Shown here piece after piece: positions 1-64,000 of a stretch of DNA of 64,000 nt. A model generated the notes under the pieces. The model did no database searches, had not been told where the DNA came from, and saw only the letters and a list, made by a program, of their open reading frames with translations. Each line of letters opens with the position of its first letter. Position 1 is the stretch's first letter. A program made the position numbers and the translations under genes. The stretch comes from Bacillus sp. Cs-700 (GTDB taxonomy: Bacteria > Bacillota > Bacilli > Bacillales > Guptibacillaceae): positions 4,202,001 to 4,266,000 of the forward strand of contig NZ_CP041063.1 of the NCBI RefSeq assembly GCF_011082085.1, written 5' to 3'.

Positions 1-7
1 AGGATAT

Positions 8-262
8 ATGGACTTACAAAGACTGCAAATACTCACTGAAGTTGTAAGAGAGTACAAAACCGCTCTTCACATGGATCAAAATAAAGGTGAAGTTGTAAGA
101 GAAGTGCTTGATATTGTGATGAACTCTCAGGATCTTGTTTTATACGGTCACGTAAAAAGAGCAAAAGACATTGATAAATTCCCTGGTGAAGCAATTAAGC
201 ATCTTGATCAGGCAACCTCATACCTACATGAAAAAATAGATGAACAATTAAAACACTCCTAG
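8..262 (+). CDS. small conserved-looking protein, function unknown
   Basis: This 84-residue soluble protein is predicted to be mostly helical and has no signal peptide, membrane segment or cysteine. An AGGA at the very left edge of the window (1-4) precedes the ATG, so the start is reasonable, although anything upstream is cut off. A strong terminator overlaps its stop codon, so it is the last gene of its transcript. I do not recognise the family. Codon use looks native, and the clear start and terminator are the main reasons to believe it is real. Confidence 0.75.
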   Translation: MDLQRLQILTEVVREYKTALHMDQNKGEVVREVLDIVMNSQDLVLYGHVKRAKDIDKFPGEAIKHLDQATSYLHEKIDEQLKHS

Positions 263-279
263 TATCAGGAGTGTTTTTT
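252..279 (+). terminator. intrinsic terminator
   Basis: A 9-bp perfect stem (AACACTCCT/AGGAGTGTT) is followed by a T run. The left arm contains the stop codon of the 84-residue gene. Confidence 0.85.
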
Positions 280-414
280 GGTGTTTGTACTTTGTGATAA
301 TATGCGAAAAATAGGAATAGTTTGCATTTTGAAGAGATCGTTGTAACAGTTGCAATGCAATGTCATATAGTGATAAGCTTTTGCTGTTTACTAGATTAAA
401 GGAGAGTGAAATAA

Positions 415-1278
415 ATGACGAATTTCATGAAGCGACTGGCTCCTGTTCTTTTAATGGGACTAGTTGTTTTTGTTATAAGTGCTTGTTCGAATGGTGGGAA
501 TGAATCGAATGGAGCTTCAGGCGAAAAAGAAGCAACGAAATGGGTAGAAATAAAAGAAGAAGGCAAACTTGTCGTTGCAACTTCAGGAACGCTTTACCCT
601 ACTTCTTATTATGAAGAAGGATCGGATAAAGTTACGGGCTACGAAGTAGAAGTTGTAAGAGAAATGGCGAAACGCCTTGATCTTGATGTGGAATTTGAAG
701 AAATGGGCTTTGATGGCATGTTAACAAGCATTAATTCGGGCAAAGTTGATTTAGCAGCCAACGATATTACTTCAACAGATGAAAGAATGGAAAAGTTCAC
801 TTTCTCTGAGCCGGTTAAGTATTCTTATGGTACAGCGATCGTAAGAAAAGATGATCTATCCGGTATTCAATCTCTTGATGATCTAGAGGGAAAGATTGCG
901 GCTGGTGCTTCTACGACGGTTTATATGGAAGTTGCCCGTGAGCATGGTGCAGAAGAAAAAATTTATGATAATGCGACGAATGAACAGTATTTACGTGATG
1001 TATCGAATGGTCGAACCGATATTATTTTAAATGATTATTACTTACAAACACTTGCTCTTGCTGCTTTTCCAGATTTAAACATAACCATCCATCCTGATAT
1101 TGAGTACTATCCTAACAACCAACATATTGTAATGAAAAAGGATAGTGGCGAATTAGAAACAAAAGTGAACGAGACGATAAAAGAAATGAAAGAAGACGGC
1201 ACGATGAAAGAACTATCTGAGAAGTTCTTCAATGGAGCTGATGTATCGGTTAAGCCAGATCTAGATATTGAAAAATAA
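415..1278 (+). CDS. amino-acid ABC transporter substrate-binding lipoprotein
   Basis: This 287-residue type II periplasmic-binding-fold lipoprotein belongs to the polar amino-acid/cystine (HisJ/TcyA-like) group. It has an N-terminal hydrophobic segment and a lipobox ending in ISAC (Cys about residue 24), then a Ser/Gly/Asn-rich linker. Family features include the KLVVATSGT strand, the DGMLTSINSGKVD region and ANDITST. It would capture an amino acid outside the membrane and deliver it to the permease 16 bp downstream. GGAGAG lies 8 bp before the ATG. The exact substrate cannot be read from sequence; cystine or a polar amino acid is the best guess. Confidence 0.92.
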   Translation: MTNFMKRLAPVLLMGLVVFVISACSNGGNESNGASGEKEATKWVEIKEEGKLVVATSGTLYPTSYYEEGSDKVTGYEVEVVREMAKRLDLDVEFEEMGFDGMLTSINSGKVDLAANDITSTDERMEKFTFSEPVKYSYGTAIVRKDDLSGIQSLDDLEGKIAAGASTTVYMEVAREHGAEEKIYDNATNEQYLRDVSNGRTDIILNDYYLQTLALAAFPDLNITIHPDIEYYPNNQHIVMKKDSGELETKVNETIKEMKEDGTMKELSEKFFNGADVSVKPDLDIEK

Positions 1279-1294
1279 GTGGGAGTTGTAACAA

Positions 1295-1972
1295 GTGGGG
1301 GAAATACACTGGGAATATTTATTTGATGCAGGTCTTGCGTTAAAATCATTTCCCTATGTGATCCAGGGTCTTGGGTTAACGTTATTAATTGCATTTGTTG
1401 GAATGATTATTGGTTTAGTTATGGGCTTATTTCTTGCTCTTGGTAGAATGTCCAAATGGAAAGCCCTCAGATGGCCAGCGCGCCTCTACATTTCCTTTAT
1501 GAGAGGAACGCCAATTCTTGTTTTTCTTTATATTCTTTATTTTGGTCTACCGGTTGTAGGAATTCAATTCTCAGCGTTAACGTGTGCGTTAATTGGGTTT
1601 AGCTTAAATAGTGCAGCATATATTGCAGAAATTCAACGCTCGGCTCTTTCATCAGTTGAAAAAGGCCAATGGGAAGCTTCGACCGCTCTAGGTATGTCCT
1701 ATTGGACGACGATGAGAGAGGTGGTTTTGCCACAAGCAACGCGAATCGCCATACCGCCTCTATCGAACGTCATGCTCGATTTGATCAAAGCGTCTTCTTT
1801 AGCTGCGGTTATTACCGTTCCGGAACTACTCCATCATGCGAAAATTGTTGGCGGAAGAGAATTTGATTTTATGACAATGTATATCCTCGTAGCTTTTATT
1901 TATTGGGGAGTATGCGTTTGTGTTTCCTTCTTCCAGGAACGATTAGAAAAGCGATATCATTATTTACATTAA
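1295..1972 (+). CDS. amino-acid ABC transporter permease
   Basis: This 225-residue integral membrane protein is of the HisM/TcyB family (BPD_transp_1), with about five membrane helices. The cytoplasmic EAA loop, which docks the ATPase, is visible near residues 125-150 (WEASTALGMSYWTTMREVVLPQA). It starts at GTG, with GGGAG 9 bp upstream, just after the binding-protein gene, and it ends in a strong terminator. No ATP-binding subunit follows, which is unusual for this family. The pair must borrow an ATPase encoded elsewhere, or the operon has lost it. Confidence 0.92.
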   Translation: MGEIHWEYLFDAGLALKSFPYVIQGLGLTLLIAFVGMIIGLVMGLFLALGRMSKWKALRWPARLYISFMRGTPILVFLYILYFGLPVVGIQFSALTCALIGFSLNSAAYIAEIQRSALSSVEKGQWEASTALGMSYWTTMREVVLPQATRIAIPPLSNVMLDLIKASSLAAVITVPELLHHAKIVGGREFDFMTMYILVAFIYWGVCVCVSFFQERLEKRYHYLH

Positions 1973-1998
1973 CCCTGGGTTTCTTTCCAGGGTTTTTT
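1971..1998 (+). terminator. intrinsic terminator of the amino-acid transporter operon
   Basis: An AACCCTGG/CCAGGGTT stem with a T6 tail begins at the permease stop codon. It shows that the operon ends without an ATPase gene. Confidence 0.85.
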
Positions 1999-2156
1999 CT
2001 TTCGATTCTTTTAATAGAGCGCTCAATTGAATTAGCACTCCTATTAAAAAAACAAAAATATCCCATATTCTTCATGAACTTTTTTTAAGAATGTTATACT
2101 AAGTAAAATAAACAACATAGACGATTCGTCATATTGGAAGGGAGTTCATCAATTGC

Positions 2157-2876
2157 ATGAAAAAATATCTTAATTTATTATTGATTGTTGGGGTTCTAAT
2201 GCTTGCTGCTTGTAGTAATAATAGTGAGGCAACGGACGAAGAACCTGCTTCTGAAGATTCAGCAACTGTAGAAACGCAAAAAGAACTTGAAGCGATGAAG
2301 GTAGAAGAAGACAAGGTTGTTGCAACGGTTAATAGTGAAGAGATCAAAGGAAAAGATTATAATTCTATGCTTGTACAAACTCAGCTTCGCTATACGATGA
2401 GCGGGGAAGATCCATCAGATCCTGAGGTAGCGAAATCGATCGAACAAGAAGTGATGGATAATTTAATAGGACAGGAACTTTTACTTCAAAAAGCGAAGGA
2501 AGAAGGTTTCTCTGCATCAGATAAAGAAGTTGAAACAGAACTTGAACAAATTAAAGCACAGTTCGATGGCGAAAAGGAGCTTGAGAAAGCGCTGCAAGGT
2601 CAAGGGATAACTCTTGAGCAGCTTGAAAGCCAGTATGCGGATATTGTAGTTGTTGATAAATTTGTAAAAGATAAAATTGGTACACCAGAAGTATCTGATG
2701 AAGAAGTAAAGGCATTTTATGATGAGCAATTCTCAAAAGATGCTGAAAATCCCCCTTCTTTTGACGAAATGGAAGATCGGATAAAAGACTATTTAGTTGA
2801 AACGAAAACACAAGAGAAAGTTCAAGAAATGAAAGCTGAACTGATGAAAAAAGCAGAAGTGAAAGAGAATTTATAG
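2157..2876 (+). CDS. SurA/PrsA-type chaperone lipoprotein lacking a parvulin domain
   Basis: This 239-residue lipoprotein has a signal peptide with lipobox LAAC (Cys about 19), an acidic Ser/Thr linker, and a SurA_N-like helical domain (about 45-170) with the motif VATVNSEEIKGKDYN. A helical C-terminal part includes EVSDEEVKAFYDE, which is typical of PrsA foldases. The length leaves no room for the parvulin peptidyl-prolyl isomerase domain of full PrsA (about 290 residues), so a chaperone role at the outer face of the membrane is inferred. GGAAGGGAG lies 12 bp before the ATG. It is monocistronic with a weak terminator. Confidence 0.85.
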   Translation: MKKYLNLLLIVGVLMLAACSNNSEATDEEPASEDSATVETQKELEAMKVEEDKVVATVNSEEIKGKDYNSMLVQTQLRYTMSGEDPSDPEVAKSIEQEVMDNLIGQELLLQKAKEEGFSASDKEVETELEQIKAQFDGEKELEKALQGQGITLEQLESQYADIVVVDKFVKDKIGTPEVSDEEVKAFYDEQFSKDAENPPSFDEMEDRIKDYLVETKTQEKVQEMKAELMKKAEVKENL

Positions 2877-2899
2877 GTCAGCATAGAGCTGGCCTTTTT
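2876..2899 (+). terminator. probable intrinsic terminator
   Basis: A GGTCAGC/GCTGGCC stem with one G-U pair and a 5-nt loop is followed by T5. Confidence 0.6.
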
Positions 2900-2942
2900 C
2901 TATGATTAGCAACATTAAATTGAAATTGGGAGAGATCAAGTT

Positions 2943-3578
2943 ATGGATCAAGTCATCGATGAACTCCGTACATATGTGAAACAAAAATTAGAAAAGGAAG
3001 GAAGTGGACATGATTGGTACCACATTGATCGTGTCGTAAAACAAGCGCGCAGCATTGCGAAAGAAGAGGGGGCTAACCTCTTTATTTGTGAAGTTGCCGC
3101 ACTTGTTCATGATCTTGCTGATGATAAAATCGCTTCATCAGAAGAAGCTGGATTAGAAGAAGTAGAGCAACTGCTAACCCCTCTAAATAAGGCGGATATC
3201 GAGCACGTATTGGAAATCATTACAACCATTTCCTTTAAAGGGGGGAATCGTCCACCTGTTCGTAGCCTCGAAGCAAAGGTTGTTCAAGATGCCGATCGTT
3301 TAGATGCGATAGGTGCGATTGGAGTTGCCAGAACGTTTGTTTATGCTGGCTCGAAGGGAGATTTAATTTATGATCCATCCATACAGCCGCGTGAGCACAT
3401 GTCAGCTAGCTCGTATCGGAATGAAAAGTCGACAGCCATCAATCATTTCTATGAAAAATTATTGAATTTAAAAGGTTTAATGAATACGAATACAGGTTTA
3501 AGAATTGCTGAAGAGCGACATGAATTTATGACATCATTTTTATCTCAATTTCATGGAGAGTGGGAAGGGGTAAAATGA
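2943..3578 (+). CDS. HD-domain phosphohydrolase, YpgQ/YedJ type
   Basis: This 211-residue HD-superfamily metal-dependent phosphohydrolase shows the expected ligands: HDWYHIDRV near residue 24, the HD pair in ALVHDLADD near residue 56, and the late Asp in VVQDADRLDAIGAIG. This arrangement matches the YpgQ/YedJ branch, for which nucleotide (dNTP) hydrolysis has been reported; the cellular substrate here is inferred. Its stop codon overlaps the start of the following acetyltransferase gene (ATGA), so the two are probably translationally coupled. Confidence 0.88.
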   Translation: MDQVIDELRTYVKQKLEKEGSGHDWYHIDRVVKQARSIAKEEGANLFICEVAALVHDLADDKIASSEEAGLEEVEQLLTPLNKADIEHVLEIITTISFKGGNRPPVRSLEAKVVQDADRLDAIGAIGVARTFVYAGSKGDLIYDPSIQPREHMSASSYRNEKSTAINHFYEKLLNLKGLMNTNTGLRIAEERHEFMTSFLSQFHGEWEGVK

Positions 3579-4054
3579 TGATTATTCAGCCAATGACAGC
3601 AGATACTGCAAAAAAGATCCAAGAATGGCAATATGATGAGCCTTATTCCTTATACAGCTTAAATGGTGATTCAGAAGTGTTAACAGAACTATTGAACGGC
3701 TCATATTTTTCAGTTACAGAAAATAATAAATTAATCGGCTATTTTTGTTTTGGGAAGTCAGCTCAAGTTCCTGCTGGTTATAAAGAAAATGCTTATGCGG
3801 CTCCTTTACTTGATTTTGGATTGGGCCTCCATCCGATGCATACTGGAAATGGAAAAGGCCTTAGTTTTGTACAAGCGGGGCTTGCATATGCGAATGAGAA
3901 GTACGGCGATAAGAGCGTTCGACTTACGGTAGCCTCCTTTAACAAACGCGCAATAATTGTTTATGAAAGGGCAGGATTTACATATGAGCAATCCTTCTTA
4001 AGGGTAAGTGATAGCGGTTCGACAACTTTTGAAATTATGGTAAAAAAGATATGA
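3575..4054 (+). CDS. GNAT-family N-acetyltransferase
   Basis: This 159-residue GNAT acetyltransferase is of the RimJ/RimL-like type. The acetyl-CoA-binding motif A is visible as LGLHPMHTGNGKG, and motif B contains NKRAIIVYERAGF near the C terminus. A GTG lies in frame 15 bp upstream, but GGGAAGGGG (3562-3570) favours the ATG at 3575 (or 3578), which overlaps the stop of the HD hydrolase gene. The acceptor substrate is unknown. The overlap with the nucleotide-hydrolase-like gene suggests co-expression but not necessarily a shared pathway. Confidence 0.88.
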   Translation: MMIIQPMTADTAKKIQEWQYDEPYSLYSLNGDSEVLTELLNGSYFSVTENNKLIGYFCFGKSAQVPAGYKENAYAAPLLDFGLGLHPMHTGNGKGLSFVQAGLAYANEKYGDKSVRLTVASFNKRAIIVYERAGFTYEQSFLRVSDSGSTTFEIMVKKI

Positions 4055-4315
4055 AAATAGGGAGAAATGGGCTGTGGTCACAAACTCTGGATTAAACTGT
4101 ACAAAAGCGGGAATAACAGAAGTATACAAGCAAGAAAGAACAGGAGGAAGGTTTCATATTCATAGTGCTATAACTTAAATAGAATCGAATCCTATTGGTC
4201 CAGCTTGTCTTATTCTTACTAATTCTGACAGACTATAGGAAGTTTGGTCGAATGCGTTTTGATTCCTCCGAGATTTGGGCATAATGATAATGTATTGGCA
4301 TGAGGAGGAATGAGC

Positions 4316-4471
4316 ATGTATGATGCAATTGAAAGAAAGCGTAAAGAAATGTTCGATATGGCGGGACGTTACGGCTTTGCATCAGAGAGAACCATTCGCT
4401 GTAGTCAGGAGTTGGACCGATTATTAAATGCCTTAATGCAAACGAAACAACATAATGAGGAAGTATTGTGA
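4316..4471 (+). CDS. Spo0E-family aspartyl-phosphate phosphatase
   Basis: This small protein of 51 residues begins MYDAIERKRKEMFDMA and carries the signature SQELDRLLN near residues 31-39, which defines the Spo0E-like (Spo0E/YisI/YnzD) family. Members remove phosphate from Spo0A~P and so hold back sporulation. It is preceded by GAGGAGGAATG with good spacing. It sits about 400 bp upstream of a three-PAS orphan kinase gene, a placement that puts opposing inputs to the sporulation phosphorelay side by side. The family call rests on the short motif and overall size. Confidence 0.85.
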   Translation: MYDAIERKRKEMFDMAGRYGFASERTIRCSQELDRLLNALMQTKQHNEEVL

Positions 4472-4523
4472 AACTTAAATCTAATTTTTTCTTCCTGTAG
4501 GGTAAATTAAAGGAGGAAACCTT

Positions 4524-4763
4524 ATGAAGTTTGATCTTAAATCAATTCTCACAAAAGAGTTATTTGATTGGATAGAAGAACATCCTAAGCGCAATCAGTT
4601 GATTGAATCCATTCAAGGAGAGATCTTTCAATCCGTTGTCCATTTCCGTGAATGGAATGACTCTGATTATAATGGGAACGATGACTGGATTCTGTTTGCG
4701 CTTCGAAATGAAGAAGTGTGGCAAGATGAAGTCGACCCGATCGATCAGTGTGAAAGCCGTTAG
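4524..4763 (+). CDS. hypothetical acidic protein of 79 residues
   Basis: This is a small acidic protein rich in Trp, Asp and Glu, with the segments FDWIEEHPKRNQLIE and WNDSDYNGNDDWI. It has no membrane segment or recognised domain. A strong AAAGGAGGA (4509-4517) stands 6 bp before the ATG, and a clear terminator overlaps its end, so it is a real gene. I do not recognise the family. Confidence 0.75.
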   Translation: MKFDLKSILTKELFDWIEEHPKRNQLIESIQGEIFQSVVHFREWNDSDYNGNDDWILFALRNEEVWQDEVDPIDQCESR

Positions 4764-4780
4764 AAGCACGGCTTTTTTTT
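4753..4780 (+). terminator. intrinsic terminator
   Basis: An AAAGCCGT/ACGGCTTT stem is followed by T8, at the end of the 79-residue gene. It separates that gene from the kinase. Confidence 0.85.
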
Positions 4781-4881
4781 GTGGGATTTTAGAACTTAAT
4801 GTAGATTTAAGCAGGAATCATTTGCTTGGAAAGAGAAAAACTACATACTATGGAAATTATCCGGTGTACGTAGGGGGACTT

Positions 4882-6747
4882 ATGGTGAAACATTCACAAG
4901 ACGTTCTTATAGATAAGCAAGAGCTTCATGAACTTCATAGAAATTATCAAACGTACAAATCGCTATTTGCCCATTATCCAGGTATGATGTACCTCTTAGA
5001 TCATAATGGACTCATTCAAAATATTAACTACTTCGGTGATGCCTTATCAAAGCATTACAATGTCACCATTAAAAGTAAGCATTATACAAACTTTATTCTA
5101 GCTTCAGAACATGACGAAGTTAATCACTTTTTTTATAAAACACTTCAGGGGCAAGTTACACATTTTAATACGGTTTTCCTCACACCTGATCAAGAGCCGT
5201 TCGAGGTTGAATTGGTTAATATACCTGTTTATGTTGATAGTGAAGTAAAAGGTGTATTTACGTACGTTCGAGATATTACGGAAGAACGAGCAGCCGCATT
5301 TGCTCTACGAGAAAGCCAGGAAAAGTACCGGCTGATTGCTGAGCATACATCAGAGTTAATTAGACTAGTGAATGTCGAGAGCGGTATCATTACCTATGCT
5401 TCTCCTTCCCACGAAACCATTCTTGGTTTCAAAACTGAAGAGTATACAGGTCATTCGTTTTATGAAGACATTCATCCTGATGACCATGATGCCGTTATTC
5501 ATTTACTACATAGTACGAAAGATAAGCCAGCAGTCGCAGAATTTCGACGGAGGCATGTAAATGGAAACTGGATCACGTTAGAGGATAGAGCAAGATCCAT
5601 ACCTTACGGCGTCAATGGAGAAAGAATGAATGTTGTCGTCTCAAGAGACATTACTGAGAAAAAACGAGCTGAACAGGAGCTTCAAAGCACGCTAAAACAG
5701 TTAAAAGATTTAAAATATGCCCTTGATGAAAGTGCCTTAGTTTCTGTGACAGATGAGTCTGGGAAGATTACTTCTGTGAATGAGAAATTTTGTGAGATTA
5801 CGGAATATACGGAAGGCGAACTCCTCGGTCAAACACATATGATTCTAGATTCAGGGTATCATCCGCAGTCTTTTTTCGACGAAATGGACTTGCAAATTCA
5901 ATCGGGTGCAGTCTGGAAAGGCGAAATCAATAACAAAACGAAACATGGAAACGATTTTTGGGTCGATACAACGGTTGTGCCGTTCACTGGTGATAACGGA
6001 GAGCCATACCAATATGTTTATATCCGTAAAGATATTACAGATCGTAAGCGCGCCGAAGAACTGCTTCGAACGTCCGATAAATTATCAGTTATAGGTGAAC
6101 TAGCTGCTGGTGTTGCTCATGAGATTCGAAATCCATTAACTTCTCTTAAAGGTTTTACACAAATTTTAAAATCAAGGCTGGATAGTGACAGTGATCAAGA
6201 GTTTATTAGCATTATGCTTGATGAATTGGATCGCATTAATATGATTGTTAATGAATTTATGGTGCTGGCGCGACCGCAGGCATTAGCTCATGAGAAAGCG
6301 AACTTACAAGATTTACTTCAAAATGTACTTACCTTGATTGAAACGCAGGCAACGTTAAACAACGTACAAATAATCACTAGAGTGATTGAAAACATTCCTA
6401 ACATATCTTGCAATGAAAATCAGATTAAACAAGTTCTCATCAATGTTATAAAGAATTCGATCGAAGCAATGCCGCATGGTGGTGAAATCATACTCTCCCT
6501 TTTTCCTGTTAAAAATGAAGTTATCATTGAAGTAAGAGATAATGGGGAAGGTATTTCAAATCACCAGCTAACCCATCTAGGAGAGCCTTTTTATACGACG
6601 AAAAAAAAGGGGAACGGCCTAGGTTTAATGATTTGTCGACGAATTGTTCAAAATCATCAGGGCACCTTGTTAATCGATAGTAAAGAAGGAGAAGGCACTG
6701 TAGTAAAGATTAAACTCCCTTATCGTCTTTCTGATGAATCGCGCTGA
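4882..6747 (+). CDS. multi-PAS sporulation-type sensor histidine kinase
   Basis: This is a soluble 621-residue kinase with no membrane segment. Three PAS domains (about 20-140, 150-275 and 275-400) are joined by PAC-like ends such as RDITEERAAAF and KDITDRKRAEE. They are followed by HisKA with the phospho-acceptor His about 413 in AHEIRNPLTSLKGF, and HATPase_c with the N box (QVLINVIKNSIEAM), G1 (DNGEGI) and G2 (GNGLGL). No response regulator is adjacent, so it is an orphan kinase of the KinA/KinE type likely feeding the Spo0F-Spo0A phosphorelay. The frame is open further upstream, but GGGGGA (4873-4878) and the upstream terminator place the start at 4882 (or GTG 4885). Confidence 0.9.
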   Translation: MVKHSQDVLIDKQELHELHRNYQTYKSLFAHYPGMMYLLDHNGLIQNINYFGDALSKHYNVTIKSKHYTNFILASEHDEVNHFFYKTLQGQVTHFNTVFLTPDQEPFEVELVNIPVYVDSEVKGVFTYVRDITEERAAAFALRESQEKYRLIAEHTSELIRLVNVESGIITYASPSHETILGFKTEEYTGHSFYEDIHPDDHDAVIHLLHSTKDKPAVAEFRRRHVNGNWITLEDRARSIPYGVNGERMNVVVSRDITEKKRAEQELQSTLKQLKDLKYALDESALVSVTDESGKITSVNEKFCEITEYTEGELLGQTHMILDSGYHPQSFFDEMDLQIQSGAVWKGEINNKTKHGNDFWVDTTVVPFTGDNGEPYQYVYIRKDITDRKRAEELLRTSDKLSVIGELAAGVAHEIRNPLTSLKGFTQILKSRLDSDSDQEFISIMLDELDRINMIVNEFMVLARPQALAHEKANLQDLLQNVLTLIETQATLNNVQIITRVIENIPNISCNENQIKQVLINVIKNSIEAMPHGGEIILSLFPVKNEVIIEVRDNGEGISNHQLTHLGEPFYTTKKKGNGLGLMICRRIVQNHQGTLLIDSKEGEGTVVKIKLPYRLSDESR

Positions 6748-6763
6748 GCAAGCGCTTTTTTCT
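6741..6763 (+). terminator. short intrinsic terminator
   Basis: A 5-bp GC-rich stem (GCGCT/AGCGC) overlaps the kinase stop codon and is followed by a T run. Confidence 0.6.
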
Positions 6764-6788
6764 TTTATGCAACTCTTTACTTTAGTTA

Positions 6789-6802
6789 AGTAAGCGCTTA
6801 CA
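6789..6802. promoter_or_regulatory. cre-like site (CcpA)
   Basis: AGTAAGCGCTTACA matches the CcpA consensus TGWAANCGNTNWCA at every position but the first, and it is a perfect GTAAGCGCTTAC palindrome. It lies 40 bp upstream of the 46-residue gene. Carbon-catabolite control of that gene is inferred. Confidence 0.5.
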
Positions 6803-6841
6803 ATTATAAAAAGAATAGTTGTATTAAGGGGCGTGTTGAGA

Positions 6842-6982
6842 ATGAGAAGCGAGACGAGTTATCGAATGCTTGCCTTTGAAAAGTTCAACGCTGAAAAGAA
6901 TTGGTCAGAAAACAATCGCCTTTTTAATTATTCCATTGTAGGATGCGGAACATTATTTTATATTTTATCGAATATATTTTAA
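6842..6982 (+). CDS. small protein with a C-terminal hydrophobic segment
   Basis: This 46-residue protein has a polar N-terminal half (starting MRSETSYRMLAFEKF) and a hydrophobic C-terminal end (about residues 31-46, SIVGCGTLFYILSNIF) that could insert in the membrane. AAGGGG (6826-6831) lies 10 bp before the ATG, a cre-like palindrome lies upstream and a large hairpin terminator lies downstream. These together support a real gene. No family is recognised. Confidence 0.55.
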   Translation: MRSETSYRMLAFEKFNAEKNWSENNRLFNYSIVGCGTLFYILSNIF

Positions 6983-7009
6983 CCAACAGTACACAATACG
7001 AATGGGCTT

Positions 7010-7057
7010 CTCAAAAAATCGAACTTCTATTTATTGCAAGAGAAGTTCTTTTTTGAG
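7010..7057. terminator. bidirectional terminator between convergent genes
   Basis: A long hairpin (CTCAAAAAA and GAACTTCT arms paired with AGAAGTTC and TTTTTTGAG) serves both the small + strand gene and the - strand DUF3891 gene. Confidence 0.8.
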
Positions 7058-7080
7058 GAGTCTCTTTTTATAATGCTCGT

Positions 7081-7845
7081 CTATTCATTATTGCTAAAGT
7101 GAAAGGTCCGAATCTCAAATGGTGTCGTTTGATAGGCTTTAGCGATTCCTTCAACTGCTACTAATTCTTTTGGAACCCGCTTTAATTTAACATGAAACGA
7201 GTGCTTTTCATGGAATAGTGGGTATGAGATATGAATGTTTTCCTTAGAAAGCCAGTGTGTAAGAATGGGATTATCTGTCGTTAGAAAATAAAAAGATTGT
7301 GAAAATCCTTTCTTAAACCACGAAAGTTCTTCGCTTTTTGAAACTCCAGGTTCTTGAAAGCAGGCATATAGTGACAAGTCATCACAAAATTGTAGTAGTT
7401 GGTAATGAAAGCTGAGTAGAGTTTCCGAAATTCGAAAAGTTTCTACCAGTTGATTCTGTCTAGTATCCTCTTCAGCATAAAACGTTTTAGCTGCCATAGA
7501 TGTAGCGTTGTGAAAAAAAGATTGATAATGTTTGCTACAAAGAAAACCGCCGTAAGTTGTCTTATTTACAACATCTTCTAGTCCTTTTTTGTAAAAGGTT
7601 AGCTTGGGAGCAAGTGGAAAATCCAGAAAAGTATAAGGAGCCTCGCGTCGATCGTTCCAAAACGGTACGTCATCGAGTGGGATCCATCCACAATCATGAT
7701 AACGAATCGCATGTAAGACCTCTTCACGATAAAGCGAATCGGGCCAAAAGTCTTCACGTAACGCTTCTGCAAACTGGCCCGATAAAAGCGCGTGATCATG
7801 CTGACTAGTCATCACAAAACATTCATTCTCTTCATAAACAATCAT
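7081..7845 (-). CDS. DUF3891 family protein
   Basis: This soluble 254-residue protein begins MIVYEENECFVMTSQHDHA, the usual opening of DUF3891 proteins. Conserved His/Asp-rich motifs (QHDHALLSGQFA, AIRYHDCGW, DFPLAPK) suggest an HD-like helical metal-binding fold, but no activity is established. The frame extends 22 codons further upstream. AAAGGATGG about 5-8 bp before the ATG at 7845 decides the start. It is transcribed alone towards a bidirectional terminator. Confidence 0.8.
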   Translation of the reverse strand: MIVYEENECFVMTSQHDHALLSGQFAEALREDFWPDSLYREEVLHAIRYHDCGWIPLDDVPFWNDRREAPYTFLDFPLAPKLTFYKKGLEDVVNKTTYGGFLCSKHYQSFFHNATSMAAKTFYAEEDTRQNQLVETFRISETLLSFHYQLLQFCDDLSLYACFQEPGVSKSEELSWFKKGFSQSFYFLTTDNPILTHWLSKENIHISYPLFHEKHSFHVKLKRVPKELVAVEGIAKAYQTTPFEIRTFHFSNNE

Positions 7846-7958
7846 CTGATCCATCCTTTCAAGAAAAGCGTATTTAAAGCAATCGTGAGGCTGATCAAAG
7901 AAGGTAGACAAACAGTTGACCGCTTAGCCTCAACATAATAAGGGGTGGGGATTTGTTG

Positions 7959-7975
7959 TTTTTTTTTTTTTTTTT
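7959..7975. repeat. 17-nt poly-T/A tract
   Basis: This uninterrupted run of 17 T (A on the - strand) lies in the intergenic region upstream of the DUF3891 gene and about 40 nt beyond the end of the PrcB_C lipoprotein gene. Such long homopolymers are prone to slipped-strand length changes and to sequencing error. Confidence 0.9.
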
Positions 7976-8001
7976 GAAAGCGCAAACAAATAAATCGAGA
8001 T

Positions 8002-8033
8002 AAAAAAGCGAGTCCATTAAGGAGCGCTTTTTT
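8002..8033 (-). terminator. intrinsic terminator of the PrcB_C lipoprotein gene
   Basis: AAAAAAGCG/CGCTTTTTT arms flank the stop codon of the lipoprotein gene, with a T6 tail on the - strand. Confidence 0.65.
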
Positions 8034-8463
8034 GAATTTCTTTAAAATTAACGCGTGCATTCGTCATATCTATTTTTGAGATTACAAATGGTTTTGTAAT
8101 CGCTTGGGTGACCATATCCTCTTTTTTAGGATCGGTATAATAATAAGAAACGACAAGTTCATTGTTTATTTTATCGATGCTTTTGATGTTAACCGAATAG
8201 CCGCCTGTGGGCATTTCCCCGCGAGTAATGATAATATACAGTTCTTCCCCTGATGGAATCGTAAAGGTCGATTTCTCTAACCACTTTTGTTGAACGGTCG
8301 TTTGAATGTCTTTTGGCGCATTTTGCATTTCTACTGTTTCAAAAGTGATTTCCTCTTTCATTTCATCTCCCCCACTTGAATCGTCTGTAGATTGTGATGA
8401 ATTATCTCCACATCCTGCCAAAATGACAAAGACCAGTGATAGTAGCAATAATATTGGACGCAC
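8017..8463 (-). CDS. lipoprotein with PrcB_C domain
   Basis: This 148-residue lipoprotein has a signal peptide, lipobox LAGC (Cys about 18) and a Ser/Asp-rich linker. A C-terminal domain (about 65-145) shows the PrcB_C pattern: a TRGEMPTGGYSVNIKSI strand pair followed by VTQAITKPFVI. In Treponema the PrcB family accompanies the PrtP protease, but in Bacillaceae single lipoproteins with this domain have no assigned role. It faces outside the membrane. It is monocistronic and ends in a hairpin. Confidence 0.8.
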   Translation of the reverse strand: MRPILLLLSLVFVILAGCGDNSSQSTDDSSGGDEMKEEITFETVEMQNAPKDIQTTVQQKWLEKSTFTIPSGEELYIIITRGEMPTGGYSVNIKSIDKINNELVVSYYYTDPKKEDMVTQAITKPFVISKIDMTNARVNFKEIQKSAP

Positions 8464-8647
8464 TGTTATACCCCTTTCTTCTCGTAACCTCTATATTTAG
8501 GAAATAATTCCATTAAGTTGTAACGCTATCTTAAGTTTAGCGAATTTCATTAAGCTTGGAAAGAGTATGGAGATTAAACGATTACAATTTCTTTACATAG
8601 GGTATGGAATAATTGTGAGTAAATGGCGTAAAAAAAGGAGAATAGAC

Positions 8648-8866
8648 ATGCAAAAAGAAATTTTAAGCTTTCTAAAGAACGTAGAAGAACCTGTGACGAC
8701 AAGAGAGATTATGGAATATTTATCTGGAAAGGGATACAACCCAGATGAAGAAGAGCTTGTTCGAGTTATAAAAGATATGCCTCAAGGTGTTGTGAAAGAA
8801 GAATACGATGCATCTGTTATTGATCCTTCCCCATCCGTTGTTTATAAAGCAGGACCAAACGCTTAA
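8648..8866 (+). CDS. small winged-helix-like protein
   Basis: This 72-residue protein begins MQKEILSFLKNVEEPVTTREIMEYL, a helix-turn-helix pattern resembling the N-terminal part of winged-helix domains. It ends in a short VVYKAGPN strand. The frame is open back to 8567, but AAAGGAG (8634-8640) 7 bp before the ATG at 8648 decides the start. DNA binding is possible but not shown. It converges on a small membrane-protein gene only 4 bp away. Confidence 0.7.
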   Translation: MQKEILSFLKNVEEPVTTREIMEYLSGKGYNPDEEELVRVIKDMPQGVVKEEYDASVIDPSPSVVYKAGPNA

Positions 8867-8870
8867 GGAT

Positions 8871-8960
8871 TCATTTTCGAAAAAGATCGACGAAATACAA
8901 ACCAATGATTAGAAAAAATACGATTCCAACTCCATAGAGGATATCCATGATCAAGTCCAT
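8871..8960 (-). CDS. 29-residue single-pass membrane peptide
   Basis: This very short gene encodes MDLIMDILYGVGIVFFLI followed by IGLYFVDLFRK, one hydrophobic helix flanked by acidic and basic residues. AAAGGA stands 9 bp before the ATG at 8960. The frame extends upstream, but that extension lacks a ribosome-binding site. The stop lies 4 bp from the convergent winged-helix-like gene. The function is unknown; small helical membrane peptides of this size often modulate larger membrane complexes. Confidence 0.55.
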   Translation of the reverse strand: MDLIMDILYGVGIVFFLIIGLYFVDLFRK

Positions 8961-9091
8961 TCGATAACATCCTTTCGAGAAGCTTAATGTAAGTGTATCA
9001 AACGTTCTTATTCCTTTCAGATTTTTTTGTTTTGTTCGAATGAGGAAATGATATAATAGTTGCATTGAGTTAAGCATGGAAGGATGTCGTC

Positions 9092-9613
9092 ATGAAGAAT
9101 TGGAAGTTTGATAGCTCTAAACTGATCATCTTATTTTTTATTGTGTTTATTATTGTAGGCGCTGTCAACGTGATATTTAGCGACCGGAAAATGAATACGA
9201 GTGAGTACTTACTGAGTGAAAACCAACGAGATGTTGTTTCACGATCTGAAACGCAGCCTAAAGTACCTGTCGGAGCCCTTGTAAATAGCAAACTCGCTGA
9301 AAATAATGCCATCACGCTTACAGCAAAATTGAAATATGAAGGGGAAGAAGAAACGGGAATAAAGGTAGTCGAAAATAGTATGTTAGATTATCAGATTACG
9401 GAACATGAAACAAACGATATTGTTATCCCTTATACATCCCCTGAACCATCTGTCCTGAAAAGCGTCTCAACAGATGATATTGTTGAAGGAGAGTCACTAA
9501 AGACTGAATCACTTGACTCTGGTGCTTACCAAATAGAAGTAAAGGTGCCGATTATAATTGATGATAAGGAAGAGAGTTTCTTGTTTCGTATTCCTGTCGA
9601 AATAACGCCATAG
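9092..9613 (+). CDS. membrane-anchored extracytoplasmic protein, unknown family
   Basis: This 173-residue protein has one N-terminal membrane helix (about 11-31, IILFFIVFIIVGAVNVIF) and a polar, acidic, beta-rich remainder expected outside the cell. The outer part includes TLTAKLKYEG and YQIEVKVPIIIDD. No lipobox is present. A terminator follows 7 bp after the stop. I do not recognise the family. Its topology matches the larger gene just downstream, and the two may work together. Confidence 0.7.
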   Translation: MKNWKFDSSKLIILFFIVFIIVGAVNVIFSDRKMNTSEYLLSENQRDVVSRSETQPKVPVGALVNSKLAENNAITLTAKLKYEGEEETGIKVVENSMLDYQITEHETNDIVIPYTSPEPSVLKSVSTDDIVEGESLKTESLDSGAYQIEVKVPIIIDDKEESFLFRIPVEITP

Positions 9614-9619
9614 TGAGTA

Positions 9620-9651
9620 CTAAAAAAACTTCCAATTAGGAAGTTTTTTTA
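9620..9651 (+). terminator. intrinsic terminator (symmetrical)
   Basis: A perfect 12-bp stem (AAAAAAACTTCC/GGAAGTTTTTTT) with a 5-nt loop. Confidence 0.9.
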
Positions 9652-9737
9652 GTGACTGTTTTTGAATGGCCTACGTAGGCTAAACATGGTAATAGAAACT
9701 GATAGAATAGAAGTATATGACAGAAATGGGGGGCTAT

Positions 9738-11144
9738 ATGAAGAAGTTAAATCTCTATAAAATTATTGGAATTTTCGTATCTTTCGCTTTGTTTCTTATC
9801 ATTTTTAATCAACTCAAGAGCCGAGAACCGAATTTTAAGGTTGATGAATCTTTGTTTGAGGTTTATGAATCCGCTAACCAATGGGAGGATTCTATGAATG
9901 AAATGATCCCTCAGCTTCAACTAGCTAGAGAGATCGGAGCATTAAATAGCAGTGATCACCTTATCCCCATATTGGCAAATGATCGTGATCTTGTTATCCA
10001 TGATGTGATGGTTATTAATTTTGGAGCTGTGTACATCACATACTCTTTCTCATTGAAAGAAAATGATCAGCCGTTTAATTTACCGACCTTTCATATTGGT
10101 TCCTTGCGATTTGACGGCACCAGCGATACGGATCAATCCTTTTTAGTTAGTCAGCAGGAAGTTTCAAGCCAGCCAGGAAAACAGCCAGCGGTCATTAATC
10201 ATCGTATTTATCGAGCAGAAATTCTATACCCGAATAGTGAAGATCCTGATTTCATCGAAGAATTTTCTCGCTTTTCAGATGCAGATTCGGTTATCTTGGA
10301 GAATGTGTACGCACAGATTGATGATGAGAAAATAAAACTTGAAAATCAAGAGCTTGCTTTGGAAAGCGATTTTTCGAACAACATTTATGCCAAAGCCGAT
10401 CTGAATGAAACAATTCAGACAGATGAAGGCGATTTTACTTTTACACATTTTGAAGCTGGCCTTAATGCGAATAAATTATATATGAAGGGCAATGATGATC
10501 TACATACACGACTCGTCATGACGAATGCAACAGAAGAAGATTTTTATCCAATTGAACGGGTTTTATTAAAGGATGAAAAAGGGACTTATGTAGCGTTGGA
10601 GCCTTTTCGTACGGTACAAGAGACGTTTTCTTATAAAGTAAATGAAGTCGTTTTTAATAATGATGGCCTCATTTCTAAGAGGATTACAAATGCGGATTGG
10701 GAAGCAATACAAAATGGGAAAGAGGTTAGCCTAGGAGAATATAGCGGGTTAACTTATACTCTTCATGGTGAGAGTAGTGGTGATAGCAATCAGCTGGTAA
10801 TTGGAATAGATGGAAATAAAGATAATTCGCCACAATTATTGAATCAGATTTACATGGAAAGCAGTCAAGCTTATGAAGATCGTCTAAGTTCTATACCGGA
10901 AGAAGAGCGAGAAGCTTATGAACAACAAAAGCCTGTTTTGTTAGAAATAAAGGATAACAATAAAAGCGATGTGCTGATCTATCAAACTTCTTCTACAGAA
11001 TCACCGAAAGAATTTCGGATTGAGCTTGATTATGAGCATTTTTCTTCAGGATTGCCTGCAGTTATGAAATTATCAAACTTACCAAATTTCGAAACTGTCA
11101 ATGTTGATTTAAAAGCGTCTCTTCAATTAAATGAAAAAAAGTAA
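9738..11144 (+). CDS. large membrane-anchored extracytoplasmic protein, unknown family
   Basis: This 468-residue protein begins MKKLNLYKIIGIFVSFALF, one N-terminal membrane helix, followed by about 440 residues of acidic, mixed alpha/beta sequence with no cysteine-based lipobox. GGGGGG (9728-9733) before the ATG at 9738 is preferred over the in-frame ATG at 9717. I recognise no domain. Segments such as VVINFGAVYITYSFSL and FRIELDYEHFSSGLPAV suggest beta-sandwich modules. The preceding gene has the same topology, but a terminator separates them. Confidence 0.72.
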   Translation: MKKLNLYKIIGIFVSFALFLIIFNQLKSREPNFKVDESLFEVYESANQWEDSMNEMIPQLQLAREIGALNSSDHLIPILANDRDLVIHDVMVINFGAVYITYSFSLKENDQPFNLPTFHIGSLRFDGTSDTDQSFLVSQQEVSSQPGKQPAVINHRIYRAEILYPNSEDPDFIEEFSRFSDADSVILENVYAQIDDEKIKLENQELALESDFSNNIYAKADLNETIQTDEGDFTFTHFEAGLNANKLYMKGNDDLHTRLVMTNATEEDFYPIERVLLKDEKGTYVALEPFRTVQETFSYKVNEVVFNNDGLISKRITNADWEAIQNGKEVSLGEYSGLTYTLHGESSGDSNQLVIGIDGNKDNSPQLLNQIYMESSQAYEDRLSSIPEEEREAYEQQKPVLLEIKDNNKSDVLIYQTSSTESPKEFRIELDYEHFSSGLPAVMKLSNLPNFETVNVDLKASLQLNEKK

Positions 11145-11237
11145 TAGCCTTTTTAAATTTGTAGTTTGGTTTTTATAAAATCGGGAATATTCTTTATCAA
11201 ACCCCCTAAGTAGTTTGAAAGTGATTTTCCCCCTGTT

Positions 11238-11267
11238 AACCGTGCTCAAATGAGTACGGTTTTTTTA
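11238..11267 (+). terminator. intrinsic terminator
   Basis: An AACCGTGCTC/GAGTACGGTT stem with one mismatch is followed by T7, about 95 bp after the large unknown gene. Confidence 0.8.
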
Positions 11268-11374
11268 TTATTTTTCTCATAAACAGTGCGTTTGTGTGAA
11301 GCGTTTCCAATATGCGGAATTCGTGGTAATCTTTTAGAAGAGAGTCGATAATAGTAAGTGAAAGGATGAGGCAT

Positions 11375-11830
11375 TTGGCGAAGAAAGGAATCTTGACGGA
11401 ACTTAATGAGGATCTTGTATCTTTTTTTGAAGGAGAGAAGCTTGTTATGCTTTCAACGATTGATCATGAAAGCCAAGCTCCAAACGTATCTGCCATATCG
11501 TGGGTGAAATGTTTAGATAAGAACAACATTCGGTTTTCAGTTACAACAAATTCACGTACGATTCAAAACGTGAAAGAAAATCCTCATGTAGTATTCACGA
11601 TCATTGGATTGGAAACCGTGTATTCCATTCATGGAAGTGCCTCAATCCTAGAAGATGCCATGAAAGGTGTTTCACTAAAGCTTGCGAAAATTAATGTAAA
11701 TGTCAATCAAGTGCTTGAGACAATGTTTTGGGGAGCTAAAATTACAGCAGAGCCTGAATACGAAAAAACATATAATCAAAAGAAAGCAGAAGAATTAGAT
11801 AAAGAAGTGTACGAGGCCTTGTTGAAATAG
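11375..11830 (+). CDS. pyridoxamine 5'-phosphate oxidase-fold protein
   Basis: This 151-residue protein of the flavin-binding split-barrel (PNPOx-like) superfamily shows the typical opening KLVMLSTIDHESQAPNVSAI and then SVTTNSRTIQNVKENPHVVF. In this fold, that second segment forms the FMN phosphate site. The substrate is unknown. AAAGGATGAGG (11361-11371) overlaps the in-frame ATG at 11366, so TTG 11375 (AKKGILTEL) is the better start, though 11366 cannot be excluded. The gene stands alone. Confidence 0.82.
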   Translation: MAKKGILTELNEDLVSFFEGEKLVMLSTIDHESQAPNVSAISWVKCLDKNNIRFSVTTNSRTIQNVKENPHVVFTIIGLETVYSIHGSASILEDAMKGVSLKLAKINVNVNQVLETMFWGAKITAEPEYEKTYNQKKAEELDKEVYEALLK

Positions 11831-11944
11831 CACCAAACTTTCTTATCGCAATTTTTTGTGATTTAATGGTGTAAACAAGCATTTCGTGCGATCACTCTGA
11901 CGAAGGCACCAGGAAACGAGGTTGATTCCCAGATGGAGTGGGAA

Positions 11945-12559
11945 ATGATTAAAGACTTTTTAAATGAAGAAACAATCAGACAATGGCTCGGTCAGTATCG
12001 TGCTCTTGGACCATTGCCAGGAATTTTGCTTCCTATGCTAGAAGCAGTTATTCCGATATTGCCGCTATTTCTATTTGTGGCAGGCAATGCAGCCGCGTAT
12101 GGTTTTTGGTACGGCTCGTTGCTTTCATGGCTTGGTGCATCTCTAGGTGCTCTGATTGTTTTTATGGTGGTCAGGCGGCTTGCAAGACAGCGATTCATGC
12201 GAGTGGTAACAAAACACGCCAAGATTGAAAAAACTCTGCGCTGGATTGAGCGACATGGGTTTGGTATGGTGTTTTTGCTTCTATGTTTTCCATTTACGCC
12301 CTCGGCTTTAATCAATGTAGTAGCAGGTCTTTCGAATATGAGTATTCGAAGCTTTGTATTAGCTGTATTACTTGGAAAAATGGTGATGATTTCGATCGTT
12401 TCTTTTATTGGACATGATGTTTTTGCTTTAATTCACCAACCCCTGCAAATGGTTCTTATCCTAGTAGCGATTGTTCTTCTTTGGGGGGCAGGCAAATTAA
12501 TTGAAGTAAAACTAAATCAACGTCCTCGTAAGCATCGTACCGAGGATCAGGCGAGATAG
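11945..12559 (+). CDS. VTT/DedA-superfamily membrane protein (TVP38/TMEM64)
   Basis: This membrane protein of 204 residues has about five hydrophobic segments. It carries the VTT-domain signatures LEAVIPILPLFLFVAGNAAAYG near the N terminus and FPFTPSALINVVAGLSNM in the middle. Family members act in lipid scrambling or membrane homeostasis; the exact role here is inferred. GGAG (11935-11938) gives 6-bp spacing to ATG 11945; the in-frame ATG 11933 has only a distant GAGG. A strong terminator follows, and the gene converges on repeat block A. Confidence 0.82.
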   Translation: MIKDFLNEETIRQWLGQYRALGPLPGILLPMLEAVIPILPLFLFVAGNAAAYGFWYGSLLSWLGASLGALIVFMVVRRLARQRFMRVVTKHAKIEKTLRWIERHGFGMVFLLLCFPFTPSALINVVAGLSNMSIRSFVLAVLLGKMVMISIVSFIGHDVFALIHQPLQMVLILVAIVLLWGAGKLIEVKLNQRPRKHRTEDQAR

Positions 12560-12563
12560 AAGG

Positions 12564-12593
12564 AAAGCCATGCCGAAACCGGCATGGCTTTTG
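12564..12593 (+). terminator. strong intrinsic terminator
   Basis: A perfect AAAGCCATGCCG/CGGCATGGCTTT stem after the VTT gene. It isolates that gene from the repeat block that follows. Confidence 0.9.
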
Positions 12594-12621
12594 CATATTT
12601 ATGGAATGAAAAAGATATGAC

Positions 12622-12907
12622 TAAGAGTTCCAATATCTCCGTTTCTAACCGCTCGTCTCCGCCTTTCGTTGATCCAGCTGCAGTGGGCAGGGTCTCGATC
12701 GCTTCACCTTATCAAATGAACACAAAGACCGTGTTCAATTTATAGGGTTCCAGTGCCTGCCGTGTCTAACCGCCCACTTCCGCTTTTCATGTCCAGCTGC
12801 GACTCGCAGAAACTGCGATATTTCACTCTTTCACCAGAACACAAAGGGCGTGTTCTAGTTCAAGAGTTCCAATATCTCCGTTTCTAACCGCTCGTCTCCG
12901 CTTTTCC
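12622..12907 (-). repeat. structured repeat block A (two full units and one half unit)
   Basis: This block holds two full units of about 119 bp and one truncated half of a GC-rich repeat family also found at 40.2 and 60.8 kb. In the sense orientation (- strand) it begins with GAAAAGCGGAG, 3 nt after the cotJC stop codon. The first unit folds as AGAAAC/GTTTCT, GATATT/AATATC, ACTCTT/AAGAGT and AGAACAC/GTGTTCT around the loop GCCCTTT. The second unit has arms of two different types and pairs less well. No gene is seen in the region; open frames here are by-products of the repeats. Confidence 0.9.
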
Positions 12908-12909
12908 AA

Positions 12910-13479
12910 CTAAAATATCCTTTTCTTGTCTCTTTCTTCTTTAAGTATTTCAACGGCTTCTCGGAAGCGTTGGGAGTGGATGATTTCGCGTTCTCTTAGG
13001 AAGGCGAGGGAGTCGTTTAGGTCTGGGTCGTCTGAGAGGTCGATGATCCATTGGTATGTGGCTCTTGCTTTTTCTTCTGCGGCGATGTCTTCGTATAGGT
13101 CAGCGATAGGATCGCCTTTTGCGGCGATGTAGCTTGCTGTCCACGGAACGCCTGCTGCGTTGGAATAGAAGAGAGCACTGTCATGGTTGGCATAGTGGGC
13201 GCCGAGCCCGGCTTCTTTCATTTGGTCTGCAGTGGCATCTTTTGTTAGTTTGTATACCATTGTGGCAATCATTTCTAGGTGAGCGAATTCTTCTGTTCCG
13301 ATATCCGTTAATAGACCAACAACTTTATCTGGAATCGTATAGCGCTGGTTTAGGTAGCGGAGAGCGGCAGCAAGTTCACCATCGGCTCCTCCATACTGCT
13401 CGATTAAAAACTTTGCTAGCATGGGGTTACATGTGCTTACTTTGACTGGGTATTGCAATTTCTTTTCATACACCCACAT
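12910..13479 (-). CDS. cotJC: spore coat protein CotJC (manganese-catalase family)
   Basis: This 189-residue protein of the di-manganese catalase/ferritin-like superfamily has metal-ligand motifs in two helix pairs: GADGELAAALRYL, TDIGTEEFAHLEM and EDIAAEEKARATYQW, with a final EIIHSQRF. CotJC is a component of the spore coat in Bacillus, assembled with CotJA. The length and motifs match the family. AAAGGATG precedes the ATG. It is the last gene of cotJABC, and no simple terminator follows: repeat block A begins 3 nt after its TAG. Confidence 0.96.
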   Translation of the reverse strand: MWVYEKKLQYPVKVSTCNPMLAKFLIEQYGGADGELAAALRYLNQRYTIPDKVVGLLTDIGTEEFAHLEMIATMVYKLTKDATADQMKEAGLGAHYANHDSALFYSNAAGVPWTASYIAAKGDPIADLYEDIAAEEKARATYQWIIDLSDDPDLNDSLAFLREREIIHSQRFREAVEILKEERDKKRIF

Positions 13480-13500
13480 ATCAAGTACATCCTTTCTGAG

Positions 13501-13767
13501 TTAGACTTGCCACGGCCATGGTGCATCTTTCCAATCCCATGGATAGTTTGAATAACTGTTGCCATATTGTTGTAATGGACCATATTCTTTTTCGTATCGC
13601 TTCTTAAGTTGTTTTTTCATTTTTGCGTATTCATTGAATTGTTGAATGGCTTCATAATCATTTGGATGGGTATCAAGGTAAAGGGTTAGGTCTACGAGAA
13701 CGAAATCCACAGCTTGAAGTTCTTCCAATAGCTCATAATACTCTTTGGGCAATTGTTTTTGAGACAT
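13501..13767 (-). CDS. cotJB: spore coat protein CotJB
   Basis: This 88-residue protein matches CotJB: LPKEYYELLEELQAVDF near the start, DTHPNDYEAIQQFN in the middle, and a Trp/Pro-rich tail (YPWDWKDAPWPWQV). It is the middle gene of the operon. Its start lies 3 bp after the cotJA stop, and its ribosome-binding site (GGGAGGAG) lies inside the end of cotJA. It is expected in the mother cell during spore coat assembly. Confidence 0.95.
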   Translation of the reverse strand: MSQKQLPKEYYELLEELQAVDFVLVDLTLYLDTHPNDYEAIQQFNEYAKMKKQLKKRYEKEYGPLQQYGNSYSNYPWDWKDAPWPWQV

Positions 13768-13770
13768 GGT

Positions 13771-13986
13771 TTACTCCTCCCGCTTTGAAGGATAAGGGTA
13801 CGGATCATAGAAAGCTTTCCAGAGCGTTCCTTTGCGTAGCGCTTCACGTGCAGAGTATTGTTCAAGACCAGGCGGCTGAAACCCCATGTAGAGGTTAGGG
13901 GGAGTTGAATAAGATTTCACTCGAATCGGAGGACATGGATCAAACGGACTAACATACGGTTCGTAAAACTTCCTGTGTGTATACAT
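13771..13986 (-). CDS. cotJA: spore coat protein CotJA
   Basis: This Pro/Tyr-rich protein of 71 residues has the CotJA features SPFDPCPPIRVKSYSTPPNLYMGFQ (given here only as the visible pattern around residues 13-37) and EALRKGTLWKAFYDPYP. CotJA is needed for CotJC to enter the coat. It is the first gene of the operon, with GAAGGAGG 9 bp before the ATG and a plausible sigma-E promoter 35-65 bp upstream. Confidence 0.94.
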   Translation of the reverse strand: MYTHRKFYEPYVSPFDPCPPIRVKSYSTPPNLYMGFQPPGLEQYSAREALRKGTLWKAFYDPYPYPSKREE

Positions 13987-14022
13987 TTAGTGACCTCCTT
14001 CTATACGAATCTCTACTCTTAA

Positions 14023-14052
14023 GATGTATGAACAAAAAAAGAAATCATGAAT
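14023..14052 (-). promoter_or_regulatory. candidate sigma-E promoter of cotJABC
   Basis: On the - strand, ATTCATGA and CATACATC are separated by 14 bp. The -10 is close to the sigma-E form CATACANT, and the location about 37 bp before cotJA fits. The -35 match is weaker. Confidence 0.4.
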
Positions 14053-14060
14053 GACAAATA

Positions 14061-14094
14061 AAGAAGCACTTCCAAAAGTGGAAGTGCTTCTTAG
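14061..14094 (-). terminator. intrinsic terminator
   Basis: A perfect 13-bp stem (AAGAAGCACTTCC and its complement) lies just past the stop of the 64-residue gene. Confidence 0.85.
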
Positions 14095-14097
14095 GCT

Positions 14098-14292
14098 TTA
14101 CATTTTATTAACTGTATTGTTCCAGGTTGCGAGCATGTTTTTTAAGTCGTGAAGATCTGATTTGAACGGATAGTCCGTTGAAACACTGCGCTTCTGCCCA
14201 TCATCTAGCTTTTCATAACTATGAACAAATTCGGTCATGTCTCGTGTAAGGCGATTTAGTTCCCATTTAAACGTTTCAAATTCCTTTTCCAT
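14098..14292 (-). CDS. small helical protein, unknown
   Basis: This predicted all-helical soluble protein of 64 residues begins MEKEFETFKWELNRLTRDMTE and ends LKNMLATWNNTVNKM. The ATG is preceded by AAAGGAG, and a strong terminator lies 4 bp past the stop. It diverges from addB. No family is recognised. Confidence 0.7.
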   Translation of the reverse strand: MEKEFETFKWELNRLTRDMTEFVHSYEKLDDGQKRSVSTDYPFKSDLHDLKNMLATWNNTVNKM

Positions 14293-14473
14293 TTTTAAAA
14301 CTCCTTTATGATCAATTTCTTATGAGTACTATACCCGTGAGTATGTAGGAGGAAACCATCAAGTCTGGCATAATTTGTCGGATGGTATACGAACGTATCT
14401 TCCTATTTGCTATTCAATTCATTGAAAACATGAGATAATAAACAAAGAATTTACGGTGTAGGAGGTAGAGCAA

Positions 14474-17400
14474 ATGACAGTGAAATTTGTCATTGGTCGT
14501 TCAGGTAGTGGGAAATCGAATCATTGTTTAACTGAAATGCAAAATGAACTAACCGATCGGCCAATCGGACAGGATATGATTTACCTCGTTCCTGAGCAAA
14601 TGACGTTTCAATCAGAGTATGAATTAGTACATAATAGAGGTTTAAAAGGAATGATTCGAGCGCAGGTTTTTAGTTTTACAAGACTTGCCTGGAAAGTGCT
14701 TCAAGAAACTGGAGGGATGGCTCGTCCCCATTTAAGTAGTGTTGGTACGAGTATGATGCTTCGACAGATCATTGAGGAAAATAAGCAGCAGCTACGAATT
14801 TATCAGCGGTCTTCTGAGAAAACAGGATACGTGGAACAGCTAAATGATATGGTAACGGAATTTAAGCGGTATTGTCTCGAGCCAGATGATATCAAGAGCT
14901 TTGCTGAAGATTTTTATGTAGAAGATGAGCGGAACTTACTTCGAGATAAGCTCTATGACTTGCACATTGTTTACGAAGCTTTTCAAAAGAAGATGATAGG
15001 TCACTACCTCGATTCAGAAGACTATTTAGCGCTGCTGGCAGAGAAAATTGAGGAATCAGACTATCTAGCGAACGCTACAATTTGGATAGACGGCTTTCAT
15101 AGTTTTACTCCTCAGGAACTACTGGTCATTCAATCTTTAATGAAAAAAGGAACAACCCTTACGTTTACGATTACGATGGATTCTGAAATGATCCCTTCAT
15201 CTATTCATGAACTCGACCTGTTTCATGAACCAGGTAAAACCTATCAAATCCTTCAGGGACTGGCGAATGAAGAAGGGGTAGAAATCGAGGAACCTCTCAT
15301 ATTAAGAACGCAGAAGAGGTATCAAAACAGTGAGATCTCTCATTTAGAAGCCAATTATGGTGAACGGCCGCCGGTTGTTTATCGTGGGGAGTTGCAGCAC
15401 ATACAAGTTCATCATGCGGTGAATATACGTTCTGAAGTTGAGGCAGTAGCACGAGAAGCGCTAAGGCTTGTGCGAGATGAAGGTTATCGTTACAGAGATA
15501 TTTCAATCATGGTACGCAATATGTCAACTTATTATGAACTTGTGGAAACGATATTCGAGGATCACGGGATTCCCATTTTCTCAGATCAAAAGCGGACAAT
15601 GCTTCACCACCCGATAATTGAGTTAATTCGCTCAAGTTTGGACATTATCCAATATAACTGGCGCTATGAATCAGTTTTTCGGTGTGTCAAAACGGAACTA
15701 TTGTTTCCAGACGATACGGGAGAAAGTATTGAAACCATTCGTGAACGGATGGATGAACTTGAGAATTACGTTATAGCAAAAGGCATCAAAGGTTATCGTT
15801 GGAAAACTGGTGAAAGATTTAAAGCAAATATTTATCGTCAGCTAGAAGATAAAGAAGTTATCACTTCCGATGAACTCGAAAAAATGGAAGATCGCCTGAA
15901 TGAAACGAAAGACTGGATTGCGACGCCGCTTGAGAAATTTGAGCGTCACATGACCAAAGCAAAAACCGTTGAAGAAATGTGCGAAATTCTTTATTATCTT
16001 CTTGAAAATTGCCACGCAGCGGAAAAAATCGATCGTTTAAAAGAGCAGGCAGAAAAGGCCGGCCACCTTGCCAAAGCACGTGAACATGATCAGGTTTGGG
16101 ACGCGGTGATTTCGCTACTTGATGAAACAGTGGAATTAATCGGTGATCAGAAACTCTCCGTGGAGCAATTTACAAAGTTGCTTGAAGCCGGAATGGAGAA
16201 TATGAAATTTGCTCTCGTACCTGCCTCACTTGACCAGGTAGTGATTGGAAGCATTGATCGTACAAGATTTACTGATGTAAAATGTGGCTTTCTTCTAGGT
16301 GTAAATGAAGGTGTCTTACCGGCTCGCATTCAGGAAGATGGACTGTTAAGTGAGCAGGATAGAGAAAAGTTAGAAGAACAGGGAATTCAGTTAGCACCTG
16401 GGTTGAAGCGGCGTTTGCTTGATGAAGAATTTTTGATTTACCATTCGCTAGCTACACCTTCGGATTCTTTATGGGTTAGCTGTCCACTTGCTGATGAAGA
16501 AGGAAAGGGTCTGCAAACTTCTATCGTCATGAATCGATTGAAGGAGATGTTCCCGGATCTTAAGATGGGACTGAAATTTGCAGAGCCTGGTGAAGAAGCA
16601 ACGGAAGAACTTTCTTTCATAACAAACCCATCCAAGACAATAGGGCGACTCACGGGACAGCTTCGACAATGGCACCGAGGGTATCCGATTGATCCTATTT
16701 GGTGGGATGCATACAATTGGTTTATCTCGGCTCCAACTGAGAAAGATCGCGTACGCTTACTTGATAGTCTTTTTTATCGAAATAAAGCCGAACGTCTAAC
16801 TGAATCAACGAGTAGAAAACTTTATGGTCACCAAATTCAGACGAGTGTTTCAAGAATGGAAAGATATAAATCTTGTGCTTTCTCTCAGTTTGCTTCTCAT
16901 GGTTTACGCTTAAAAGAACGAGCGACATTCAAGCTTGAAGCGCCTGATATCGGACAGCTGTTTCATGCGGCGCTCAATATGATGGCCGAAACGATTAAGC
17001 AGCGTCACTGGGATTGGGCTAAACTCTCATCTAATCAATATTATGAACTTTCAGGACAAATCGTTGAACAGCTCGCACCAAAGTTACAGAATGAAATTCT
17101 ATTAAGTTCAAATCGCTATCATTATATTATGAGAAAGCTAACGCAAGTTGTTGGCCGCGCCTCGTCCGTTCTTGGGCAACAGGCAAAGAAAAGCGGGTTT
17201 CAACCAGCAGGACTTGAATTAGGATTTGGACCCAATCAAGAGCTCCCTCCAATCGAGTTCACGCTTAAAAATGGAGTTAAAATCCAGCTCATCGGACGTG
17301 TCGATCGTGTTGATCAGGCACTGAGCGGTGAAGAGCTTCTCCTTCGTATTATCGACTATAAGTCTAGCGGTACTTCTCTTGACCTATCGGAAGTGTATTT

Positions 17401-17965
17401 TGGACTCGCTCTACAAATGCTGACGTATCTCGATGTTGTTATATCCAATGCGAACGTCTGGCTTGGAAGAGAGGCAACTGCTGCAGGTATGCTTTATTTT
17501 CATGTCCATAACCCTATGCTCCAGACGTCAGCGCCTGGACAAGCGGCAATTCAACAGGAGCTTTTCAGGAAATTTAAGATGAAGGGACTTCTCCTTGCGG
17601 ATAAAGACGTTGTGAGCTTAATGGATAACGACATTGAAACGAAGAAATCGGATATTATCCCTGCCGCACTGAAAAAGGATGGTAGCTTTTACAAAAATTC
17701 TTCCGTCTTATCTTCTGATGATTTCCATGCGCTTCGTTCTTATACAAGAAAAACGATTCAATCTATTGGAACAGAAATTTCAGATGGCCGTATTGAGATA
17801 GATCCTTACAAAATGAAAGATCGAATTCCATGTACGTTCTGTTCATACCGTTCATTTTGCCAGTTTGATCAGGCGATGGAAGATAATGCTTATCGTCCTA
17901 TTACTGCTCAGGATGACGAAACGATTTTAAAACGCATGAGAGAGGAGGCAGACGATGATAACTAA
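14474..17965 (+). CDS. addB: ATP-dependent helicase/nuclease subunit B (AddB)
   Basis: This 1163-residue AddB is the second subunit of the AddAB end-resection machine, which unwinds and degrades double-strand ends until it meets a Chi site. It has the N-terminal Walker A GRSGSGKS (about 8-15), the RecB-family nuclease motif IDYKSSG near residue 960, and the four iron-sulfur cysteines: one near 800 (ERYKSCAFSQF) and three near 1119-1128 (CTFCSYRSFC). All match Bacillus AddB positions. It overlaps addA by 11 bp. The start has GTAGGAGG upstream. Confidence 0.97.
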   Translation: MTVKFVIGRSGSGKSNHCLTEMQNELTDRPIGQDMIYLVPEQMTFQSEYELVHNRGLKGMIRAQVFSFTRLAWKVLQETGGMARPHLSSVGTSMMLRQIIEENKQQLRIYQRSSEKTGYVEQLNDMVTEFKRYCLEPDDIKSFAEDFYVEDERNLLRDKLYDLHIVYEAFQKKMIGHYLDSEDYLALLAEKIEESDYLANATIWIDGFHSFTPQELLVIQSLMKKGTTLTFTITMDSEMIPSSIHELDLFHEPGKTYQILQGLANEEGVEIEEPLILRTQKRYQNSEISHLEANYGERPPVVYRGELQHIQVHHAVNIRSEVEAVAREALRLVRDEGYRYRDISIMVRNMSTYYELVETIFEDHGIPIFSDQKRTMLHHPIIELIRSSLDIIQYNWRYESVFRCVKTELLFPDDTGESIETIRERMDELENYVIAKGIKGYRWKTGERFKANIYRQLEDKEVITSDELEKMEDRLNETKDWIATPLEKFERHMTKAKTVEEMCEILYYLLENCHAAEKIDRLKEQAEKAGHLAKAREHDQVWDAVISLLDETVELIGDQKLSVEQFTKLLEAGMENMKFALVPASLDQVVIGSIDRTRFTDVKCGFLLGVNEGVLPARIQEDGLLSEQDREKLEEQGIQLAPGLKRRLLDEEFLIYHSLATPSDSLWVSCPLADEEGKGLQTSIVMNRLKEMFPDLKMGLKFAEPGEEATEELSFITNPSKTIGRLTGQLRQWHRGYPIDPIWWDAYNWFISAPTEKDRVRLLDSLFYRNKAERLTESTSRKLYGHQIQTSVSRMERYKSCAFSQFASHGLRLKERATFKLEAPDIGQLFHAALNMMAETIKQRHWDWAKLSSNQYYELSGQIVEQLAPKLQNEILLSSNRYHYIMRKLTQVVGRASSVLGQQAKKSGFQPAGLELGFGPNQELPPIEFTLKNGVKIQLIGRVDRVDQALSGEELLLRIIDYKSSGTSLDLSEVYFGLALQMLTYLDVVISNANVWLGREATAAGMLYFHVHNPMLQTSAPGQAAIQQELFRKFKMKGLLLADKDVVSLMDNDIETKKSDIIPAALKKDGSFYKNSSVLSSDDFHALRSYTRKTIQSIGTEISDGRIEIDPYKMKDRIPCTFCSYRSFCQFDQAMEDNAYRPITAQDDETILKRMREEADDDN

Positions 17966-20900
17966 ACCTGAAGGATCAAGATGGACCGATGAGCAGTGGG
18001 AAGCCATTGCTTCAAGAAATCAAGATGTTTTAGTAGCCGCTGCTGCAGGCTCTGGGAAAACCGCTGTTTTAGTTGAACGAATTATAAGACGTTTAGCCGA
18101 TGAAAAAGATCCGGCTGAAGTTGATCGGATTCTAGTCGTAACATTTACAAATGCTGCAGCTGCGGAAATGCGCCACCGCATTGGAGAAGCGCTTGAAGAA
18201 AAGCTGAAGGAAGATCCTTCTTCGCTATACTTAAGAAGACAGCTTTCCATGTTAAATCGTGCTTCTATTTCTACACTACATTCGTTTTGTATGGAAGTTC
18301 TTCGCCGCTATTATTACAAAATCGATCTTGATCCTGCGTTTCGAGTCGCCGATCAAACGGAAGCCGCTTTACTTCGTGAAGAAGCGATGGAAGAGCTCTT
18401 TGAAGAGCATTACAGTCAAAAAGAAAATGAAGCATTTTATGATCTCGTCGACCGCTATAGTAGTGATCGGAGTGATGTCGATCTTCAGCTTCTAGTTGAA
18501 CGACTTTTTCATTTCTCTTCAAGTCATCCTTGGCCGAAACAGTGGTTGGCAGATAGTGTAGATTTATATAAACATGCAGGTAATAAAAGCTTCGATGAGC
18601 TGATCTGGGTAGAGGAATTAAAGAAAGATGTTGTGCTTCAGTTAGAAGGAATGCGTGAAGTGCAGGAAAAGGCGATTTCCATTTCATCTTCTCCAGGTGG
18701 TCCAGAACCGTACCTTTCCACGTTAGAAGTCGAGCACGAAATGGTGAATGGACTTCTGCAGGCTTCTAAGGAATCATGGGCAGCATTAAAAAAAGCGTTT
18801 GAAGCTGTTTCATTTGGACGCTTAAAGCCTTGTAAAGGTGACCAGTTTGATCCTGAGCTTATTGATACTGTCAAAGGAATGCGTGATCGGGTTAAGAAAA
18901 CCGTTCAAAGTATGAAAGAAGATCTGTTTCAACGGGAAGCAGAGGAGTATCTTGAGGATATCAAAAAACTTGCGCCTGTTCTTGAAACGTTAGCTTCTCT
19001 CGTAAATGAATTTAGGGATAAGTATACTGATCTTAAGAAAGAAAAGGGACTTGTTGACTATAGTGACCTTGAGCATTACTGTCTTTCAATTTTATTAGAT
19101 GAGGCATCAACACCTGATAACCCTATCGCTTCAAATGCGGCGAAGGAATATCAGACGCAGTTCGCTGAAGTGCTCATTGATGAGTACCAGGATACAAACT
19201 CTGTTCAAGAAACGATTCTTAATGCCATTAGCCAAACGTCCGAAAATGGTGGGAATCGTTTTATGGTAGGTGATGTTAAACAAAGTATATACAGGTTTAG
19301 ACTCGCTGAGCCCGGGTTATTTCTAGCAAAATATAAGTCGTTTGGCCGCTCTTCAGAGGAGCCTACTAAACGAATCGATCTTGCACGAAACTTTCGAAGT
19401 CGTGAGGAAGTTTTAAATAGTACCAACTTTATTTTTAAGCAAATTATGGATGAACGCGTTGGGGAAATTAAGTACGATCATGCCGCCGAACTTATTCCTG
19501 GCGCAGAGTATCCGAAATCTCAAACGGTGGTACCAGAAGTTCATGTGATTGATCAAAGCTCTGATGTTGAAGAAGATCAAGAGGTTGAAAAAGTTCAGCT
19601 TGAAGCACGTTTGATTGCATCGAATATTAAATCCATGATGGGAAAGAGCGAAAACGAGCGAACGAAAATATACGATCGTAAAGAAGATCGCATGAGACCT
19701 ATTCAGTACAGAGATATGGTGATCTTAATGCGCGCCACTAGTAGCTGGGCGCCGGTAATGATGGAGGAATTAAAGCAGGCGGGTATTCCGTCTTATTCAG
19801 ACCTTGCGACAGGGTATTTCGAAGCGACAGAAGTAGCGATTATGATGAGTCTTCTAAACGTGATCGATAATCCCTATCAGGATATTCCGCTCGCATCTGT
19901 CTTGCGATCACCGATTATTGGGTTATCGGAAGAAGAACTTGCGTTGATTCGGATAAATGAGAAGCAATCAAGTTATTATCTCGCTATGCAGGCGTATTGT
20001 GAGACAGAGTCGAATGAGCTTTCAGAGAAAATAGCACAATTTATCGATGATTTAAATCGCTGGCGAGAACAGGCAAGGCAGTCATCGTTAAGTGAATTAA
20101 TTTGGCAATTGTATCGTGAAACGAATTACTATGAATTTGTCGGCGGAATGCCCGCTGGTTTGCAGCGCCAGGCGAATCTGCGTGCTTTGTATGATCGTGC
20201 AAGGCAATACGAAGCAACCTCATTTCGTGGATTGTTCCGCTTTCTGCGGTTTATCGATCGAATGAAAGAGCGAGGAAGCGACCTTGGAACAGCACGTGCA
20301 CTTGGAGAGCAGGAGGATGTTGTGCGCGTGATGACGATTCATAAAAGCAAGGGACTTGAATTTCCTGTCGTCTTTGTCGCAGGCATAGCAAAGCAATTCA
20401 ACATGAGAGACATGGCAAACCAAATGCTTCTTCATAAAGAATTCGGTTTAGCAACGAAATACATTGATCCAATCAATCGTATTAGTTATCCGACGTTACC
20501 TTACTTTACATTACAAAAGCGAATGAAACTAGAGCTGTTGGCTGAAGAAATGCGCGTCCTTTACGTTGCTTTAACGAGAGCAAAAGAAAAATTAATTCTA
20601 GTTGGTACGGTGAATGACTGGGAGAAAGAATTACTCTCCTGGGCAGAGGCACCAGGAGAGGAGTGGCTCCTTTCTGATTATGAGCGCTCAACAAGTAAAA
20701 CGTATTTGAACTGGATTGGGCCAGCTATTATCAGGCATCAAGACCTATCTTCAATAACAGAGGGGGTAGCTAGTTTTCCGAAACATGATGAGGTTTTTCA
20801 TCACCCATCACGTTGGTCGTTAACGCTCCATCAAGCTTCGGATTTTTCTCAAATTGAAGCAGAAGACGTTAAGAAACATGAAGAATACGAGGAACTTCTG

Positions 20901-21668
20901 CGTAGGAAAGCTTATGTTCCAGAAGAAAGTGCCTTTAAAGACGTTGTTTATAATCGTCTTAATTGGACATATCCACACCAGGCAGCTGCTGAAACAAGAT
21001 CAAAGCAGTCGGTAACGGAAGTGAAGCGTCAGCGGGAAATTTTCCAGGACGAACGTAGTGACGATCGCCTTGTAAAAGGCTTTAGCCAATCGTTAAAAGA
21101 ACGCCCGCGCTTTCTTCAAAGTAAAAAGCTTACGCCTGCTGAGCGCGGAACGGCGATGCATATCGTTATGCAGCATATTGATTTGCACCAACGGCATGAA
21201 GAAAAGGATATTAAAGAATTAATCGCAAAGCTTGAAACGAAAGAATTATTAACGAACGATCAGGCTCAAGCCATTGATGTGAAACAAATTAAGCACTTGA
21301 TTGATTCTGATCTAGGTGACAAGATGAGAAACGCTTCCGAAATATATAAAGAGGTTCCTTTTAGTCTTGGGGTGGATTCGAAATGGATTTATCCAGAATT
21401 CAAAGGAGAACAAGAAACGGTCGTGTTACAGGGAGTTATTGATTGTATCCTGCGCGATCAACACGGAGAATTGCTGTTAGTCGATTATAAAACAGATGTG
21501 ATTAAAAATCGTTTTTCTTCAGAGCAACAGGCAATGGAGACAATGAAACGACGTTATACAACACAGCTTCAACTATATGAAAAAGCGATTAATGAGATTT
21601 GGGGTTTGCCATGTAAAGAAAAGATTCTTTTCTTTTTTGATGGTGGCAAATCACTCTTAATCGATTAA
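17955..21668 (+). CDS. addA: ATP-dependent helicase/nuclease subunit A (AddA)
   Basis: This 1237-residue UvrD-type superfamily 1 helicase with a C-terminal nuclease is the motor of AddAB. Visible motifs are Walker A AAAGSGKTAVL (about 29-39), Walker B LIDEYQDTNS, motif III VGDVKQSIYRFR, motif V TIHKSKGLEFPVVF, motif VI RVLYVALTRAKEKL, and the nuclease motif VDYKTD near 1176. The length fits the family. It begins inside the end of addB, which implies coupled translation. Together with sbcDC downstream it forms a double-strand break processing locus. Confidence 0.97.
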   Translation: MITKPEGSRWTDEQWEAIASRNQDVLVAAAAGSGKTAVLVERIIRRLADEKDPAEVDRILVVTFTNAAAAEMRHRIGEALEEKLKEDPSSLYLRRQLSMLNRASISTLHSFCMEVLRRYYYKIDLDPAFRVADQTEAALLREEAMEELFEEHYSQKENEAFYDLVDRYSSDRSDVDLQLLVERLFHFSSSHPWPKQWLADSVDLYKHAGNKSFDELIWVEELKKDVVLQLEGMREVQEKAISISSSPGGPEPYLSTLEVEHEMVNGLLQASKESWAALKKAFEAVSFGRLKPCKGDQFDPELIDTVKGMRDRVKKTVQSMKEDLFQREAEEYLEDIKKLAPVLETLASLVNEFRDKYTDLKKEKGLVDYSDLEHYCLSILLDEASTPDNPIASNAAKEYQTQFAEVLIDEYQDTNSVQETILNAISQTSENGGNRFMVGDVKQSIYRFRLAEPGLFLAKYKSFGRSSEEPTKRIDLARNFRSREEVLNSTNFIFKQIMDERVGEIKYDHAAELIPGAEYPKSQTVVPEVHVIDQSSDVEEDQEVEKVQLEARLIASNIKSMMGKSENERTKIYDRKEDRMRPIQYRDMVILMRATSSWAPVMMEELKQAGIPSYSDLATGYFEATEVAIMMSLLNVIDNPYQDIPLASVLRSPIIGLSEEELALIRINEKQSSYYLAMQAYCETESNELSEKIAQFIDDLNRWREQARQSSLSELIWQLYRETNYYEFVGGMPAGLQRQANLRALYDRARQYEATSFRGLFRFLRFIDRMKERGSDLGTARALGEQEDVVRVMTIHKSKGLEFPVVFVAGIAKQFNMRDMANQMLLHKEFGLATKYIDPINRISYPTLPYFTLQKRMKLELLAEEMRVLYVALTRAKEKLILVGTVNDWEKELLSWAEAPGEEWLLSDYERSTSKTYLNWIGPAIIRHQDLSSITEGVASFPKHDEVFHHPSRWSLTLHQASDFSQIEAEDVKKHEEYEELLRRKAYVPEESAFKDVVYNRLNWTYPHQAAAETRSKQSVTEVKRQREIFQDERSDDRLVKGFSQSLKERPRFLQSKKLTPAERGTAMHIVMQHIDLHQRHEEKDIKELIAKLETKELLTNDQAQAIDVKQIKHLIDSDLGDKMRNASEIYKEVPFSLGVDSKWIYPEFKGEQETVVLQGVIDCILRDQHGELLLVDYKTDVIKNRFSSEQQAMETMKRRYTTQLQLYEKAINEIWGLPCKEKILFFFDGGKSLLID

Positions 21669-21671
21669 AAA

Positions 21672-21691
21672 TAGCCGGGCGAATGTCCGGC
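21672..21691 (+). other. intercistronic hairpin between addA and sbcD
   Basis: An AGCCGG/CCGGCT stem is followed by TTCTTCG, which is too poor in T to be a clear terminator. It may be a partial attenuator or an mRNA-processing point. Confidence 0.4.
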
Positions 21692-21721
21692 TTCTTCGTT
21701 TCAAAAATAAAACGATAAGGA

Positions 21722-22891
21722 GTGAGAAACATGAAATTGCTTCATACCGCAGACTGGCATCTTGGCAAAACATTAGAAGGTAGAAGCCGCCTTCCTGAAC
21801 AGCGAGCGTTTCTTGAAGAGCTTCAAATGATTGCAGATGAAGAAAATGTAGACGCGATTTTAATGGCTGGTGACGTGTTTGATACCGTAAACCCCCCAGC
21901 AGCCGCAGAAACCCTTTTTTATGAAGCTGCTGTGAAATTAACGAGCAGAGGCGAGCGTCCACTTATTATTATTTCAGGCAACCACGACAATCCAGAACGC
22001 TTATCGGCTTCACGTCCGTTAGCCCATACAAATGGCATCACGATTATAGGATTTCCAACAACGGAACCGGTTAACATTACAGTTCGAAATGGACAAAAGC
22101 TTTCTATCGCAGCTCTGCCTTATCCGTCGGAATCGCGATTAAATGAATGCTTAACAGAAGGCCAGGAAGAAAATGCACTCCAGCTCGCTTATGACGATCG
22201 CGTAAAAAAACTATTTAGCGATTTATCTGAGGCGAGTGCTGAGGATGCTGTTCATATTGCGATGAGTCACATTTACGTAGCAGGAAGCCGTGAAAGTGAT
22301 TCAGAAAGACCGATTCAAGTTGGTGGAGCTTATACCGTGTCTGCCAATTCCTTGCCAGAACAAGCGCAGTACGTGGCGCTTGGACATCTACACCGCCCTC
22401 AAACGATTACGAAAGGTTCTGCCCTTGCCCGCTATTCAGGCTCTCCACTCGCATATAGCTTTTCGGAGGCCAATCAAACCAAATCAGTGACGATGATTGA
22501 TGTTGAGCCGGATGGACTGGCTCACATTAGTGAAATTCCATTACAGTCTGGAAAACCGCTTGTGCGCTGGGTTGCAGATGAGGGAATCGAACAAGTGTAT
22601 ACATGGTTAGAAGAAGGAAAAGACCAGGAAGCATGGATTGATCTCGAAGTGCATTTAGATGATACGCTTTCCATTGAAGAAATCCATCGTCTTCGCAGTC
22701 AACATAAAGGCTTTATACATATTAGACCGGTTTTTAAAAAGAAAGAAGAACAACGTGAAGTGTCGTATGCGAATTTACCAATAGAAGAGCTTTTTAAACG
22801 GTTTTATGAAAAGCAAACAGATGGTGCTGTACCAGATGATGAACTTGTCCAGCTTTTTCTAGATTTATCACAGTCAGAGGAAGAGGAGTAA
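21722..22891 (+). CDS. sbcD: exonuclease SbcD (Mre11-type nuclease subunit)
   Basis: This 389-residue calcineurin-like metallophosphoesterase has all the nuclease motifs: TADWHLGKTLEGRSR (about 6-20), AGDVFDT, ISGNHDNPERL, SHIYVAGSRES and GHLHRPQ. With SbcC it forms the bacterial Mre11-Rad50 complex, which cleaves hairpins and protein-blocked DNA ends. GGAGTG precedes the ATG, and sbcC starts 15 bp after it. Confidence 0.96.
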   Translation: MRNMKLLHTADWHLGKTLEGRSRLPEQRAFLEELQMIADEENVDAILMAGDVFDTVNPPAAAETLFYEAAVKLTSRGERPLIIISGNHDNPERLSASRPLAHTNGITIIGFPTTEPVNITVRNGQKLSIAALPYPSESRLNECLTEGQEENALQLAYDDRVKKLFSDLSEASAEDAVHIAMSHIYVAGSRESDSERPIQVGGAYTVSANSLPEQAQYVALGHLHRPQTITKGSALARYSGSPLAYSFSEANQTKSVTMIDVEPDGLAHISEIPLQSGKPLVRWVADEGIEQVYTWLEEGKDQEAWIDLEVHLDDTLSIEEIHRLRSQHKGFIHIRPVFKKKEEQREVSYANLPIEELFKRFYEKQTDGAVPDDELVQLFLDLSQSEEEE

Positions 22892-22906
22892 GAGAGGAGT
22901 GAGAAA

Positions 22907-25900
22907 ATGAGACCAATTACCTTGTCCGTTTCAGGACTGCATAGTTTTCGTGAAAAACAAGAGATAGACTTTGAAACGCTTTGCCAGGGAGGGATTTTCG
23001 GGATTTTTGGCCCAACAGGTAGTGGGAAATCCTCTCTTCTTGATGCGATGACGCTTGCTCTTTACGGTAAAGTTGAACGGGCAACAAATAATACCCAGGG
23101 GATTATGAACCACGCTGAAGACATCTTATCTGTGTCGTTTACGTTTGCACTGAGTGACTTACGCTATCGCGTAGAACGTACGTATAAAAGGTCAGGCGAT
23201 GTATCCATTCGCTCTGCTAATTCTCGTCTTATCGAAATCGGTGAAGAGAATACGGTACTAGCAGATAAAGACCGCGATGTTTCTCAAAAAATCCAGGAAA
23301 TTCTCGGTTTAACAATTGATGATTTCACTCGCGCTGTTGTTCTACCTCAAGGGAAATTTGCGGAGTTTTTATCACTCAAAGGAACAGAAAGAAGACAGAT
23401 GCTCCAGCGCCTTTTTCAGCTTGAGAAATATGGTGATCAGTTCAACCGGCGATTAAAATCACGAGTGGATGAGAAAAAACATCATTTAAATGAAGTATCC
23501 GCGGAGCAAACAGGGCTTGGCGATGCCTCAAAAGAATTTCTTAAAGAGGCGAAGAATGCTTTGGATACGGCTGAAAAAGCAGCTCAAAAAGCAAAAGAAG
23601 ACCTCATTTCAGCTGAAAAGCAAAAAGAAAACGTGATGGAAATCTGGAACCTTCAAAAACAGCTTGCGGACCTCCAAGCTAAGAAAAACACGCTTGCAGA
23701 AGGGCAGGGTGAAATCGATGCACTTGAAGAAAAAATCGCCCAAGCAACGGCAGCTGCACAAATAAAACCTTATTTAGATGCGGTAGAAATGACTGAGAAA
23801 GAAGTGCAGGATGCAAAGCTTCGTTACGAAGAGACGAAACGTGTATTAGAAGAAATGAAGTCCTTCTTTCAAAAAACGAAAAAAGCTTACGAGGAAGAAC
23901 GATCAAACAAGGAGAAGCAAGAGCCGCTTCTCATTAAACAACTAAATGATCTTGAGCGAGGCTTAGCACTCGAAAAAGAAATCGATCAGCTTAACAAACA
24001 GTTAAAGGACATTGAACAACAGTCTATATTACATGACAAAGAAGCGAAATCAGTTGAAGAGGAAACATCAAAAGCGCAACAAGATTTAAAGAAAGCGCGG
24101 ACGCTTCAGTCTGATTTAAATGAAGAACTTACAAGCCTACAGGTCACCCCAGAAAAACGAAAGAAAATGGGAAGAGCCCAAAGTTTAAAGCAGCAGTTCG
24201 AGTCGCTCAGTAAACAGCTTGAATCGGCTCAGATTGAAGAAAAAAAGCAGGACAACGAACAAAAACGACTGCAGCCTCTTTACGAGGAAACCGTAAAAAA
24301 TTTGAATGAAATGAGAGAACGATATACAGGTTATTACCAAGCTGTGCTTTCAACTTACCATGCCGTCTCTTCTCACAAATTAACGCTCGAACAGCACATT
24401 CGAACGGTTCAAGAGGAAGTCGAACATAACGAGCGTAAACTAGATGAAAGTCGAACGCATGCCATTGCCATTCGTCTTGCAAAAGGGTTAGAAGAAGGCG
24501 ACGCGTGCCCTGTTTGCGGAGCGAAGGAACACGTTCGTCTAGCAGATGGAGAAGATCATACAGCGGAAATCAAAGATCTCCTCCAGCAAAAGGAACAAAC
24601 GCGTGAAACGTTAAAAGATAAGCTCCAATCAGCGAAGCAGCTTCAGTATCAGCTAGAACAAATGTCTGATGCGATGACAGCGCAAGAAGAAGGTTTTAAC
24701 GTTCAGAAGAACTTGAACGAAATGGAGCGTAACTTTTCAGTAGAAGAAATTCTTACTGAGATGAAGTCCCTTGCTCAAGATGTTCGTGAATTAGAAGAGA
24801 AAGTGAAGCTTTTAGGGAGGAACATTCAAGAGAAGCAGTCAAAAGTTTCTGAGTATGCTTATCAGCTGTCGCAAGTTCAGAACGAGCTTAAATCCAAGAC
24901 TGAGAAACGTATGGAATTAAGCAAAGAAACGGCATCGATTGAGGAAACCATTAAGAAAGAATTAACTCTTTCCGTTCACCAAATTGAAGCGGAAGTGGTT
25001 CATATTGAAAAAATGGATCAACAAGCAGACGTTATTCGTGAAAGACTTTCGAAAAGCGGTCCTTATATCGAAGCAAAAGAAAAACGTCTTCAAGACCTTC
25101 AGGAAAAGATGCAGCAGTATTCTGTCCGAAAGGTAGAGTTAACAAGTTCGATTCATCAACTAACTGAACAATTGAAAAAAGCGGATGCAGATTATGTTGC
25201 GATTGTCGGAAATACGTCTGCACAAGAAGGTTTAACACAAGTAAATAAGCAGCTAAATGAGATTCGTCATGCTGAAAAAAGTTCGCTCGAGCAACTGGAG
25301 CATGCACAAGAACGTCATCAGGAAGTGGAAAGGCGTGCTGCAGCTGATGAGAACTATAATAACGATGCGCAACTTCGTTTAAAGAAGGCTATCGAAACCT
25401 ATGAAGCTGCTGAAGCATCTTCTATATTCGAAAATCGAACTCAGATTCGAAATGCCGAAGTATCGCAGGAACAGAAACTTAATTGGGAAAAGCGTGTGGA
25501 AGCGTATCGGAATGAATGGAAGCAAACGGAGTACTCAATCGGTGAGCTTAACAAAAAGCTTGCGGGAAGAACGATCTCAGAAGATCATTACAACGAAACG
25601 ATCCAGCACGCAACAAGAGCAAACGAAGTTCGAGAAGAAGCGCTCTCTCAATTTGCGGCAGCACGTCACCATCTCGATGATGTAACAAAGCGACATGACC
25701 GTTATATGGAACTCGAAACGATACGAAAAACAGTCAGTGAAGAACTCGAAAAGCTTGGTAAGCTTCAAACAGTTTTCCGAGGAAATAGTTTTGTTGAGTT
25801 TATTGCATCTGAACAGCTCGAACAAGTGAGTCTCGACGCCTCACAAAAACTTGGTGATTTAACCTCCCAAAGGTATGCGATTGAGGTTGATTCAGCTGGA

Positions 25901-26254
25901 GGTTTCTTAATTCGAGATGATGCGAACGGAGGAGTGAAGCGACCTGTTTCCACCTTATCTGGAGGCGAAACGTTCTTAACCTCTCTTGCGCTCGCACTTG
26001 CTCTCTCTGGACAAATCCAACTAAGGGGAGCGCATCCACTGCAATTTTTCTTCCTAGATGAAGGGTTTGGTACACTAGACGAATCGCTGCTAGATACGGT
26101 GATTACGGCGCTTGAAAAGTTACAAAACGAGAGTTTGTCTGTCGGTGTCATCAGTCACGTTCCAGAGCTTAGGGCAAGACTGCCGAGAAAAGTGATTGTC
26201 TCTCCTTCAGAACCATCTGGTCGAGGAAGTCGAATCGAAATGGAGTCGTTGTAA
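22907..26254 (+). CDS. sbcC: exonuclease SbcC (Rad50-type ATPase subunit)
   Basis: This SMC-like ATPase of 1115 residues has the N-terminal Walker A GPTGSGKSSLLDAM (about 36-49), Q loop PQGKFAEFL, and long coiled coils (about 180-480 and 560-900). The zinc-hook CPVC lies near 533-536 (GDACPVCGAKEH), the C-terminal signature is TLSGGETFLTSLALALA and Walker B is FFLDEGFGTLDE. It tethers and processes DNA ends with SbcD. It ends the operon, and a strong terminator follows about 100 bp later. Confidence 0.96.
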   Translation: MRPITLSVSGLHSFREKQEIDFETLCQGGIFGIFGPTGSGKSSLLDAMTLALYGKVERATNNTQGIMNHAEDILSVSFTFALSDLRYRVERTYKRSGDVSIRSANSRLIEIGEENTVLADKDRDVSQKIQEILGLTIDDFTRAVVLPQGKFAEFLSLKGTERRQMLQRLFQLEKYGDQFNRRLKSRVDEKKHHLNEVSAEQTGLGDASKEFLKEAKNALDTAEKAAQKAKEDLISAEKQKENVMEIWNLQKQLADLQAKKNTLAEGQGEIDALEEKIAQATAAAQIKPYLDAVEMTEKEVQDAKLRYEETKRVLEEMKSFFQKTKKAYEEERSNKEKQEPLLIKQLNDLERGLALEKEIDQLNKQLKDIEQQSILHDKEAKSVEEETSKAQQDLKKARTLQSDLNEELTSLQVTPEKRKKMGRAQSLKQQFESLSKQLESAQIEEKKQDNEQKRLQPLYEETVKNLNEMRERYTGYYQAVLSTYHAVSSHKLTLEQHIRTVQEEVEHNERKLDESRTHAIAIRLAKGLEEGDACPVCGAKEHVRLADGEDHTAEIKDLLQQKEQTRETLKDKLQSAKQLQYQLEQMSDAMTAQEEGFNVQKNLNEMERNFSVEEILTEMKSLAQDVRELEEKVKLLGRNIQEKQSKVSEYAYQLSQVQNELKSKTEKRMELSKETASIEETIKKELTLSVHQIEAEVVHIEKMDQQADVIRERLSKSGPYIEAKEKRLQDLQEKMQQYSVRKVELTSSIHQLTEQLKKADADYVAIVGNTSAQEGLTQVNKQLNEIRHAEKSSLEQLEHAQERHQEVERRAAADENYNNDAQLRLKKAIETYEAAEASSIFENRTQIRNAEVSQEQKLNWEKRVEAYRNEWKQTEYSIGELNKKLAGRTISEDHYNETIQHATRANEVREEALSQFAAARHHLDDVTKRHDRYMELETIRKTVSEELEKLGKLQTVFRGNSFVEFIASEQLEQVSLDASQKLGDLTSQRYAIEVDSAGGFLIRDDANGGVKRPVSTLSGGETFLTSLALALALSGQIQLRGAHPLQFFFLDEGFGTLDESLLDTVITALEKLQNESLSVGVISHVPELRARLPRKVIVSPSEPSGRGSRIEMESL

Positions 26255-26352
26255 ATACAAGAAGGGTGCGAGAATCATTCTTGTTAGCCAATAAAGTGCC
26301 ATCCTTACTAGTCTATAGCCATAGGTATGCATGTCTAGGTACGTCCTAACAG

Positions 26353-26393
26353 AGAGAAAACATGTCCTTTAGACATGTTTTCTCTTTTTTTCT
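26353..26393 (+). terminator. strong intrinsic terminator
   Basis: A 13-bp stem (GAGAAAACATGTC and its complement) with a short loop and a T7 tail closes the addBA-sbcDC transcript. Confidence 0.9.
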
Positions 26394-26472
26394 TGAAAGA
26401 TACTGTCAAAATACGAGAGTTTATGTAAAAATATGAATAGTAGTTGAGGTAACTTACATAGGAGGAACATGG

Positions 26473-27123
26473 ATGTCGCATTCTATGAGACTAGTTTTAG
26501 GAAGTTTTAAACCTTATTCACACTTTCGACCACTTCATTCAGCCTATCGGTTGAAAGGGTCATGGTGGCGCTTAATTTTACTCGCTATTTTTTCTTTTCT
26601 AATTGTTGGGATGACATCATTTATGAACATTAAATATGCTGGAGAAATGCCAGAGTATACGGGTATTGCGCCTGACGAGCGTATGCTTTTTGTCCTCAGT
26701 GAAGTCATCACAGATGGTTTGCTTGGTGTTCTGACACTAATCGTTATTGTGGTAGGAGGCGCGCTACTATACTGGCCATTTTTTCAGGAAGTTGGCTTCA
26801 AAAGACTTGCTTACATACATAGCTATGTTGTCTTTATTCTTTTAATCGGTATGCTTCTTCAGCTACCCTTTATCCCATTTCTTCATGAACCGTCGCTCAT
26901 TTCCCCTTATAGTCTAGGTGTTTACGTTGATTTGGTAACAAACATTCCATTCTGGTTGTATTTTAGCTATAGTTTGTCGCTATTTCTTGCATGGGGCACG
27001 TTTGTTCAGTATGCGGCAATTAGGCAGAGTACGACGGTGTCCAGAGGATACGCTCTTTTCTGGATTATCATTTTGAACGTATTTATGGTTGCCATCACGG
27101 CTTATATGAGAACGGCATTTTAA
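26473..27123 (+). CDS. Yip1-like multi-pass membrane protein
   Basis: This 216-residue protein has about five hydrophobic helices (about 32-50, 82-105, 117-135, 150-175, 190-212). Its soluble N-terminal start (SFKPYSHFRPLHSAYRLKG) is typical of the bacterial Yip1/YknW group. It overlaps the HlyD-like gene, forming a YknW-YknX-like pair. YknW in B. subtilis assists an efflux ABC complex that includes YknXYZ, but no YknYZ equivalents lie here. GGAGGAAC precedes the ATG. The family call is moderate. Confidence 0.65.
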   Translation: MSHSMRLVLGSFKPYSHFRPLHSAYRLKGSWWRLILLAIFSFLIVGMTSFMNIKYAGEMPEYTGIAPDERMLFVLSEVITDGLLGVLTLIVIVVGGALLYWPFFQEVGFKRLAYIHSYVVFILLIGMLLQLPFIPFLHEPSLISPYSLGVYVDLVTNIPFWLYFSYSLSLFLAWGTFVQYAAIRQSTTVSRGYALFWIIILNVFMVAITAYMRTAF

Positions 27124-27146
27124 TGAAAAAGTTGGAGGGTCAATCT

Positions 27147-28313
27147 GTGAAACGTAAGTCACTGTGGATTAGTATTAGCGTTACGCTTGTTATACTTCTT
27201 TTTATTACTGCGAACACGCTGATCATACAGAGTGTTATTGCAGGAGAGAAAAAGCTTGAAACCGTTACGGTAAAAGGGAAGACGTATCAAGAACTTTCAA
27301 CTTTTGAAGGGGTCCTTATCCCGGAATTAGAGGAATCTTATTATTATCAATCATCTCGAGGGGATCTCTCGAATGTGCTCGTAAAAGAAGGAGACGATGT
27401 CTCAATAGGTACGTCCCTGTTTGAATATGATGAAGGGGAGGTCGTTAATGTATCTGATTTGAAAGCACAAGTGAACAAGGCGGAAACAGCTGTTTCTGTC
27501 CTTGATGATCAGCTAAGTGACCTTGCTGTTCAGTCTTCGAGAATTGAATCAAACGAGGATCTAGAAGATGAGCAAAAGCTTCAATTACAGTTGGATGTCG
27601 AAGAACAAATACGAGATACGGAGTATAAGAAAAGACTTGCAGAGCTTGATGTGAAAGAGTTGGAGCGCCAAATTGCTGAGGTAGATACTGAAAAAGTAGA
27701 ATTATCCGTTGATTCAACGCTTGATGGAACGGTGGAGCAAGTAAACCGGACACCAGAAGACGGGGAGAGCGTCGTAACGCTATTGTCAAACAAGCTAACT
27801 GTTCAAGGTTCGGTTAATGAATTGAATTATCCGACGCTAGCTGTGGATCAAGAAGTGGTTATTCGTTCAGGCGCTTATCCAGGACAACCAGCAACGGGCA
27901 GGCTGACAATACTAGAAGATCGACCTTATGAAGTGGATGAAGAATCAGGTCTTAGTATGTATCATTTTAACGTTATATTAAGTGAAGAAAGTGAAATGAA
28001 GGCAGGTACGCACGTGGTTATTGACATCCCTCTTCATCAAAATAACAATGCTCCTTCAGTCCCAAAAGGAAGTATAATTGTAAAAGATGATAAGAGCTAT
28101 GTTGTTGTCTATGAAGAAGAGAAGCTTCATTTAAGAAAAGTAGAGCAAGGCCGAATAGAAGATGGCAAGGTTGAAATTCTTTCAGGTCTTCAGCTAAAGG
28201 AAAAAGTGTTAACTAAGCCTAGAGAAGCGTTTACTGAATTGCTTTCTGAGAAGAAAGAGCCGGAGAAAGATCAAGATGAAAAACCAAAGGTGGATACCGA
28301 AAGCAAAGGATAA
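27147..28313 (+). CDS. HlyD/RND-type efflux adaptor (YknX-like)
   Basis: This 388-residue membrane-fusion protein has one N-terminal membrane helix (about 5-26) and a split lipoyl domain (LVKEGDDVSIGTSLFEYDEG ... STLDGTVEQV) around a coiled-coil hairpin (about 95-170). Beta-barrel and membrane-proximal domains (VPKGSIIVKDDKSYVVV) and an acidic/lysine tail follow. Adaptors of this kind bridge an exporter to the wall side. GGAGGG (27134-27139) points to GTG 27147 rather than the overlapping ATG 27123, which has no ribosome-binding site. No transporter gene is adjacent. Confidence 0.85.
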   Translation: MKRKSLWISISVTLVILLFITANTLIIQSVIAGEKKLETVTVKGKTYQELSTFEGVLIPELEESYYYQSSRGDLSNVLVKEGDDVSIGTSLFEYDEGEVVNVSDLKAQVNKAETAVSVLDDQLSDLAVQSSRIESNEDLEDEQKLQLQLDVEEQIRDTEYKKRLAELDVKELERQIAEVDTEKVELSVDSTLDGTVEQVNRTPEDGESVVTLLSNKLTVQGSVNELNYPTLAVDQEVVIRSGAYPGQPATGRLTILEDRPYEVDEESGLSMYHFNVILSEESEMKAGTHVVIDIPLHQNNNAPSVPKGSIIVKDDKSYVVVYEEEKLHLRKVEQGRIEDGKVEILSGLQLKEKVLTKPREAFTELLSEKKEPEKDQDEKPKVDTESKG

Positions 28314-28316
28314 CGT

Positions 28317-28346
28317 AAAGACCTGTCACGATACAGGTCTTTTTTG
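28317..28346 (+). terminator. intrinsic terminator
   Basis: A perfect AAAGACCTGT/ACAGGTCTTT stem with a T run follows the adaptor gene. Confidence 0.88.
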
Positions 28347-28442
28347 TATGACGACATAATGTTATCAAACTATTCATGAAACAGTACAGTGTTCATGTCA
28401 TAATAGATTTAAGCGTTTTAAAGCAAAGGAGAGGTTCGTGTT

Positions 28443-29318
28443 ATGAAATTTGTTTCATTTAGGGACAAGAAAGTAGTTGGGTTTGGAATTTTAGATGAAA
28501 AAAATCAGCAAATTATTAATCTAAAAACATATTTCCACGACCAAGGTCTAGACATACCTGACCTGCGAACGTTTATCCAGCATGGAGAACTTCATTTGGA
28601 TGACATTACCGAATTTTCAGCTCAGTATAACATTTTAGTCGAAGATGTGGAGATTCTAGCTCCTATCATGAAACCCGCCAAAAATATAGTTTGTGTCGGA
28701 AAAAATTATCGCGACCATGCTATTGAAATGGGGAGTGAGAAAGACATTCCAAAGCATCCAATGATTTTTACGAAAGCGCCCACAACCGTTAGCAATCCGG
28801 ATCAAGTATTAACATTTGAACGTGAGCTAGCTGAAGCGCTTGACTATGAGGGAGAACTTGCGATTGTGATCGGTAAGGAAGGAAAAGGAATTAACATGAA
28901 TGAAGCCATGGAATACGTTTTCGGTTATACGATTATCAATGATCTTACAGCGAGGGACCTTCAAAAAAAGCATGGTCAATTTTTTGTAGGGAAAAGTCTT
29001 GATCAGTCCTGCCCAATGGGTCCTGCTATTTTACATAAATCTTCATTAGTCGATCCCCATCAATTAACGATTGTTACGAAAGTAAATGGAGATGTGAGAC
29101 AAAATGGCAACACATCGGATTTCATTTTCAATATACCTGAGCTGATCCACGTTCTCTCAAAGGGCATGACGTTAGAGCCTGGTGATATCATCGCAACCGG
29201 GACACCGGCTGGGGTAGGCAAGGGATTCAATCCGCCTAGATATTTAAGAGATGGAGACGTCATCGAAATAGACATAGAAGGAATCGGCACTTTACGTAAT
29301 GAAATAAGTATAAGATAA
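28443..29318 (+). CDS. yisK: fumarylacetoacetate hydrolase-family protein, YisK-like
   Basis: This 291-residue FAH-superfamily enzyme has a small N-terminal domain and a catalytic domain from about 75. Key motifs are VGKNYRDHAIEMG, the metal-site Glu residues in DYEGELAIVIGKEG, and INDLTARDLQ. It ends with GDIIATGTPAGVGKG. In B. subtilis, YisK sits in the same gene order (downstream of sbcC, upstream of yisL and asnO) and has been described as an oxaloacetate decarboxylase. That activity and the symbol are inferred here from synteny and family. GGAGAGG precedes the ATG. Confidence 0.85.
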   Translation: MKFVSFRDKKVVGFGILDEKNQQIINLKTYFHDQGLDIPDLRTFIQHGELHLDDITEFSAQYNILVEDVEILAPIMKPAKNIVCVGKNYRDHAIEMGSEKDIPKHPMIFTKAPTTVSNPDQVLTFERELAEALDYEGELAIVIGKEGKGINMNEAMEYVFGYTIINDLTARDLQKKHGQFFVGKSLDQSCPMGPAILHKSSLVDPHQLTIVTKVNGDVRQNGNTSDFIFNIPELIHVLSKGMTLEPGDIIATGTPAGVGKGFNPPRYLRDGDVIEIDIEGIGTLRNEISIR

Positions 29319-29387
29319 CGTTCTCGTGTTTAATTTATTCTCAAAAAAGGAATTGTTATCCAGAGAACCGACTAGGAGGGCTAGCAA

Positions 29388-30812
29388 ATGGAAAAATTTC
29401 ATTACATTAATGGTGAGTGGACAGGTCAGGATTTAGAAAAGCTTGAAGTGAACAACCCAGCAACTGGAGAACTCGTTGGAACTGTTCCGGTAGGTGGTAA
29501 ATCGGAAACGAAGAAGGCAATTGATGCTGCACACCAGGCATTTCCAGCATGGTCAAGTCTCACCGCCTATGAGCGGTCATCATACTTAAAGAAACTCCAC
29601 AGCCTTATGATGGATCATGAAGATGAACTAGCTGAGCTAATGACGCTTGAAATGGGGAAGCCGCTTCACGAATCAAAAGGAGAAGTAGCGTATTCCGCTT
29701 CTTTTGTTGAATGGTTCGCAGAAGAAGGGAAGCGTGTATATGGGCGGACAATTCCTCCGCATAAAGAAGGGCGCATGATGGAAGTCCGCAAACAGCCGGT
29801 AGGTGTTGTCGGGGCGATAACCCCATGGAACTTTCCTGCAGCAATGATTGCGCGTAAACTTGCGCCAGCTTTAGCTGCAGGGTGTACATTTGTCGTTAAG
29901 CCACCGTCTGCTACGCCGCTAACGGCTGTAAGACTTGTAGAGCTTTGTGAAGAAGCGGGCATTCCAAAAGGGGTCGTTAATCTCGTTACTGGAAAATCTT
30001 CAGAAGTAGCTGGCGAGCTAATGAGTAACCCACACGTTCGTAAAATAACGTTCACCGGTTCAACTGAAGTTGGTAAGAAGTTAATGGAACAAGCGGCTGA
30101 AACAGTGAAAAACATCTCTCTTGAGCTTGGTGGGCATGCGCCGATTATCGTTCTGGATGATGCTGATGTTGATAAAGCGGTGGATGGCGTGATAGCTTCG
30201 AAATTCCGGAATGGCGGTCAAACGTGTATTTGTGGTAATCGCGTATACGTACAAGAAAGAATTTACGATGAGTTTATTTCAAAGTTCGCTGATAAAACGA
30301 AAGATCTTAAGGTTGGAAACGGATTGGAAAAAGGAACAGACATTGGCCCAATGATTGATAAAGATGGTTACGAAAAAGTTGAAAAACACGTCCAAAATGC
30401 GCTTAGTCAAGGTGCTGAATGCGTCGTTGGTGGAGAAGGATATGAAGAGAACGGATCCTATTTCTACCGTCCAACAATATTGAAAGATGTAACGTCTGGC
30501 ATGCTCATTATGAATGAAGAAACGTTTGGACCGGTTGCACCGATTCAAAAGGTGAAAACGGACGATGAAGCGATTAAATATGCGAACCAAACACCATTTG
30601 GTTTAGCGGCATACGTCTTTAGTGAAAGTGTTCGAAGAGGAAATCATGTGGTAAATGGGCTTGATTATGGAATTGTTGGCTGGAATGACGGCGTGCCGTC
30701 AGCTGCACAGGCTCCGTTTGGTGGCATGAAGCAAAGCGGCATTGGTCGTGAAGGCGGTCATGAAGGGATAGAGGCGTATCTTGAAACAAAATACGTTTCG
30801 ATCGGGTTATAG
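29388..30812 (+). CDS. gabD: NAD(P)-dependent succinate-semialdehyde dehydrogenase
   Basis: This 474-residue aldehyde dehydrogenase of the succinate-semialdehyde/glutarate-semialdehyde group shows ITPWNFPAAMIARKLAPALAA, the cofactor loop FTGSTEVGKKL, the general base Glu246 in LELGGHAP, and catalytic Cys280 in GGQTCICGNR. A GABA-degradation role converting succinate semialdehyde to succinate is the usual one. No GABA aminotransferase is adjacent, but ornithine aminotransferase converges on it. GGAGGG precedes the ATG. Confidence 0.85.
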   Translation: MEKFHYINGEWTGQDLEKLEVNNPATGELVGTVPVGGKSETKKAIDAAHQAFPAWSSLTAYERSSYLKKLHSLMMDHEDELAELMTLEMGKPLHESKGEVAYSASFVEWFAEEGKRVYGRTIPPHKEGRMMEVRKQPVGVVGAITPWNFPAAMIARKLAPALAAGCTFVVKPPSATPLTAVRLVELCEEAGIPKGVVNLVTGKSSEVAGELMSNPHVRKITFTGSTEVGKKLMEQAAETVKNISLELGGHAPIIVLDDADVDKAVDGVIASKFRNGGQTCICGNRVYVQERIYDEFISKFADKTKDLKVGNGLEKGTDIGPMIDKDGYEKVEKHVQNALSQGAECVVGGEGYEENGSYFYRPTILKDVTSGMLIMNEETFGPVAPIQKVKTDDEAIKYANQTPFGLAAYVFSESVRRGNHVVNGLDYGIVGWNDGVPSAAQAPFGGMKQSGIGREGGHEGIEAYLETKYVSIGL

Positions 30813-30820
30813 AATAGTAG

Positions 30821-30850
30821 AAAGCCTCGCTAAATTTAGCGAGGCTTTTC
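30821..30850. terminator. bidirectional terminator between gabD and rocD
   Basis: A perfect 14-bp palindromic stem (AAAGCCTCGCTAAA with its complement) has T or A tails on both sides. Confidence 0.92.
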
Positions 30851-30857
30851 TTTATTG

Positions 30858-32054
30858 CTATTGTACAGATAATACTTCAGTAATTTGTTCGATTGCCCAG
30901 TTTAGGTCATCTTCACTAATGATTAGCGGAGGAGCAAATCGAATGACGGTTTCGTGCGTTTCTTTACAGAGTAAGCCTTTTTCTTTTAGCTTCTCGCAAT
31001 ATGGACGCGCTGCTTCATGAAGTTCAACACCTATGAAAAGACCGCGGCCGCGCACTTCTTTAATGACAGGATTGTTGATGGCTTTCAATTTATCTTGAAA
31101 GTAGTTCCCTAGTTCAAGAGAGCGATCGGCAAGCTTTTCATCTTCGAGAACTTCTAATGACGCCACCGATACGGCACACGCCAGTGGGTTTCCTCCAAAT
31201 GTTGATCCGTGTGAGCCAGGAGTAAATACGCCGAGTACTTCTTCGTTTGCTGCTACACACGAGATTGGAAATACACCGCCACCAAGTGCTTTACCGAGAA
31301 TGTACATATCAGGTTCAACGTTATCCCAATCACATGCAAAGCGCTTACCAGATCGACACAGTCCAGCTTGTATTTCGTCCGCAACGAATAGAACGCGCTG
31401 CTGCTTACAATAATCATATGCTTCTTTAAGGAAACCTTCAGGAGGAATGTTAATACCAGCTTCACCCTGAATCGGTTCAAATAAAAAGCCAGCTGTATTT
31501 GGCGTTATTGCTTTTTTCAATGCCTCAAGATCACCGTATGGAATCAATTTAATTCCTGGAAGCATCGGACCAAATCCACGCTGGTACTCCTCTTCAGAAG
31601 AAAGGGAGACAGCCGTCATTGTACGACCGTGGAAGTTTCCTTCACAGGCAATGATTTCTGCTTTATCTTTCTCTACGCCCTTCACTTCATAAGCCCAACG
31701 GCGCATGGCTTTTACAGCGGTTTCAACTGCCTCTGCACCCGTATTCATTGGAAGGATCATCTCTTTGTTCGTAAATTCAGAAACTTTTTGATAAAAAGGA
31801 GCCAGTTGATCGTTATGGAAAGCACGAGAAGTTAACGTCACACGGTCAGCCTGGTCTTTCAAGGCCTTAATAATCTTGGGATGTCTGTGTCCCTGGTTAA
31901 CTGCAGAATAAGCACTAAGCATATCCATATAACGATTACCTTCAGGATCTTTAACCCAAACACCCTCTGCTTCTGCAATAACAATTGGCAGTGGATGATA
32001 ATTGTGTGCACCGTATTGCTCTGTCATTTGGATAATGTCTTTTGTTTGTACCAT
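30858..32054 (-). CDS. rocD: ornithine aminotransferase
   Basis: This 398-residue class III PLP aminotransferase shows [18 protein letters not shown] near the N terminus, [63 protein letters not shown], and the PLP lysine near 254 in [13 protein letters not shown]. It converts ornithine to glutamate semialdehyde in arginine catabolism. The frame is open 25 codons further upstream, but AAAGG 4-5 bp before ATG 32054 fixes the start and gives the usual length. Other roc genes are not nearby. No clear -24/-12 promoter was seen. Confidence 0.93.
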
Positions 32055-32223
32055 ATTACCTTTCACTCCCATTCGTTTAATTCTTGCTTCCTTTCTAGTA
32101 TAACAATGAAATCGTTTCCTTCCTATCATTTGAGGAAAATTAGGAAGGATGTTCCATTCTCTGCTCAGAACGGTTTTTCGTGATATGATGAGTAAGATAC
32201 TGTGGTAAAAGGAGAGATCATAA

Positions 32224-32574
32224 ATGCTACATGCCCATTATACGGCCTGGGGGTTAACACTTATTCTTTTTCTAGTAAGCTACTTTTTAATGAGAGCTGG
32301 AAAAGGAAAAGCGCAAAATAAAATCCATCTGGTTCTTCGGATATTTTATATTCTTACAGTCATTACGGGAATGTTCCTTGTTGTAGGTTATCAATTTTGG
32401 GGTCCTTCCATTGTAAAAGGGGTGGTTGCGCTTTGGCTCATTTTTTCAATGGAAATGATCCTTGTAAGAGGAAAAAAAGAGAAAATCATTTGGCCATTTT
32501 GGCTTCAATTTATGTTCGCTTTTCTCCTCGTTGTTTTTTATGGGTATTCTGTACTGCATCTTTATCAGCTATAA
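32224..32574 (+). CDS. yisL: UPF0344 membrane protein YisL
   Basis: This 116-residue protein has four membrane helices that fill almost its whole length. It begins with the family's [18 protein letters not shown] pattern, with [16 protein letters not shown] in helix two. This is the DUF1516/UPF0344 (YisL) family, whose function is unknown. Its place between yisK and asnO matches B. subtilis gene order. GGAGAG precedes the ATG, and a strong terminator follows. Confidence 0.88.
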
Positions 32575-32580
32575 GTCCTA

Positions 32581-32609
32581 AAGCCACCTAATTATAGGTG
32601 GCTTTTTTT
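32581..32609 (+). terminator. intrinsic terminator
   Basis: An AAGCCACCTA/TAGGTGGCTT stem with T7 lies just after yisL. Confidence 0.9.
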
Positions 32610-32613
32610 CTAT

Positions 32614-32641
32614 TAAACGTTTCATTTGTTTGTGCCGATAT
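32614..32641 (+). promoter_or_regulatory. sigma-D (flagellar/motility) promoter
   Basis: TAAA (32614-32617), a 16-bp spacer and GCCGATAT (32634-32641) match the sigma-D consensus TAAA-N(14-16)-GCCGATAT without a mismatch. It lies about 105 bp upstream of the FIST-GGDEF-EAL gene, directly after the yisL terminator. Confidence 0.72.
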
Positions 32642-32753
32642 AGGAAGTAGGGTAGATTGGCATATTTCTGGAATAGATGTATTCGTACATTCTAGTTTTT
32701 GATATTATAGACATAATAAAAACTTTCGAATTAAAGGCATTGAAGGATGAGGT

Positions 32754-35621
32754 GTGAAAAGCTTGAGAACATTTTCTGTTAAGGTCTCTCACAAAGAAAA
32801 CCTGCGCGAATATATGGTGAATCACTCGGAATTGTTTCAGGCGCATGCCGTATTCGTTCAACTATATAGTTTTTCGCATAATAAAGAGTTTGCGGCTGGT
32901 GTTGCACAGACGATAACGACTTTTTTACCTCATGCTGTGCTAATCGGGACCACCGCGGAAGGCGCATTTTATGAGAGTCACTCAGTAACAGAAGGCATTC
33001 TGGTTTCTTTCACAACGTTTGACCATGCAGAAGTGAAACCATTTGTAATTGAAAGTTCCACTTTGCATAAACCGTTCGAAGGGGATTCAAACGAACTTGT
33101 CATTTTATTTAATAGTGGAATCGATGATCACACTGTTTTAACAATGATGGGAAAAACACCATTCATTGGTGGTAAAGCTTCTGGAATGAACCAGACTTCT
33201 TTTATAGTAGCAGGTCAGCAAATTCTATCAAAAGGGATCGTAGGGGCCCGCATAAGTGGACAGAACTTGCATACAAAAGTTTATGAGGAAACCTTTTGGA
33301 AACCAGCAGGACGATCGTTCGAAGTTACAAAAGCGCTTGGATCCCGTCTTTTTGAAATAGAAGGTCTTTCTTCACTAGCGTTCTATGAGAAGTATTTAGG
33401 ATATGATATGGCGAAACGGCTACCTGAATCGTCCGCTCATGTGCCGTTGCTTCACATACTTGATGGAAAAGAATCGCCAATTTCCGTTTTAAAGAAACAT
33501 CGAGATGGTTCTGTGACGATAAACGCGTTTCTTGCTAAAGGATCGAAGCTACAGTTTTCTTATGGAGACGCCACGCAAATGGCTCACTCTTATGAGCGAA
33601 TTCAAAAACATGCTGAAATGGATGGCTTAGAAAGTCTCTTTTCTTTCTCATCTGCTTCGCTTCCGAAACTTTTTGCAAACGGATTTGTTCGTTATTTTGA
33701 TAGTCTAGAGGAGCTTTGCACACTTACATCTGTTTTGCTTGAATCTGAATATTACTCAGATGGCACTGATTTTCACTACGAAGAGAACAGGATGGTCTTT
33801 GCGCACTTCAACGAAAAAGATGTCAAACAAAAAGCTGTAAGGCATCTACCATTACACAATCAGGAGATGAATGACTTGGATGGTTTAATGGCACTATCAC
33901 ATTTAATAAAAGCTTCCACAGAAGAGTTAGAGACGTTAAACACCAATCTTCAGCAGTCAGAGCAGCGATTTAAATCTCTGTTTGAACAAAACCCGAATCT
34001 TGTTTACTCGGTTGATGTAAACGGGAAGATAACGAGCGTTAATCCAGCACTAAAATCTTTACTTGGTTATCATTCTGAAGAAGTGATGAGTAAGCATTCC
34101 CTTCAGTTTGTCTCTTCTGAAGATGTCCAAATGACAAGAGATAAATTTTATCAAACGTTCCAGGGGATGGCTCAAACGTATGATGCTCATCTTGTTCATA
34201 AATCCGGGGTCAGCGTGTTATTTACCATTACAAATATCCCGATTATTGTAAATGGAGAAATTACAGGTGCGTATGGGATTGCCAAAAGCATTATGAATCA
34301 GCGAAAGGCTGAAGAGAAAATTGCTCATCTTGCGTATTACGATGTTCTTACAGAGCTACCTAATCGCCTATTGTTTGAAAAATTATTAAATGAATCATTA
34401 AAGAATGAAGAAGAAAAACTAGCTGTGATGTTCATCGATCTTGATCGGTTTAAGTTAATCAATGATAGCCTTGGTCATCAGCGCGGAGACCAAATTCTAA
34501 AACAAGTAACCTTACGTATAAAGGAAGCTATTAAAGATGATGCCGTTCTTGCTAGGTTTGGTGGGGACGAATTTACCGTTCTCCTTCCAGGACTTACGTG
34601 TGAAAAGGATGCGTTAATGCTCGCAAAACGTGTTGTTGATCATCTAAAGCAACCAATTCTCTTTGATGATGTGGAGTACTTTATGACAGTTGGCATCGGG
34701 ATTAGTCTGTTTCCACTTGATGGACAGGATTTGGATACGCTCATGAAAAATGCTTATATCGCCTTGGATCGAGCAAAACAACAGGGTGCTAACTATATTG
34801 AGTTTTATACAGATGAAATGACAGATGAAGCGTTTGAGCGTTTAGAACTAGAAAGTTACTTACGAAGAGCGCTTGAGAAAGAAGAGCTTACATTATTCTA
34901 CCAACCTCAAGTGAACCTTGATGAAAAGAAAATTTATGCTTGTGAAGCTTTGATTCGCTGGAATCATCCGAAGCTAGGTCTCGTTTCGCCAGCTCAATTT
35001 ATACCGCTCGCAGAAGAAACTGGTTTGATTGAAGAAATTGGCATTTGGGTGTTAAATGAAGCGTGCATGCAAACGAGCCGGTGGCAGGCGCTTGGATACG
35101 ACGATTTATCTATTAGTGTTAATGTGTCTGGTCGACAGTTCCAGAGTGAGCGATTCGTAGAATCCGTTAGAGAAGCTTTAAGAGCTTCAGGACTCTCGCC
35201 TCATTCGTTACATCTAGAAGTAACGGAGAGCACAACGCTTGTGAATACCGATTACAGTATTTCGATGTTGAACGAATTACGAGGAATGGGCATTAAAGTT
35301 TCGATTGATGATTTTGGTACTGGTTACTCTTCTCTTAGTTACTTAAAGGATTTTCCGCTTGATATCCTTAAAATAGATCAATCCTTTATTCGAAACCTTC
35401 AAGAAAATAACGCAGATGCTGCCATCGTAAAAGCTGTTATCACAATGTGCGAAGGGTTGAATTTATCAATTGTGGCGGAAGGAATTGAAACGAAAGAGCA
35501 GGGAGATATTATTCGAAGTTTTGGCTGTAATTTTGCTCAAGGATTTTTCTATAGTAAACCTTTGAATAAGGACCGTTTTGAAAAGCTCCTTTTATCAAAA
35601 CGCTTTCCACTAGCAACGTAA
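32754..35621 (+). CDS. FIST-PAS-GGDEF-EAL signalling protein (c-di-GMP turnover)
   Basis: This soluble 955-residue protein has a FIST N domain (about 30-220), a FIST C domain (about 225-380), a short helical linker, PAS (about 400-515), GGDEF (about 520-690) with intact GGDEF near 602, and EAL (about 700-950). The EAL domain has intact EALIRW near 731 and loop DDFGTGYSSLSYLKDFP. I see no RxxD inhibitory site ahead of GGDEF. FIST domains are proposed to sense small ligands such as amino acids. Both synthesis and breakdown of c-di-GMP are possible. It starts at GTG with GAAGGA 6 bp upstream, behind a sigma-D promoter. Confidence 0.93.
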   Translation: MKSLRTFSVKVSHKENLREYMVNHSELFQAHAVFVQLYSFSHNKEFAAGVAQTITTFLPHAVLIGTTAEGAFYESHSVTEGILVSFTTFDHAEVKPFVIESSTLHKPFEGDSNELVILFNSGIDDHTVLTMMGKTPFIGGKASGMNQTSFIVAGQQILSKGIVGARISGQNLHTKVYEETFWKPAGRSFEVTKALGSRLFEIEGLSSLAFYEKYLGYDMAKRLPESSAHVPLLHILDGKESPISVLKKHRDGSVTINAFLAKGSKLQFSYGDATQMAHSYERIQKHAEMDGLESLFSFSSASLPKLFANGFVRYFDSLEELCTLTSVLLESEYYSDGTDFHYEENRMVFAHFNEKDVKQKAVRHLPLHNQEMNDLDGLMALSHLIKASTEELETLNTNLQQSEQRFKSLFEQNPNLVYSVDVNGKITSVNPALKSLLGYHSEEVMSKHSLQFVSSEDVQMTRDKFYQTFQGMAQTYDAHLVHKSGVSVLFTITNIPIIVNGEITGAYGIAKSIMNQRKAEEKIAHLAYYDVLTELPNRLLFEKLLNESLKNEEEKLAVMFIDLDRFKLINDSLGHQRGDQILKQVTLRIKEAIKDDAVLARFGGDEFTVLLPGLTCEKDALMLAKRVVDHLKQPILFDDVEYFMTVGIGISLFPLDGQDLDTLMKNAYIALDRAKQQGANYIEFYTDEMTDEAFERLELESYLRRALEKEELTLFYQPQVNLDEKKIYACEALIRWNHPKLGLVSPAQFIPLAEETGLIEEIGIWVLNEACMQTSRWQALGYDDLSISVNVSGRQFQSERFVESVREALRASGLSPHSLHLEVTESTTLVNTDYSISMLNELRGMGIKVSIDDFGTGYSSLSYLKDFPLDILKIDQSFIRNLQENNADAAIVKAVITMCEGLNLSIVAEGIETKEQGDIIRSFGCNFAQGFFYSKPLNKDRFEKLLLSKRFPLAT

Positions 35622-35623
35622 GG

Positions 35624-35655
35624 AAGATCGGCCCACTGTGGTCGGTCTTTTTTTG
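35624..35655 (+). terminator. intrinsic terminator
   Basis: An imperfect GC-rich stem (AAGATCGGCCCAC paired with GTGGTCGGTCTT) is followed by T7. Confidence 0.7.
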
Positions 35656-35805
35656 TGAGTTACTTTACTGGAAAATCGCTTTAAGAGGCTCAACATTCAA
35701 ACGATTGTTATATTCGCCGCAAAGACTATTCTCGAATGTGCTTCGACTGTTTTAAGCATCAATTGGAAGGGAATAGAAAAAGTAGCGAAAAAGAGGTGAT
35801 GGTAC

Positions 35806-37137
35806 ATGGATTATGATGTGATGATCATAGGTGGAGGCATATCAGGACTTACACTCGCTGTAAAATTAGGACAGTGTAATGTGAAAACGCTATTAATTGA
35901 AAAAGATAAAAAGAGTGGATTAATTTATAAAGGAGAACTGCTTCAGCCAAAGAGCCTTGAGGTTCTTGATCGGATTAATGTGCTAGAAGTTGTGAAAGAG
36001 AACGGATTTCTTTTACCTTCGATTGAATTTTACGAGTATAACCAAACAGATGATGGATCAATGGAACAGCTGAGTGCGAATGAGTTCCGCTATGATGTCA
36101 TTCCATCTCCATACAACACGTCACTTATGATTCCACATGAGCGGCTTAAAGAACTTTTGTTTAAAGAAGCTTCCAAATATGATTCGGTTGATTATATACA
36201 GCCCGCGAAATTAACAGGTTTTACTGAAGAAGAGCCAGAGAACAGAAAAGCCATTATTCAAACGAAAGAAGGAGAGCGTGAAATTCACGCAAACTTTTAT
36301 ATTGGCGCCGAGGGAAGAGCATCTCCGACAAGAACGGCGATGGAAGTTGAAATGAAGAATACGAAATACAACCACCATTTCTTAACAGTTTCATTTCCCA
36401 GACCAGAAACGCTCGATCAGTCAACGATTATAACGACTCAAAATAAATTTGTGGGCCTTTTCCCGCTTCCAAACAACGAAGTGAGAAGCGTTCTCTTAAT
36501 TAAACCAGGCGAATTTAAGACGATGCGAGAAGAGGGACTAGAATCGTTCTACCGTGCTTATTGTGAACTTATGCCTGAACTTGAAGGTTACGTGCATCAG
36601 ATTGATACGTGGAAAAAGATTCAGCTCATGATTCCGGTCAGACACAATGTTTCAAATTACGTTAAGAACAATTTGATTTTGACTGGAGATGCAGCTCATA
36701 GCGTTCACCCTATGGCAGGTGAAGGTATGAACCTGGCGATTCAGGATTCAGATGTATTAGGAGAACTTCTCTGCTGGATGTTTCAAACGGATCAAACGGA
36801 TTGGAAGCATCTAAAGTGGTATGAAAAAGTAAGAAAGCCTCGAGCAGAATATGTTTCGACCTTAAGCCATCAGGCTGCACTGCTTTACTCATTTCCTTAT
36901 CGTCCATGGCAGAAGCTTCGTATAAAGGGAGTGAACCAAACAGAGCATTCCCCGCTCCTTCATTTTAAACAGATGCTGAATACATCGGGGCTCGGGATTT
37001 GGAAATTCACCATATTGGATCGTATGAAACAAGCAGGATTCATTCCAGCTTCGATAGGGAATGGAAAATTAAGTAAGTATCCTGAAGGGAAAATGATGTT
37101 TACAAAAGAGGATGACTATCCGTGGTATCGCAAATGA
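35806..37137 (+). CDS. FAD-dependent monooxygenase (aromatic hydroxylase/UbiH family)
   Basis: This 443-residue flavoprotein has the N-terminal FAD motif MIIGGGISGLTLAVKL (about 6-21), a central substrate domain, and the second FAD motif LTGDAAHSVHPMAGEGMN near 292-308. These define group A flavin monooxygenases. The extra C-terminal part (about 350-443) is basic and Trp-rich. It forms an operon with a SAM methyltransferase 16 bp downstream, which suggests modification of a shared small molecule, possibly a quinone or aromatic compound. The substrate is unknown. GAGGTGATG precedes the ATG. Confidence 0.88.
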   Translation: MDYDVMIIGGGISGLTLAVKLGQCNVKTLLIEKDKKSGLIYKGELLQPKSLEVLDRINVLEVVKENGFLLPSIEFYEYNQTDDGSMEQLSANEFRYDVIPSPYNTSLMIPHERLKELLFKEASKYDSVDYIQPAKLTGFTEEEPENRKAIIQTKEGEREIHANFYIGAEGRASPTRTAMEVEMKNTKYNHHFLTVSFPRPETLDQSTIITTQNKFVGLFPLPNNEVRSVLLIKPGEFKTMREEGLESFYRAYCELMPELEGYVHQIDTWKKIQLMIPVRHNVSNYVKNNLILTGDAAHSVHPMAGEGMNLAIQDSDVLGELLCWMFQTDQTDWKHLKWYEKVRKPRAEYVSTLSHQAALLYSFPYRPWQKLRIKGVNQTEHSPLLHFKQMLNTSGLGIWKFTILDRMKQAGFIPASIGNGKLSKYPEGKMMFTKEDDYPWYRK

Positions 37138-37153
37138 GACGGGAGGAAGTAAA

Positions 37154-38149
37154 ATGAAAGAAATAAAAAAAATCTGGCGTGCTCGAAAATGGATGAAAAG
37201 TAATGAGCCCTTTTTATATGCCTGGCACGCTCACGTAGGGTATGTACATGATTTATTTGATGAATTCGAATCCGGCTCAACCGTCTCAAGCGTTGCGACC
37301 AAACGAGACATGAATGAACTGCTTCTAACAAGATGGGCTGATGTTGGTGTGGCAATCGGTCATTTAACAAATGAAAAGAATGGAAACATTCGTTCTAAGA
37401 AACATATGGTGGAGTCTATCTCCAAAAACAGTGACCAGTCTGTAGGCATTTTATTAAAAGAAATGATGGAATTACATATTCCGATTCTGCTTTCTTATCC
37501 GGATTTACTAAACAAAGATCAACATGCCTTATATCAGGATGAAGATTATGGTGGAACTGTTGCAGCAACATCAAGCTTTATTGAACGGTTTGCCTTTCCA
37601 AAAATTTATCAAGCCATTAAATCAACAAATGCAACTTCTGTCATTGATTTTGGTGCAGGATACGCAGGTTATTTATCGCGTATTGGGGCAAAGCTTGAAC
37701 ATATGAAACTTGTTGGAATTGAGAAAAATCGATCGGTTTGTTTGGATGCAGAGGAGAACATCCATTTTCCGTTAAAATCACCGATTAACCTCTACCCTGA
37801 TGATATGATGACGTGGAAGTGGGACGGGGAGCCATTTGATGTAGCCATGATGAACAATTTACTCTACTATTTTGCCCCTGAGGATCGAGTGAAGCTGTTC
37901 GAGAAAGCCTATGAAGTAACTGGGAAAGATGGTCAGCTTCTCATCATCACCCCAATGCATGAATCTAAGCATGGCCTTGCCTTTTCAGCAGCGTTTAATA
38001 GCTTCATGAGTGCACACGATAATCTCTTTCCGCTCCCGAGTCGAAAGGATTTAGAGGAGCTTGCAACTGAAACTGGATTTCAATTAAAGCAGGTAAAACC
38101 CGTTGTCAAAGAAGGCGCATGGTACTTCTTGCGTTTTCAGAAAGTGTGA
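37154..38149 (+). CDS. class I SAM-dependent methyltransferase
   Basis: This 331-residue protein has a helical N-terminal domain and a Rossmann methyltransferase domain from about 150. Motif I is VIDFGAGYAGYLSRIG near 161-176, the acidic motif II is GIEKNRS, and MNNLLYYFAPEDRVKL marks the later strand. GGGAGGA (37141-37147) 6 bp before ATG 37154 decides the start. The acceptor is unknown. Coupling to the monooxygenase suggests the two act on the same molecule. A modest terminator separates it from asnO. Confidence 0.85.
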   Translation: MKEIKKIWRARKWMKSNEPFLYAWHAHVGYVHDLFDEFESGSTVSSVATKRDMNELLLTRWADVGVAIGHLTNEKNGNIRSKKHMVESISKNSDQSVGILLKEMMELHIPILLSYPDLLNKDQHALYQDEDYGGTVAATSSFIERFAFPKIYQAIKSTNATSVIDFGAGYAGYLSRIGAKLEHMKLVGIEKNRSVCLDAEENIHFPLKSPINLYPDDMMTWKWDGEPFDVAMMNNLLYYFAPEDRVKLFEKAYEVTGKDGQLLIITPMHESKHGLAFSAAFNSFMSAHDNLFPLPSRKDLEELATETGFQLKQVKPVVKEGAWYFLRFQKV

Positions 38150-38174
38150 GGCCTTTTAATAGGTCTCTTTTTTT
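38148..38174 (+). terminator. probable intrinsic terminator
   Basis: A GAGGCC/GGTCTC stem with one G-U pair is followed by T7, at the methyltransferase stop codon. Confidence 0.6.
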
Positions 38175-38254
38175 CGTTGTATCTGAGACATTTTGCACGA
38201 AACTTAGGCGTATGCATAATGTGAAAAGAGAGCAACGAGGGGAGGAAGATCTTT

Positions 38255-40096
38255 TTGTGTGGGATAACTGGATGGGTGGATTGGAAGAAAAATCTAACAG
38301 GCGAAGAGAAAGTCCTCCAGCATATGGCGCAAACTTTATCAAAAAGAGGACCTGATGCATCAAACCATTGGGTTAATGGTCATTGTGGATTTGGTCATAC
38401 GCGATTAGTCGTTGTCGATCCGGCTGGTGGAAGTCAGCCGATGACAAGAAAACATGGTGAAATCAACTATACCATTTGTTATAACGGTGAGTTATACAAT
38501 ACGGAGGATTTACGCAAAGTTCTCCTCGGTAAGGGGTATACTTTCCAATCTCATTCAGATACGGAAGTTCTTTTAACGTGCTATGTCGAGTGGGGAGAGC
38601 AGTGCGTAGATCATTTGAATGGCATATTTGCATTTGGGATTTGGGACGGGGAACGTCTCTTTCTGGCAAGGGACCGACTTGGCGTAAAACCATTATTTTT
38701 TCGTGAAAGTGGAAGTTCGCTACAATTCGGATCTGAACTTAAAGCGATACTTGCTCATCCAGACGTCAAGAAGGAGATTGACCGAGGAGGTTTACAGGAA
38801 ATCTTTGGGTTAGGACCTTCTCGCACGCCAGGGCACGGTGTTTTTCGAGGGATAAGTGAGCTGCGGCCAGGATTTGCGATGAAATTTGACCGAAGCGGAC
38901 TTCGTATTTGGCGTTATTGGAATGTTGTCAGTACTGAGCACACGGATGACCTTGATACTACTGTGGAAAAGGTAGGCGATCTTTTAAAAGATTCGATTAA
39001 AAGGCAGCTTGTAGCGGATGTTCCAGTATGCACGTTTTTATCCGGCGGAGTTGATTCTAGTGCGATCACTTCTGTTGCTCGAAGTGCATTTCAGGATGAT
39101 GGGAAAGGTACGCTTCGTTCTTTTTCCGTAGATTATGTTGATAATGATAAATATTTTAAGAGTAGTGAATTTCAGCCTAATTCAGATGCGCCTTGGATTA
39201 AAAAGGTTTCTGCAGAACTTGCAACAGATCATACGAACTGTGTGATTGACACAGCTCAGCTTGTTCATCATTTAAAAGAAGCGATTGAGTGTCGTGATCT
39301 TCCGGGCATGGCTGACGTTGATTCATCCTTGCTGTGGTTCTCAAAAGAAATCAAAAAACACGCAACTGTAGCGCTGTCTGGGGAATGTGCAGATGAGATC
39401 TTTGGTGGTTATCCCTGGTTTCATAAACCGGAACTATTAGATCAGGAACAGTTCCCATGGATGCGGTCTACTCTTGAAAGACAGGCGATGTTAAAAGAAG
39501 ACGTTCGGAATAAGTTGAAATTAGAAGACTACGTGGTTGAAAGGTATCGTGAATCGATTAATGAAACTCCAGCGCTAGATGGTGAAAGTGAAATCGAAGC
39601 AAAAAGAAGAGCCCTCTTTTATTTAAACTTAAATTGGTTTATGACAACGTTACTTGAACGCAAAGATCGTATGAGCATGGGAGCTAGTTTAGAAGTTAGG
39701 GTGCCGTTTTCCGACCACCGTATCATTGAATACGTTTGGAACGTACCGTGGGAGATGAAGATGCTTGATGGGAGAGAAAAAGGGTTATTGCGTAAAGCGA
39801 TGACTGGAACACTCTCGCATGAAGTGCTCTACCGTAAAAAAAGCCCTTATCCTAAAACGTATAACCCAGCTTATACGAAAGCCGTTACTTCATGGCTTCA
39901 AGATACGCTCAACAATAAGCAGGCGCCACTCCTCGAATTAATCGATCAAAAAGTTGTTCAAGAAATTATCGATTCAGAGGGGAAAGCCTTTAAAGTGCCT
40001 TGGTTCGGTCAGCTAATGGCAGGGCCGCAATTAATTGCCCACCTTGCTCAAATTAATTACTGGATGGAACATCATAACGTGAATTTAGTAGATTAA
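38255..40096 (+). CDS. asnO: glutamine-hydrolysing asparagine synthetase, AsnO type
   Basis: This 613-residue class II glutamine amidotransferase uses a TTG start, so Cys2 (MCGITGW) becomes the N-terminal nucleophile after Met removal. GGGGAGGA lies 8 bp upstream. Glutaminase motifs RLVVVDPAGGSQPM and YNGELYN are present. The synthetase domain has the pyrophosphate loop LSGGVDSSA near 261-269 and SGECADEIFGGYPWF. AsnO of B. subtilis (similar length, same yis neighbourhood) is needed for sporulation. A role in amidating a product of the two upstream genes is an alternative. A strong terminator follows. Confidence 0.9.
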   Translation: MCGITGWVDWKKNLTGEEKVLQHMAQTLSKRGPDASNHWVNGHCGFGHTRLVVVDPAGGSQPMTRKHGEINYTICYNGELYNTEDLRKVLLGKGYTFQSHSDTEVLLTCYVEWGEQCVDHLNGIFAFGIWDGERLFLARDRLGVKPLFFRESGSSLQFGSELKAILAHPDVKKEIDRGGLQEIFGLGPSRTPGHGVFRGISELRPGFAMKFDRSGLRIWRYWNVVSTEHTDDLDTTVEKVGDLLKDSIKRQLVADVPVCTFLSGGVDSSAITSVARSAFQDDGKGTLRSFSVDYVDNDKYFKSSEFQPNSDAPWIKKVSAELATDHTNCVIDTAQLVHHLKEAIECRDLPGMADVDSSLLWFSKEIKKHATVALSGECADEIFGGYPWFHKPELLDQEQFPWMRSTLERQAMLKEDVRNKLKLEDYVVERYRESINETPALDGESEIEAKRRALFYLNLNWFMTTLLERKDRMSMGASLEVRVPFSDHRIIEYVWNVPWEMKMLDGREKGLLRKAMTGTLSHEVLYRKKSPYPKTYNPAYTKAVTSWLQDTLNNKQAPLLELIDQKVVQEIIDSEGKAFKVPWFGQLMAGPQLIAHLAQINYWMEHHNVNLVD

Positions 40097-40097
40097 G

Positions 40098-40132
40098 AAA
40101 AGGACTGGAGCGAGGGGCTCCGGTCCTTTTCT
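40098..40132. terminator. strong terminator after asnO, symmetrical
   Basis: A 14-bp stem (AAAAGGACTGGAGC with GCTCCGGTCCTTTT, one G-U) lies between asnO and repeat block B. It could also stop antisense transcripts coming from amt through the repeats. Confidence 0.88.
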
Positions 40133-40149
40133 ATTGGTGTTTATAATGA

Positions 40150-40911
40150 AGGGGTTCAGTGCTTGTCGAGGCTAAACTGAGGCTTCCGGCTTTCGTGTCT
40201 AGCTGCAGTGGGCAGGGTCTTGATCGCTTCACCTTCTAAAATGAACACAAAGGGCGTGTTCTTTTTAGAAGGCTCCAGCGCTTGTCGACCCTAAACGCCC
40301 ACTTCCGCCTTTCGTGTCTAGCTGCAGCACCCAGACACTCGGTCACTTCACCATCCAACTCGAACACAAAGGGCGTGTTCAATTCGGATGGTTCCAGTGC
40401 CTGCCGTGTCTAAACGGGCGCTTTCGCTTTTCGTGTCTAGCTGCAGCACCCAGACACTCGGTCACTTCACCATCCAACTCGAACACAAAGGGCGTGTTCA
40501 ATTCGGATGGTTCCAGTGCCTGCCGTGTCTAAACGGGCGCTTTCGCTTTTCGTGTCTAGCTGCAGCACCCAGACACTCGGTCACTTCACCATCCAACTCG
40601 AACACAAAGGGCGTGTTCAATTCGGATGGTTCCAGTGCCTGCCGTGTCTAAACGGGCGCTTCCGCTTTTCGTGTCTAGCTGCAGCACCCAGACACTCGGT
40701 CACTTCACCATCCAACTCGAACACAAAGGGCGTGTTCAATTCGGATGGTTCCAGTGCCTGCCGTGTCTAAACGGGCGCTTCCGCTTTTCGTGTCTAGCTG
40801 CAGCACCCAGACACTCGGTCACTTCACCATCCAACTCGAACACAAAGGGCGTGTTCAATTCGGATGGTTCCAGTGCCTGCTGTGTCTAAACGGGCGCTTT
40901 CGCTTTTCGTG
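40150..40911 (-). repeat. structured repeat block B (half unit plus six tandem 119-bp units)
   Basis: After a truncated half unit, six units repeat at exactly 119 bp (from 40195, 40314, 40433, 40552, 40671 and 40790 to 40908). The last five are nearly identical; the first is a different type. In the sense (- strand) orientation the block begins 3 nt after the amt stop codon. Stems in the five similar units are AGACAC/GTGTCT, CACT/AGTG, CCATCC/GGATGG and GAACAC/GTGTTC. In the divergent unit they are AGGGTC/GACCCT, CGCT/AGCG, CCTTCTAAAA/TTTTAGAAGG and GAACAC/GTGTTC. No real gene is present. Confidence 0.95.
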
Positions 40912-42318
40912 TTACCCGCTGGTTTTTGCTTCGGCTGGATGTTCTTTTACACCTGGTTCGAGTCCGTTGAGTCGCTCGACTAGGCCGTGGCCGAATGGGG
41001 AGGGGGATGATGATGGGCTTTCGTTGTTGTTTAGGATGCCTCCTCTAACCCCGTATGCTGTGGAGCCGTGTTCGGCGAAATCAAGTCCTTGAATTTCTTC
41101 ATCACGCGACACGCGGATGGAAGAAAAACGAGTATAGATGAATAAAAAGGTGCCGACCGTTCCCATTGTCCAGGCCATAACAGCTAGAATTCCGATTGTT
41201 TGAACAAGGATGAGGGATGCGCCGCCTCCATAGAATAATCCGCCATCGATAGCAAACAATCCGACTGCTAAAGTTCCCCATACCCCGCATACCCCGTGAA
41301 CTGCAATTGCTCCAACTGGATCATCCAATTTCAGGCGGCGATCAATCAATTGAACGGCTTCAATAAGAATAACTCCAGAAATGAGACCGATAAACATAGC
41401 GCCAATTGGGGAGACGCTTGCTGTACCTGCTGTAATTCCGACTAATCCAGCTAATGCGCCGTTTAGAGTTAAGGAAGCATCAATTTGCTTATAGCGCACG
41501 TAAGAATAAAAGGCGCTTCCAATGACACCACTTGAAGCTGAGAGAAGAGTGGTTGCTACGATAGTAGGAATAAGTGCGTCGCTTGCTGAAAGAGTACTAC
41601 CTGCATTAAAACCAAACCAACCGAACCAGAGAATGAATACGCCAAGAGCACCGAGTGGAATATTATGTCCTTGAATAACATTAATCTTGCCGTTCGAATA
41701 TTTCCCAATACGTCCTCCGAGAAACGCTACGGCAACAACTGCTCCAAGCGCACCAGTCATGTGAACGACCGTTGATCCTGCAAAGTCCGTAAATCCTAAC
41801 TCTGCAAGCCATCCGCCACCCCAGATCCAGTGGCCTACGACAGGGTAGACAAATCCAATCATGATTACTGTAACAGCGATATAGCTAATCAGTTTCATTC
41901 GTTCAGCTACTGCGCCAGAAATAATCGTAGCACAAGTTGCTGCAAAGACGGCTTGGAATACAAAAAATCCAAGGTTTTCAGATTGTCCAAAGAGAAAGAA
42001 GCCATCACTCCCAATAAACCCGCCTGCTGACGAACCAAACATTAATCCATAGCCAACAATGAAGTAAAGAACTGCACCGATCGACATTGTTAGTAAGTTT
42101 TTCATTAAAATGTTTAATGCGTTTTTTGAGCGAGTAAATCCAGTTTCAACCATTGCGAATCCCGCGTGCATAAAGAATACGAGAAATGCAGCAATCATAA
42201 TCCAGACGGTATCCATTGAAGCACTTAAGGCACTGACTTCTGTAGCATCACCTGCTGCGAAGACATGCCCACCTGAAAGAAGGAAGAGAAGAGCGAACAA
42301 ACCAGTGATTTTTTTCAT
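40912..42318 (-). CDS. amt: ammonium transporter
   Basis: This 468-residue Amt/MEP/Rh transporter has an N-terminal signal-like segment (ending GGHVFAAG) and about eleven membrane helices. Signatures are MVETGFTRSKNALNILMKN, DFAGSTVVHMTGALGAVV with the pore His, and AIAVHGVCGVWGTLAVGLF with the second His. The C-terminal tail after about 425 is soluble and contacts PII in the family. It follows glnK in the same transcript. Its stop codon is the edge of repeat block B, and no ordinary terminator lies between. Confidence 0.95.
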   Translation of the reverse strand: MKKITGLFALLFLLSGGHVFAAGDATEVSALSASMDTVWIMIAAFLVFFMHAGFAMVETGFTRSKNALNILMKNLLTMSIGAVLYFIVGYGLMFGSSAGGFIGSDGFFLFGQSENLGFFVFQAVFAATCATIISGAVAERMKLISYIAVTVIMIGFVYPVVGHWIWGGGWLAELGFTDFAGSTVVHMTGALGAVVAVAFLGGRIGKYSNGKINVIQGHNIPLGALGVFILWFGWFGFNAGSTLSASDALIPTIVATTLLSASSGVIGSAFYSYVRYKQIDASLTLNGALAGLVGITAGTASVSPIGAMFIGLISGVILIEAVQLIDRRLKLDDPVGAIAVHGVCGVWGTLAVGLFAIDGGLFYGGGASLILVQTIGILAVMAWTMGTVGTFLFIYTRFSSIRVSRDEEIQGLDFAEHGSTAYGVRGGILNNNESPSSSPSPFGHGLVERLNGLEPGVKEHPAEAKTSG

Positions 42319-42411
42319 TGTTTATCATCCTTTTCATTTTATTTGGCACTTTTCGTAGATATTGTTGCTTTTAGATAAGTGGTTAATTTCCGCTCCTTAG
42401 AAAAGAGCCTT

Positions 42412-42753
42412 TTATTTAAATGCCGTTAGTCCATGTTCACCAGATCGTATTCGAATAACATCCTCAACCGGATAGACGAATATTTTACCGTCCCCAACTT
42501 CTCCTGTTGCACATATATCTCGAATATTCTTCACCACATGATCAAGGAGATGGTCGTCGAAGATGAGCTCTACTTTAATTTTTGCTTGAAGTGAAACTTC
42601 GAAATGACTCCCTCTAAACACGCCTGTTTGCTTTTTTTGTAATCCGCATCCGGCTACCTCGGAAACGGTCATGCCCGTGATCCCTTCATCTCGCAATCGA
42701 TCTCTTAGATCCTGGAATGCTTCAGGACGAATAATAGCTTCTACTTTTTTCAT
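42412..42753 (-). CDS. glnK: PII nitrogen-regulatory protein (GlnK/NrgB type)
   Basis: This PII protein of 113 residues has EGITGMTVSEVAGCG, a T loop (about 36-55), the B-loop ATEVGDGKIFV-like segment TGEVGDGKIFVYPV, and C-terminal IRIRSGEHG. It binds ATP/ADP/2-oxoglutarate and controls the Amt channel and nitrogen regulators. Aligned to E. coli GlnB, both T-loop tyrosines (46 and 51) are Phe (VFRGSHF), so uridylylation at Tyr51 is impossible. This agrees with non-modified PII proteins of Bacillus. GGAGGG precedes the ATG. Confidence 0.95.
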   Translation of the reverse strand: MKKVEAIIRPEAFQDLRDRLRDEGITGMTVSEVAGCGLQKKQTGVFRGSHFEVSLQAKIKVELIFDDHLLDHVVKNIRDICATGEVGDGKIFVYPVEDVIRIRSGEHGLTAFK

Positions 42754-42766
42754 GTAAGACCCTCCA

Positions 42767-42783
42767 TGTCACTTTTTCTAACA
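42767..42783. promoter_or_regulatory. TnrA/GlnR box, proximal
   Basis: On the - strand TGTTAGAAAAAGTGACA fits TGTNANAWWWTNTNACA with one mismatch. It lies just upstream of the glnK ribosome-binding site and about 23 bp downstream of the inferred transcription start, a position suited to repression. Confidence 0.65.
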
Positions 42784-42804
42784 TTGCTTTTTTTCTATAT
42801 CCTC

Positions 42805-42833
42805 ATGTTATGCTCAGAAAACATGAAATTCAA
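42805..42833 (-). promoter_or_regulatory. candidate sigma-A promoter of glnK-amt
   Basis: On the - strand, TTGAAT (42828-42833), a 17-bp spacer and TAACAT (42805-42810) form a good housekeeping promoter between the two TnrA/GlnR boxes. Confidence 0.55.
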
Positions 42834-42861
42834 GCTTATTTTTAGAAAATTTAAAATACTT

Positions 42862-42878
42862 TGTCATAAAATCTAACT
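42862..42878. promoter_or_regulatory. TnrA/GlnR box, distal
   Basis: TGTCATAAAATCTAACT on the + strand fits the TnrA/GlnR consensus with one mismatch at the last base. It lies about 72 bp upstream of the inferred start of glnK-amt transcription, where activation by TnrA is possible. Confidence 0.6.
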
Positions 42879-42956
42879 ATGCCTAAAATGGATTATGAGA
42901 ATACTAGAGGCGTGGTAAGGTTGGTTGCGCTTACAGGATAGGTACAGGGTTTGAAG

Positions 42957-42992
42957 CAAAAAAATCTCCCGGATTTAATATCCGAGAGATTC
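42957..42992 (-). terminator. intrinsic terminator of the GH13 gene
   Basis: An AATCTCTCGGAT/ATCCGGGAGATT stem (one G-U) is followed by a T7 run on the - strand. Confidence 0.85.
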
Positions 42993-42996
42993 GTCC

Positions 42997-44766
<1,770 letters not shown>

Positions 44767-44916
44767 TTAGTTTTAGAAAAATCAGCCTAGCTTTTTGTGA
44801 TAGAAGAAAGGCGTGGAATGTTCCTTACCTATCAAATGTAGAAGATCAATCGCTTCTAGTCAAATGTAAAAAACAAGGGGGATTTGGTATTTCGAAAAAA
44901 TTTTGAAAAAACTTTG

Positions 44917-44930
44917 TGCAAACGGTTGCG
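44917..44930. promoter_or_regulatory. LacI-family operator overlapping the mdxE -35
   Basis: TGCAAACGGTTGCG is a near-perfect LacI-type half-site pair. It overlaps the -35 of the mdxE promoter, so binding would block polymerase. Confidence 0.6.
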
Positions 44931-44953
44931 AAAAAAGTATAGGCATGTATAAT
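44926..44953 (+). promoter_or_regulatory. sigma-A promoter of mdxEFG
   Basis: TTGCGA (44926-44931), a 16-bp spacer and a perfect TATAAT (44948-44953), about 88 bp before mdxE. Confidence 0.65.
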
Positions 44954-44970
44954 AGGTTATAGATAGTCAG

Positions 44971-44984
44971 TGCAATCGTTTTCA
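44971..44984. promoter_or_regulatory. LacI-family operator downstream of the mdxE promoter
   Basis: TGCAATCGTTTTCA lies within the early transcribed region of mdxE, resembles the two operators upstream, and could act with them. Confidence 0.5.
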
Positions 44985-44994
44985 CGAAAATCAA

Positions 44995-45008
44995 TGAAAG
45001 CGTTTGTA
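44995..45008. promoter_or_regulatory. cre-like site (CcpA)
   Basis: TGAAAGCGTTTGTA resembles the CcpA cre consensus (two mismatches at the 3' end). It lies in the mdxE leader, a position suited to roadblock repression by glucose. Confidence 0.5.
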
Positions 45009-45040
45009 TGATGATCGAAAATTTAAGAGGGGGTTAACAC

Positions 45041-46324
45041 ATGAAACGCTTTTTCGCTTTGTTTCTTACTCTAGTTCTTGCAATCGGCGTTCTTGCAGCA
45101 TGCGGACCGCAAAACAATGAAAACGCTTCAAGTAACGGTGGAGGCAGTGATTCTGAAGGGGATGACGCTAACAAACCTGAGAAGCTCGTTGTTTGGGAAG
45201 ATACAGATAAAGGGATTGCGCTTGAACCGGCAATTGCTAGTTTTGAAGAGGAGTATGGCATTAAAGTAGAATTTAAAGAACTAGGTATGGCGGATGAAAT
45301 TAGAGAACAAATTCGTCTTGACGGCCCAGCAGGTACTGGACCTGATGTTATTACACTACCACACGATCAAATTGGACAAGCTGCGGTTGAGGGACTTATT
45401 TCTCCAATCGAAGTTGAGCAGTCCGTTGTTGATACGTTTACAGAATCTTCTATTCAAGCAGAAAGCTTTGATGGGAAGCTATACGGACTACCAAAAGCAA
45501 CAGAAACACCCGTTTTTATTTACAACAAAGAACTTATGGACAAAGCACCTGAATCAATGGATGAAGTTTATGACTTCGCAAAAGATTTTACAAAGGACAA
45601 GCAGTATGGCTTCCTAGCACTTTGGGATAACTTCTATTTTGCAAACGCTGTATTAGCTGGTTATGGCGGGTATGTCTTTGATCGTACAGATGAAGGTCTA
45701 AATCCACAAGATATTGGTCTCAACAATGAAGGCGCAGTAGAAGGTACTGAGTACATTCAGAAATGGTATGAAGAAGGTCTATTCCCTAAAGGTCTAATTG
45801 GTGAAAACGGTGGATCTACGATGGACGGTCTCTTTAATGAAGGAAAAGCCGCTTCTGTTATGAACGGACCATGGTCTTTCCAAGGTTATAAAGATGCTGG
45901 AATTGATATTGGTGTAGCACCAATGCCTAAACTTCCAAATGGCGAAAACTTTAAAACATTTATCGGTGTTAAAGGTTGGCACGTAAGTAATTTCTCTGAG
46001 AACAAAGAGTGGGCTACAAAGCTAGTAGAATGGTTAACAAACGAGGAAAATGCGAAGATTCGTTATGAAGAAACAGCTGAAATTCCTCCAGTTAAATCAC
46101 TAATTGAAGATCCAGTTATTGCTGATAATGAAGGTGCTTCTGCAGTTGCAGTTCAATCTCAATATGGTGTTCCTATGCCTAACATTCCAGAAATGGCAGA
46201 AGTATGGGAGCCGGCAGCATCAGCCCTTCAACTAGTTGCTACGAAAAAGCAAGAGCCAAAAGCTGCACTAGATGAGGCAACAAAAACAATTAAGTCTCAA
46301 ATCGAACAAAATCACAGCAATTAA
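45041..46324 (+). CDS. mdxE: maltodextrin ABC transporter substrate-binding lipoprotein
   Basis: This family 1 solute-binding lipoprotein of 427 residues has the lipobox LAAC (Cys about 21), a Gly/Ser/Asp linker, and a MalE-type body. Typical elements are KLVVWEDTDKG, GPDVITLPHDQIGQAA, YGLPKATETPVFIYNKEL, and AASVMNGPWSFQGYKDAG. It captures maltodextrins outside the membrane for MdxFG. The ATPase is not encoded here; in Bacillus the shared MsmX normally serves this system. A hairpin after the gene probably helps its higher expression. GAGGGGG precedes the ATG. Confidence 0.93.
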   Translation: MKRFFALFLTLVLAIGVLAACGPQNNENASSNGGGSDSEGDDANKPEKLVVWEDTDKGIALEPAIASFEEEYGIKVEFKELGMADEIREQIRLDGPAGTGPDVITLPHDQIGQAAVEGLISPIEVEQSVVDTFTESSIQAESFDGKLYGLPKATETPVFIYNKELMDKAPESMDEVYDFAKDFTKDKQYGFLALWDNFYFANAVLAGYGGYVFDRTDEGLNPQDIGLNNEGAVEGTEYIQKWYEEGLFPKGLIGENGGSTMDGLFNEGKAASVMNGPWSFQGYKDAGIDIGVAPMPKLPNGENFKTFIGVKGWHVSNFSENKEWATKLVEWLTNEENAKIRYEETAEIPPVKSLIEDPVIADNEGASAVAVQSQYGVPMPNIPEMAEVWEPAASALQLVATKKQEPKAALDEATKTIKSQIEQNHSN

Positions 46325-46340
46325 TGAGTTGAAAATTCAA

Positions 46341-46368
46341 AGCGGTACTCCGGAAACGGGGTACTGCT
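46341..46368 (+). other. intercistronic hairpin mdxE-mdxF
   Basis: An AGCGGTACTCC/GGGGTACTGCT stem with a 6-nt loop lies between the binding-protein and permease genes and has no T run. Such hairpins commonly stabilise binding-protein mRNA; that role is inferred. Confidence 0.6.
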
Positions 46369-46419
46369 TCTCACTTTAAAGCTACATAAGTGGGGAGAAG
46401 AAAGGGGATTGCCATCACG

Positions 46420-47703
46420 ATGGAGGCAACTGAACGTCAAACCAAGCATCGCAAAACAGCTTTAGCACTTTCGATCATACCTGGATTTGGTCAGTTTTAT
46501 AACAAGCAAATCCTCAAAGGACTAATGTTCTTTATTCTAACTGTTTCCTTTGCGGTTGCTTTTGCTGACTTAATCAACATTGGACTATGGGGGATCGTTA
46601 CGTTAGGAGAACAGCTACCGCGAGATCATTCCATCTTCTTGTTAACACAGGGAATTATCGCTGTCCTTGTTATCCTAATCGGATTGGTTATTTACTTCTT
46701 AAACCTGAGGGATGCGTACTTGAACGGAAGAAATCGTGATCTTGGCATTCCTCTAAATTCTGTAAGAGAGCAATACCGAAATGTTGCAGATCAAGGTTTT
46801 CCTTATTTAATGTTAACACCAGGCTTTTTCTTGTTAATCTTTGTTGTTATTTTTCCGATATTGTTTGTTATTTTGCTTTCATTTACAAACTACGATCTCT
46901 ATCATTCTCCACCAGCTAATTTAGTAGACTGGATCGGGATTCAAAACTATATTGATATATTTAAATTAGATATTTGGCGTGATACATTTTTGGATGTGTT
47001 TTCGTGGACGATCGTTTGGACATTCGTTGCAACGACTGGACAAATTGCGATTGGCATTTTTCTGGCTGTCTTAATGAATCAGAAAGACCTTAAATTTAAA
47101 GGCATTTTCAGAACAATCTTTATCTTGCCATGGGCCGTACCAGCATTCGTATCTATTCTTGTGTTTGCAGGGATGTTTAATGAAACGTTTGGTGCGATAA
47201 ACAATGACATTTTAGCAGCGTTCGGGATCGATGCAATACCTTGGCTTACAGAGCCATTCTGGACGAAAATTGCTTTAATTTTGATACAGTTCTGGCTTGG
47301 ATTCCCGTTTATTTTTGCAATGGTGACAGGTGTGCTGCAATCGATTCCAGATGAGTTATATGAAGCTGCGACGGTTGACGGAGCAAATATGTGGCAGAAG
47401 TTCAGAGGGATTACACTTCCAATGGTACTGTTTGCCATCGCTCCAATCTTAATCACGCAATACACGTTTAACTTCAATAACTTTAATGTTATTTACCTGT
47501 TTAATGGCGGGGGCCCTGCAGTTTCAGGTCAAACGGCTGGTTCCACTGACATTTTGATTTCGTGGATTTACAAGCTAACATTTACTTCCGCACAATATGG
47601 AAAAGCTGCCGCAATTACAATGATCCTATCAGCGATTGTTATCGGTGTTGCACTGTGGCAGTTTAGAAGAACGAAATCATTCCAAGAAGAGGATATGATG
47701 TAA
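46420..47703 (+). CDS. mdxF: maltodextrin ABC transporter permease (MalF type)
   Basis: This permease of 427 residues has extra N-terminal membrane helices beginning SIIPGFGQFYNKQILKG, typical of Firmicute MalF proteins. They are followed by a PYLMLTPGFFLLIFVVIFP helix and the transport domain with its EAA loop (YEAATVDGANMWQKFRGITLP, about 333-353). It pairs with MdxG. AAAGGGG lies 12 bp before ATG 46420; an in-frame GTG at 46390 lacks a site. It is separated from mdxG by one base. Confidence 0.92.
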   Translation: MEATERQTKHRKTALALSIIPGFGQFYNKQILKGLMFFILTVSFAVAFADLINIGLWGIVTLGEQLPRDHSIFLLTQGIIAVLVILIGLVIYFLNLRDAYLNGRNRDLGIPLNSVREQYRNVADQGFPYLMLTPGFFLLIFVVIFPILFVILLSFTNYDLYHSPPANLVDWIGIQNYIDIFKLDIWRDTFLDVFSWTIVWTFVATTGQIAIGIFLAVLMNQKDLKFKGIFRTIFILPWAVPAFVSILVFAGMFNETFGAINNDILAAFGIDAIPWLTEPFWTKIALILIQFWLGFPFIFAMVTGVLQSIPDELYEAATVDGANMWQKFRGITLPMVLFAIAPILITQYTFNFNNFNVIYLFNGGGPAVSGQTAGSTDILISWIYKLTFTSAQYGKAAAITMILSAIVIGVALWQFRRTKSFQEEDMM

Positions 47704-47704
47704 T

Positions 47705-48547
47705 ATGAGTCCAAAAATGCAGAATACCGTACGCTTAACCTTGTCCTATATTGCGATTGCAATTGCATGCGTCATTATTTTATATCCAGTTCTCTGGATC
47801 GTTGGATCATCGTTTAATCCTGGAGACAGCTTATCTGGATCATCGATTATTCCAAAAGATGCAACGCTCGATCACTACAAATCGTTGTTTAATACAGAAG
47901 AAAGTGACTACCTACTCTGGTACTGGAACACGCTTAAGATTTGTATCATTACTATGATTCTAGCTGTATCTATGATTTCTTGTATGGCCTATGCTTTCTC
48001 ACGCTATCGTTTTGTTGGTCGTAAAAATGGCTTGATGACTTTCTTAATCCTTCAAATGATTCCGAACTTTGCGGCACTGATCGCAATTTACGTTCTGGCT
48101 TACATTACCGGATTATTAGATACACACTTTGCATTAATCCTTGTTTATGCAGGTGGGTTACTTCCGATGAATACGTGGTTAGCGAAAGGCTATTTTGATA
48201 CGATTCCTAAAGAACTTGACGAGTCAGCACGTATTGATGGAGCAGGGCACTTTCGGATCTTCTGGCAAATCATTTTGCCACTTGCGAAACCGATTCTTGC
48301 CGTAGTAGCGCTTTTCAGCTTCATTACGCCGTTCACTGACTTTATCCTTGCTCAAGTTATCCTTAGGAGTGAAGAGAAATTCACGCTCGCTGTTGGTCTT
48401 TACAAAATGATTTCTGATCAATTTGGGAATGAGTTTACAACATTTGCAGCTGGATCTGTTTTGATCGCCATTCCAATTTCGATCCTATTCCTATCGCTTC
48501 AACGCTACTTTATTTCTGGCCTAACTGCTGGAGGAACAAAAGGATAG
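47705..48547 (+). CDS. mdxG: maltodextrin ABC transporter permease (MalG type)
   Basis: This 280-residue permease has six membrane helices and the EAA loop (LDESARIDGAGHFRIFWQIILP, about 170-191). It begins immediately after the mdxF stop (TAAT ATG), so the two are translationally coupled, and it completes the membrane channel for maltodextrins. The C terminus (FISGLTAGGTKG) matches the family. A two-part hairpin terminator follows within 12 bp. Confidence 0.92.
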   Translation: MSPKMQNTVRLTLSYIAIAIACVIILYPVLWIVGSSFNPGDSLSGSSIIPKDATLDHYKSLFNTEESDYLLWYWNTLKICIITMILAVSMISCMAYAFSRYRFVGRKNGLMTFLILQMIPNFAALIAIYVLAYITGLLDTHFALILVYAGGLLPMNTWLAKGYFDTIPKELDESARIDGAGHFRIFWQIILPLAKPILAVVALFSFITPFTDFILAQVILRSEEKFTLAVGLYKMISDQFGNEFTTFAAGSVLIAIPISILFLSLQRYFISGLTAGGTKG

Positions 48548-48558
48548 ATCTCGTACTG

Positions 48559-48609
48559 GAGAAAGAAGATGAAGAGGAAAGCTTCTCTTATTCCTTCTTT
48601 CTCTTTTTT
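48559..48609 (+). terminator. intrinsic terminator of mdxEFG
   Basis: An outer stem GAGAAAGAAG/CTTCTTTCTC encloses GAAGAGG/GCTTCTC and is followed by T6. Confidence 0.8.
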
Positions 48610-48707
48610 ATCTTAACTTTATGGGTGAAAAACCTACCTATCAAATAGATATTTAGGTTTGGGCTACGATCCTATACGTTAGATTTGCTAGAGATGTCTT
48701 TTTAGTA

Positions 48708-48721
48708 AGAAATCGTTTACA
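48708..48721. promoter_or_regulatory. cre-like operator upstream of the LacI-type regulator
   Basis: AGAAATCGTTTACA matches the CcpA/LacI-type consensus except at the first base. It lies 77 bp before the regulator gene. Autoregulation or catabolite control is inferred. Confidence 0.45.
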
Positions 48722-48797
48722 ATAAGTGATTAGGTCATGATTAATGAAAACGTGCTAGGCGCTAAAGTGCTACTAGCTTTGTATAGGAGGAATTCCA

Positions 48798-49838
48798 ATG
48801 GCTGTAACGATAAAAGATGTAGCGAAACTTGCGAATGTCGCACCTTCTACAGTGTCGCGCGTTATCGCAAACAATCCCAGAATTAGTGAACAAACGAAAC
48901 GCCGTGTAAGAGAAGCAATGGAAGAGCTTGGCTATCACCCAAACTATAATGCAAGAAGTCTTGCCAATCGGAGTACCCAAACAATTGGTCTTGTGATGCC
49001 AAGTTCTGCTGATAAAGCTTTACAAAATCCATTCTTTCCTGAAGTTCTTCGTGGGATTAGCACGAAGGCGCACGAAAAAGAATACACGCTTTACCTTTCA
49101 ACAGGCGCAACTGAAGAAGAAATGCTGCAAGGGGTTATGGGGATGGTCCACGGTCGGAGAGTGGATGGAATCGTCATGCTGTACTCAAGAATCGATGATA
49201 AAATCATGGCGTTTCTTGAGGAACAGAAATTTCCATTTACAGTGATTGGCAAGCCATTAGTGAATCCTGATTCCATTACTCACGTCGATAATGATAATTT
49301 TCGAGCCGCGAAAGATGTGACTGATCACTTTATAGGAAAAGGTCACAAGCGGATTGCATTTGTCGGAGGGAATTTAGATCTTGTTGTAACAGTGGATCGA
49401 TTAAGCGGGTATGAAAAAGCACTACGAGAAGCTGATATTCTTTACAGTGATGATTATGTCGTACACGTAGAGTTTCTTAAAGAGGGTGGACATGAAGCCG
49501 TAATGGAGCTGTTTTCATTAGAAAAACCACCAACCGCGCTCGTAGTAGCAGACGATCTAATGGCATTAGGAATCATGAGCAAATTAGATGAAATGGGACT
49601 ATCAGTACCTCATGATGTTTCTATCATTAGCTTTAACAATGTTATGCTTGCCGAATATGCTAGCCCCCCATTAACGTCAGTGGATATTAATATTTTTCAA
49701 TTAGGCTATCAGGCCGTTAATTGCTTACTTGAAAAAATCGATGACAATGAGATGGCGAGTAAACGAGTCTGCATACCGCATCAAGTCGTTGATCGGTGGT
49801 CAGTGAGAACGCTCAACGAAAGCGAAAAAGTTAACTAA
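48798..49838 (+). CDS. LacI-family transcriptional regulator of the maltodextrin locus
   Basis: This 346-residue regulator has the N-terminal LacI helix-turn-helix and hinge (TIKDVAKLANVAPSTVSRVI, about 4-23, then NARSLANRS). A periplasmic-binding-type sensor domain follows (about 60-335; SVDINIFQLGYQAV near the end). Its position beside mdxEFG and the palindromic operators around mdxE and the GH13 gene make it the likely MdxR/MalR-type controller responding to maltose or maltodextrin. AGGAGG precedes the ATG. Confidence 0.92.
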   Translation: MAVTIKDVAKLANVAPSTVSRVIANNPRISEQTKRRVREAMEELGYHPNYNARSLANRSTQTIGLVMPSSADKALQNPFFPEVLRGISTKAHEKEYTLYLSTGATEEEMLQGVMGMVHGRRVDGIVMLYSRIDDKIMAFLEEQKFPFTVIGKPLVNPDSITHVDNDNFRAAKDVTDHFIGKGHKRIAFVGGNLDLVVTVDRLSGYEKALREADILYSDDYVVHVEFLKEGGHEAVMELFSLEKPPTALVVADDLMALGIMSKLDEMGLSVPHDVSIISFNNVMLAEYASPPLTSVDINIFQLGYQAVNCLLEKIDDNEMASKRVCIPHQVVDRWSVRTLNESEKVN

Positions 49839-49864
49839 CCGTCTTATAGATGGTTAGTTTTTTT
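49833..49864. terminator. terminator between convergent regulator and ligD genes
   Basis: AACTAACC/GGTTAGTT arms with an extra GTC/GAT pairing are followed by T7 on the + strand. On the - strand the tail (AACTTTTT) is weaker. Confidence 0.75.
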
Positions 49865-50743
49865 GGTGAGTAGCCAGTCTAGTATATCTTTGAAGGGTTG
49901 GTGATCTCTTGTCTTTTCATAATCACGGAGTGGCGTCAATTTACGCTTTAACACGCGTTCCATTGAAAAATCAGTAGGGGTTAATTCATCTTTTAATTCA
50001 TCCCATTCAATTGGTGCGGCAACTAACCCTTCAGCATTTCCACGAGGGGAATACGGTGCAATGATTGTTTTACCTGAAGCATGTTGGACATAGTCAATAT
50101 AAAGTCGCTCATGGCGGTTCTTTTTAAGACGCTCAATTGTGAATAAGTTAGGGTTCGTTTCAACTAAGAATTTTGCCATAAATGCAGTAAATACCTTTGT
50201 TTGTTCATAAGTGAACGTATCGATTGGAAGGGGAATATGAATTTGAAGGCCTTTGTTTCCTGATAGTTTCAAAAAACCTGTTAAATGAAGGCGATCAAGG
50301 TTGTCTTTGATTTGTTTTGCGGCGAGTACCGCTAGATGAAACGACTGATTAGAAGGAGGATCAAGGTCAAAAACAATTTCGGAGGGCTTTTCGGTTTGAT
50401 AGGTAGAGAAAGGAATATGAAACTCAATTGCAGCCTGGTTACCGAGCCATAGCAAGGAAGGTAGATCCGAGCAAATAATGTAATTGTTATCGTGGTGCTC
50501 AACTGTTTTAATAAAGTCTGGAGCGTATTCAGGACAGTTTCTCTGATAAAAGGCTTCTCCGTTAATACCATCAGGATACCGAATGACCGTTAACGGTTTG
50601 TTATGTAAAAATGGAAGCATAAGTGGAGAAATTCTAGCTAAATAATTCAAATAATCAGCTTTGGTAACGCCTTTCCATAGAAGCTTCTCCGCATTCGTAA
50701 TCGTAAGCTCTATATTTTCCACAGTGATTGAATGTTGTCCCAT
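49844..50743 (-). CDS. LigD polymerase/primase domain protein (split LigD, C-terminal half)
   Basis: This 299-residue archaeo-eukaryotic-primase-type polymerase of the LigD family shows TNAEKLLWKGVTKADYLNYL, the YQRNCPEYAPDF segment, the catalytic DLDPP (about 130), and the KLSGNKGLQIHIPL motif. It fills gaps and adds nucleotides during end joining. Bacillus LigD normally carries this domain fused behind the ligase; here it is a separate gene starting inside the end of the ligase gene (34-bp overlap, other frame). It has its own GGGAGGA site before ATG 50743. Confidence 0.92.
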   Translation of the reverse strand: MGQHSITVENIELTITNAEKLLWKGVTKADYLNYLARISPLMLPFLHNKPLTVIRYPDGINGEAFYQRNCPEYAPDFIKTVEHHDNNYIICSDLPSLLWLGNQAAIEFHIPFSTYQTEKPSEIVFDLDPPSNQSFHLAVLAAKQIKDNLDRLHLTGFLKLSGNKGLQIHIPLPIDTFTYEQTKVFTAFMAKFLVETNPNLFTIERLKKNRHERLYIDYVQHASGKTIIAPYSPRGNAEGLVAAPIEWDELKDELTPTDFSMERVLKRKLTPLRDYEKTRDHQPFKDILDWLLTKKTNHL

Positions 50744-51612
50744 GTACAATCCTCCCATGATCGGTCAAAACAAAACTGATGAAACCTCGGGTGTCTCAAC
50801 TTTTCTTTATATAGATCAAGGTATTTAAGCTGAATGACTATGCCTGGATCTACATACGTTAAACCAGCTTTTTCGTATACTTTATTACGTTTCATCACTT
50901 CAAATAAAGCCGTTCTTTCTTCTGAACGGAGCCCGTGTGTAAAATTCGCCACTTGATAAATATCACCCGATCGCTTCACAGCTGTATGAAAATACCCGTT
51001 TGTTTGGTCATATGCATGCAAGAAAACAGTAGCAAGTTTCCAATTTTTCACCTTTAACCAGGTTTTCGTTCGTTTTCCAGGCGAATAGATGCTGTCAGCT
51101 TTTTTGCAAACCATTCCTTCCCCGTTGTGAGAGGTAATTAAATTCCATAGGGGATCGGCATGAGTGTATGAAGCAACATAATAAATACTGTTGTTGGAAG
51201 GGATTTTTTTCATGATTTTTTGAAGATATGTCTTTCTATTGATTAGTGGAGTTGATAAAAGGACATCATCGTTTAATTCTATAAGATCAAACGCCATAAA
51301 TGAAAGATTCTCTTCTTGTCCGGTATGAAGGGCTTCAAAATTTGCGAAGTATTTGTTTTTCAACACACACACTTCACCATCTAAAATGCAAAATGAAATG
51401 TTGGACTCTTTAAACAATTTGATAAGCGAGTGATGCAACAATTGAAATTTCTTATTAAAATTGTGACCATTTCGACTCGTTAACGTTATCGTATTCCCAT
51501 CCCAGTATAAGAAAGTACGATAGCCATCATATTTCACCTCATACAACCAGTTTGTGTTATAGGGAATTGAGGCGGTAAGTGTAGGGAGCATAGGAAGATA
51601 AGTTGAAGTCAT
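50710..51612 (-). CDS. ATP-dependent DNA ligase (split LigD, N-terminal half)
   Basis: This 300-residue ATP-dependent ligase has the adenylation lysine in YEVKYDGYRTFLYWDG (about 26), motif III-like ILDGEVCVL, FMAFDLIELN, and motif V-like LKVKNWK. An OB domain (about 205-300) completes it. It seals breaks brought together by Ku. It starts at ATG 51612 overlapping the Ku stop (ATGA). It ends where the LigD polymerase domain would continue in the fused B. subtilis protein of about 611 residues. Confidence 0.92.
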   Translation of the reverse strand: MTSTYLPMLPTLTASIPYNTNWLYEVKYDGYRTFLYWDGNTITLTSRNGHNFNKKFQLLHHSLIKLFKESNISFCILDGEVCVLKNKYFANFEALHTGQEENLSFMAFDLIELNDDVLLSTPLINRKTYLQKIMKKIPSNNSIYYVASYTHADPLWNLITSHNGEGMVCKKADSIYSPGKRTKTWLKVKNWKLATVFLHAYDQTNGYFHTAVKRSGDIYQVANFTHGLRSEERTALFEVMKRNKVYEKAGLTYVDPGIVIQLKYLDLYKEKLRHPRFHQFCFDRSWEDCTWDNIQSLWKI

Positions 51613-52430
51613 TTAGCGACCTTCTTTTTCCTTGGTGCAGCTTTTTTCTTTTTTTGTGGCGTCTTAGGACTTGTATCTAGGCTTGCTTGTAGGGCATCCA
51701 TCAGATCGGCAACATTTCTTTTCGGTTTTTCTTCCACAACTTTTATTTCATTCCCAGAAATCTTGCTCTCAATAAGGGCTAATATCGCTTCACGTCGCTC
51801 ATCTTTGTATTGAGAAGGATCAAATTTTGTCGTTAGTTGCTCGATTAACTGTTTTGCTAACTTCTTTTCTTTATCGCTAACATCAAGTTCTTCAGGTATA
51901 TCTGGAACATTATCGATTTCCCTTACTTCATCAGGGAAGTACATCGTTTCAAGCATCAAACCTTTGTCATATACTCGAACCGCTGCAAGGTGTTCTTTAG
52001 AGCGTATCGTTATTTTAGCGAGCCCAATTCTCCCTGACTCTTCCATTGCTTGCTTTAACAGCATATACGGTTTACTACCGTGATCATTTGGGCCGATAAA
52101 ATAGGAGCGATTGAAATAGATTGGATCAATGTCATTTAATTCAACAAAATCTACAATTTCGACTGATTTGTTTTTTTCATGAGCCAGTGCTTCAATCTCA
52201 TCCTTTTCCATGATGACAAATTTACCATCTTCGTATTCATAACCCCGCACAATATCTTCTGATTCTAACGGTCGATCACAATTTGGGCATCGCTTTTCAT
52301 ATTGGATCGGCGTATGACATTCCTTATGAAGGTAGCGCATCTTAATATCCTTATCCTCTGTCGCAGCATAAAGCTTAACAGGTATATTAACCAATCCAAA
52401 GCTAATAGCTCCCTTCCACATCGTATGCAA
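51609..52430 (-). CDS. ku: Ku DNA end-binding protein
   Basis: This 273-residue bacterial Ku begins MHTMWKGAISFGLVNIPVKL when the TTG at 52430 is used, exactly the canonical N terminus. GGAAAGGG lies 8 bp upstream; the frame is open 6 codons further. The core includes CHTPIQYEKRCPNCDRP and the bridging region, and the C terminus is a Lys-rich tail (QKKKKAAPRKKKVAK). It binds double-strand ends and recruits the ligase and polymerase encoded next in the operon, often to repair spore DNA on germination. Confidence 0.94.
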   Translation of the reverse strand: MHTMWKGAISFGLVNIPVKLYAATEDKDIKMRYLHKECHTPIQYEKRCPNCDRPLESEDIVRGYEYEDGKFVIMEKDEIEALAHEKNKSVEIVDFVELNDIDPIYFNRSYFIGPNDHGSKPYMLLKQAMEESGRIGLAKITIRSKEHLAAVRVYDKGLMLETMYFPDEVREIDNVPDIPEELDVSDKEKKLAKQLIEQLTTKFDPSQYKDERREAILALIESKISGNEIKVVEEKPKRNVADLMDALQASLDTSPKTPQKKKKAAPRKKKVAK

Positions 52431-52525
52431 CACACTCACCCTTTCCAATTCTTTTCACTTAGTTTCTCACAAGAAACAAAAATCATAATAGAAAAAAATG
52501 GTGGGAAGTATTGCAGTCGGTTAGC

Positions 52526-52551
52526 AAAAAAACCTCCAGTGGAGGTTTTTT
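52526..52551. terminator. intrinsic terminator
   Basis: An AAAAAACCTCC/GGAGGTTTTTT stem abuts the stop codon of the SDR gene on the - strand. Confidence 0.88.
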
Positions 52552-53419
52552 AAGAAGTAACGTATTGTCCGCCATTAATGTGGATGGTTTGACCAGTCAT
52601 ATAGGAAGAATCATCCGATCCAAGAAGGACGTAAGCCGCAGCTAATTCCTCGGGCTGACCAGGTCTTCCCATTGGTGTATTCGTTCCAAAATTCTTTACT
52701 TTTTCAGCAGAAAACGTTGAAGGAATTAGCGGTGTCCAAATTGGTCCAGGTGCAACGCTGTTCACTCTTATTCCTTTACCTACAAGTGATTTCGCGAGAC
52801 TTCTCGTGAATGTTGTAATCGCTCCTTTTGTACTAGAATAGTCAATGAGCTGTTCATTTCCCTCATAAGCCGTAACGGAAGAGGTGTTAATAATCGCACT
52901 ACCTTTCTTAAGGTGAGGAAGCGCTGCTTTCGTTAAATAAAACATCGAAAAGACGTTCGTTCGAAATGTCTTTTCAAGTTGCTCGGCTGTAATTTCTTCA
53001 ATGCTCTGTTTAGGATGCTGTTCAGCTGCATTGTTGATTAAAATATCCAATTTTCCGAAGTGATCAATCACCTGTTTGATCACGCTCGTCGCAAAACGTT
53101 CATCTCCAATATCCCCAGGTAGTAACATGCACTGAGTACCTTCATCTTCTATTTGTTTCTTCGTATTCTGTGCATCTTCATGTTCGTCAAGGTAGACGAC
53201 GGCTACATGAGCACCTTCCTTCGCATAAGCGATTGCAGCTGCTTCGCCAATGCCACTATCTCCTCCAGTAATGAGGACAACCTTACCTGTTAATTTTCCA
53301 GACCCCTTGTAGTCTTGGTCCTCTGTAAGGGGGAGGGGGTTCATTTCTTTTTCGGATCCTGGTTGGTGGTTTTGATGCTGGGGAGGTTGTCCTTCAGTTT
53401 GTCTAAAATCCGGTCGCAT
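52550..53419 (-). CDS. short-chain dehydrogenase/reductase, general-stress type
   Basis: This 289-residue SDR has a polar Gln/Pro-rich N-terminal extension (about 1-40) as in the YdaD/GsP39 and YhdF group. It has the NAD(P) motif ITGGDSGIGEAAA (about 49-61), NNAAEQHP, and the catalytic Ser with YSSTKGA. The ending MTGQTIHINGGQYVTS is typical. The substrate is unknown. A sigma-B-like promoter upstream agrees with a stress role. The ATG is preceded by AAAGGAGTG. Confidence 0.9.
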   Translation of the reverse strand: MRPDFRQTEGQPPQHQNHQPGSEKEMNPLPLTEDQDYKGSGKLTGKVVLITGGDSGIGEAAAIAYAKEGAHVAVVYLDEHEDAQNTKKQIEDEGTQCMLLPGDIGDERFATSVIKQVIDHFGKLDILINNAAEQHPKQSIEEITAEQLEKTFRTNVFSMFYLTKAALPHLKKGSAIINTSSVTAYEGNEQLIDYSSTKGAITTFTRSLAKSLVGKGIRVNSVAPGPIWTPLIPSTFSAEKVKNFGTNTPMGRPGQPEELAAAYVLLGSDDSSYMTGQTIHINGGQYVTS

Positions 53420-53455
53420 GTTAACACTCCTTTTCCTTTGTCCTTATGTAAGAGT

Positions 53456-53480
53456 TTACCAATAAAAATCTTTTCTAAAC
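53456..53480 (-). promoter_or_regulatory. candidate sigma-B promoter of the SDR gene
   Basis: On the - strand, GTTTAG, a 13-bp spacer and TGGTAA approximate the sigma-B consensus GTTTAA-N(12-15)-GGGTAA. It lies about 40 bp before the start. The match is imperfect. Confidence 0.35.
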
Positions 53481-53562
53481 CTAATGTTGGAGAAGTAATG
53501 ATGACCTTTCCATTACATGATAAAATGAAGCATACTTAAATGTAGTTTGTGAGGCGAAAGGC

Positions 53563-54726
53563 ATGAATGTTGATTTAAAAGAATCGGAATTTAAAGAACA
53601 GCTCGCTTCGTTTTTAGAAGAGAGTCAGCCCCAAATTGTTGAAAAATGGTTGGAGGGAGCAAAAATTTCTCCTGATGATCCTTACTATGAAGAAATCATA
53701 AAAAATGGAAAGCGCACGGTTGAACTGATTTCTCGCTATATTCGAGTGCAGGATGAAAATTGGATAATCACGCTAACGAAAAAAATTGCTAATGAACGTA
53801 TTGAGGCAAATGTTAATATAGGCGAATTTATTGCGAATATTAACTTCGGTCGATCCGTTGTGCTCTCAGTACTACATGAGTCATCTTTTAACAGAAATGA
53901 ATTGTCGCAAGCACTTCAGATTATAAATAATTACTTTAACGCTTATTCTTATCATTCGGTCACGGAATATACAAAGTTGAAAGATCATATTATCCAGGAT
54001 AAAAATAAATTTATTCAAGAAATGCACAGCGATCGGTTAACCATTCTTGGCCAACTTGGGGCAAGTTTTGCTCATGAGTTTCGTAATCCCTTAACTTCAA
54101 TTAAAGGGTTTTTGAAACTAATTGAAGATGAGTGTGAAGCGAATCACCCCTCAGGAAAGCATTATTTTGAGATTCTTAACAGTGAAATGAAGAGTCTGGA
54201 AGAAAAGGTAAGTCAATTTCTCTTTTTATCGAAAATGCGCGGAATCGATGATCGCCCTCTGTCTTTAAACTTAAGTGGCTTATTACGATACACTATCGAC
54301 ATTCTTTATCCGCGTCTTCTTGAATCAAATATAGAAGTCGATACCGACATTGCAGCCGATATTCCGTTATTTGGTGTGGAAGAGCAAATGAAACAGGTCG
54401 TTCTTAATATCATGATCAATTCCATTGAAGAGTTAAATGAAAACATCATCGAGAATCGAAAAATAAAGGTAAAGGCAAAAGAAAATTACGGAAGAATCAC
54501 GGTGGAAATTTCGAATAATGGACGTCAAATACCATCACATCTTGTAGAAAGCATTTTTCAACCGTTTATTAGCACGAAGAGGCTAGGAACAGGACTAGGG
54601 CTCTCGGTTTGCAAACAAATTATTGAAAAGCACGAAGGTGTCATATCCGTTACGTCCAATCCTGAACAAACAACTTTCGTCATCGAGCTTCCAGTGATGG
54701 TTGACAAAGGTGTCAAAGAAGAGTAG
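53563..54726 (+). CDS. orphan soluble sensor histidine kinase
   Basis: This 387-residue kinase has no membrane segment. Its N-terminal helical sensor-like domain (about 1-145; FLEESQPQIVEKWLEGAKIS) resembles the RsbR/HisK_N type, and it lacks PAS domains. HisKA has the phospho-acceptor in ASFAHEFRNPLTSIKGFL (His near 169). HATPase_c shows QVVLNIMINSIEEL, SNNGRQIP and GTGLGLSVC. No response regulator is nearby, so it may feed the sporulation phosphorelay as other soluble Bacillus kinases do. The sensor call is tentative. Confidence 0.88.
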   Translation: MNVDLKESEFKEQLASFLEESQPQIVEKWLEGAKISPDDPYYEEIIKNGKRTVELISRYIRVQDENWIITLTKKIANERIEANVNIGEFIANINFGRSVVLSVLHESSFNRNELSQALQIINNYFNAYSYHSVTEYTKLKDHIIQDKNKFIQEMHSDRLTILGQLGASFAHEFRNPLTSIKGFLKLIEDECEANHPSGKHYFEILNSEMKSLEEKVSQFLFLSKMRGIDDRPLSLNLSGLLRYTIDILYPRLLESNIEVDTDIAADIPLFGVEEQMKQVVLNIMINSIEELNENIIENRKIKVKAKENYGRITVEISNNGRQIPSHLVESIFQPFISTKRLGTGLGLSVCKQIIEKHEGVISVTSNPEQTTFVIELPVMVDKGVKEE

Positions 54727-54767
54727 TTTAATAGTATCAAACGATAACATGTAAAGCTTTTATATAT

Positions 54768-54853
54768 CCACTAGGGGAGTCATTTTAATGACTGAGACAG
54801 GTGTGCCTGGACCCTTTGAACCTGATCTGGTTAGCGCCAGCGGAGGAAAGTGG
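54768..54853 (+). ncRNA. TPP (thiamine pyrophosphate) riboswitch, THI box
   Basis: The aptamer has P1 CCACT/AGTGG, the GGGGAGTC start, the invariant CTGAGA (54792-54797), and the pyrophosphate arm ACCCTTTGAACCTGATCTGG followed by TTAGCGCCAGCG. It stands ahead of tenA-ykoEDC and is followed by a terminator. Binding of TPP is expected to shut the operon off. Confidence 0.97.
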
Positions 54854-54869
54854 AGACGGATGCCACCGC

Positions 54870-54897
54870 AGCCGCTCCATTTCTGGAGCGGCTTTTT
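54870..54897 (+). terminator. riboswitch-controlled terminator
   Basis: A perfect 10-bp stem AGCCGCTCCA/TGGAGCGGCT with a 4-nt loop and T5 lies 16 nt after the TPP aptamer and is its likely expression platform. Confidence 0.88.
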
Positions 54898-54957
54898 GAC
54901 GTAGAAAAAACGTTGAAAGCAAGTTGTTTTAGAAATGACGGATCAACGGTATTCAAG

Positions 54958-55005
54958 CTCCTTTCCTCTTCATCAGGTGGATGAAAAGCGGAGAGGAGTT
55001 TTTTT
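54958..55005 (+). promoter_or_regulatory. second leader hairpin burying the tenA Shine-Dalgarno
   Basis: CTCCTTTCC (54958-54966) pairs with GGAGAGGAG (54990-54998), with an inner CTTCATC/GATGAA stem, then T7 and directly the tenA ATG. The right arm is the ribosome-binding site, so this hairpin looks both like a terminator and like a translation lock. It includes GATGAAAAGCGGAG, which also occurs in the 119-bp repeats. Confidence 0.6.
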
Positions 55006-55698
55006 ATGTCATTTACGAAACAGTTAAGAGAAGAAGCAGCACCGATTTTTGAGGCGGTTTTCAATCATCCATTTGTGAGAGGGATCGCAGAAGGAAAGTT
55101 AGAGAAGGAACAATTAGTGCACTACGTAAAGCAGGATTTTGAGTATTTGAATACGTTTGTAAGAATCTATGGCATTGCGTTATCAAAGTGTGAAAATCGA
55201 GAAGAAATGGCACTTTTCAATGAGCAAATATCTTTTGTACTCCATAGTGAAATTCATCCACATAACAATCTATGTCGCGCCGCTGGTGTTTCTTATGAAG
55301 AGCTACAAGGCTATCCACTTGCGCCGACGGCACACCATTATACGAGACATATGCTTGATGCCGCCCATTCCGGAACGCTAGGTGAAATTATTGCAGCACT
55401 TCTACCATGTCCCTGGACTTACCTTGAGATCGGTCAGCGATTAATGGAAGAGGTAAACCCTAAAGAAGATCATCCTTTTTATGATTGGATCACGTTTTAC
55501 GGTGAGAAATCAATGGAACCTGTTACTGATCAACTTAGAGCGATACTGGACGGCTGGGCTGAAACGGCACCAGAACGAGAGTTAAAGCAAATCAAAGACT
55601 ATTTCATTCTTAGCTGTCAGTTGGAATATGGTTTTTGGGAAATGGCTTATCAAGTGGAAGATTGGCCAGTAGCGATACAAAAAGGTGAGCGCGTATGA
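55006..55698 (+). CDS. tenA: aminopyrimidine aminohydrolase TenA (thiaminase II)
   Basis: This 230-residue all-helical enzyme has the TenA pattern FNHPFVRGIAEGKL, YVKQDFEYLNTFVRIYG, nucleophile Cys135 in LLPCPWTYLEIG, and the active-site Glu about 207 in LEYGFWEMAY. It hydrolyses aminopyrimidine breakdown products of thiamine to the HMP precursor for salvage. It heads an operon with an ECF transporter behind a TPP riboswitch, so salvage chemistry and uptake are linked. GGAGAGGAG lies 7 bp before the ATG. Confidence 0.95.
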   Translation: MSFTKQLREEAAPIFEAVFNHPFVRGIAEGKLEKEQLVHYVKQDFEYLNTFVRIYGIALSKCENREEMALFNEQISFVLHSEIHPHNNLCRAAGVSYEELQGYPLAPTAHHYTRHMLDAAHSGTLGEIIAALLPCPWTYLEIGQRLMEEVNPKEDHPFYDWITFYGEKSMEPVTDQLRAILDGWAETAPERELKQIKDYFILSCQLEYGFWEMAYQVEDWPVAIQKGERV

Positions 55699-56273
55699 AA
55701 CGATTAAAGCTTTCAGATATTTTAATAACAATTGTGATTGCCCTGGTGTTTGGGATTATTTATAAATTATGGGGACCGGTTTACACCATTTTAAAACCTT
55801 TTGGACTACACGTTGGGGACGTCATCTATGGAATGTGGTTCATTGCGGGAACAGTTGCGATTCTTCTTTTACGTAAGCCGGGAGTCGCTTTATTAGCGGA
55901 AACTGCTGCTGCATCTGGAGAGTTTCTCGTTGGATCAGAATACGGTTTATCTGTTCTTCTGTATGGAATTGTGCAAGGACTGGGAACGGAATTAATGTTT
56001 GCTTTATTTGGTTACAAACGATACACCGCTTTTGTTGCAGCACTTGGAGGAATTGCTGCAGCGGTAGGCTCGCTAGTTATGGATGCTGCCTATGGCTATG
56101 TGATGGATCTTGCGCTTTGGAATTTACTGCTTCTTATCGGTGCCCGCTTGTTAGGCGGCTTTTTGATAGCCGGAATTCTTGCTTATTTCCTTGTTGAGGC
56201 TTTAGAGAAAACCGGCGTAACCACCTTAATTAGACCTGCAAGCGATGAGGATTACAAGGCGTTGGATCAATAA
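55695..56273 (+). CDS. ykoE: ECF transporter S component YkoE (thiamine/HMP)
   Basis: This 192-residue membrane protein with about six helices is of the YkoE family. It shows IIYKLWGPVYTILKPFG, VAILLLRKPGVALLAETAAA, and LVMDAAYGYVMDLALWN. S components bind the vitamin, here thiamine or its pyrimidine precursor, and dock on the YkoCD module encoded next. It overlaps the tenA stop (ATGA), which implies coupling. No ykoF equivalent, the cytoplasmic thiamine-binding protein of B. subtilis ykoFEDC, is present. Confidence 0.92.
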   Translation: MKRLKLSDILITIVIALVFGIIYKLWGPVYTILKPFGLHVGDVIYGMWFIAGTVAILLLRKPGVALLAETAAASGEFLVGSEYGLSVLLYGIVQGLGTELMFALFGYKRYTAFVAALGGIAAAVGSLVMDAAYGYVMDLALWNLLLLIGARLLGGFLIAGILAYFLVEALEKTGVTTLIRPASDEDYKALDQ

Positions 56274-56284
56274 GGAGTGGTAAC

Positions 56285-57733
56285 ATGAAAGTTGGCGTAT
56301 CAAATCTTCGTGTAAAGTACGCAGGAGCAAAAACGTTATTGTTTAACAACTTGTCACTTCAAGTTAAAGAGGGAGAAAAAGTCTTATTTCTTGGACCTAG
56401 TGGTTGTGGCAAGTCGACACTGTTACAAATTTTATCTGGATTAATCCCGAATGCCGTTCCAGTTCCGATGAAAGCGGATCAAGTGAAAACGCCTGAGTCT
56501 TCGGGCGTCGTCTTTCAAGATCCTGATTCTCAATTTTGCATGCCTTACGTAGATGAAGAGATGGCTTTCGTTCTCGAGAATCGAGCAGTACCTCAATCTG
56601 AAATGAAGAAGTTGATTCGTCTCTATCTTAATAAAGTGGGTCTTTCCTTTTCTGATCCGCATGTCGAAATAAGCTCTCTTTCTCAAGGGATGAAACAGCG
56701 TCTCGCCATCGCTTCTATGCTTGCTCTTGAACCAGATGTTATCTTTTTAGATGAACCAACAGCATTGCTTGATCCTGAAGGAACAACGGAAGTGTGGAAG
56801 ACGATAAAGCAAATCAATGAAAAACAAACGATGATCATCGTCGAACATAAAATTGATGAAGTGATTCACTTTGTTGATCGAATTGTGCTATTTGATTCAG
56901 AAGGAAAGAAGATTGCTGATGCCGATCCTAAAAGTGTGTTTTCATTTTATAAGCCTAAACTAAAGGAATATGGCATCTGGTACCCGGGCGTTTGGGATGA
57001 ACATAGAGAAGAAAAGAAGCTTCCAGCCCCTTATGTAAAAGGACAGCAGTTGATGGTTATCCATCAGCTACAAGGCTACCGAGGAAAAACGCCAAAAATT
57101 GAAGTATCAGATGCGGTCGCTCATGAAGGCGAATGGATTGTGGTTACAGGTAAAAATGGAGCGGGGAAGAGTTCATTCCTGTTAAGTTTGATGAATGTAA
57201 TGAAAACAACAGGTACGAAAAGTGTAAGAGGGCAATTAAAAACAATCAAGGCATCTCGAGAGCAGCTTGCTTTTGTTTTTCAAAATCCAGAATTTCAGTT
57301 TGTTACAAATTCCGTTTATGATGAACTTGCTTACTCACTTGAAATGATGGACGACAGGAACGTAGCAGAAAAAGTGAAGAACTGGCTAGAGGGATATGAG
57401 TTACATCACGTTCAAAACCTCCATCCTTATCAGCTTTCTACAGGTCAAAAGAGACGGCTAAGCGTGGGGACGGCATTATTTGGGGATCAACCTGCTTTGT
57501 TGTTAGATGAACCAACATTTGGACAGGATGCAAGCAATACATTTAAACTTCTAGCTTTATTTGAACAATTAAGGTCTAAGGGTATGTTAATAATAATGGT
57601 TACGCATGATGAGATGATTGTGCAAAACTATGCTACGAGAGAGTGGGTCATACATGAGGGAAAGCTGATAGAAGATAGAGAGTTAGAACGTCGGGAGGTG
57701 GAGGAACGTCATGCAGTTGACTCTACAATATGA
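56285..57733 (+). CDS. ykoD: ECF transporter double ATPase YkoD
   Basis: This 482-residue protein has two fused ABC ATPase domains. The first has Walker A GPSGCGKSTLL (about 40-50), signature LSQGMKQRLAIAS and Walker B VIFLDEPTALLD. The second has GKNGAGKSSFL (near 290), signature LSTGQKRRLSVG and LLLDEPTFGQD. It drives uptake through YkoC and YkoE. It starts 11 bp after ykoE and overlaps ykoC by 23 bp. Confidence 0.94.
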   Translation: MKVGVSNLRVKYAGAKTLLFNNLSLQVKEGEKVLFLGPSGCGKSTLLQILSGLIPNAVPVPMKADQVKTPESSGVVFQDPDSQFCMPYVDEEMAFVLENRAVPQSEMKKLIRLYLNKVGLSFSDPHVEISSLSQGMKQRLAIASMLALEPDVIFLDEPTALLDPEGTTEVWKTIKQINEKQTMIIVEHKIDEVIHFVDRIVLFDSEGKKIADADPKSVFSFYKPKLKEYGIWYPGVWDEHREEKKLPAPYVKGQQLMVIHQLQGYRGKTPKIEVSDAVAHEGEWIVVTGKNGAGKSSFLLSLMNVMKTTGTKSVRGQLKTIKASREQLAFVFQNPEFQFVTNSVYDELAYSLEMMDDRNVAEKVKNWLEGYELHHVQNLHPYQLSTGQKRRLSVGTALFGDQPALLLDEPTFGQDASNTFKLLALFEQLRSKGMLIIMVTHDEMIVQNYATREWVIHEGKLIEDRELERREVEERHAVDSTI

Positions 57734-58505
57734 AGAAACCTGGCTCCATCGCTTAAACCCTGCCTTTAAATTGGTTTTCTTTCTTTCACTATTCCTCACT
57801 CTCTTGTTTGTTCATAATCCGAATGTGATGAGCAATTTAACCTTTGTACCGTTCATACTAGTTTTGTTTGCAACAGGACATCGAAGAATCGTAATAGCGC
57901 TATTGCTTATCCCGTTTTTATTATTATTTTTCTCTAGTGCTTCGAGCATGATGTTTTTTGGGCAAGGGTCCACTACATGGTGGAGATGGGGAATTGTTCA
58001 CATTACGGAAGAAAGCTTTTTTCGAGGTCTGCACATTGGATTTCGAGCGTTAAATTTCGCTCTATTAGGTCTGTTATTTGCGCTTACGACGCGACCTGTC
58101 TTCCTATTTTATTCTCTCATTCAACAGCTTAAAGTGCCGCCGAGGTTTGCCTATAGTTTCATGGCAGCTGTGCGAATTCTTCCCGTTATGGTGGAGGAGT
58201 TCCAGCAGCTTAGGGCCGCTTTATTAATTCGAGGAGTGAAAAAGAAAAAAGGGTTGCGACGTGTCACGCAATCCATTATGCTCTACGCTGTTCCGCTACT
58301 CTCACAAAGCATTCGTAGAGCTCATCGGATTGCTGTTGCGATGGAAGCGAAGCAGTTTAATAATAAAGAGAGAACGTATTATTACAAACAGACTTTTTCG
58401 AAAGTAGACATTTATTTTGTTCTCTATATCATAGCGGGCTTTTGTCTCTCATATTGGATCGGCTATACGTTCCCATACTTTGAGATAACAGATGTTCGAA
58501 ATTAA
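57711..58505 (+). CDS. ykoC: ECF transporter T component YkoC
   Basis: This 264-residue membrane protein of the CbiQ/EcfT family has about five helices. It carries the two coupling-helix motifs of T components, AALLIRGVKKKKGL (about 175-188) and AVAMEAKQFNN (about 208-218), that contact the ATPases. It is the last gene of the tenA-ykoEDC operon and overlaps ykoD by 23 bp. A strong terminator follows. Confidence 0.92.
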   Translation: MQLTLQYEETWLHRLNPAFKLVFFLSLFLTLLFVHNPNVMSNLTFVPFILVLFATGHRRIVIALLLIPFLLLFFSSASSMMFFGQGSTTWWRWGIVHITEESFFRGLHIGFRALNFALLGLLFALTTRPVFLFYSLIQQLKVPPRFAYSFMAAVRILPVMVEEFQQLRAALLIRGVKKKKGLRRVTQSIMLYAVPLLSQSIRRAHRIAVAMEAKQFNNKERTYYYKQTFSKVDIYFVLYIIAGFCLSYWIGYTFPYFEITDVRN

Positions 58506-58537
58506 GAAACCAGCTAGTTAAACTAGCCGGTTTCTTC
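58504..58537. terminator. intrinsic terminator after ykoC
   Basis: A 16-bp stem (AAGAAACCAGCTAGTT with one G-U in its partner) and a short loop, placed between convergent genes. Confidence 0.85.
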
Positions 58538-58550
58538 GTGTTTTAAAGCC

Positions 58551-58682
58551 TTATAAATGATCGGTGTCTTTTGAGTATTGATGTTTGCCGCCTTCACGGT
58601 TTTCTTCCTTTAACCTGTTTTTTAACATTCGTTTCGCGTTTTTATCGACAGGTTTTTTGTTGTTATCTTTTGTTGATGACAA
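58551..58682 (-). CDS. DUF3941-type small charged protein
   Basis: This 43-residue, highly charged protein ends LKEENREGGKHQYSKDTDHL, the pattern of DUF3941 proteins of Bacillaceae. Their function is unknown. A TTG start at 58682 is chosen because AAGGGAGGA lies 6 bp upstream and the result (MSSTKDNNKKPVD...) has the family's length. The longer open frame from 58733 has no good site. It may be spore- or stress-related, but this is not shown. Confidence 0.65.
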   Translation of the reverse strand: MSSTKDNNKKPVDKNAKRMLKNRLKEENREGGKHQYSKDTDHL

Positions 58683-58762
58683 TTCAAGTCCTCCCTTGCT
58701 GTCAGGATGGCCATGCACATTTATAGAGTACACGATAATGCGACATCCTATGTAAAAGGAAG

Positions 58763-59617
58763 CTACTTATTTAGGAAAAATAAAGCAAGCGTACCTGGAC
58801 CCGAGTGAGAACCGATCGTTGCGCCTACTTCATGAATGACAAAGCGCTGGCTACCATATGTTTCTTGAATCGCACTTTTTAACTTTTCGGCACTTTCAAG
58901 GTCGTCACCGTGAGAGATACCGATTAGTTGGGACTGTAGATTGACCCCACGTTCTTGCATAATTTCGACCATTCGCTTTGTCACTTTGTTTTTTCCACGT
59001 ATCTTTTCAATAGGAATAAGCTTTCCGTCATCCACATGAAGCACTGGTTTGATTTTTAACATTCCGCCAAAGAAGGCAGAAGCTTTACTTACTCGACCGC
59101 CACGCTGAAGAAATTCGAGATCATCTACTGTGAAAATGTGCTCCATATGCGTTAAATAATCGCTGTGCAAGCTCTCAGAAATTTGTTCAAAGGATTTTCC
59201 GTTCTCAGCAAGCTCTGCAGCATGAATCGCCATAAGTCCATAACCCAGTGACGCTGCTTTTGAGTCAATCACTTCCATTTGAACGTTGGGGAATTCTTCC
59301 TGCACTTCATTTTTTATAATAGCAGCAGATTGATACGTTCCAGAGATACCCGATGAGAGAGCGATATAAATGAATGGCTGACCTTTTTCGGCATATTTTA
59401 TAAACGTTTCTTTTATTCTTGCTGGAGGAATTTGCGACGTTTTAGCCATTGTTCCTTCACGTAACAGTTTGTACAATTCTTTCGCCTGAATTTCTTCTCG
59501 GTCGTAATATTCTTCCTCGCCGATGATAACCATTAAAGGCATGATTTCAATTTGGTGTTTTTTTACAAGATCCTCTGGTAAATCTGAGGCACTATCTGTA
59601 ATGATTTGAACGTTCAT
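58763..59617 (-). CDS. DegV family fatty-acid-binding protein
   Basis: This two-domain DegV protein of 284 residues has IITDSASDLPEDLVKKH at the N terminus, the TSQIPPARI loop, ALSSGISGTYQSA with the lipid-carboxylate-binding Ser, and DDLEFLQRGGRVSK. It ends with HSGPGTLALFFLNK. Family members (FakB) hand fatty acids to the FakA kinase; that role is inferred. Upstream in-frame ATGs at 59641 and 59638 lack a site. AAGGGA, 12 bp from ATG 59617, is the only candidate. Confidence 0.9.
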   Translation of the reverse strand: MNVQIITDSASDLPEDLVKKHQIEIMPLMVIIGEEEYYDREEIQAKELYKLLREGTMAKTSQIPPARIKETFIKYAEKGQPFIYIALSSGISGTYQSAAIIKNEVQEEFPNVQMEVIDSKAASLGYGLMAIHAAELAENGKSFEQISESLHSDYLTHMEHIFTVDDLEFLQRGGRVSKASAFFGGMLKIKPVLHVDDGKLIPIEKIRGKNKVTKRMVEIMQERGVNLQSQLIGISHGDDLESAEKLKSAIQETYGSQRFVIHEVGATIGSHSGPGTLALFFLNK

Positions 59618-59906
59618 ATTGGACCATCGTCCCTTCATCAATTATTAAGTACGTATGTAGATTGAAGCTTGTTTTCTTAAAGTTTATCCCCTAGTCCAAT
59701 GGAAATCAATCCTATTAAAGAAGTTGAATAGAAAACAGTTGACGTAGTTGAAATTGTTTGTTTAGATAAACATGGCTAAGTCGAATGGTTTGTTTGTAAC
59801 CAAACGATGAACGACAAAGTGTTTGAGTAAAAGAAGGATTACGTGAGAACTCAACTAAAATTCTGTAAACGAGTTAAAGCTCTGTTTCAAAAAGAAGGTG
59901 CTATGT

Positions 59907-60746
59907 TTGGAAGAAGTAAAAAAAATTATTGTCATTCTCTTAGGTGCGATTCTCGGGGCTGTTTCTCTTAACTTGTTTCTAATTCCTGCAAATGTGTATG
60001 CGAGCGGGTTTACAGGGATCGCGCAGCTCATTTCAAGCGTACTAAGTGATTATACACCTATTACAATCTCGACAGGTATTCTGCTCATGTTACTCAATAT
60101 TCCTGTTGCCATTCTTGGATGGAAGAAAGTAGGGAAGTCCTTTACATTATATAGTGTGATTAGCGTAGGGGCTACCACTATATTCCTTGAAATCATTCCG
60201 GTCCAAGCGCTTTCAGAGGATATTTTGTTAAATGCGGTATTTGGAGGCGTCATTGCAGCGATTGGTATCGGTTTTACGTTAAAATGGGGGGCTTCCACGG
60301 GCGGAATGGACATTGTCGCTATGATTCTTTCTAGAATGAAAGATCGCCCGATTGGTACGTACTTCTTTAGCATGAACGCGTTAATTATTCTAACAGCGGG
60401 AATGCTGTACGGTTGGGAAAAAGCGCTTTACACGCTCGTTACCTTATATGTATCCTCTCGCGTGATTGATGTCATTCACACTCGTCACGAAAAACTAACG
60501 GCCATGATCGTAACAGCGAAAGGTGACGAAATGCAAAAAGCCATCCACGATCGTTTAGTTAGAGGAATTACCAAGCTTCCAGCCAAAGGAGCCTACCGCG
60601 GTGAACCAAAAGAAATGCTCATGATCGTGGTCACAAGATATGAACTCTATGATCTTGAACATATCATTCAAGACATCGACCCAACCGCCTTCACCAACAT
60701 CGTCAACACCACAGGAATCTTCGGCTTCTTTAGAACGGATGGTTAA
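59907..60746 (+). CDS. YitT family membrane protein (DUF161/DUF2179)
   Basis: This protein of 279 residues has five or six membrane helices from about 5 to 185 (LGAILGAVSLNLFLIPANVYASG; GASTGGMDIVAMIL). A cytoplasmic C-terminal DUF2179 domain follows (about 195-279; KLTAMIVTAKGDEMQKAI). The function is unknown. AGAAGG 8 bp before TTG 59907 is preferred; an in-frame GTG at 59898 overlaps that site. The TAA stop is followed directly by GAAAAGCGGAG, the first bases of repeat block C, with no ordinary terminator. The 265 bp upstream hold no gene. Confidence 0.88.
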   Translation: MEEVKKIIVILLGAILGAVSLNLFLIPANVYASGFTGIAQLISSVLSDYTPITISTGILLMLLNIPVAILGWKKVGKSFTLYSVISVGATTIFLEIIPVQALSEDILLNAVFGGVIAAIGIGFTLKWGASTGGMDIVAMILSRMKDRPIGTYFFSMNALIILTAGMLYGWEKALYTLVTLYVSSRVIDVIHTRHEKLTAMIVTAKGDEMQKAIHDRLVRGITKLPAKGAYRGEPKEMLMIVVTRYELYDLEHIIQDIDPTAFTNIVNTTGIFGFFRTDG

Positions 60747-61229
60747 GAAAAGCGGAGAAGAGCGTTTAGAAACGGAGATATTGGAACTCTTGAACTAGAA
60801 CACGGACTTTGTGTTCTGGTGAAAGAGTGAAATATCGGAGTTTCTGCGAGTCGCAGCTGGATCTCATGAAAAGCGGAGCGGGTCCGTTTAAATCCACAGG
60901 ATGTTGGAGCCCTATCGAATGAGACGCTTTTTGTCTCAATCGATAGGGCGAAACAGCCGAAGGATTTGACCCGCGCAGCTGGATCAACGAAAAGCGGAAG
61001 TGGGCGTTTAGACACGGCAGGCACTGGAGGCATTCAAATTGAACACGCCCTTTGTGTTCGAATTGGATGGTGAAGTGACCGAGTGTCTGCCCCCTGCAGC
61101 TGGATCAACGAAAAGCGGAAGTGGGCGTTTAGACACGGCAGGCACTGGAGCCTTATCAAAAGAACACTGCCTTTGTGTTCTGGTGAAAAAGTGAAATATC
61201 GCAGTTTTTGCAAGTCGCAACCCATCATC
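60747..61229 (+). repeat. structured repeat block C (four units)
   Basis: Four units of the repeat family lie in sense orientation on the + strand, starting at the base after the yitT stop. Unit 1 pairs AGAAAC/GTTTCT, GATATT/AATATC and ACTCTT/AAGAGT. Unit 2 is the most divergent, pairing GCGGGTC/GACCCGC, AAATCC/GGATTT and GCCCTATCGA/TCGATAGGGC, with even the inner stem changed to GAGAC/GTCTC. Unit 3 pairs AGACAC/GTGTCT, CACT/AGTG and CATTCAAATTGAACAC with its partner. Unit 4 has mismatched arms. No gene is seen. Confidence 0.93.
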
Positions 61230-61232
61230 AAC

Positions 61233-61270
61233 AAAAAAGTTCCTCAGGATAACCCCTGAGGAACTTTTTT
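61233..61270. terminator. intrinsic terminator of the NFU-N gene
   Basis: A 16-bp perfect stem (AAAAAAGTTCCTCAGG with its complement) lies between repeat block C and the stop codon of the NFU-N gene. Confidence 0.9.
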
Positions 61271-61531
61271 CTATGCGTTATTAGAGATGGTTTCCTTTAC
61301 TTCAGGAAGTAAAGTATCCCAGTCTGCTTCAGGCATTTTGTTAATCGTAATGAAATCCTGGTAACCAAATACATTATCCACGCCTTCTAATTTTAGAAGG
61401 GCAGCTGCCATTGCATGGTCAGGGGTGTCGTTCTTCTTAAAAGAGTGACTTGAAGACCCTTCAAAAAGCTGCTGATCGGCAGTAATTTTAACTGCATTTG
61501 GGTTTGGTGTACGGTCTACGCGTAGTTCCAT
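61271..61531 (-). CDS. NFU N-terminal-domain protein (Fe-S scaffold-like)
   Basis: This protein of 86 residues has the NFU N-terminal domain pattern DRTPNPNAVKITADQQL near the start and LLKLEGVDNVFGYQDFITINK in the second half. The C-terminal CxxC domain that binds iron-sulfur clusters in full NFU proteins is absent, and there is no cysteine. A role as an accessory or regulator of cluster transfer is only inferred. AAAGGAGG precedes the ATG. Confidence 0.82.
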   Translation of the reverse strand: MELRVDRTPNPNAVKITADQQLFEGSSSHSFKKNDTPDHAMAAALLKLEGVDNVFGYQDFITINKMPEADWDTLLPEVKETISNNA

Positions 61532-61602
61532 AGTATACGCCTCCTTTCGCTTTCATCTATTAGTGTATCAGAAACGCTCTTTGCAGCATATAACCATTCT
61601 TG

Positions 61603-62061
61603 TTAAGAAGAGAAAGTAAAGCCGTAGCGTTTTGAGACAATATCGTGAAATCCAAGAGAATTATACAAATGCTTCGTAATCGCATTGTTAATGCCGGTTT
61701 CGAGTTCAATGCCTTTGATACCTTCATTCTCTGCCCAATAAATCACATGTAGAAGTAGCTTTCTCCCAATTCCCTGGTTTCGAGCCTCAGGGTCAACGAA
61801 CAATTCATTTAACCAAATATATGGACCTCCACTTGCGAGACTTACTCCGATATTAAAAAAAGCTACGCCAAGTACGTCATCTTCAGATTCTGCAATAACA
61901 ATTCTTGAAGCTGTTTGTTCTTCAAGGGCAAGCTTTACCCCTTTAACGAGCTTTTCATAACTTCCATTCTGATCAGAACGGGTAATTTGCTTCATTAATA
62001 AATTAGAAACCTTTTCAATTGTTTCTTCATCTGTCTGGCTCGATAATTGGTACACATTCAT
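61603..62061 (-). CDS. GNAT-family N-acetyltransferase
   Basis: This 152-residue acetyltransferase has LNELFVDPEARNQGIGRKLL (motif A with the acetyl-CoA loop Q/R-x-x-G-x-G) near 85-104 and NAITKHLYNSLGFHDI (motif B). The substrate is unknown. GGAGGTGG about 7 bp before ATG 62061 decides the start over in-frame ATGs 14 codons earlier. It is transcribed alone towards the NFU-N gene. Confidence 0.87.
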   Translation of the reverse strand: MNVYQLSSQTDEETIEKVSNLLMKQITRSDQNGSYEKLVKGVKLALEEQTASRIVIAESEDDVLGVAFFNIGVSLASGGPYIWLNELFVDPEARNQGIGRKLLLHVIYWAENEGIKGIELETGINNAITKHLYNSLGFHDIVSKRYGFTFSS

Positions 62062-62209
62062 TACCGTTCCACCTCCGTCATACTGTTTCGACCTCATCAT
62101 CAAAAATCCCTTTTTAGAGGCCGAGAATAAAATATTTATTTAATTTACTGGAATTTTGAAACATTCAGCTATTTCCATTCGTCTATAAGATAAGGAAGGA
62201 GCTTACAAA

Positions 62210-62878
62210 ATGAATATGATCTTTTCATGGAGCTCTGGAAAAGATAGTGCCATTGCTTTATATGACTGTCTTACAAAATCTCATTTACAAGTGATATCAC
62301 TATGGACAACGGTGAATCAAACGAATGAGTCAATTCCATTTCATGGAGTCGATACCGCGCTGTTAAAAAAACAAGCAGATGCAATCGGAATCCCTCTAAC
62401 GATAACCAATTTACCAGATAATTGTACAAATAAGCAATACGAGACGCTTGTTCGGAAGAAATATAAATCTTTTCGAAATGAAGGACTGGAAGGTGTCGCT
62501 TTTGCAGATTTGTATTTAGAGGACATACGCCACTATCGCAACACTCTTTTAGAGGACTATCAATTAAAAGCCATCTATCCCATTTGGAAACAGTCAACTT
62601 TACATACAGCGAAACGATTTCTCGCCAATGGATTTAAAGCGATCATCACAACTGTTGATGAAACGAACCTTCAGAGTGATTGGGTAGGGAAACCATTCGA
62701 TGATACTTTTTTAAAAGCGATTCCAGAACACGTCGATCCGTGTGGAGAAAATGGCGAATTTCATACATTTGTTTATGATGGACCAATTTTCTCTAGAGCC
62801 GTCTCTTTTGATATAAAAGAGATTAGAAAAAAGGGATCCTTTCATACCGCGCGATTAACGACGAAATCAGAAAGGTAA
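62210..62878 (+). CDS. PP-loop ATPase of the diphthine-ammonia ligase family (DUF71)
   Basis: This 222-residue adenine-nucleotide alpha-hydrolase-fold protein has the pyrophosphate loop FSWSSGKDSAIAL (about 5-17), VAFADLYLEDIRHYR, YPIWKQ, and CGENGEFHTFVYDGPIF near 185-201. These are all hallmarks of the ATP_bind_4/Dph6 family. Eukaryotic members amidate diphthine, but bacteria lack diphthamide, so the bacterial substrate is unknown. An amidation or ligase reaction through an adenylated intermediate is likely. It is probably co-transcribed with the SGNH-fold gene 23 bp downstream. Confidence 0.85.
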   Translation: MNMIFSWSSGKDSAIALYDCLTKSHLQVISLWTTVNQTNESIPFHGVDTALLKKQADAIGIPLTITNLPDNCTNKQYETLVRKKYKSFRNEGLEGVAFADLYLEDIRHYRNTLLEDYQLKAIYPIWKQSTLHTAKRFLANGFKAIITTVDETNLQSDWVGKPFDDTFLKAIPEHVDPCGENGEFHTFVYDGPIFSRAVSFDIKEIRKKGSFHTARLTTKSER

Positions 62879-62901
62879 GGAAAGAAGGGGGGCAGAAGAA
62901 A

Positions 62902-63483
62902 ATGCCGGTACTTGTTTGTTTTGGGGATTGTCTGACGGCTAGAGAAGTGGACGATAAAGGAAATGAGCGACTAACGTCTAGGATTAGAGGAGCTCTTGAA
63001 GAATGGATTGTGATCAACGCAGGTTCAACGCCAACTTCTCGTGAAGGGGTGTCGCGTTTTCAATCAGATGTTTTAAGTTACCAACCGGATTATGTCACCA
63101 TTTTTTTTGGTACACAGGAAGCATGCTTGATCGATGGTTCAGATATCAGTGAATTTGAAAGAAATATTGGGTATATGGTTAACAATCTTCCGCCGGATCG
63201 AGTGATTTTGATATCACCTTCACCTGTGATGAACGAGGAAAATGCTTCGGTGACAAATCAGAAAATTGAGGGGTATGCCGAGCGAATTCGTTTTTTGGCT
63301 AGAAAGTTTGGGACGAGACATATTGATCTCTGGCAACTGATACATGAAAGCCGAAAAAGCAAAACGCTTTATGAGAAAGACGGTGTTCAGCTAAGTTCCA
63401 GAGGGTATAAACTGATTACGAAAGAAGTATTAAAATCCCTTGGTAGAAAAACAAGGATGAAACCAGTGATTAAACTATTTTAG
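62902..63483 (+). CDS. SGNH/GDSL hydrolase-fold protein with altered catalytic residues
   Basis: This 193-residue protein has the SGNH layout: block I FGDCLT (residues 8-13), block II NAGSTPTSREG, block III FFGTQEA (about 68-74), and block V DGVQLSSRGY (160-169). The catalytic Ser is Cys10, the block III Asn is Gln, and the catalytic His is Gln163; only Asp160 of the usual triad remains. It is therefore either inactive or uses different chemistry. It lacks a signal peptide, so it is cytoplasmic, next to the PP-loop ATPase. GAAGGGGGG precedes the ATG. Confidence 0.82.
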   Translation: MPVLVCFGDCLTAREVDDKGNERLTSRIRGALEEWIVINAGSTPTSREGVSRFQSDVLSYQPDYVTIFFGTQEACLIDGSDISEFERNIGYMVNNLPPDRVILISPSPVMNEENASVTNQKIEGYAERIRFLARKFGTRHIDLWQLIHESRKSKTLYEKDGVQLSSRGYKLITKEVLKSLGRKTRMKPVIKLF

Positions 63484-63525
63484 CGAATGGACGACAGAAT
63501 TTAAGTATAAGGGGCCAGCACGCAG

Positions 63526-63563
63526 ATAAAGAAACCCGTCACGAGTTGACGGGTTTCTTTTAT
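63526..63563. terminator. bidirectional terminator
   Basis: An AAAGAAACCCGTCA/TGACGGGTTTCTTT stem lies between the SGNH gene and the convergent DUF3813-like gene. Confidence 0.9.
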
Positions 63564-63572
63564 CTGTAAAAA

Positions 63573-63797
63573 TTAAAAGGGTTTATTGGATACTTCATGG
63601 CTAAGTTCTTGAATGACTTCCTGGTATGAAGTGAGCTGTTCTTTTTCAGCGCTAGTTGATTGATGGAAAGCTGCAGAAAGATTGTTAAGGGCCACGTTGA
63701 TTTGATTTTGTGCATCTGGATGTCCGCTTGTAGCCATTTGTTCTGCTCTTTCTACCGCTTCACGCGCTAGTTGGAAATAACGATTTCCCATCTTCAT
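63573..63797 (-). CDS. small helical protein, DUF3813-like
   Basis: This helical soluble protein of 74 residues opens MKMGNRYFQLAREAVERAEQ and contains AALNNLSAAFHQST-type sequence (VALNNLSAAFHQSTSAEKEQL). It resembles small Bacillus proteins grouped as DUF3813; that assignment is tentative. Its ATG overlaps the stop of the preceding small gene (ATGA), pointing to translational coupling. An alternative ATG lies two codons later. The function is unknown. Confidence 0.7.
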   Translation of the reverse strand: MKMGNRYFQLAREAVERAEQMATSGHPDAQNQINVALNNLSAAFHQSTSAEKEQLTSYQEVIQELSHEVSNKPF

Positions 63798-63937
63798 TCA
63801 CCACCAGACAAATTTTCTTGTTGCTGTTTCTTTCTTTGCTGACTGCTTAAACTTGTCAGGTCGTGCTGATCCATGTTTTGAACGGCACGATCTGCGCCTT
63901 CTTTTATCATTCGCTTTGTTTTGCTGTTCTTTGCCAT
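63794..63937 (-). CDS. small basic hydrophilic protein
   Basis: This 47-residue protein begins MAKNSKTKRMIKEGADRAV and has a Gln/Lys-rich C terminus (SSQQRKKQQQENLSGGE). It is highly charged, without membrane segments or cysteines. GGAGGG 7 bp before the ATG and the ATGA overlap with the following small gene support it as real. I do not recognise the family; small proteins of this composition are common in spores, but that is only a guess. Confidence 0.65.
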   Translation of the reverse strand: MAKNSKTKRMIKEGADRAVQNMDQHDLTSLSSQQRKKQQQENLSGGE

Positions 63938-64000
63938 GATTGAATCCCTCCCTTTCCTTTATAGGATGAGTTCATCAATCAGTTATTATTCTGTATTGAT

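Follow-up and report, generated by a model that had tools for sequence, protein, structure and literature searches.

The window analyzed here is a 64,000-nt stretch of the chromosome of Bacillus sp. Cs-700 (host genome G000, a single contig of 4,297,839 bases). Three blocks of a repeat with a period of about 119 nt had been predicted in it, at 12622-12907 (-), 40150-40911 (-), and 60747-61229 (+), and all three are present in the sequence as described (Table 1). The twelve units claimed match the twelve full units that we count, two in block 1, six in block 2, and four in block 3, and blocks 1 and 2 each carry one additional left half-unit. Tandem Repeats Finder recovers the period in block 2 (119 nt, 6.4 copies, 40153-40912); the terminal half-unit of that block begins slightly beyond the predicted range, at 40137. 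Each array lies close behind a gene: block 1 begins 3 nt past the stop of the Mn-catalase-like gene, a gap of 1 nt separates the ammonium transporter stop from block 2, and the first base of block 3 is immediately past the TAA stop of the YitT gene. A TPP riboswitch (RF00059) at 54763-54865 (+), scoring 80.5 bits, was the sole match in an Rfam scan of the whole window.

Table 1. Repeat units and neighboring features of the three blocks in the window.
Feature	Position	Strand	Support
VTT domain protein gene, convergent, beyond block 1	11933..12559	+	PF09335, E 1.8e-24
Block 1 terminal left half-unit	12621..12669	-	nhmmer, model 2-51
Block 1 unit 2, hybrid	12673..12788	-	cmsearch 109.5 bits; pairs formed 0.84
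Block 1 unit 1, type A core	12792..12906	-	cmsearch with R1, 108.1 bits
Mn catalase family gene, directly upstream of block 1 (sense)	12910..13479	-	PF05067, E 8.8e-78
Asparagine synthase gene, convergent, beyond block 2	38255..40096	+	PF00733, E 6.4e-97
Block 2 terminal left half-unit	40137..40197 (upper end approximate)	-	nhmmer, model 2-58
Block 2, six full units	40198..40908	-	cmsearch 118.8-126.0 bits; TRF period 119
Block 2 type C unit	40198..40313	-	
Block 2 type B units, five near-identical	40317..40432, 40436..40551, 40555..40670, 40674..40789, 40793..40908	-	
Ammonium transporter gene, directly upstream of block 2	40912..42318	-	PF00909, E 7.8e-116
YitT family membrane protein gene with DUF2179, directly upstream of block 3	59898..60746	+	PF02588, PF10035
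Block 3 unit 1, type A	60747..60861	+	cmsearch 107.6 bits; fold z -5.1
Block 3 unit 2, type D (AAATCC/GGATTT, GAGACG apex)	60868..60983	+	cmsearch 105.4 bits; fold z -7.8
Block 3 unit 3, type B	60989..61104	+	cmsearch 114.2 bits; fold z -3.5
Block 3 unit 4, hybrid B-left/A-right	61110..61225	+	cmsearch 60.5 bits; fold z -0.26; pairs formed 0.68
Terminator-like hairpin with T-run, past block 3	61238..61270	+	sequence and pattern match

On the sense strand, about 115-150 nt fold as a rod made up of a foot (GAAAAGC...GCT), a stem 1 of 7 bp, a TTTA-like bulge, stems 2-4 divided by purine-rich internal loops (GGA/GCA at the foot, GGA/GA above stem 3), and a tight apex, for example GAACAC/GTGTTC. 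All of the stem variants listed in the original prediction were found. The loop GCCCTTT occurs as well, but it is not the sole loop, with GGTCTTT, GCTTTTT, and others also in use. When six of the twelve units were folded singly against 200 shuffles, four beat every shuffle (z -5.1 to -8.1), one shuffle did as well as the unit at 60989, and the hybrid unit at 61110-61225 did not fold above chance (74 of 200 shuffles as good). In hybrid units the arm type switches close to the apex, as in the unit at 12673..12788, which has a left arm of type B (AGACAC) and a right arm of type C (GACCCT); the hybrid at 61110-61225 has lost folding. In genome G049 (L232, 2801-3253), units of about 147 nt at 153-nt spacing represent a longer variant of the same fold.

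The original prediction rested on both arms of each stem changing together, and covariation was measured over genomic copies collected with R1, a covariance model trained on 37 units. The 96 matches from the host genome (92 distinct), in an alignment fitted to the model structure and so biased towards it, have 92.8% of cells paired versus 74.3% with shuffled partners, covariation of 0.517 versus 0.182 shuffled and at most 0.111 slid, and double compensatory changes at 32 of 37 pairs. An alignment of 105 matches (102 distinct) from G023, G027, G032 (4 of its 20 stretches), G049, and Rossellomorea L084, fitted in the same way and carrying the same bias, gave 92.6% paired cells, covariation of 0.740 versus 0.187 shuffled and at most 0.139 slid, and double changes at 35 of 37 pairs; one of the five measures, further pair types, was matched by 15 of 500 shuffles. 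A free MAFFT alignment retained double changes at 25 of 37 pairs. Part of the signal of arms changing together can come from whole cores being exchanged as blocks. Stems 1, 2, and 4 differ in many combinations, however, and the non-pairing loops are retained, so that selection on the fold is still needed. The fold is under constraint. Both refutations set for the original prediction were attempted and failed: covariation held in the host genome and in other genera, and Rfam returned no match at the repeat blocks in the scan of the window and none in a scan of 60700-61280 at E up to 1; together these results support the predicted undescribed structured RNA or DNA element under folding selection.

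Covariation of this kind could also arise by quasipalindrome correction in replication, where one arm is copied from the other and no selection on folding is involved. Entire stems do change together with few intermediates, as such correction would produce. Yet it should also erase the mismatched loops and the bulge, and both persist in the host-genome units and in the other-genera matches, which the model itself selected. Few units pair poorly, and six of the eight units with less than 0.85 of pairs formed are the last in their array. We regard correction without folding selection as very improbable.

One unit used as a BLAST query gave 75 matches in the host genome, and R1 found at least 100 copies there with 150 of 1631 candidates scored. 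The 94 matches in the first host-genome stretches read fall into 29 clusters, and strand is uniform inside every one of them. The family was detected in 13 of 13 congeners searched, G007 has at least 69 matches, and at least 51 of the 61 genomes in a set of relatives carry the family, own genome included (60 candidates scored per genome with stricter filters). In a sample of the phylum, at least three of 299 genomes match, own included, all three from the order Bacillales, and none of the 295 genomes outside Bacillales does, with 12 candidates scored per genome and stricter filters. Copy numbers and ranges are lower bounds, since a fraction of candidates was scored and filters were stricter in the relatives and phylum searches. 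A scan with the ammonium transporter listed 80 loci, none of them from the window's own genus; 25 were checked with the model, one of which carried units; this was Rossellomorea vietnamensis L084, with two units, one of them beginning 6 nt past the ammonium transporter stop. No match was found in plasmid and phage collections with one unit as query, and no description of the family was found in the open-licence literature searched. The repeat family spans many genera of one order and has no Rfam entry, and the original observation is confirmed as real and wider than first stated. Nitrogen-assimilation genes recur near units, in small numbers: asparagine synthase and an ammonium transporter in the window (38255-42318), asparagine synthase and glutamine synthetase in G049 (L220, L227), and the ammonium transporter of Rossellomorea L084.

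Arrays often start at stop codons. In the host genome, 17 of 29 clusters begin at -6 to +4 bases from the stop codon of a sense ORF, a count in which three arrays (L027, L029, L033) rely on short ORFs (45-69 aa) that Pfam does not support (L027 unscanned) and from which short ORFs at L015 and L035, judged not real, were left out. Over four genera, the first unit lies at a sense stop codon in 31 of 64 cases, six of 70 rows having been removed where the left flank was itself unit-like. The upstream genes are diverse and include those for Mn catalase, ammonium transporter, YitT, 6PGD, G6PD, a Crp-like regulator, acyl-CoA dehydrogenase, a carbohydrate kinase, and thioesterases, among others; of 35 upstream proteins listed, 30 were scanned and six of these had no Pfam match. 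A strict TAA insertion target was not supported; 11 of 33 first units away from stops have TAA or TAG among the last bases. A different, short repeat resembling TTCCGCGATATT/TTCCGCGAAATT occurs in several copies 3' of the arrays in L028, L033, and L034 and after 5S in L180.

Units also lie inside housekeeping operons. Three are found between atpG and atpD, and seven of eight rrn operons carry a single sense unit between 23S and 5S at an identical position, the seven being of two types (four and three) (the R1 search by itself found six, the full count is seven); one operon is empty. No target-site duplication is seen at the rrn sites, where the empty site reads CCTAAAAATATTGG and the filled site CCTAAAAA followed by the unit and TATTGG. 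In the arrays at L022, L220, and L232, a copy of the foot and a few flank-like bases are present at both ends, which resembles a target duplication and which the rrn sites do not explain. Although the many units after stop codons might suggest transcription terminators, the sense strand has no T-run past the hairpin, 8 of the 17 stop-adjacent arrays have a separate terminator-like hairpin downstream (strict pattern), and the units in the atp operon and before 5S occupy positions where termination should harm. The rrn and atp placement disfavors a terminator identity, which we find scarcely credible.

In the host genome dnaA lies at 2.672 Mb, where the GC skew changes sign, and the second flip, at the terminus, is bracketed at 0.57-1.27 Mb. 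Against this axis, 25 of 32 non-rrn arrays run against replication, while the seven rrn units are co-directional with it. In other genera, where orientation was read for sampled clusters only, by whether GC skew over 6 kb was positive or negative (a weak signal in some), 16 of 17 clusters in G049, 17 of 21 in G023, and 3 of 3 in G027 run against replication, making 61 of 73 for the four genera together (p 5e-9). A fifth genome, G032, was omitted from the 73 because the unit there mostly sits inside a different repeat; its 20 clusters are near-even (11 against, 9 with), and their inclusion gives 72 of 93. That other repeat, seen at L256-L275, is dispersed and GC-rich, with GCAGGGGGACGCTTTCC or CCACGGGGCGGG on the left. 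The bias is retained in transcription-symmetric contexts, convergent or divergent (21 of 27, p 0.006; contexts from a simple gene caller, misplaced at L025, L027, L029, L033, and L019).

Among 82 distinct units, the sense strand is the more stable of the two in 80 when folded as DNA and in 78 when folded as RNA, and running against replication places this better-folding strand on the leading-strand template. PMC11023631 describes such an arrangement in chromosomal integrons, whose orientation keeps the strand that folds and recombines as the template of leading-strand synthesis. The orientation bias points to a role as DNA at least as much as to a role as RNA. Action on RNA would have the sense hairpins in 3' UTRs and in the rRNA precursor affect stability, RNase III-type processing, or ribosome slowing at the stop, the last reported for some E. 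coli REPs. The stop-codon and 23S-5S positions fit such a role, as do the 12 co-directional clusters, each of which follows a gene in sense orientation (11 of them at its stop codon), and the better folding of the sense RNA. Wobble cells also favor G-U over A-C (210 vs 41), but the excess is small outside three columns (60 vs 41). Moreover, 33 of the 73 clusters are classed as antisense between same-strand genes, most of them without a known sense transcript, although in no fewer than four cases (L025, L027, L029, L033) the gene caller missed a sense ORF that precedes the array, and the persistence of the bias in transcription-symmetric contexts also speaks against it. An RNA element is a serious contender that we nevertheless judge somewhat unlikely.

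Comparison among congeners separates the history of the array loci from that of the units. Over about 80 kb around the window, all five array loci of the host genome are also present in G005, G007, G009, and G011 with strand kept, and three of the five in G001; unit number and type differ between species at these loci. The YitT locus carries units in 9 of 14 congeners, own included, and at three of the five unit-free loci (the three sequences inspected) the gene closes at the equivalent stop codon and the 3' region follows directly. Array loci are conserved while their units turn over, and because the loci are mostly common to congeners, new insertion looks rare. Host-genome clusters contain ten partial units, nine of which close the 3' end of an array as a left half; the tenth is a right-part match in L018, an irregular array. 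In relatives the 5' end is not always intact: G008 has a right half there, and the first unit is shortened in G004 and G007. Pairing is poorer in the final full unit of an array than in the opening one (28 arrays, 0.907 vs 0.949, p 0.008 by one-sided permutation), with the final unit lower in 17 arrays and higher in 7.

Within the units, frame and core behave differently. The frame test covered 155 units of 50 arrays in six congeners and compared 160 same-array pairs with dissimilar inner cores. Identity within arrays exceeded the permuted value in the left spacer and foot (0.748 vs 0.694, z 5.3, 0/500) and in the right spacer (0.747 vs 0.669, z 5.6, 0/500). Seven core segments, stem 1 included, had no array-specificity (z -1.2 to 0.8); since the pairs were picked for dissimilar inner cores, only stem 1 and the frame are unaffected by that choice. 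The foot GAAATGCGG, for example, is common to 7 of 7 full block 1 units in G005 and 5 of 5 in G009, with cores of several types. Given array-specific frames and non-specific cores, the cores look drawn from a genome-wide pool while the frame stays with the array, and from these patterns we infer that cores behave as exchangeable cassettes. Apex-centered gene conversion was expected to make array-specificity change gradually between spacer and loop; no such gradient was seen, and site-specific cutting fits the sharp, gradient-free core boundary better than ordinary gene conversion. In a more specific form, hairpins would be excised at a fixed boundary and swapped from the pool of about 100 copies within frames of about 17 nt peculiar to each array, while arrays age 3'-ward, via host repair or an undescribed recombinase; we offer this form speculatively and think it unlikely.

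Movement by a dedicated enzyme could give a similar picture, the candidates being an HUH transposase as in IS200/IS605 and REPs, an attC-type integrase that acts on folded single strands, or a Cas1-like frame duplicator. Cassette-like cores in array-specific frames, strand bias, the lack of rrn target duplication, copies of the foot bounding several arrays on both sides, and decay at the 3' end are all consistent with such an enzyme. Of the genomes examined for Y1_Tnp genes, 15 of 16 with units have them, but so do 7 of 10 that lack units, and G027 has none despite at least 30 units. The two in the host genome are flanked by palindromes unlike the units, and mobilization by a RAYT was rejected on this ground and because Y1_Tnp presence does not track the units. 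These two RAYT-like genes stand alone (L036 1246-1863 (-), L037 1282-1863 (-)) and, with their nearby palindromes (GGGTCAGGCTCGAGCCTGACCC upstream of the L036 gene), may form a separate REP-type system. The integron integrase model TIGR02249 gave a best score of 97.7 bits versus a cut-off of 265, with sub-cut-off matches in all 14 control genomes, and the attC ends RYYYAAC...GTTRRRY were present in 0 of 85 units on either strand; identity with integron attC sites was rejected on both counts. The seeming rarity of new insertion likewise argues against a dedicated enzyme, and we consider one improbable.

Several known systems share part of this behavior. The attC arrays of sedentary chromosomal integrons are alike in forming arrays and in having the folding strand on the leading-strand template, and attC sites conserve structure while their sequence varies, as these units do. 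Unlike attC arrays, the units come without gene cassettes and at dozens of separate loci. CRISPR arrays have an array-specific repeat frame, differing inserts, and decay at one end; the frame and the one-end decay are alike here, whereas the inserts are hairpins from a genomic pool. The REP/BIME elements of enterobacteria and pseudomonads are dispersed intergenic hairpins in arrays, and the present units are likewise intergenic and frequent at stops. PMC12306157 and PMC3733652 describe some REPs as lying within 15 nt of a stop codon or providing one, the former with a count of 446 of 4,072. REPs are 20-40 nt, whereas the present units measure 115-150 nt and combine several stems with internal loops that are conserved. 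Nor is the GTAG/CGTC tag of REPs constant (GTAG near an end in 18 of 85 units, CGTC in 20 of 85), and a RAYT flanked by the repeat, a REP trait, was not found, there being no consistent Y1 transposase. Cores common across array-specific frames are a further difference from REP/BIME. The STAR elements of staphylococci resemble the units in direct-repeat arrays, intergenic loci, and variable unit number; according to PMC3532100 they are a 14-bp GC-rich repeat with spacers, for which its authors did not find gene conversion between loci, unlike the cores here, which are common across loci. The bcr1-bcr18 repeats of the B. cereus group are, by their published description, also intergenic Bacillaceae repeats. 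PMC3446304 states that some bcr repeats have conserved secondary structure and that about half are expressed in one strain, and compares bcr1-3 to MITEs; a title cited terms bcr1 specific to the B. cereus group.

The explanation we favor, tentatively and at slightly less than an even chance, is that the units are a non-autonomous REP/BIME-like hairpin repeat of Bacillales turned over by structure-driven recombination. The sense strand, when single-stranded, would extrude the hairpin, which would be cut or lost at its base, and the gap may then be refilled from another copy via the conserved short ends GAAAAGCGG and GCAGCT. This cut-and-refill step, conjectured from sequence patterns, would swap the core as a cassette and leave the frame in place. 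Tandem slippage would add and remove units, and copies would be retained where the better-folding strand is the leading-strand template and also directly past genes, where a hairpin leaves coding uninterrupted. We favor structure-driven turnover because of the covariation, the frame/core split, the turnover of units at conserved loci, the hybrids, the folding of the sense strand, the replication bias, and the lack of duplication at rrn sites. The placement at stops and in the rrn and atp operons, the conserved loci with turnover, the frame/core split, and the replication bias are features added here to the original prediction.

The units occur in many genera of Bacillales and lie at the ends of housekeeping genes and inside rRNA and ATP-synthase operons. 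The family provides a comparative system for the spread and upkeep of hairpin repeats and for their placement at stop codons, and the replication-strand bias together with the frame/core split makes structure-driven recombination directly testable. If it is instead the RNA that matters, the units would constitute a widespread 3' UTR structure outside Rfam.
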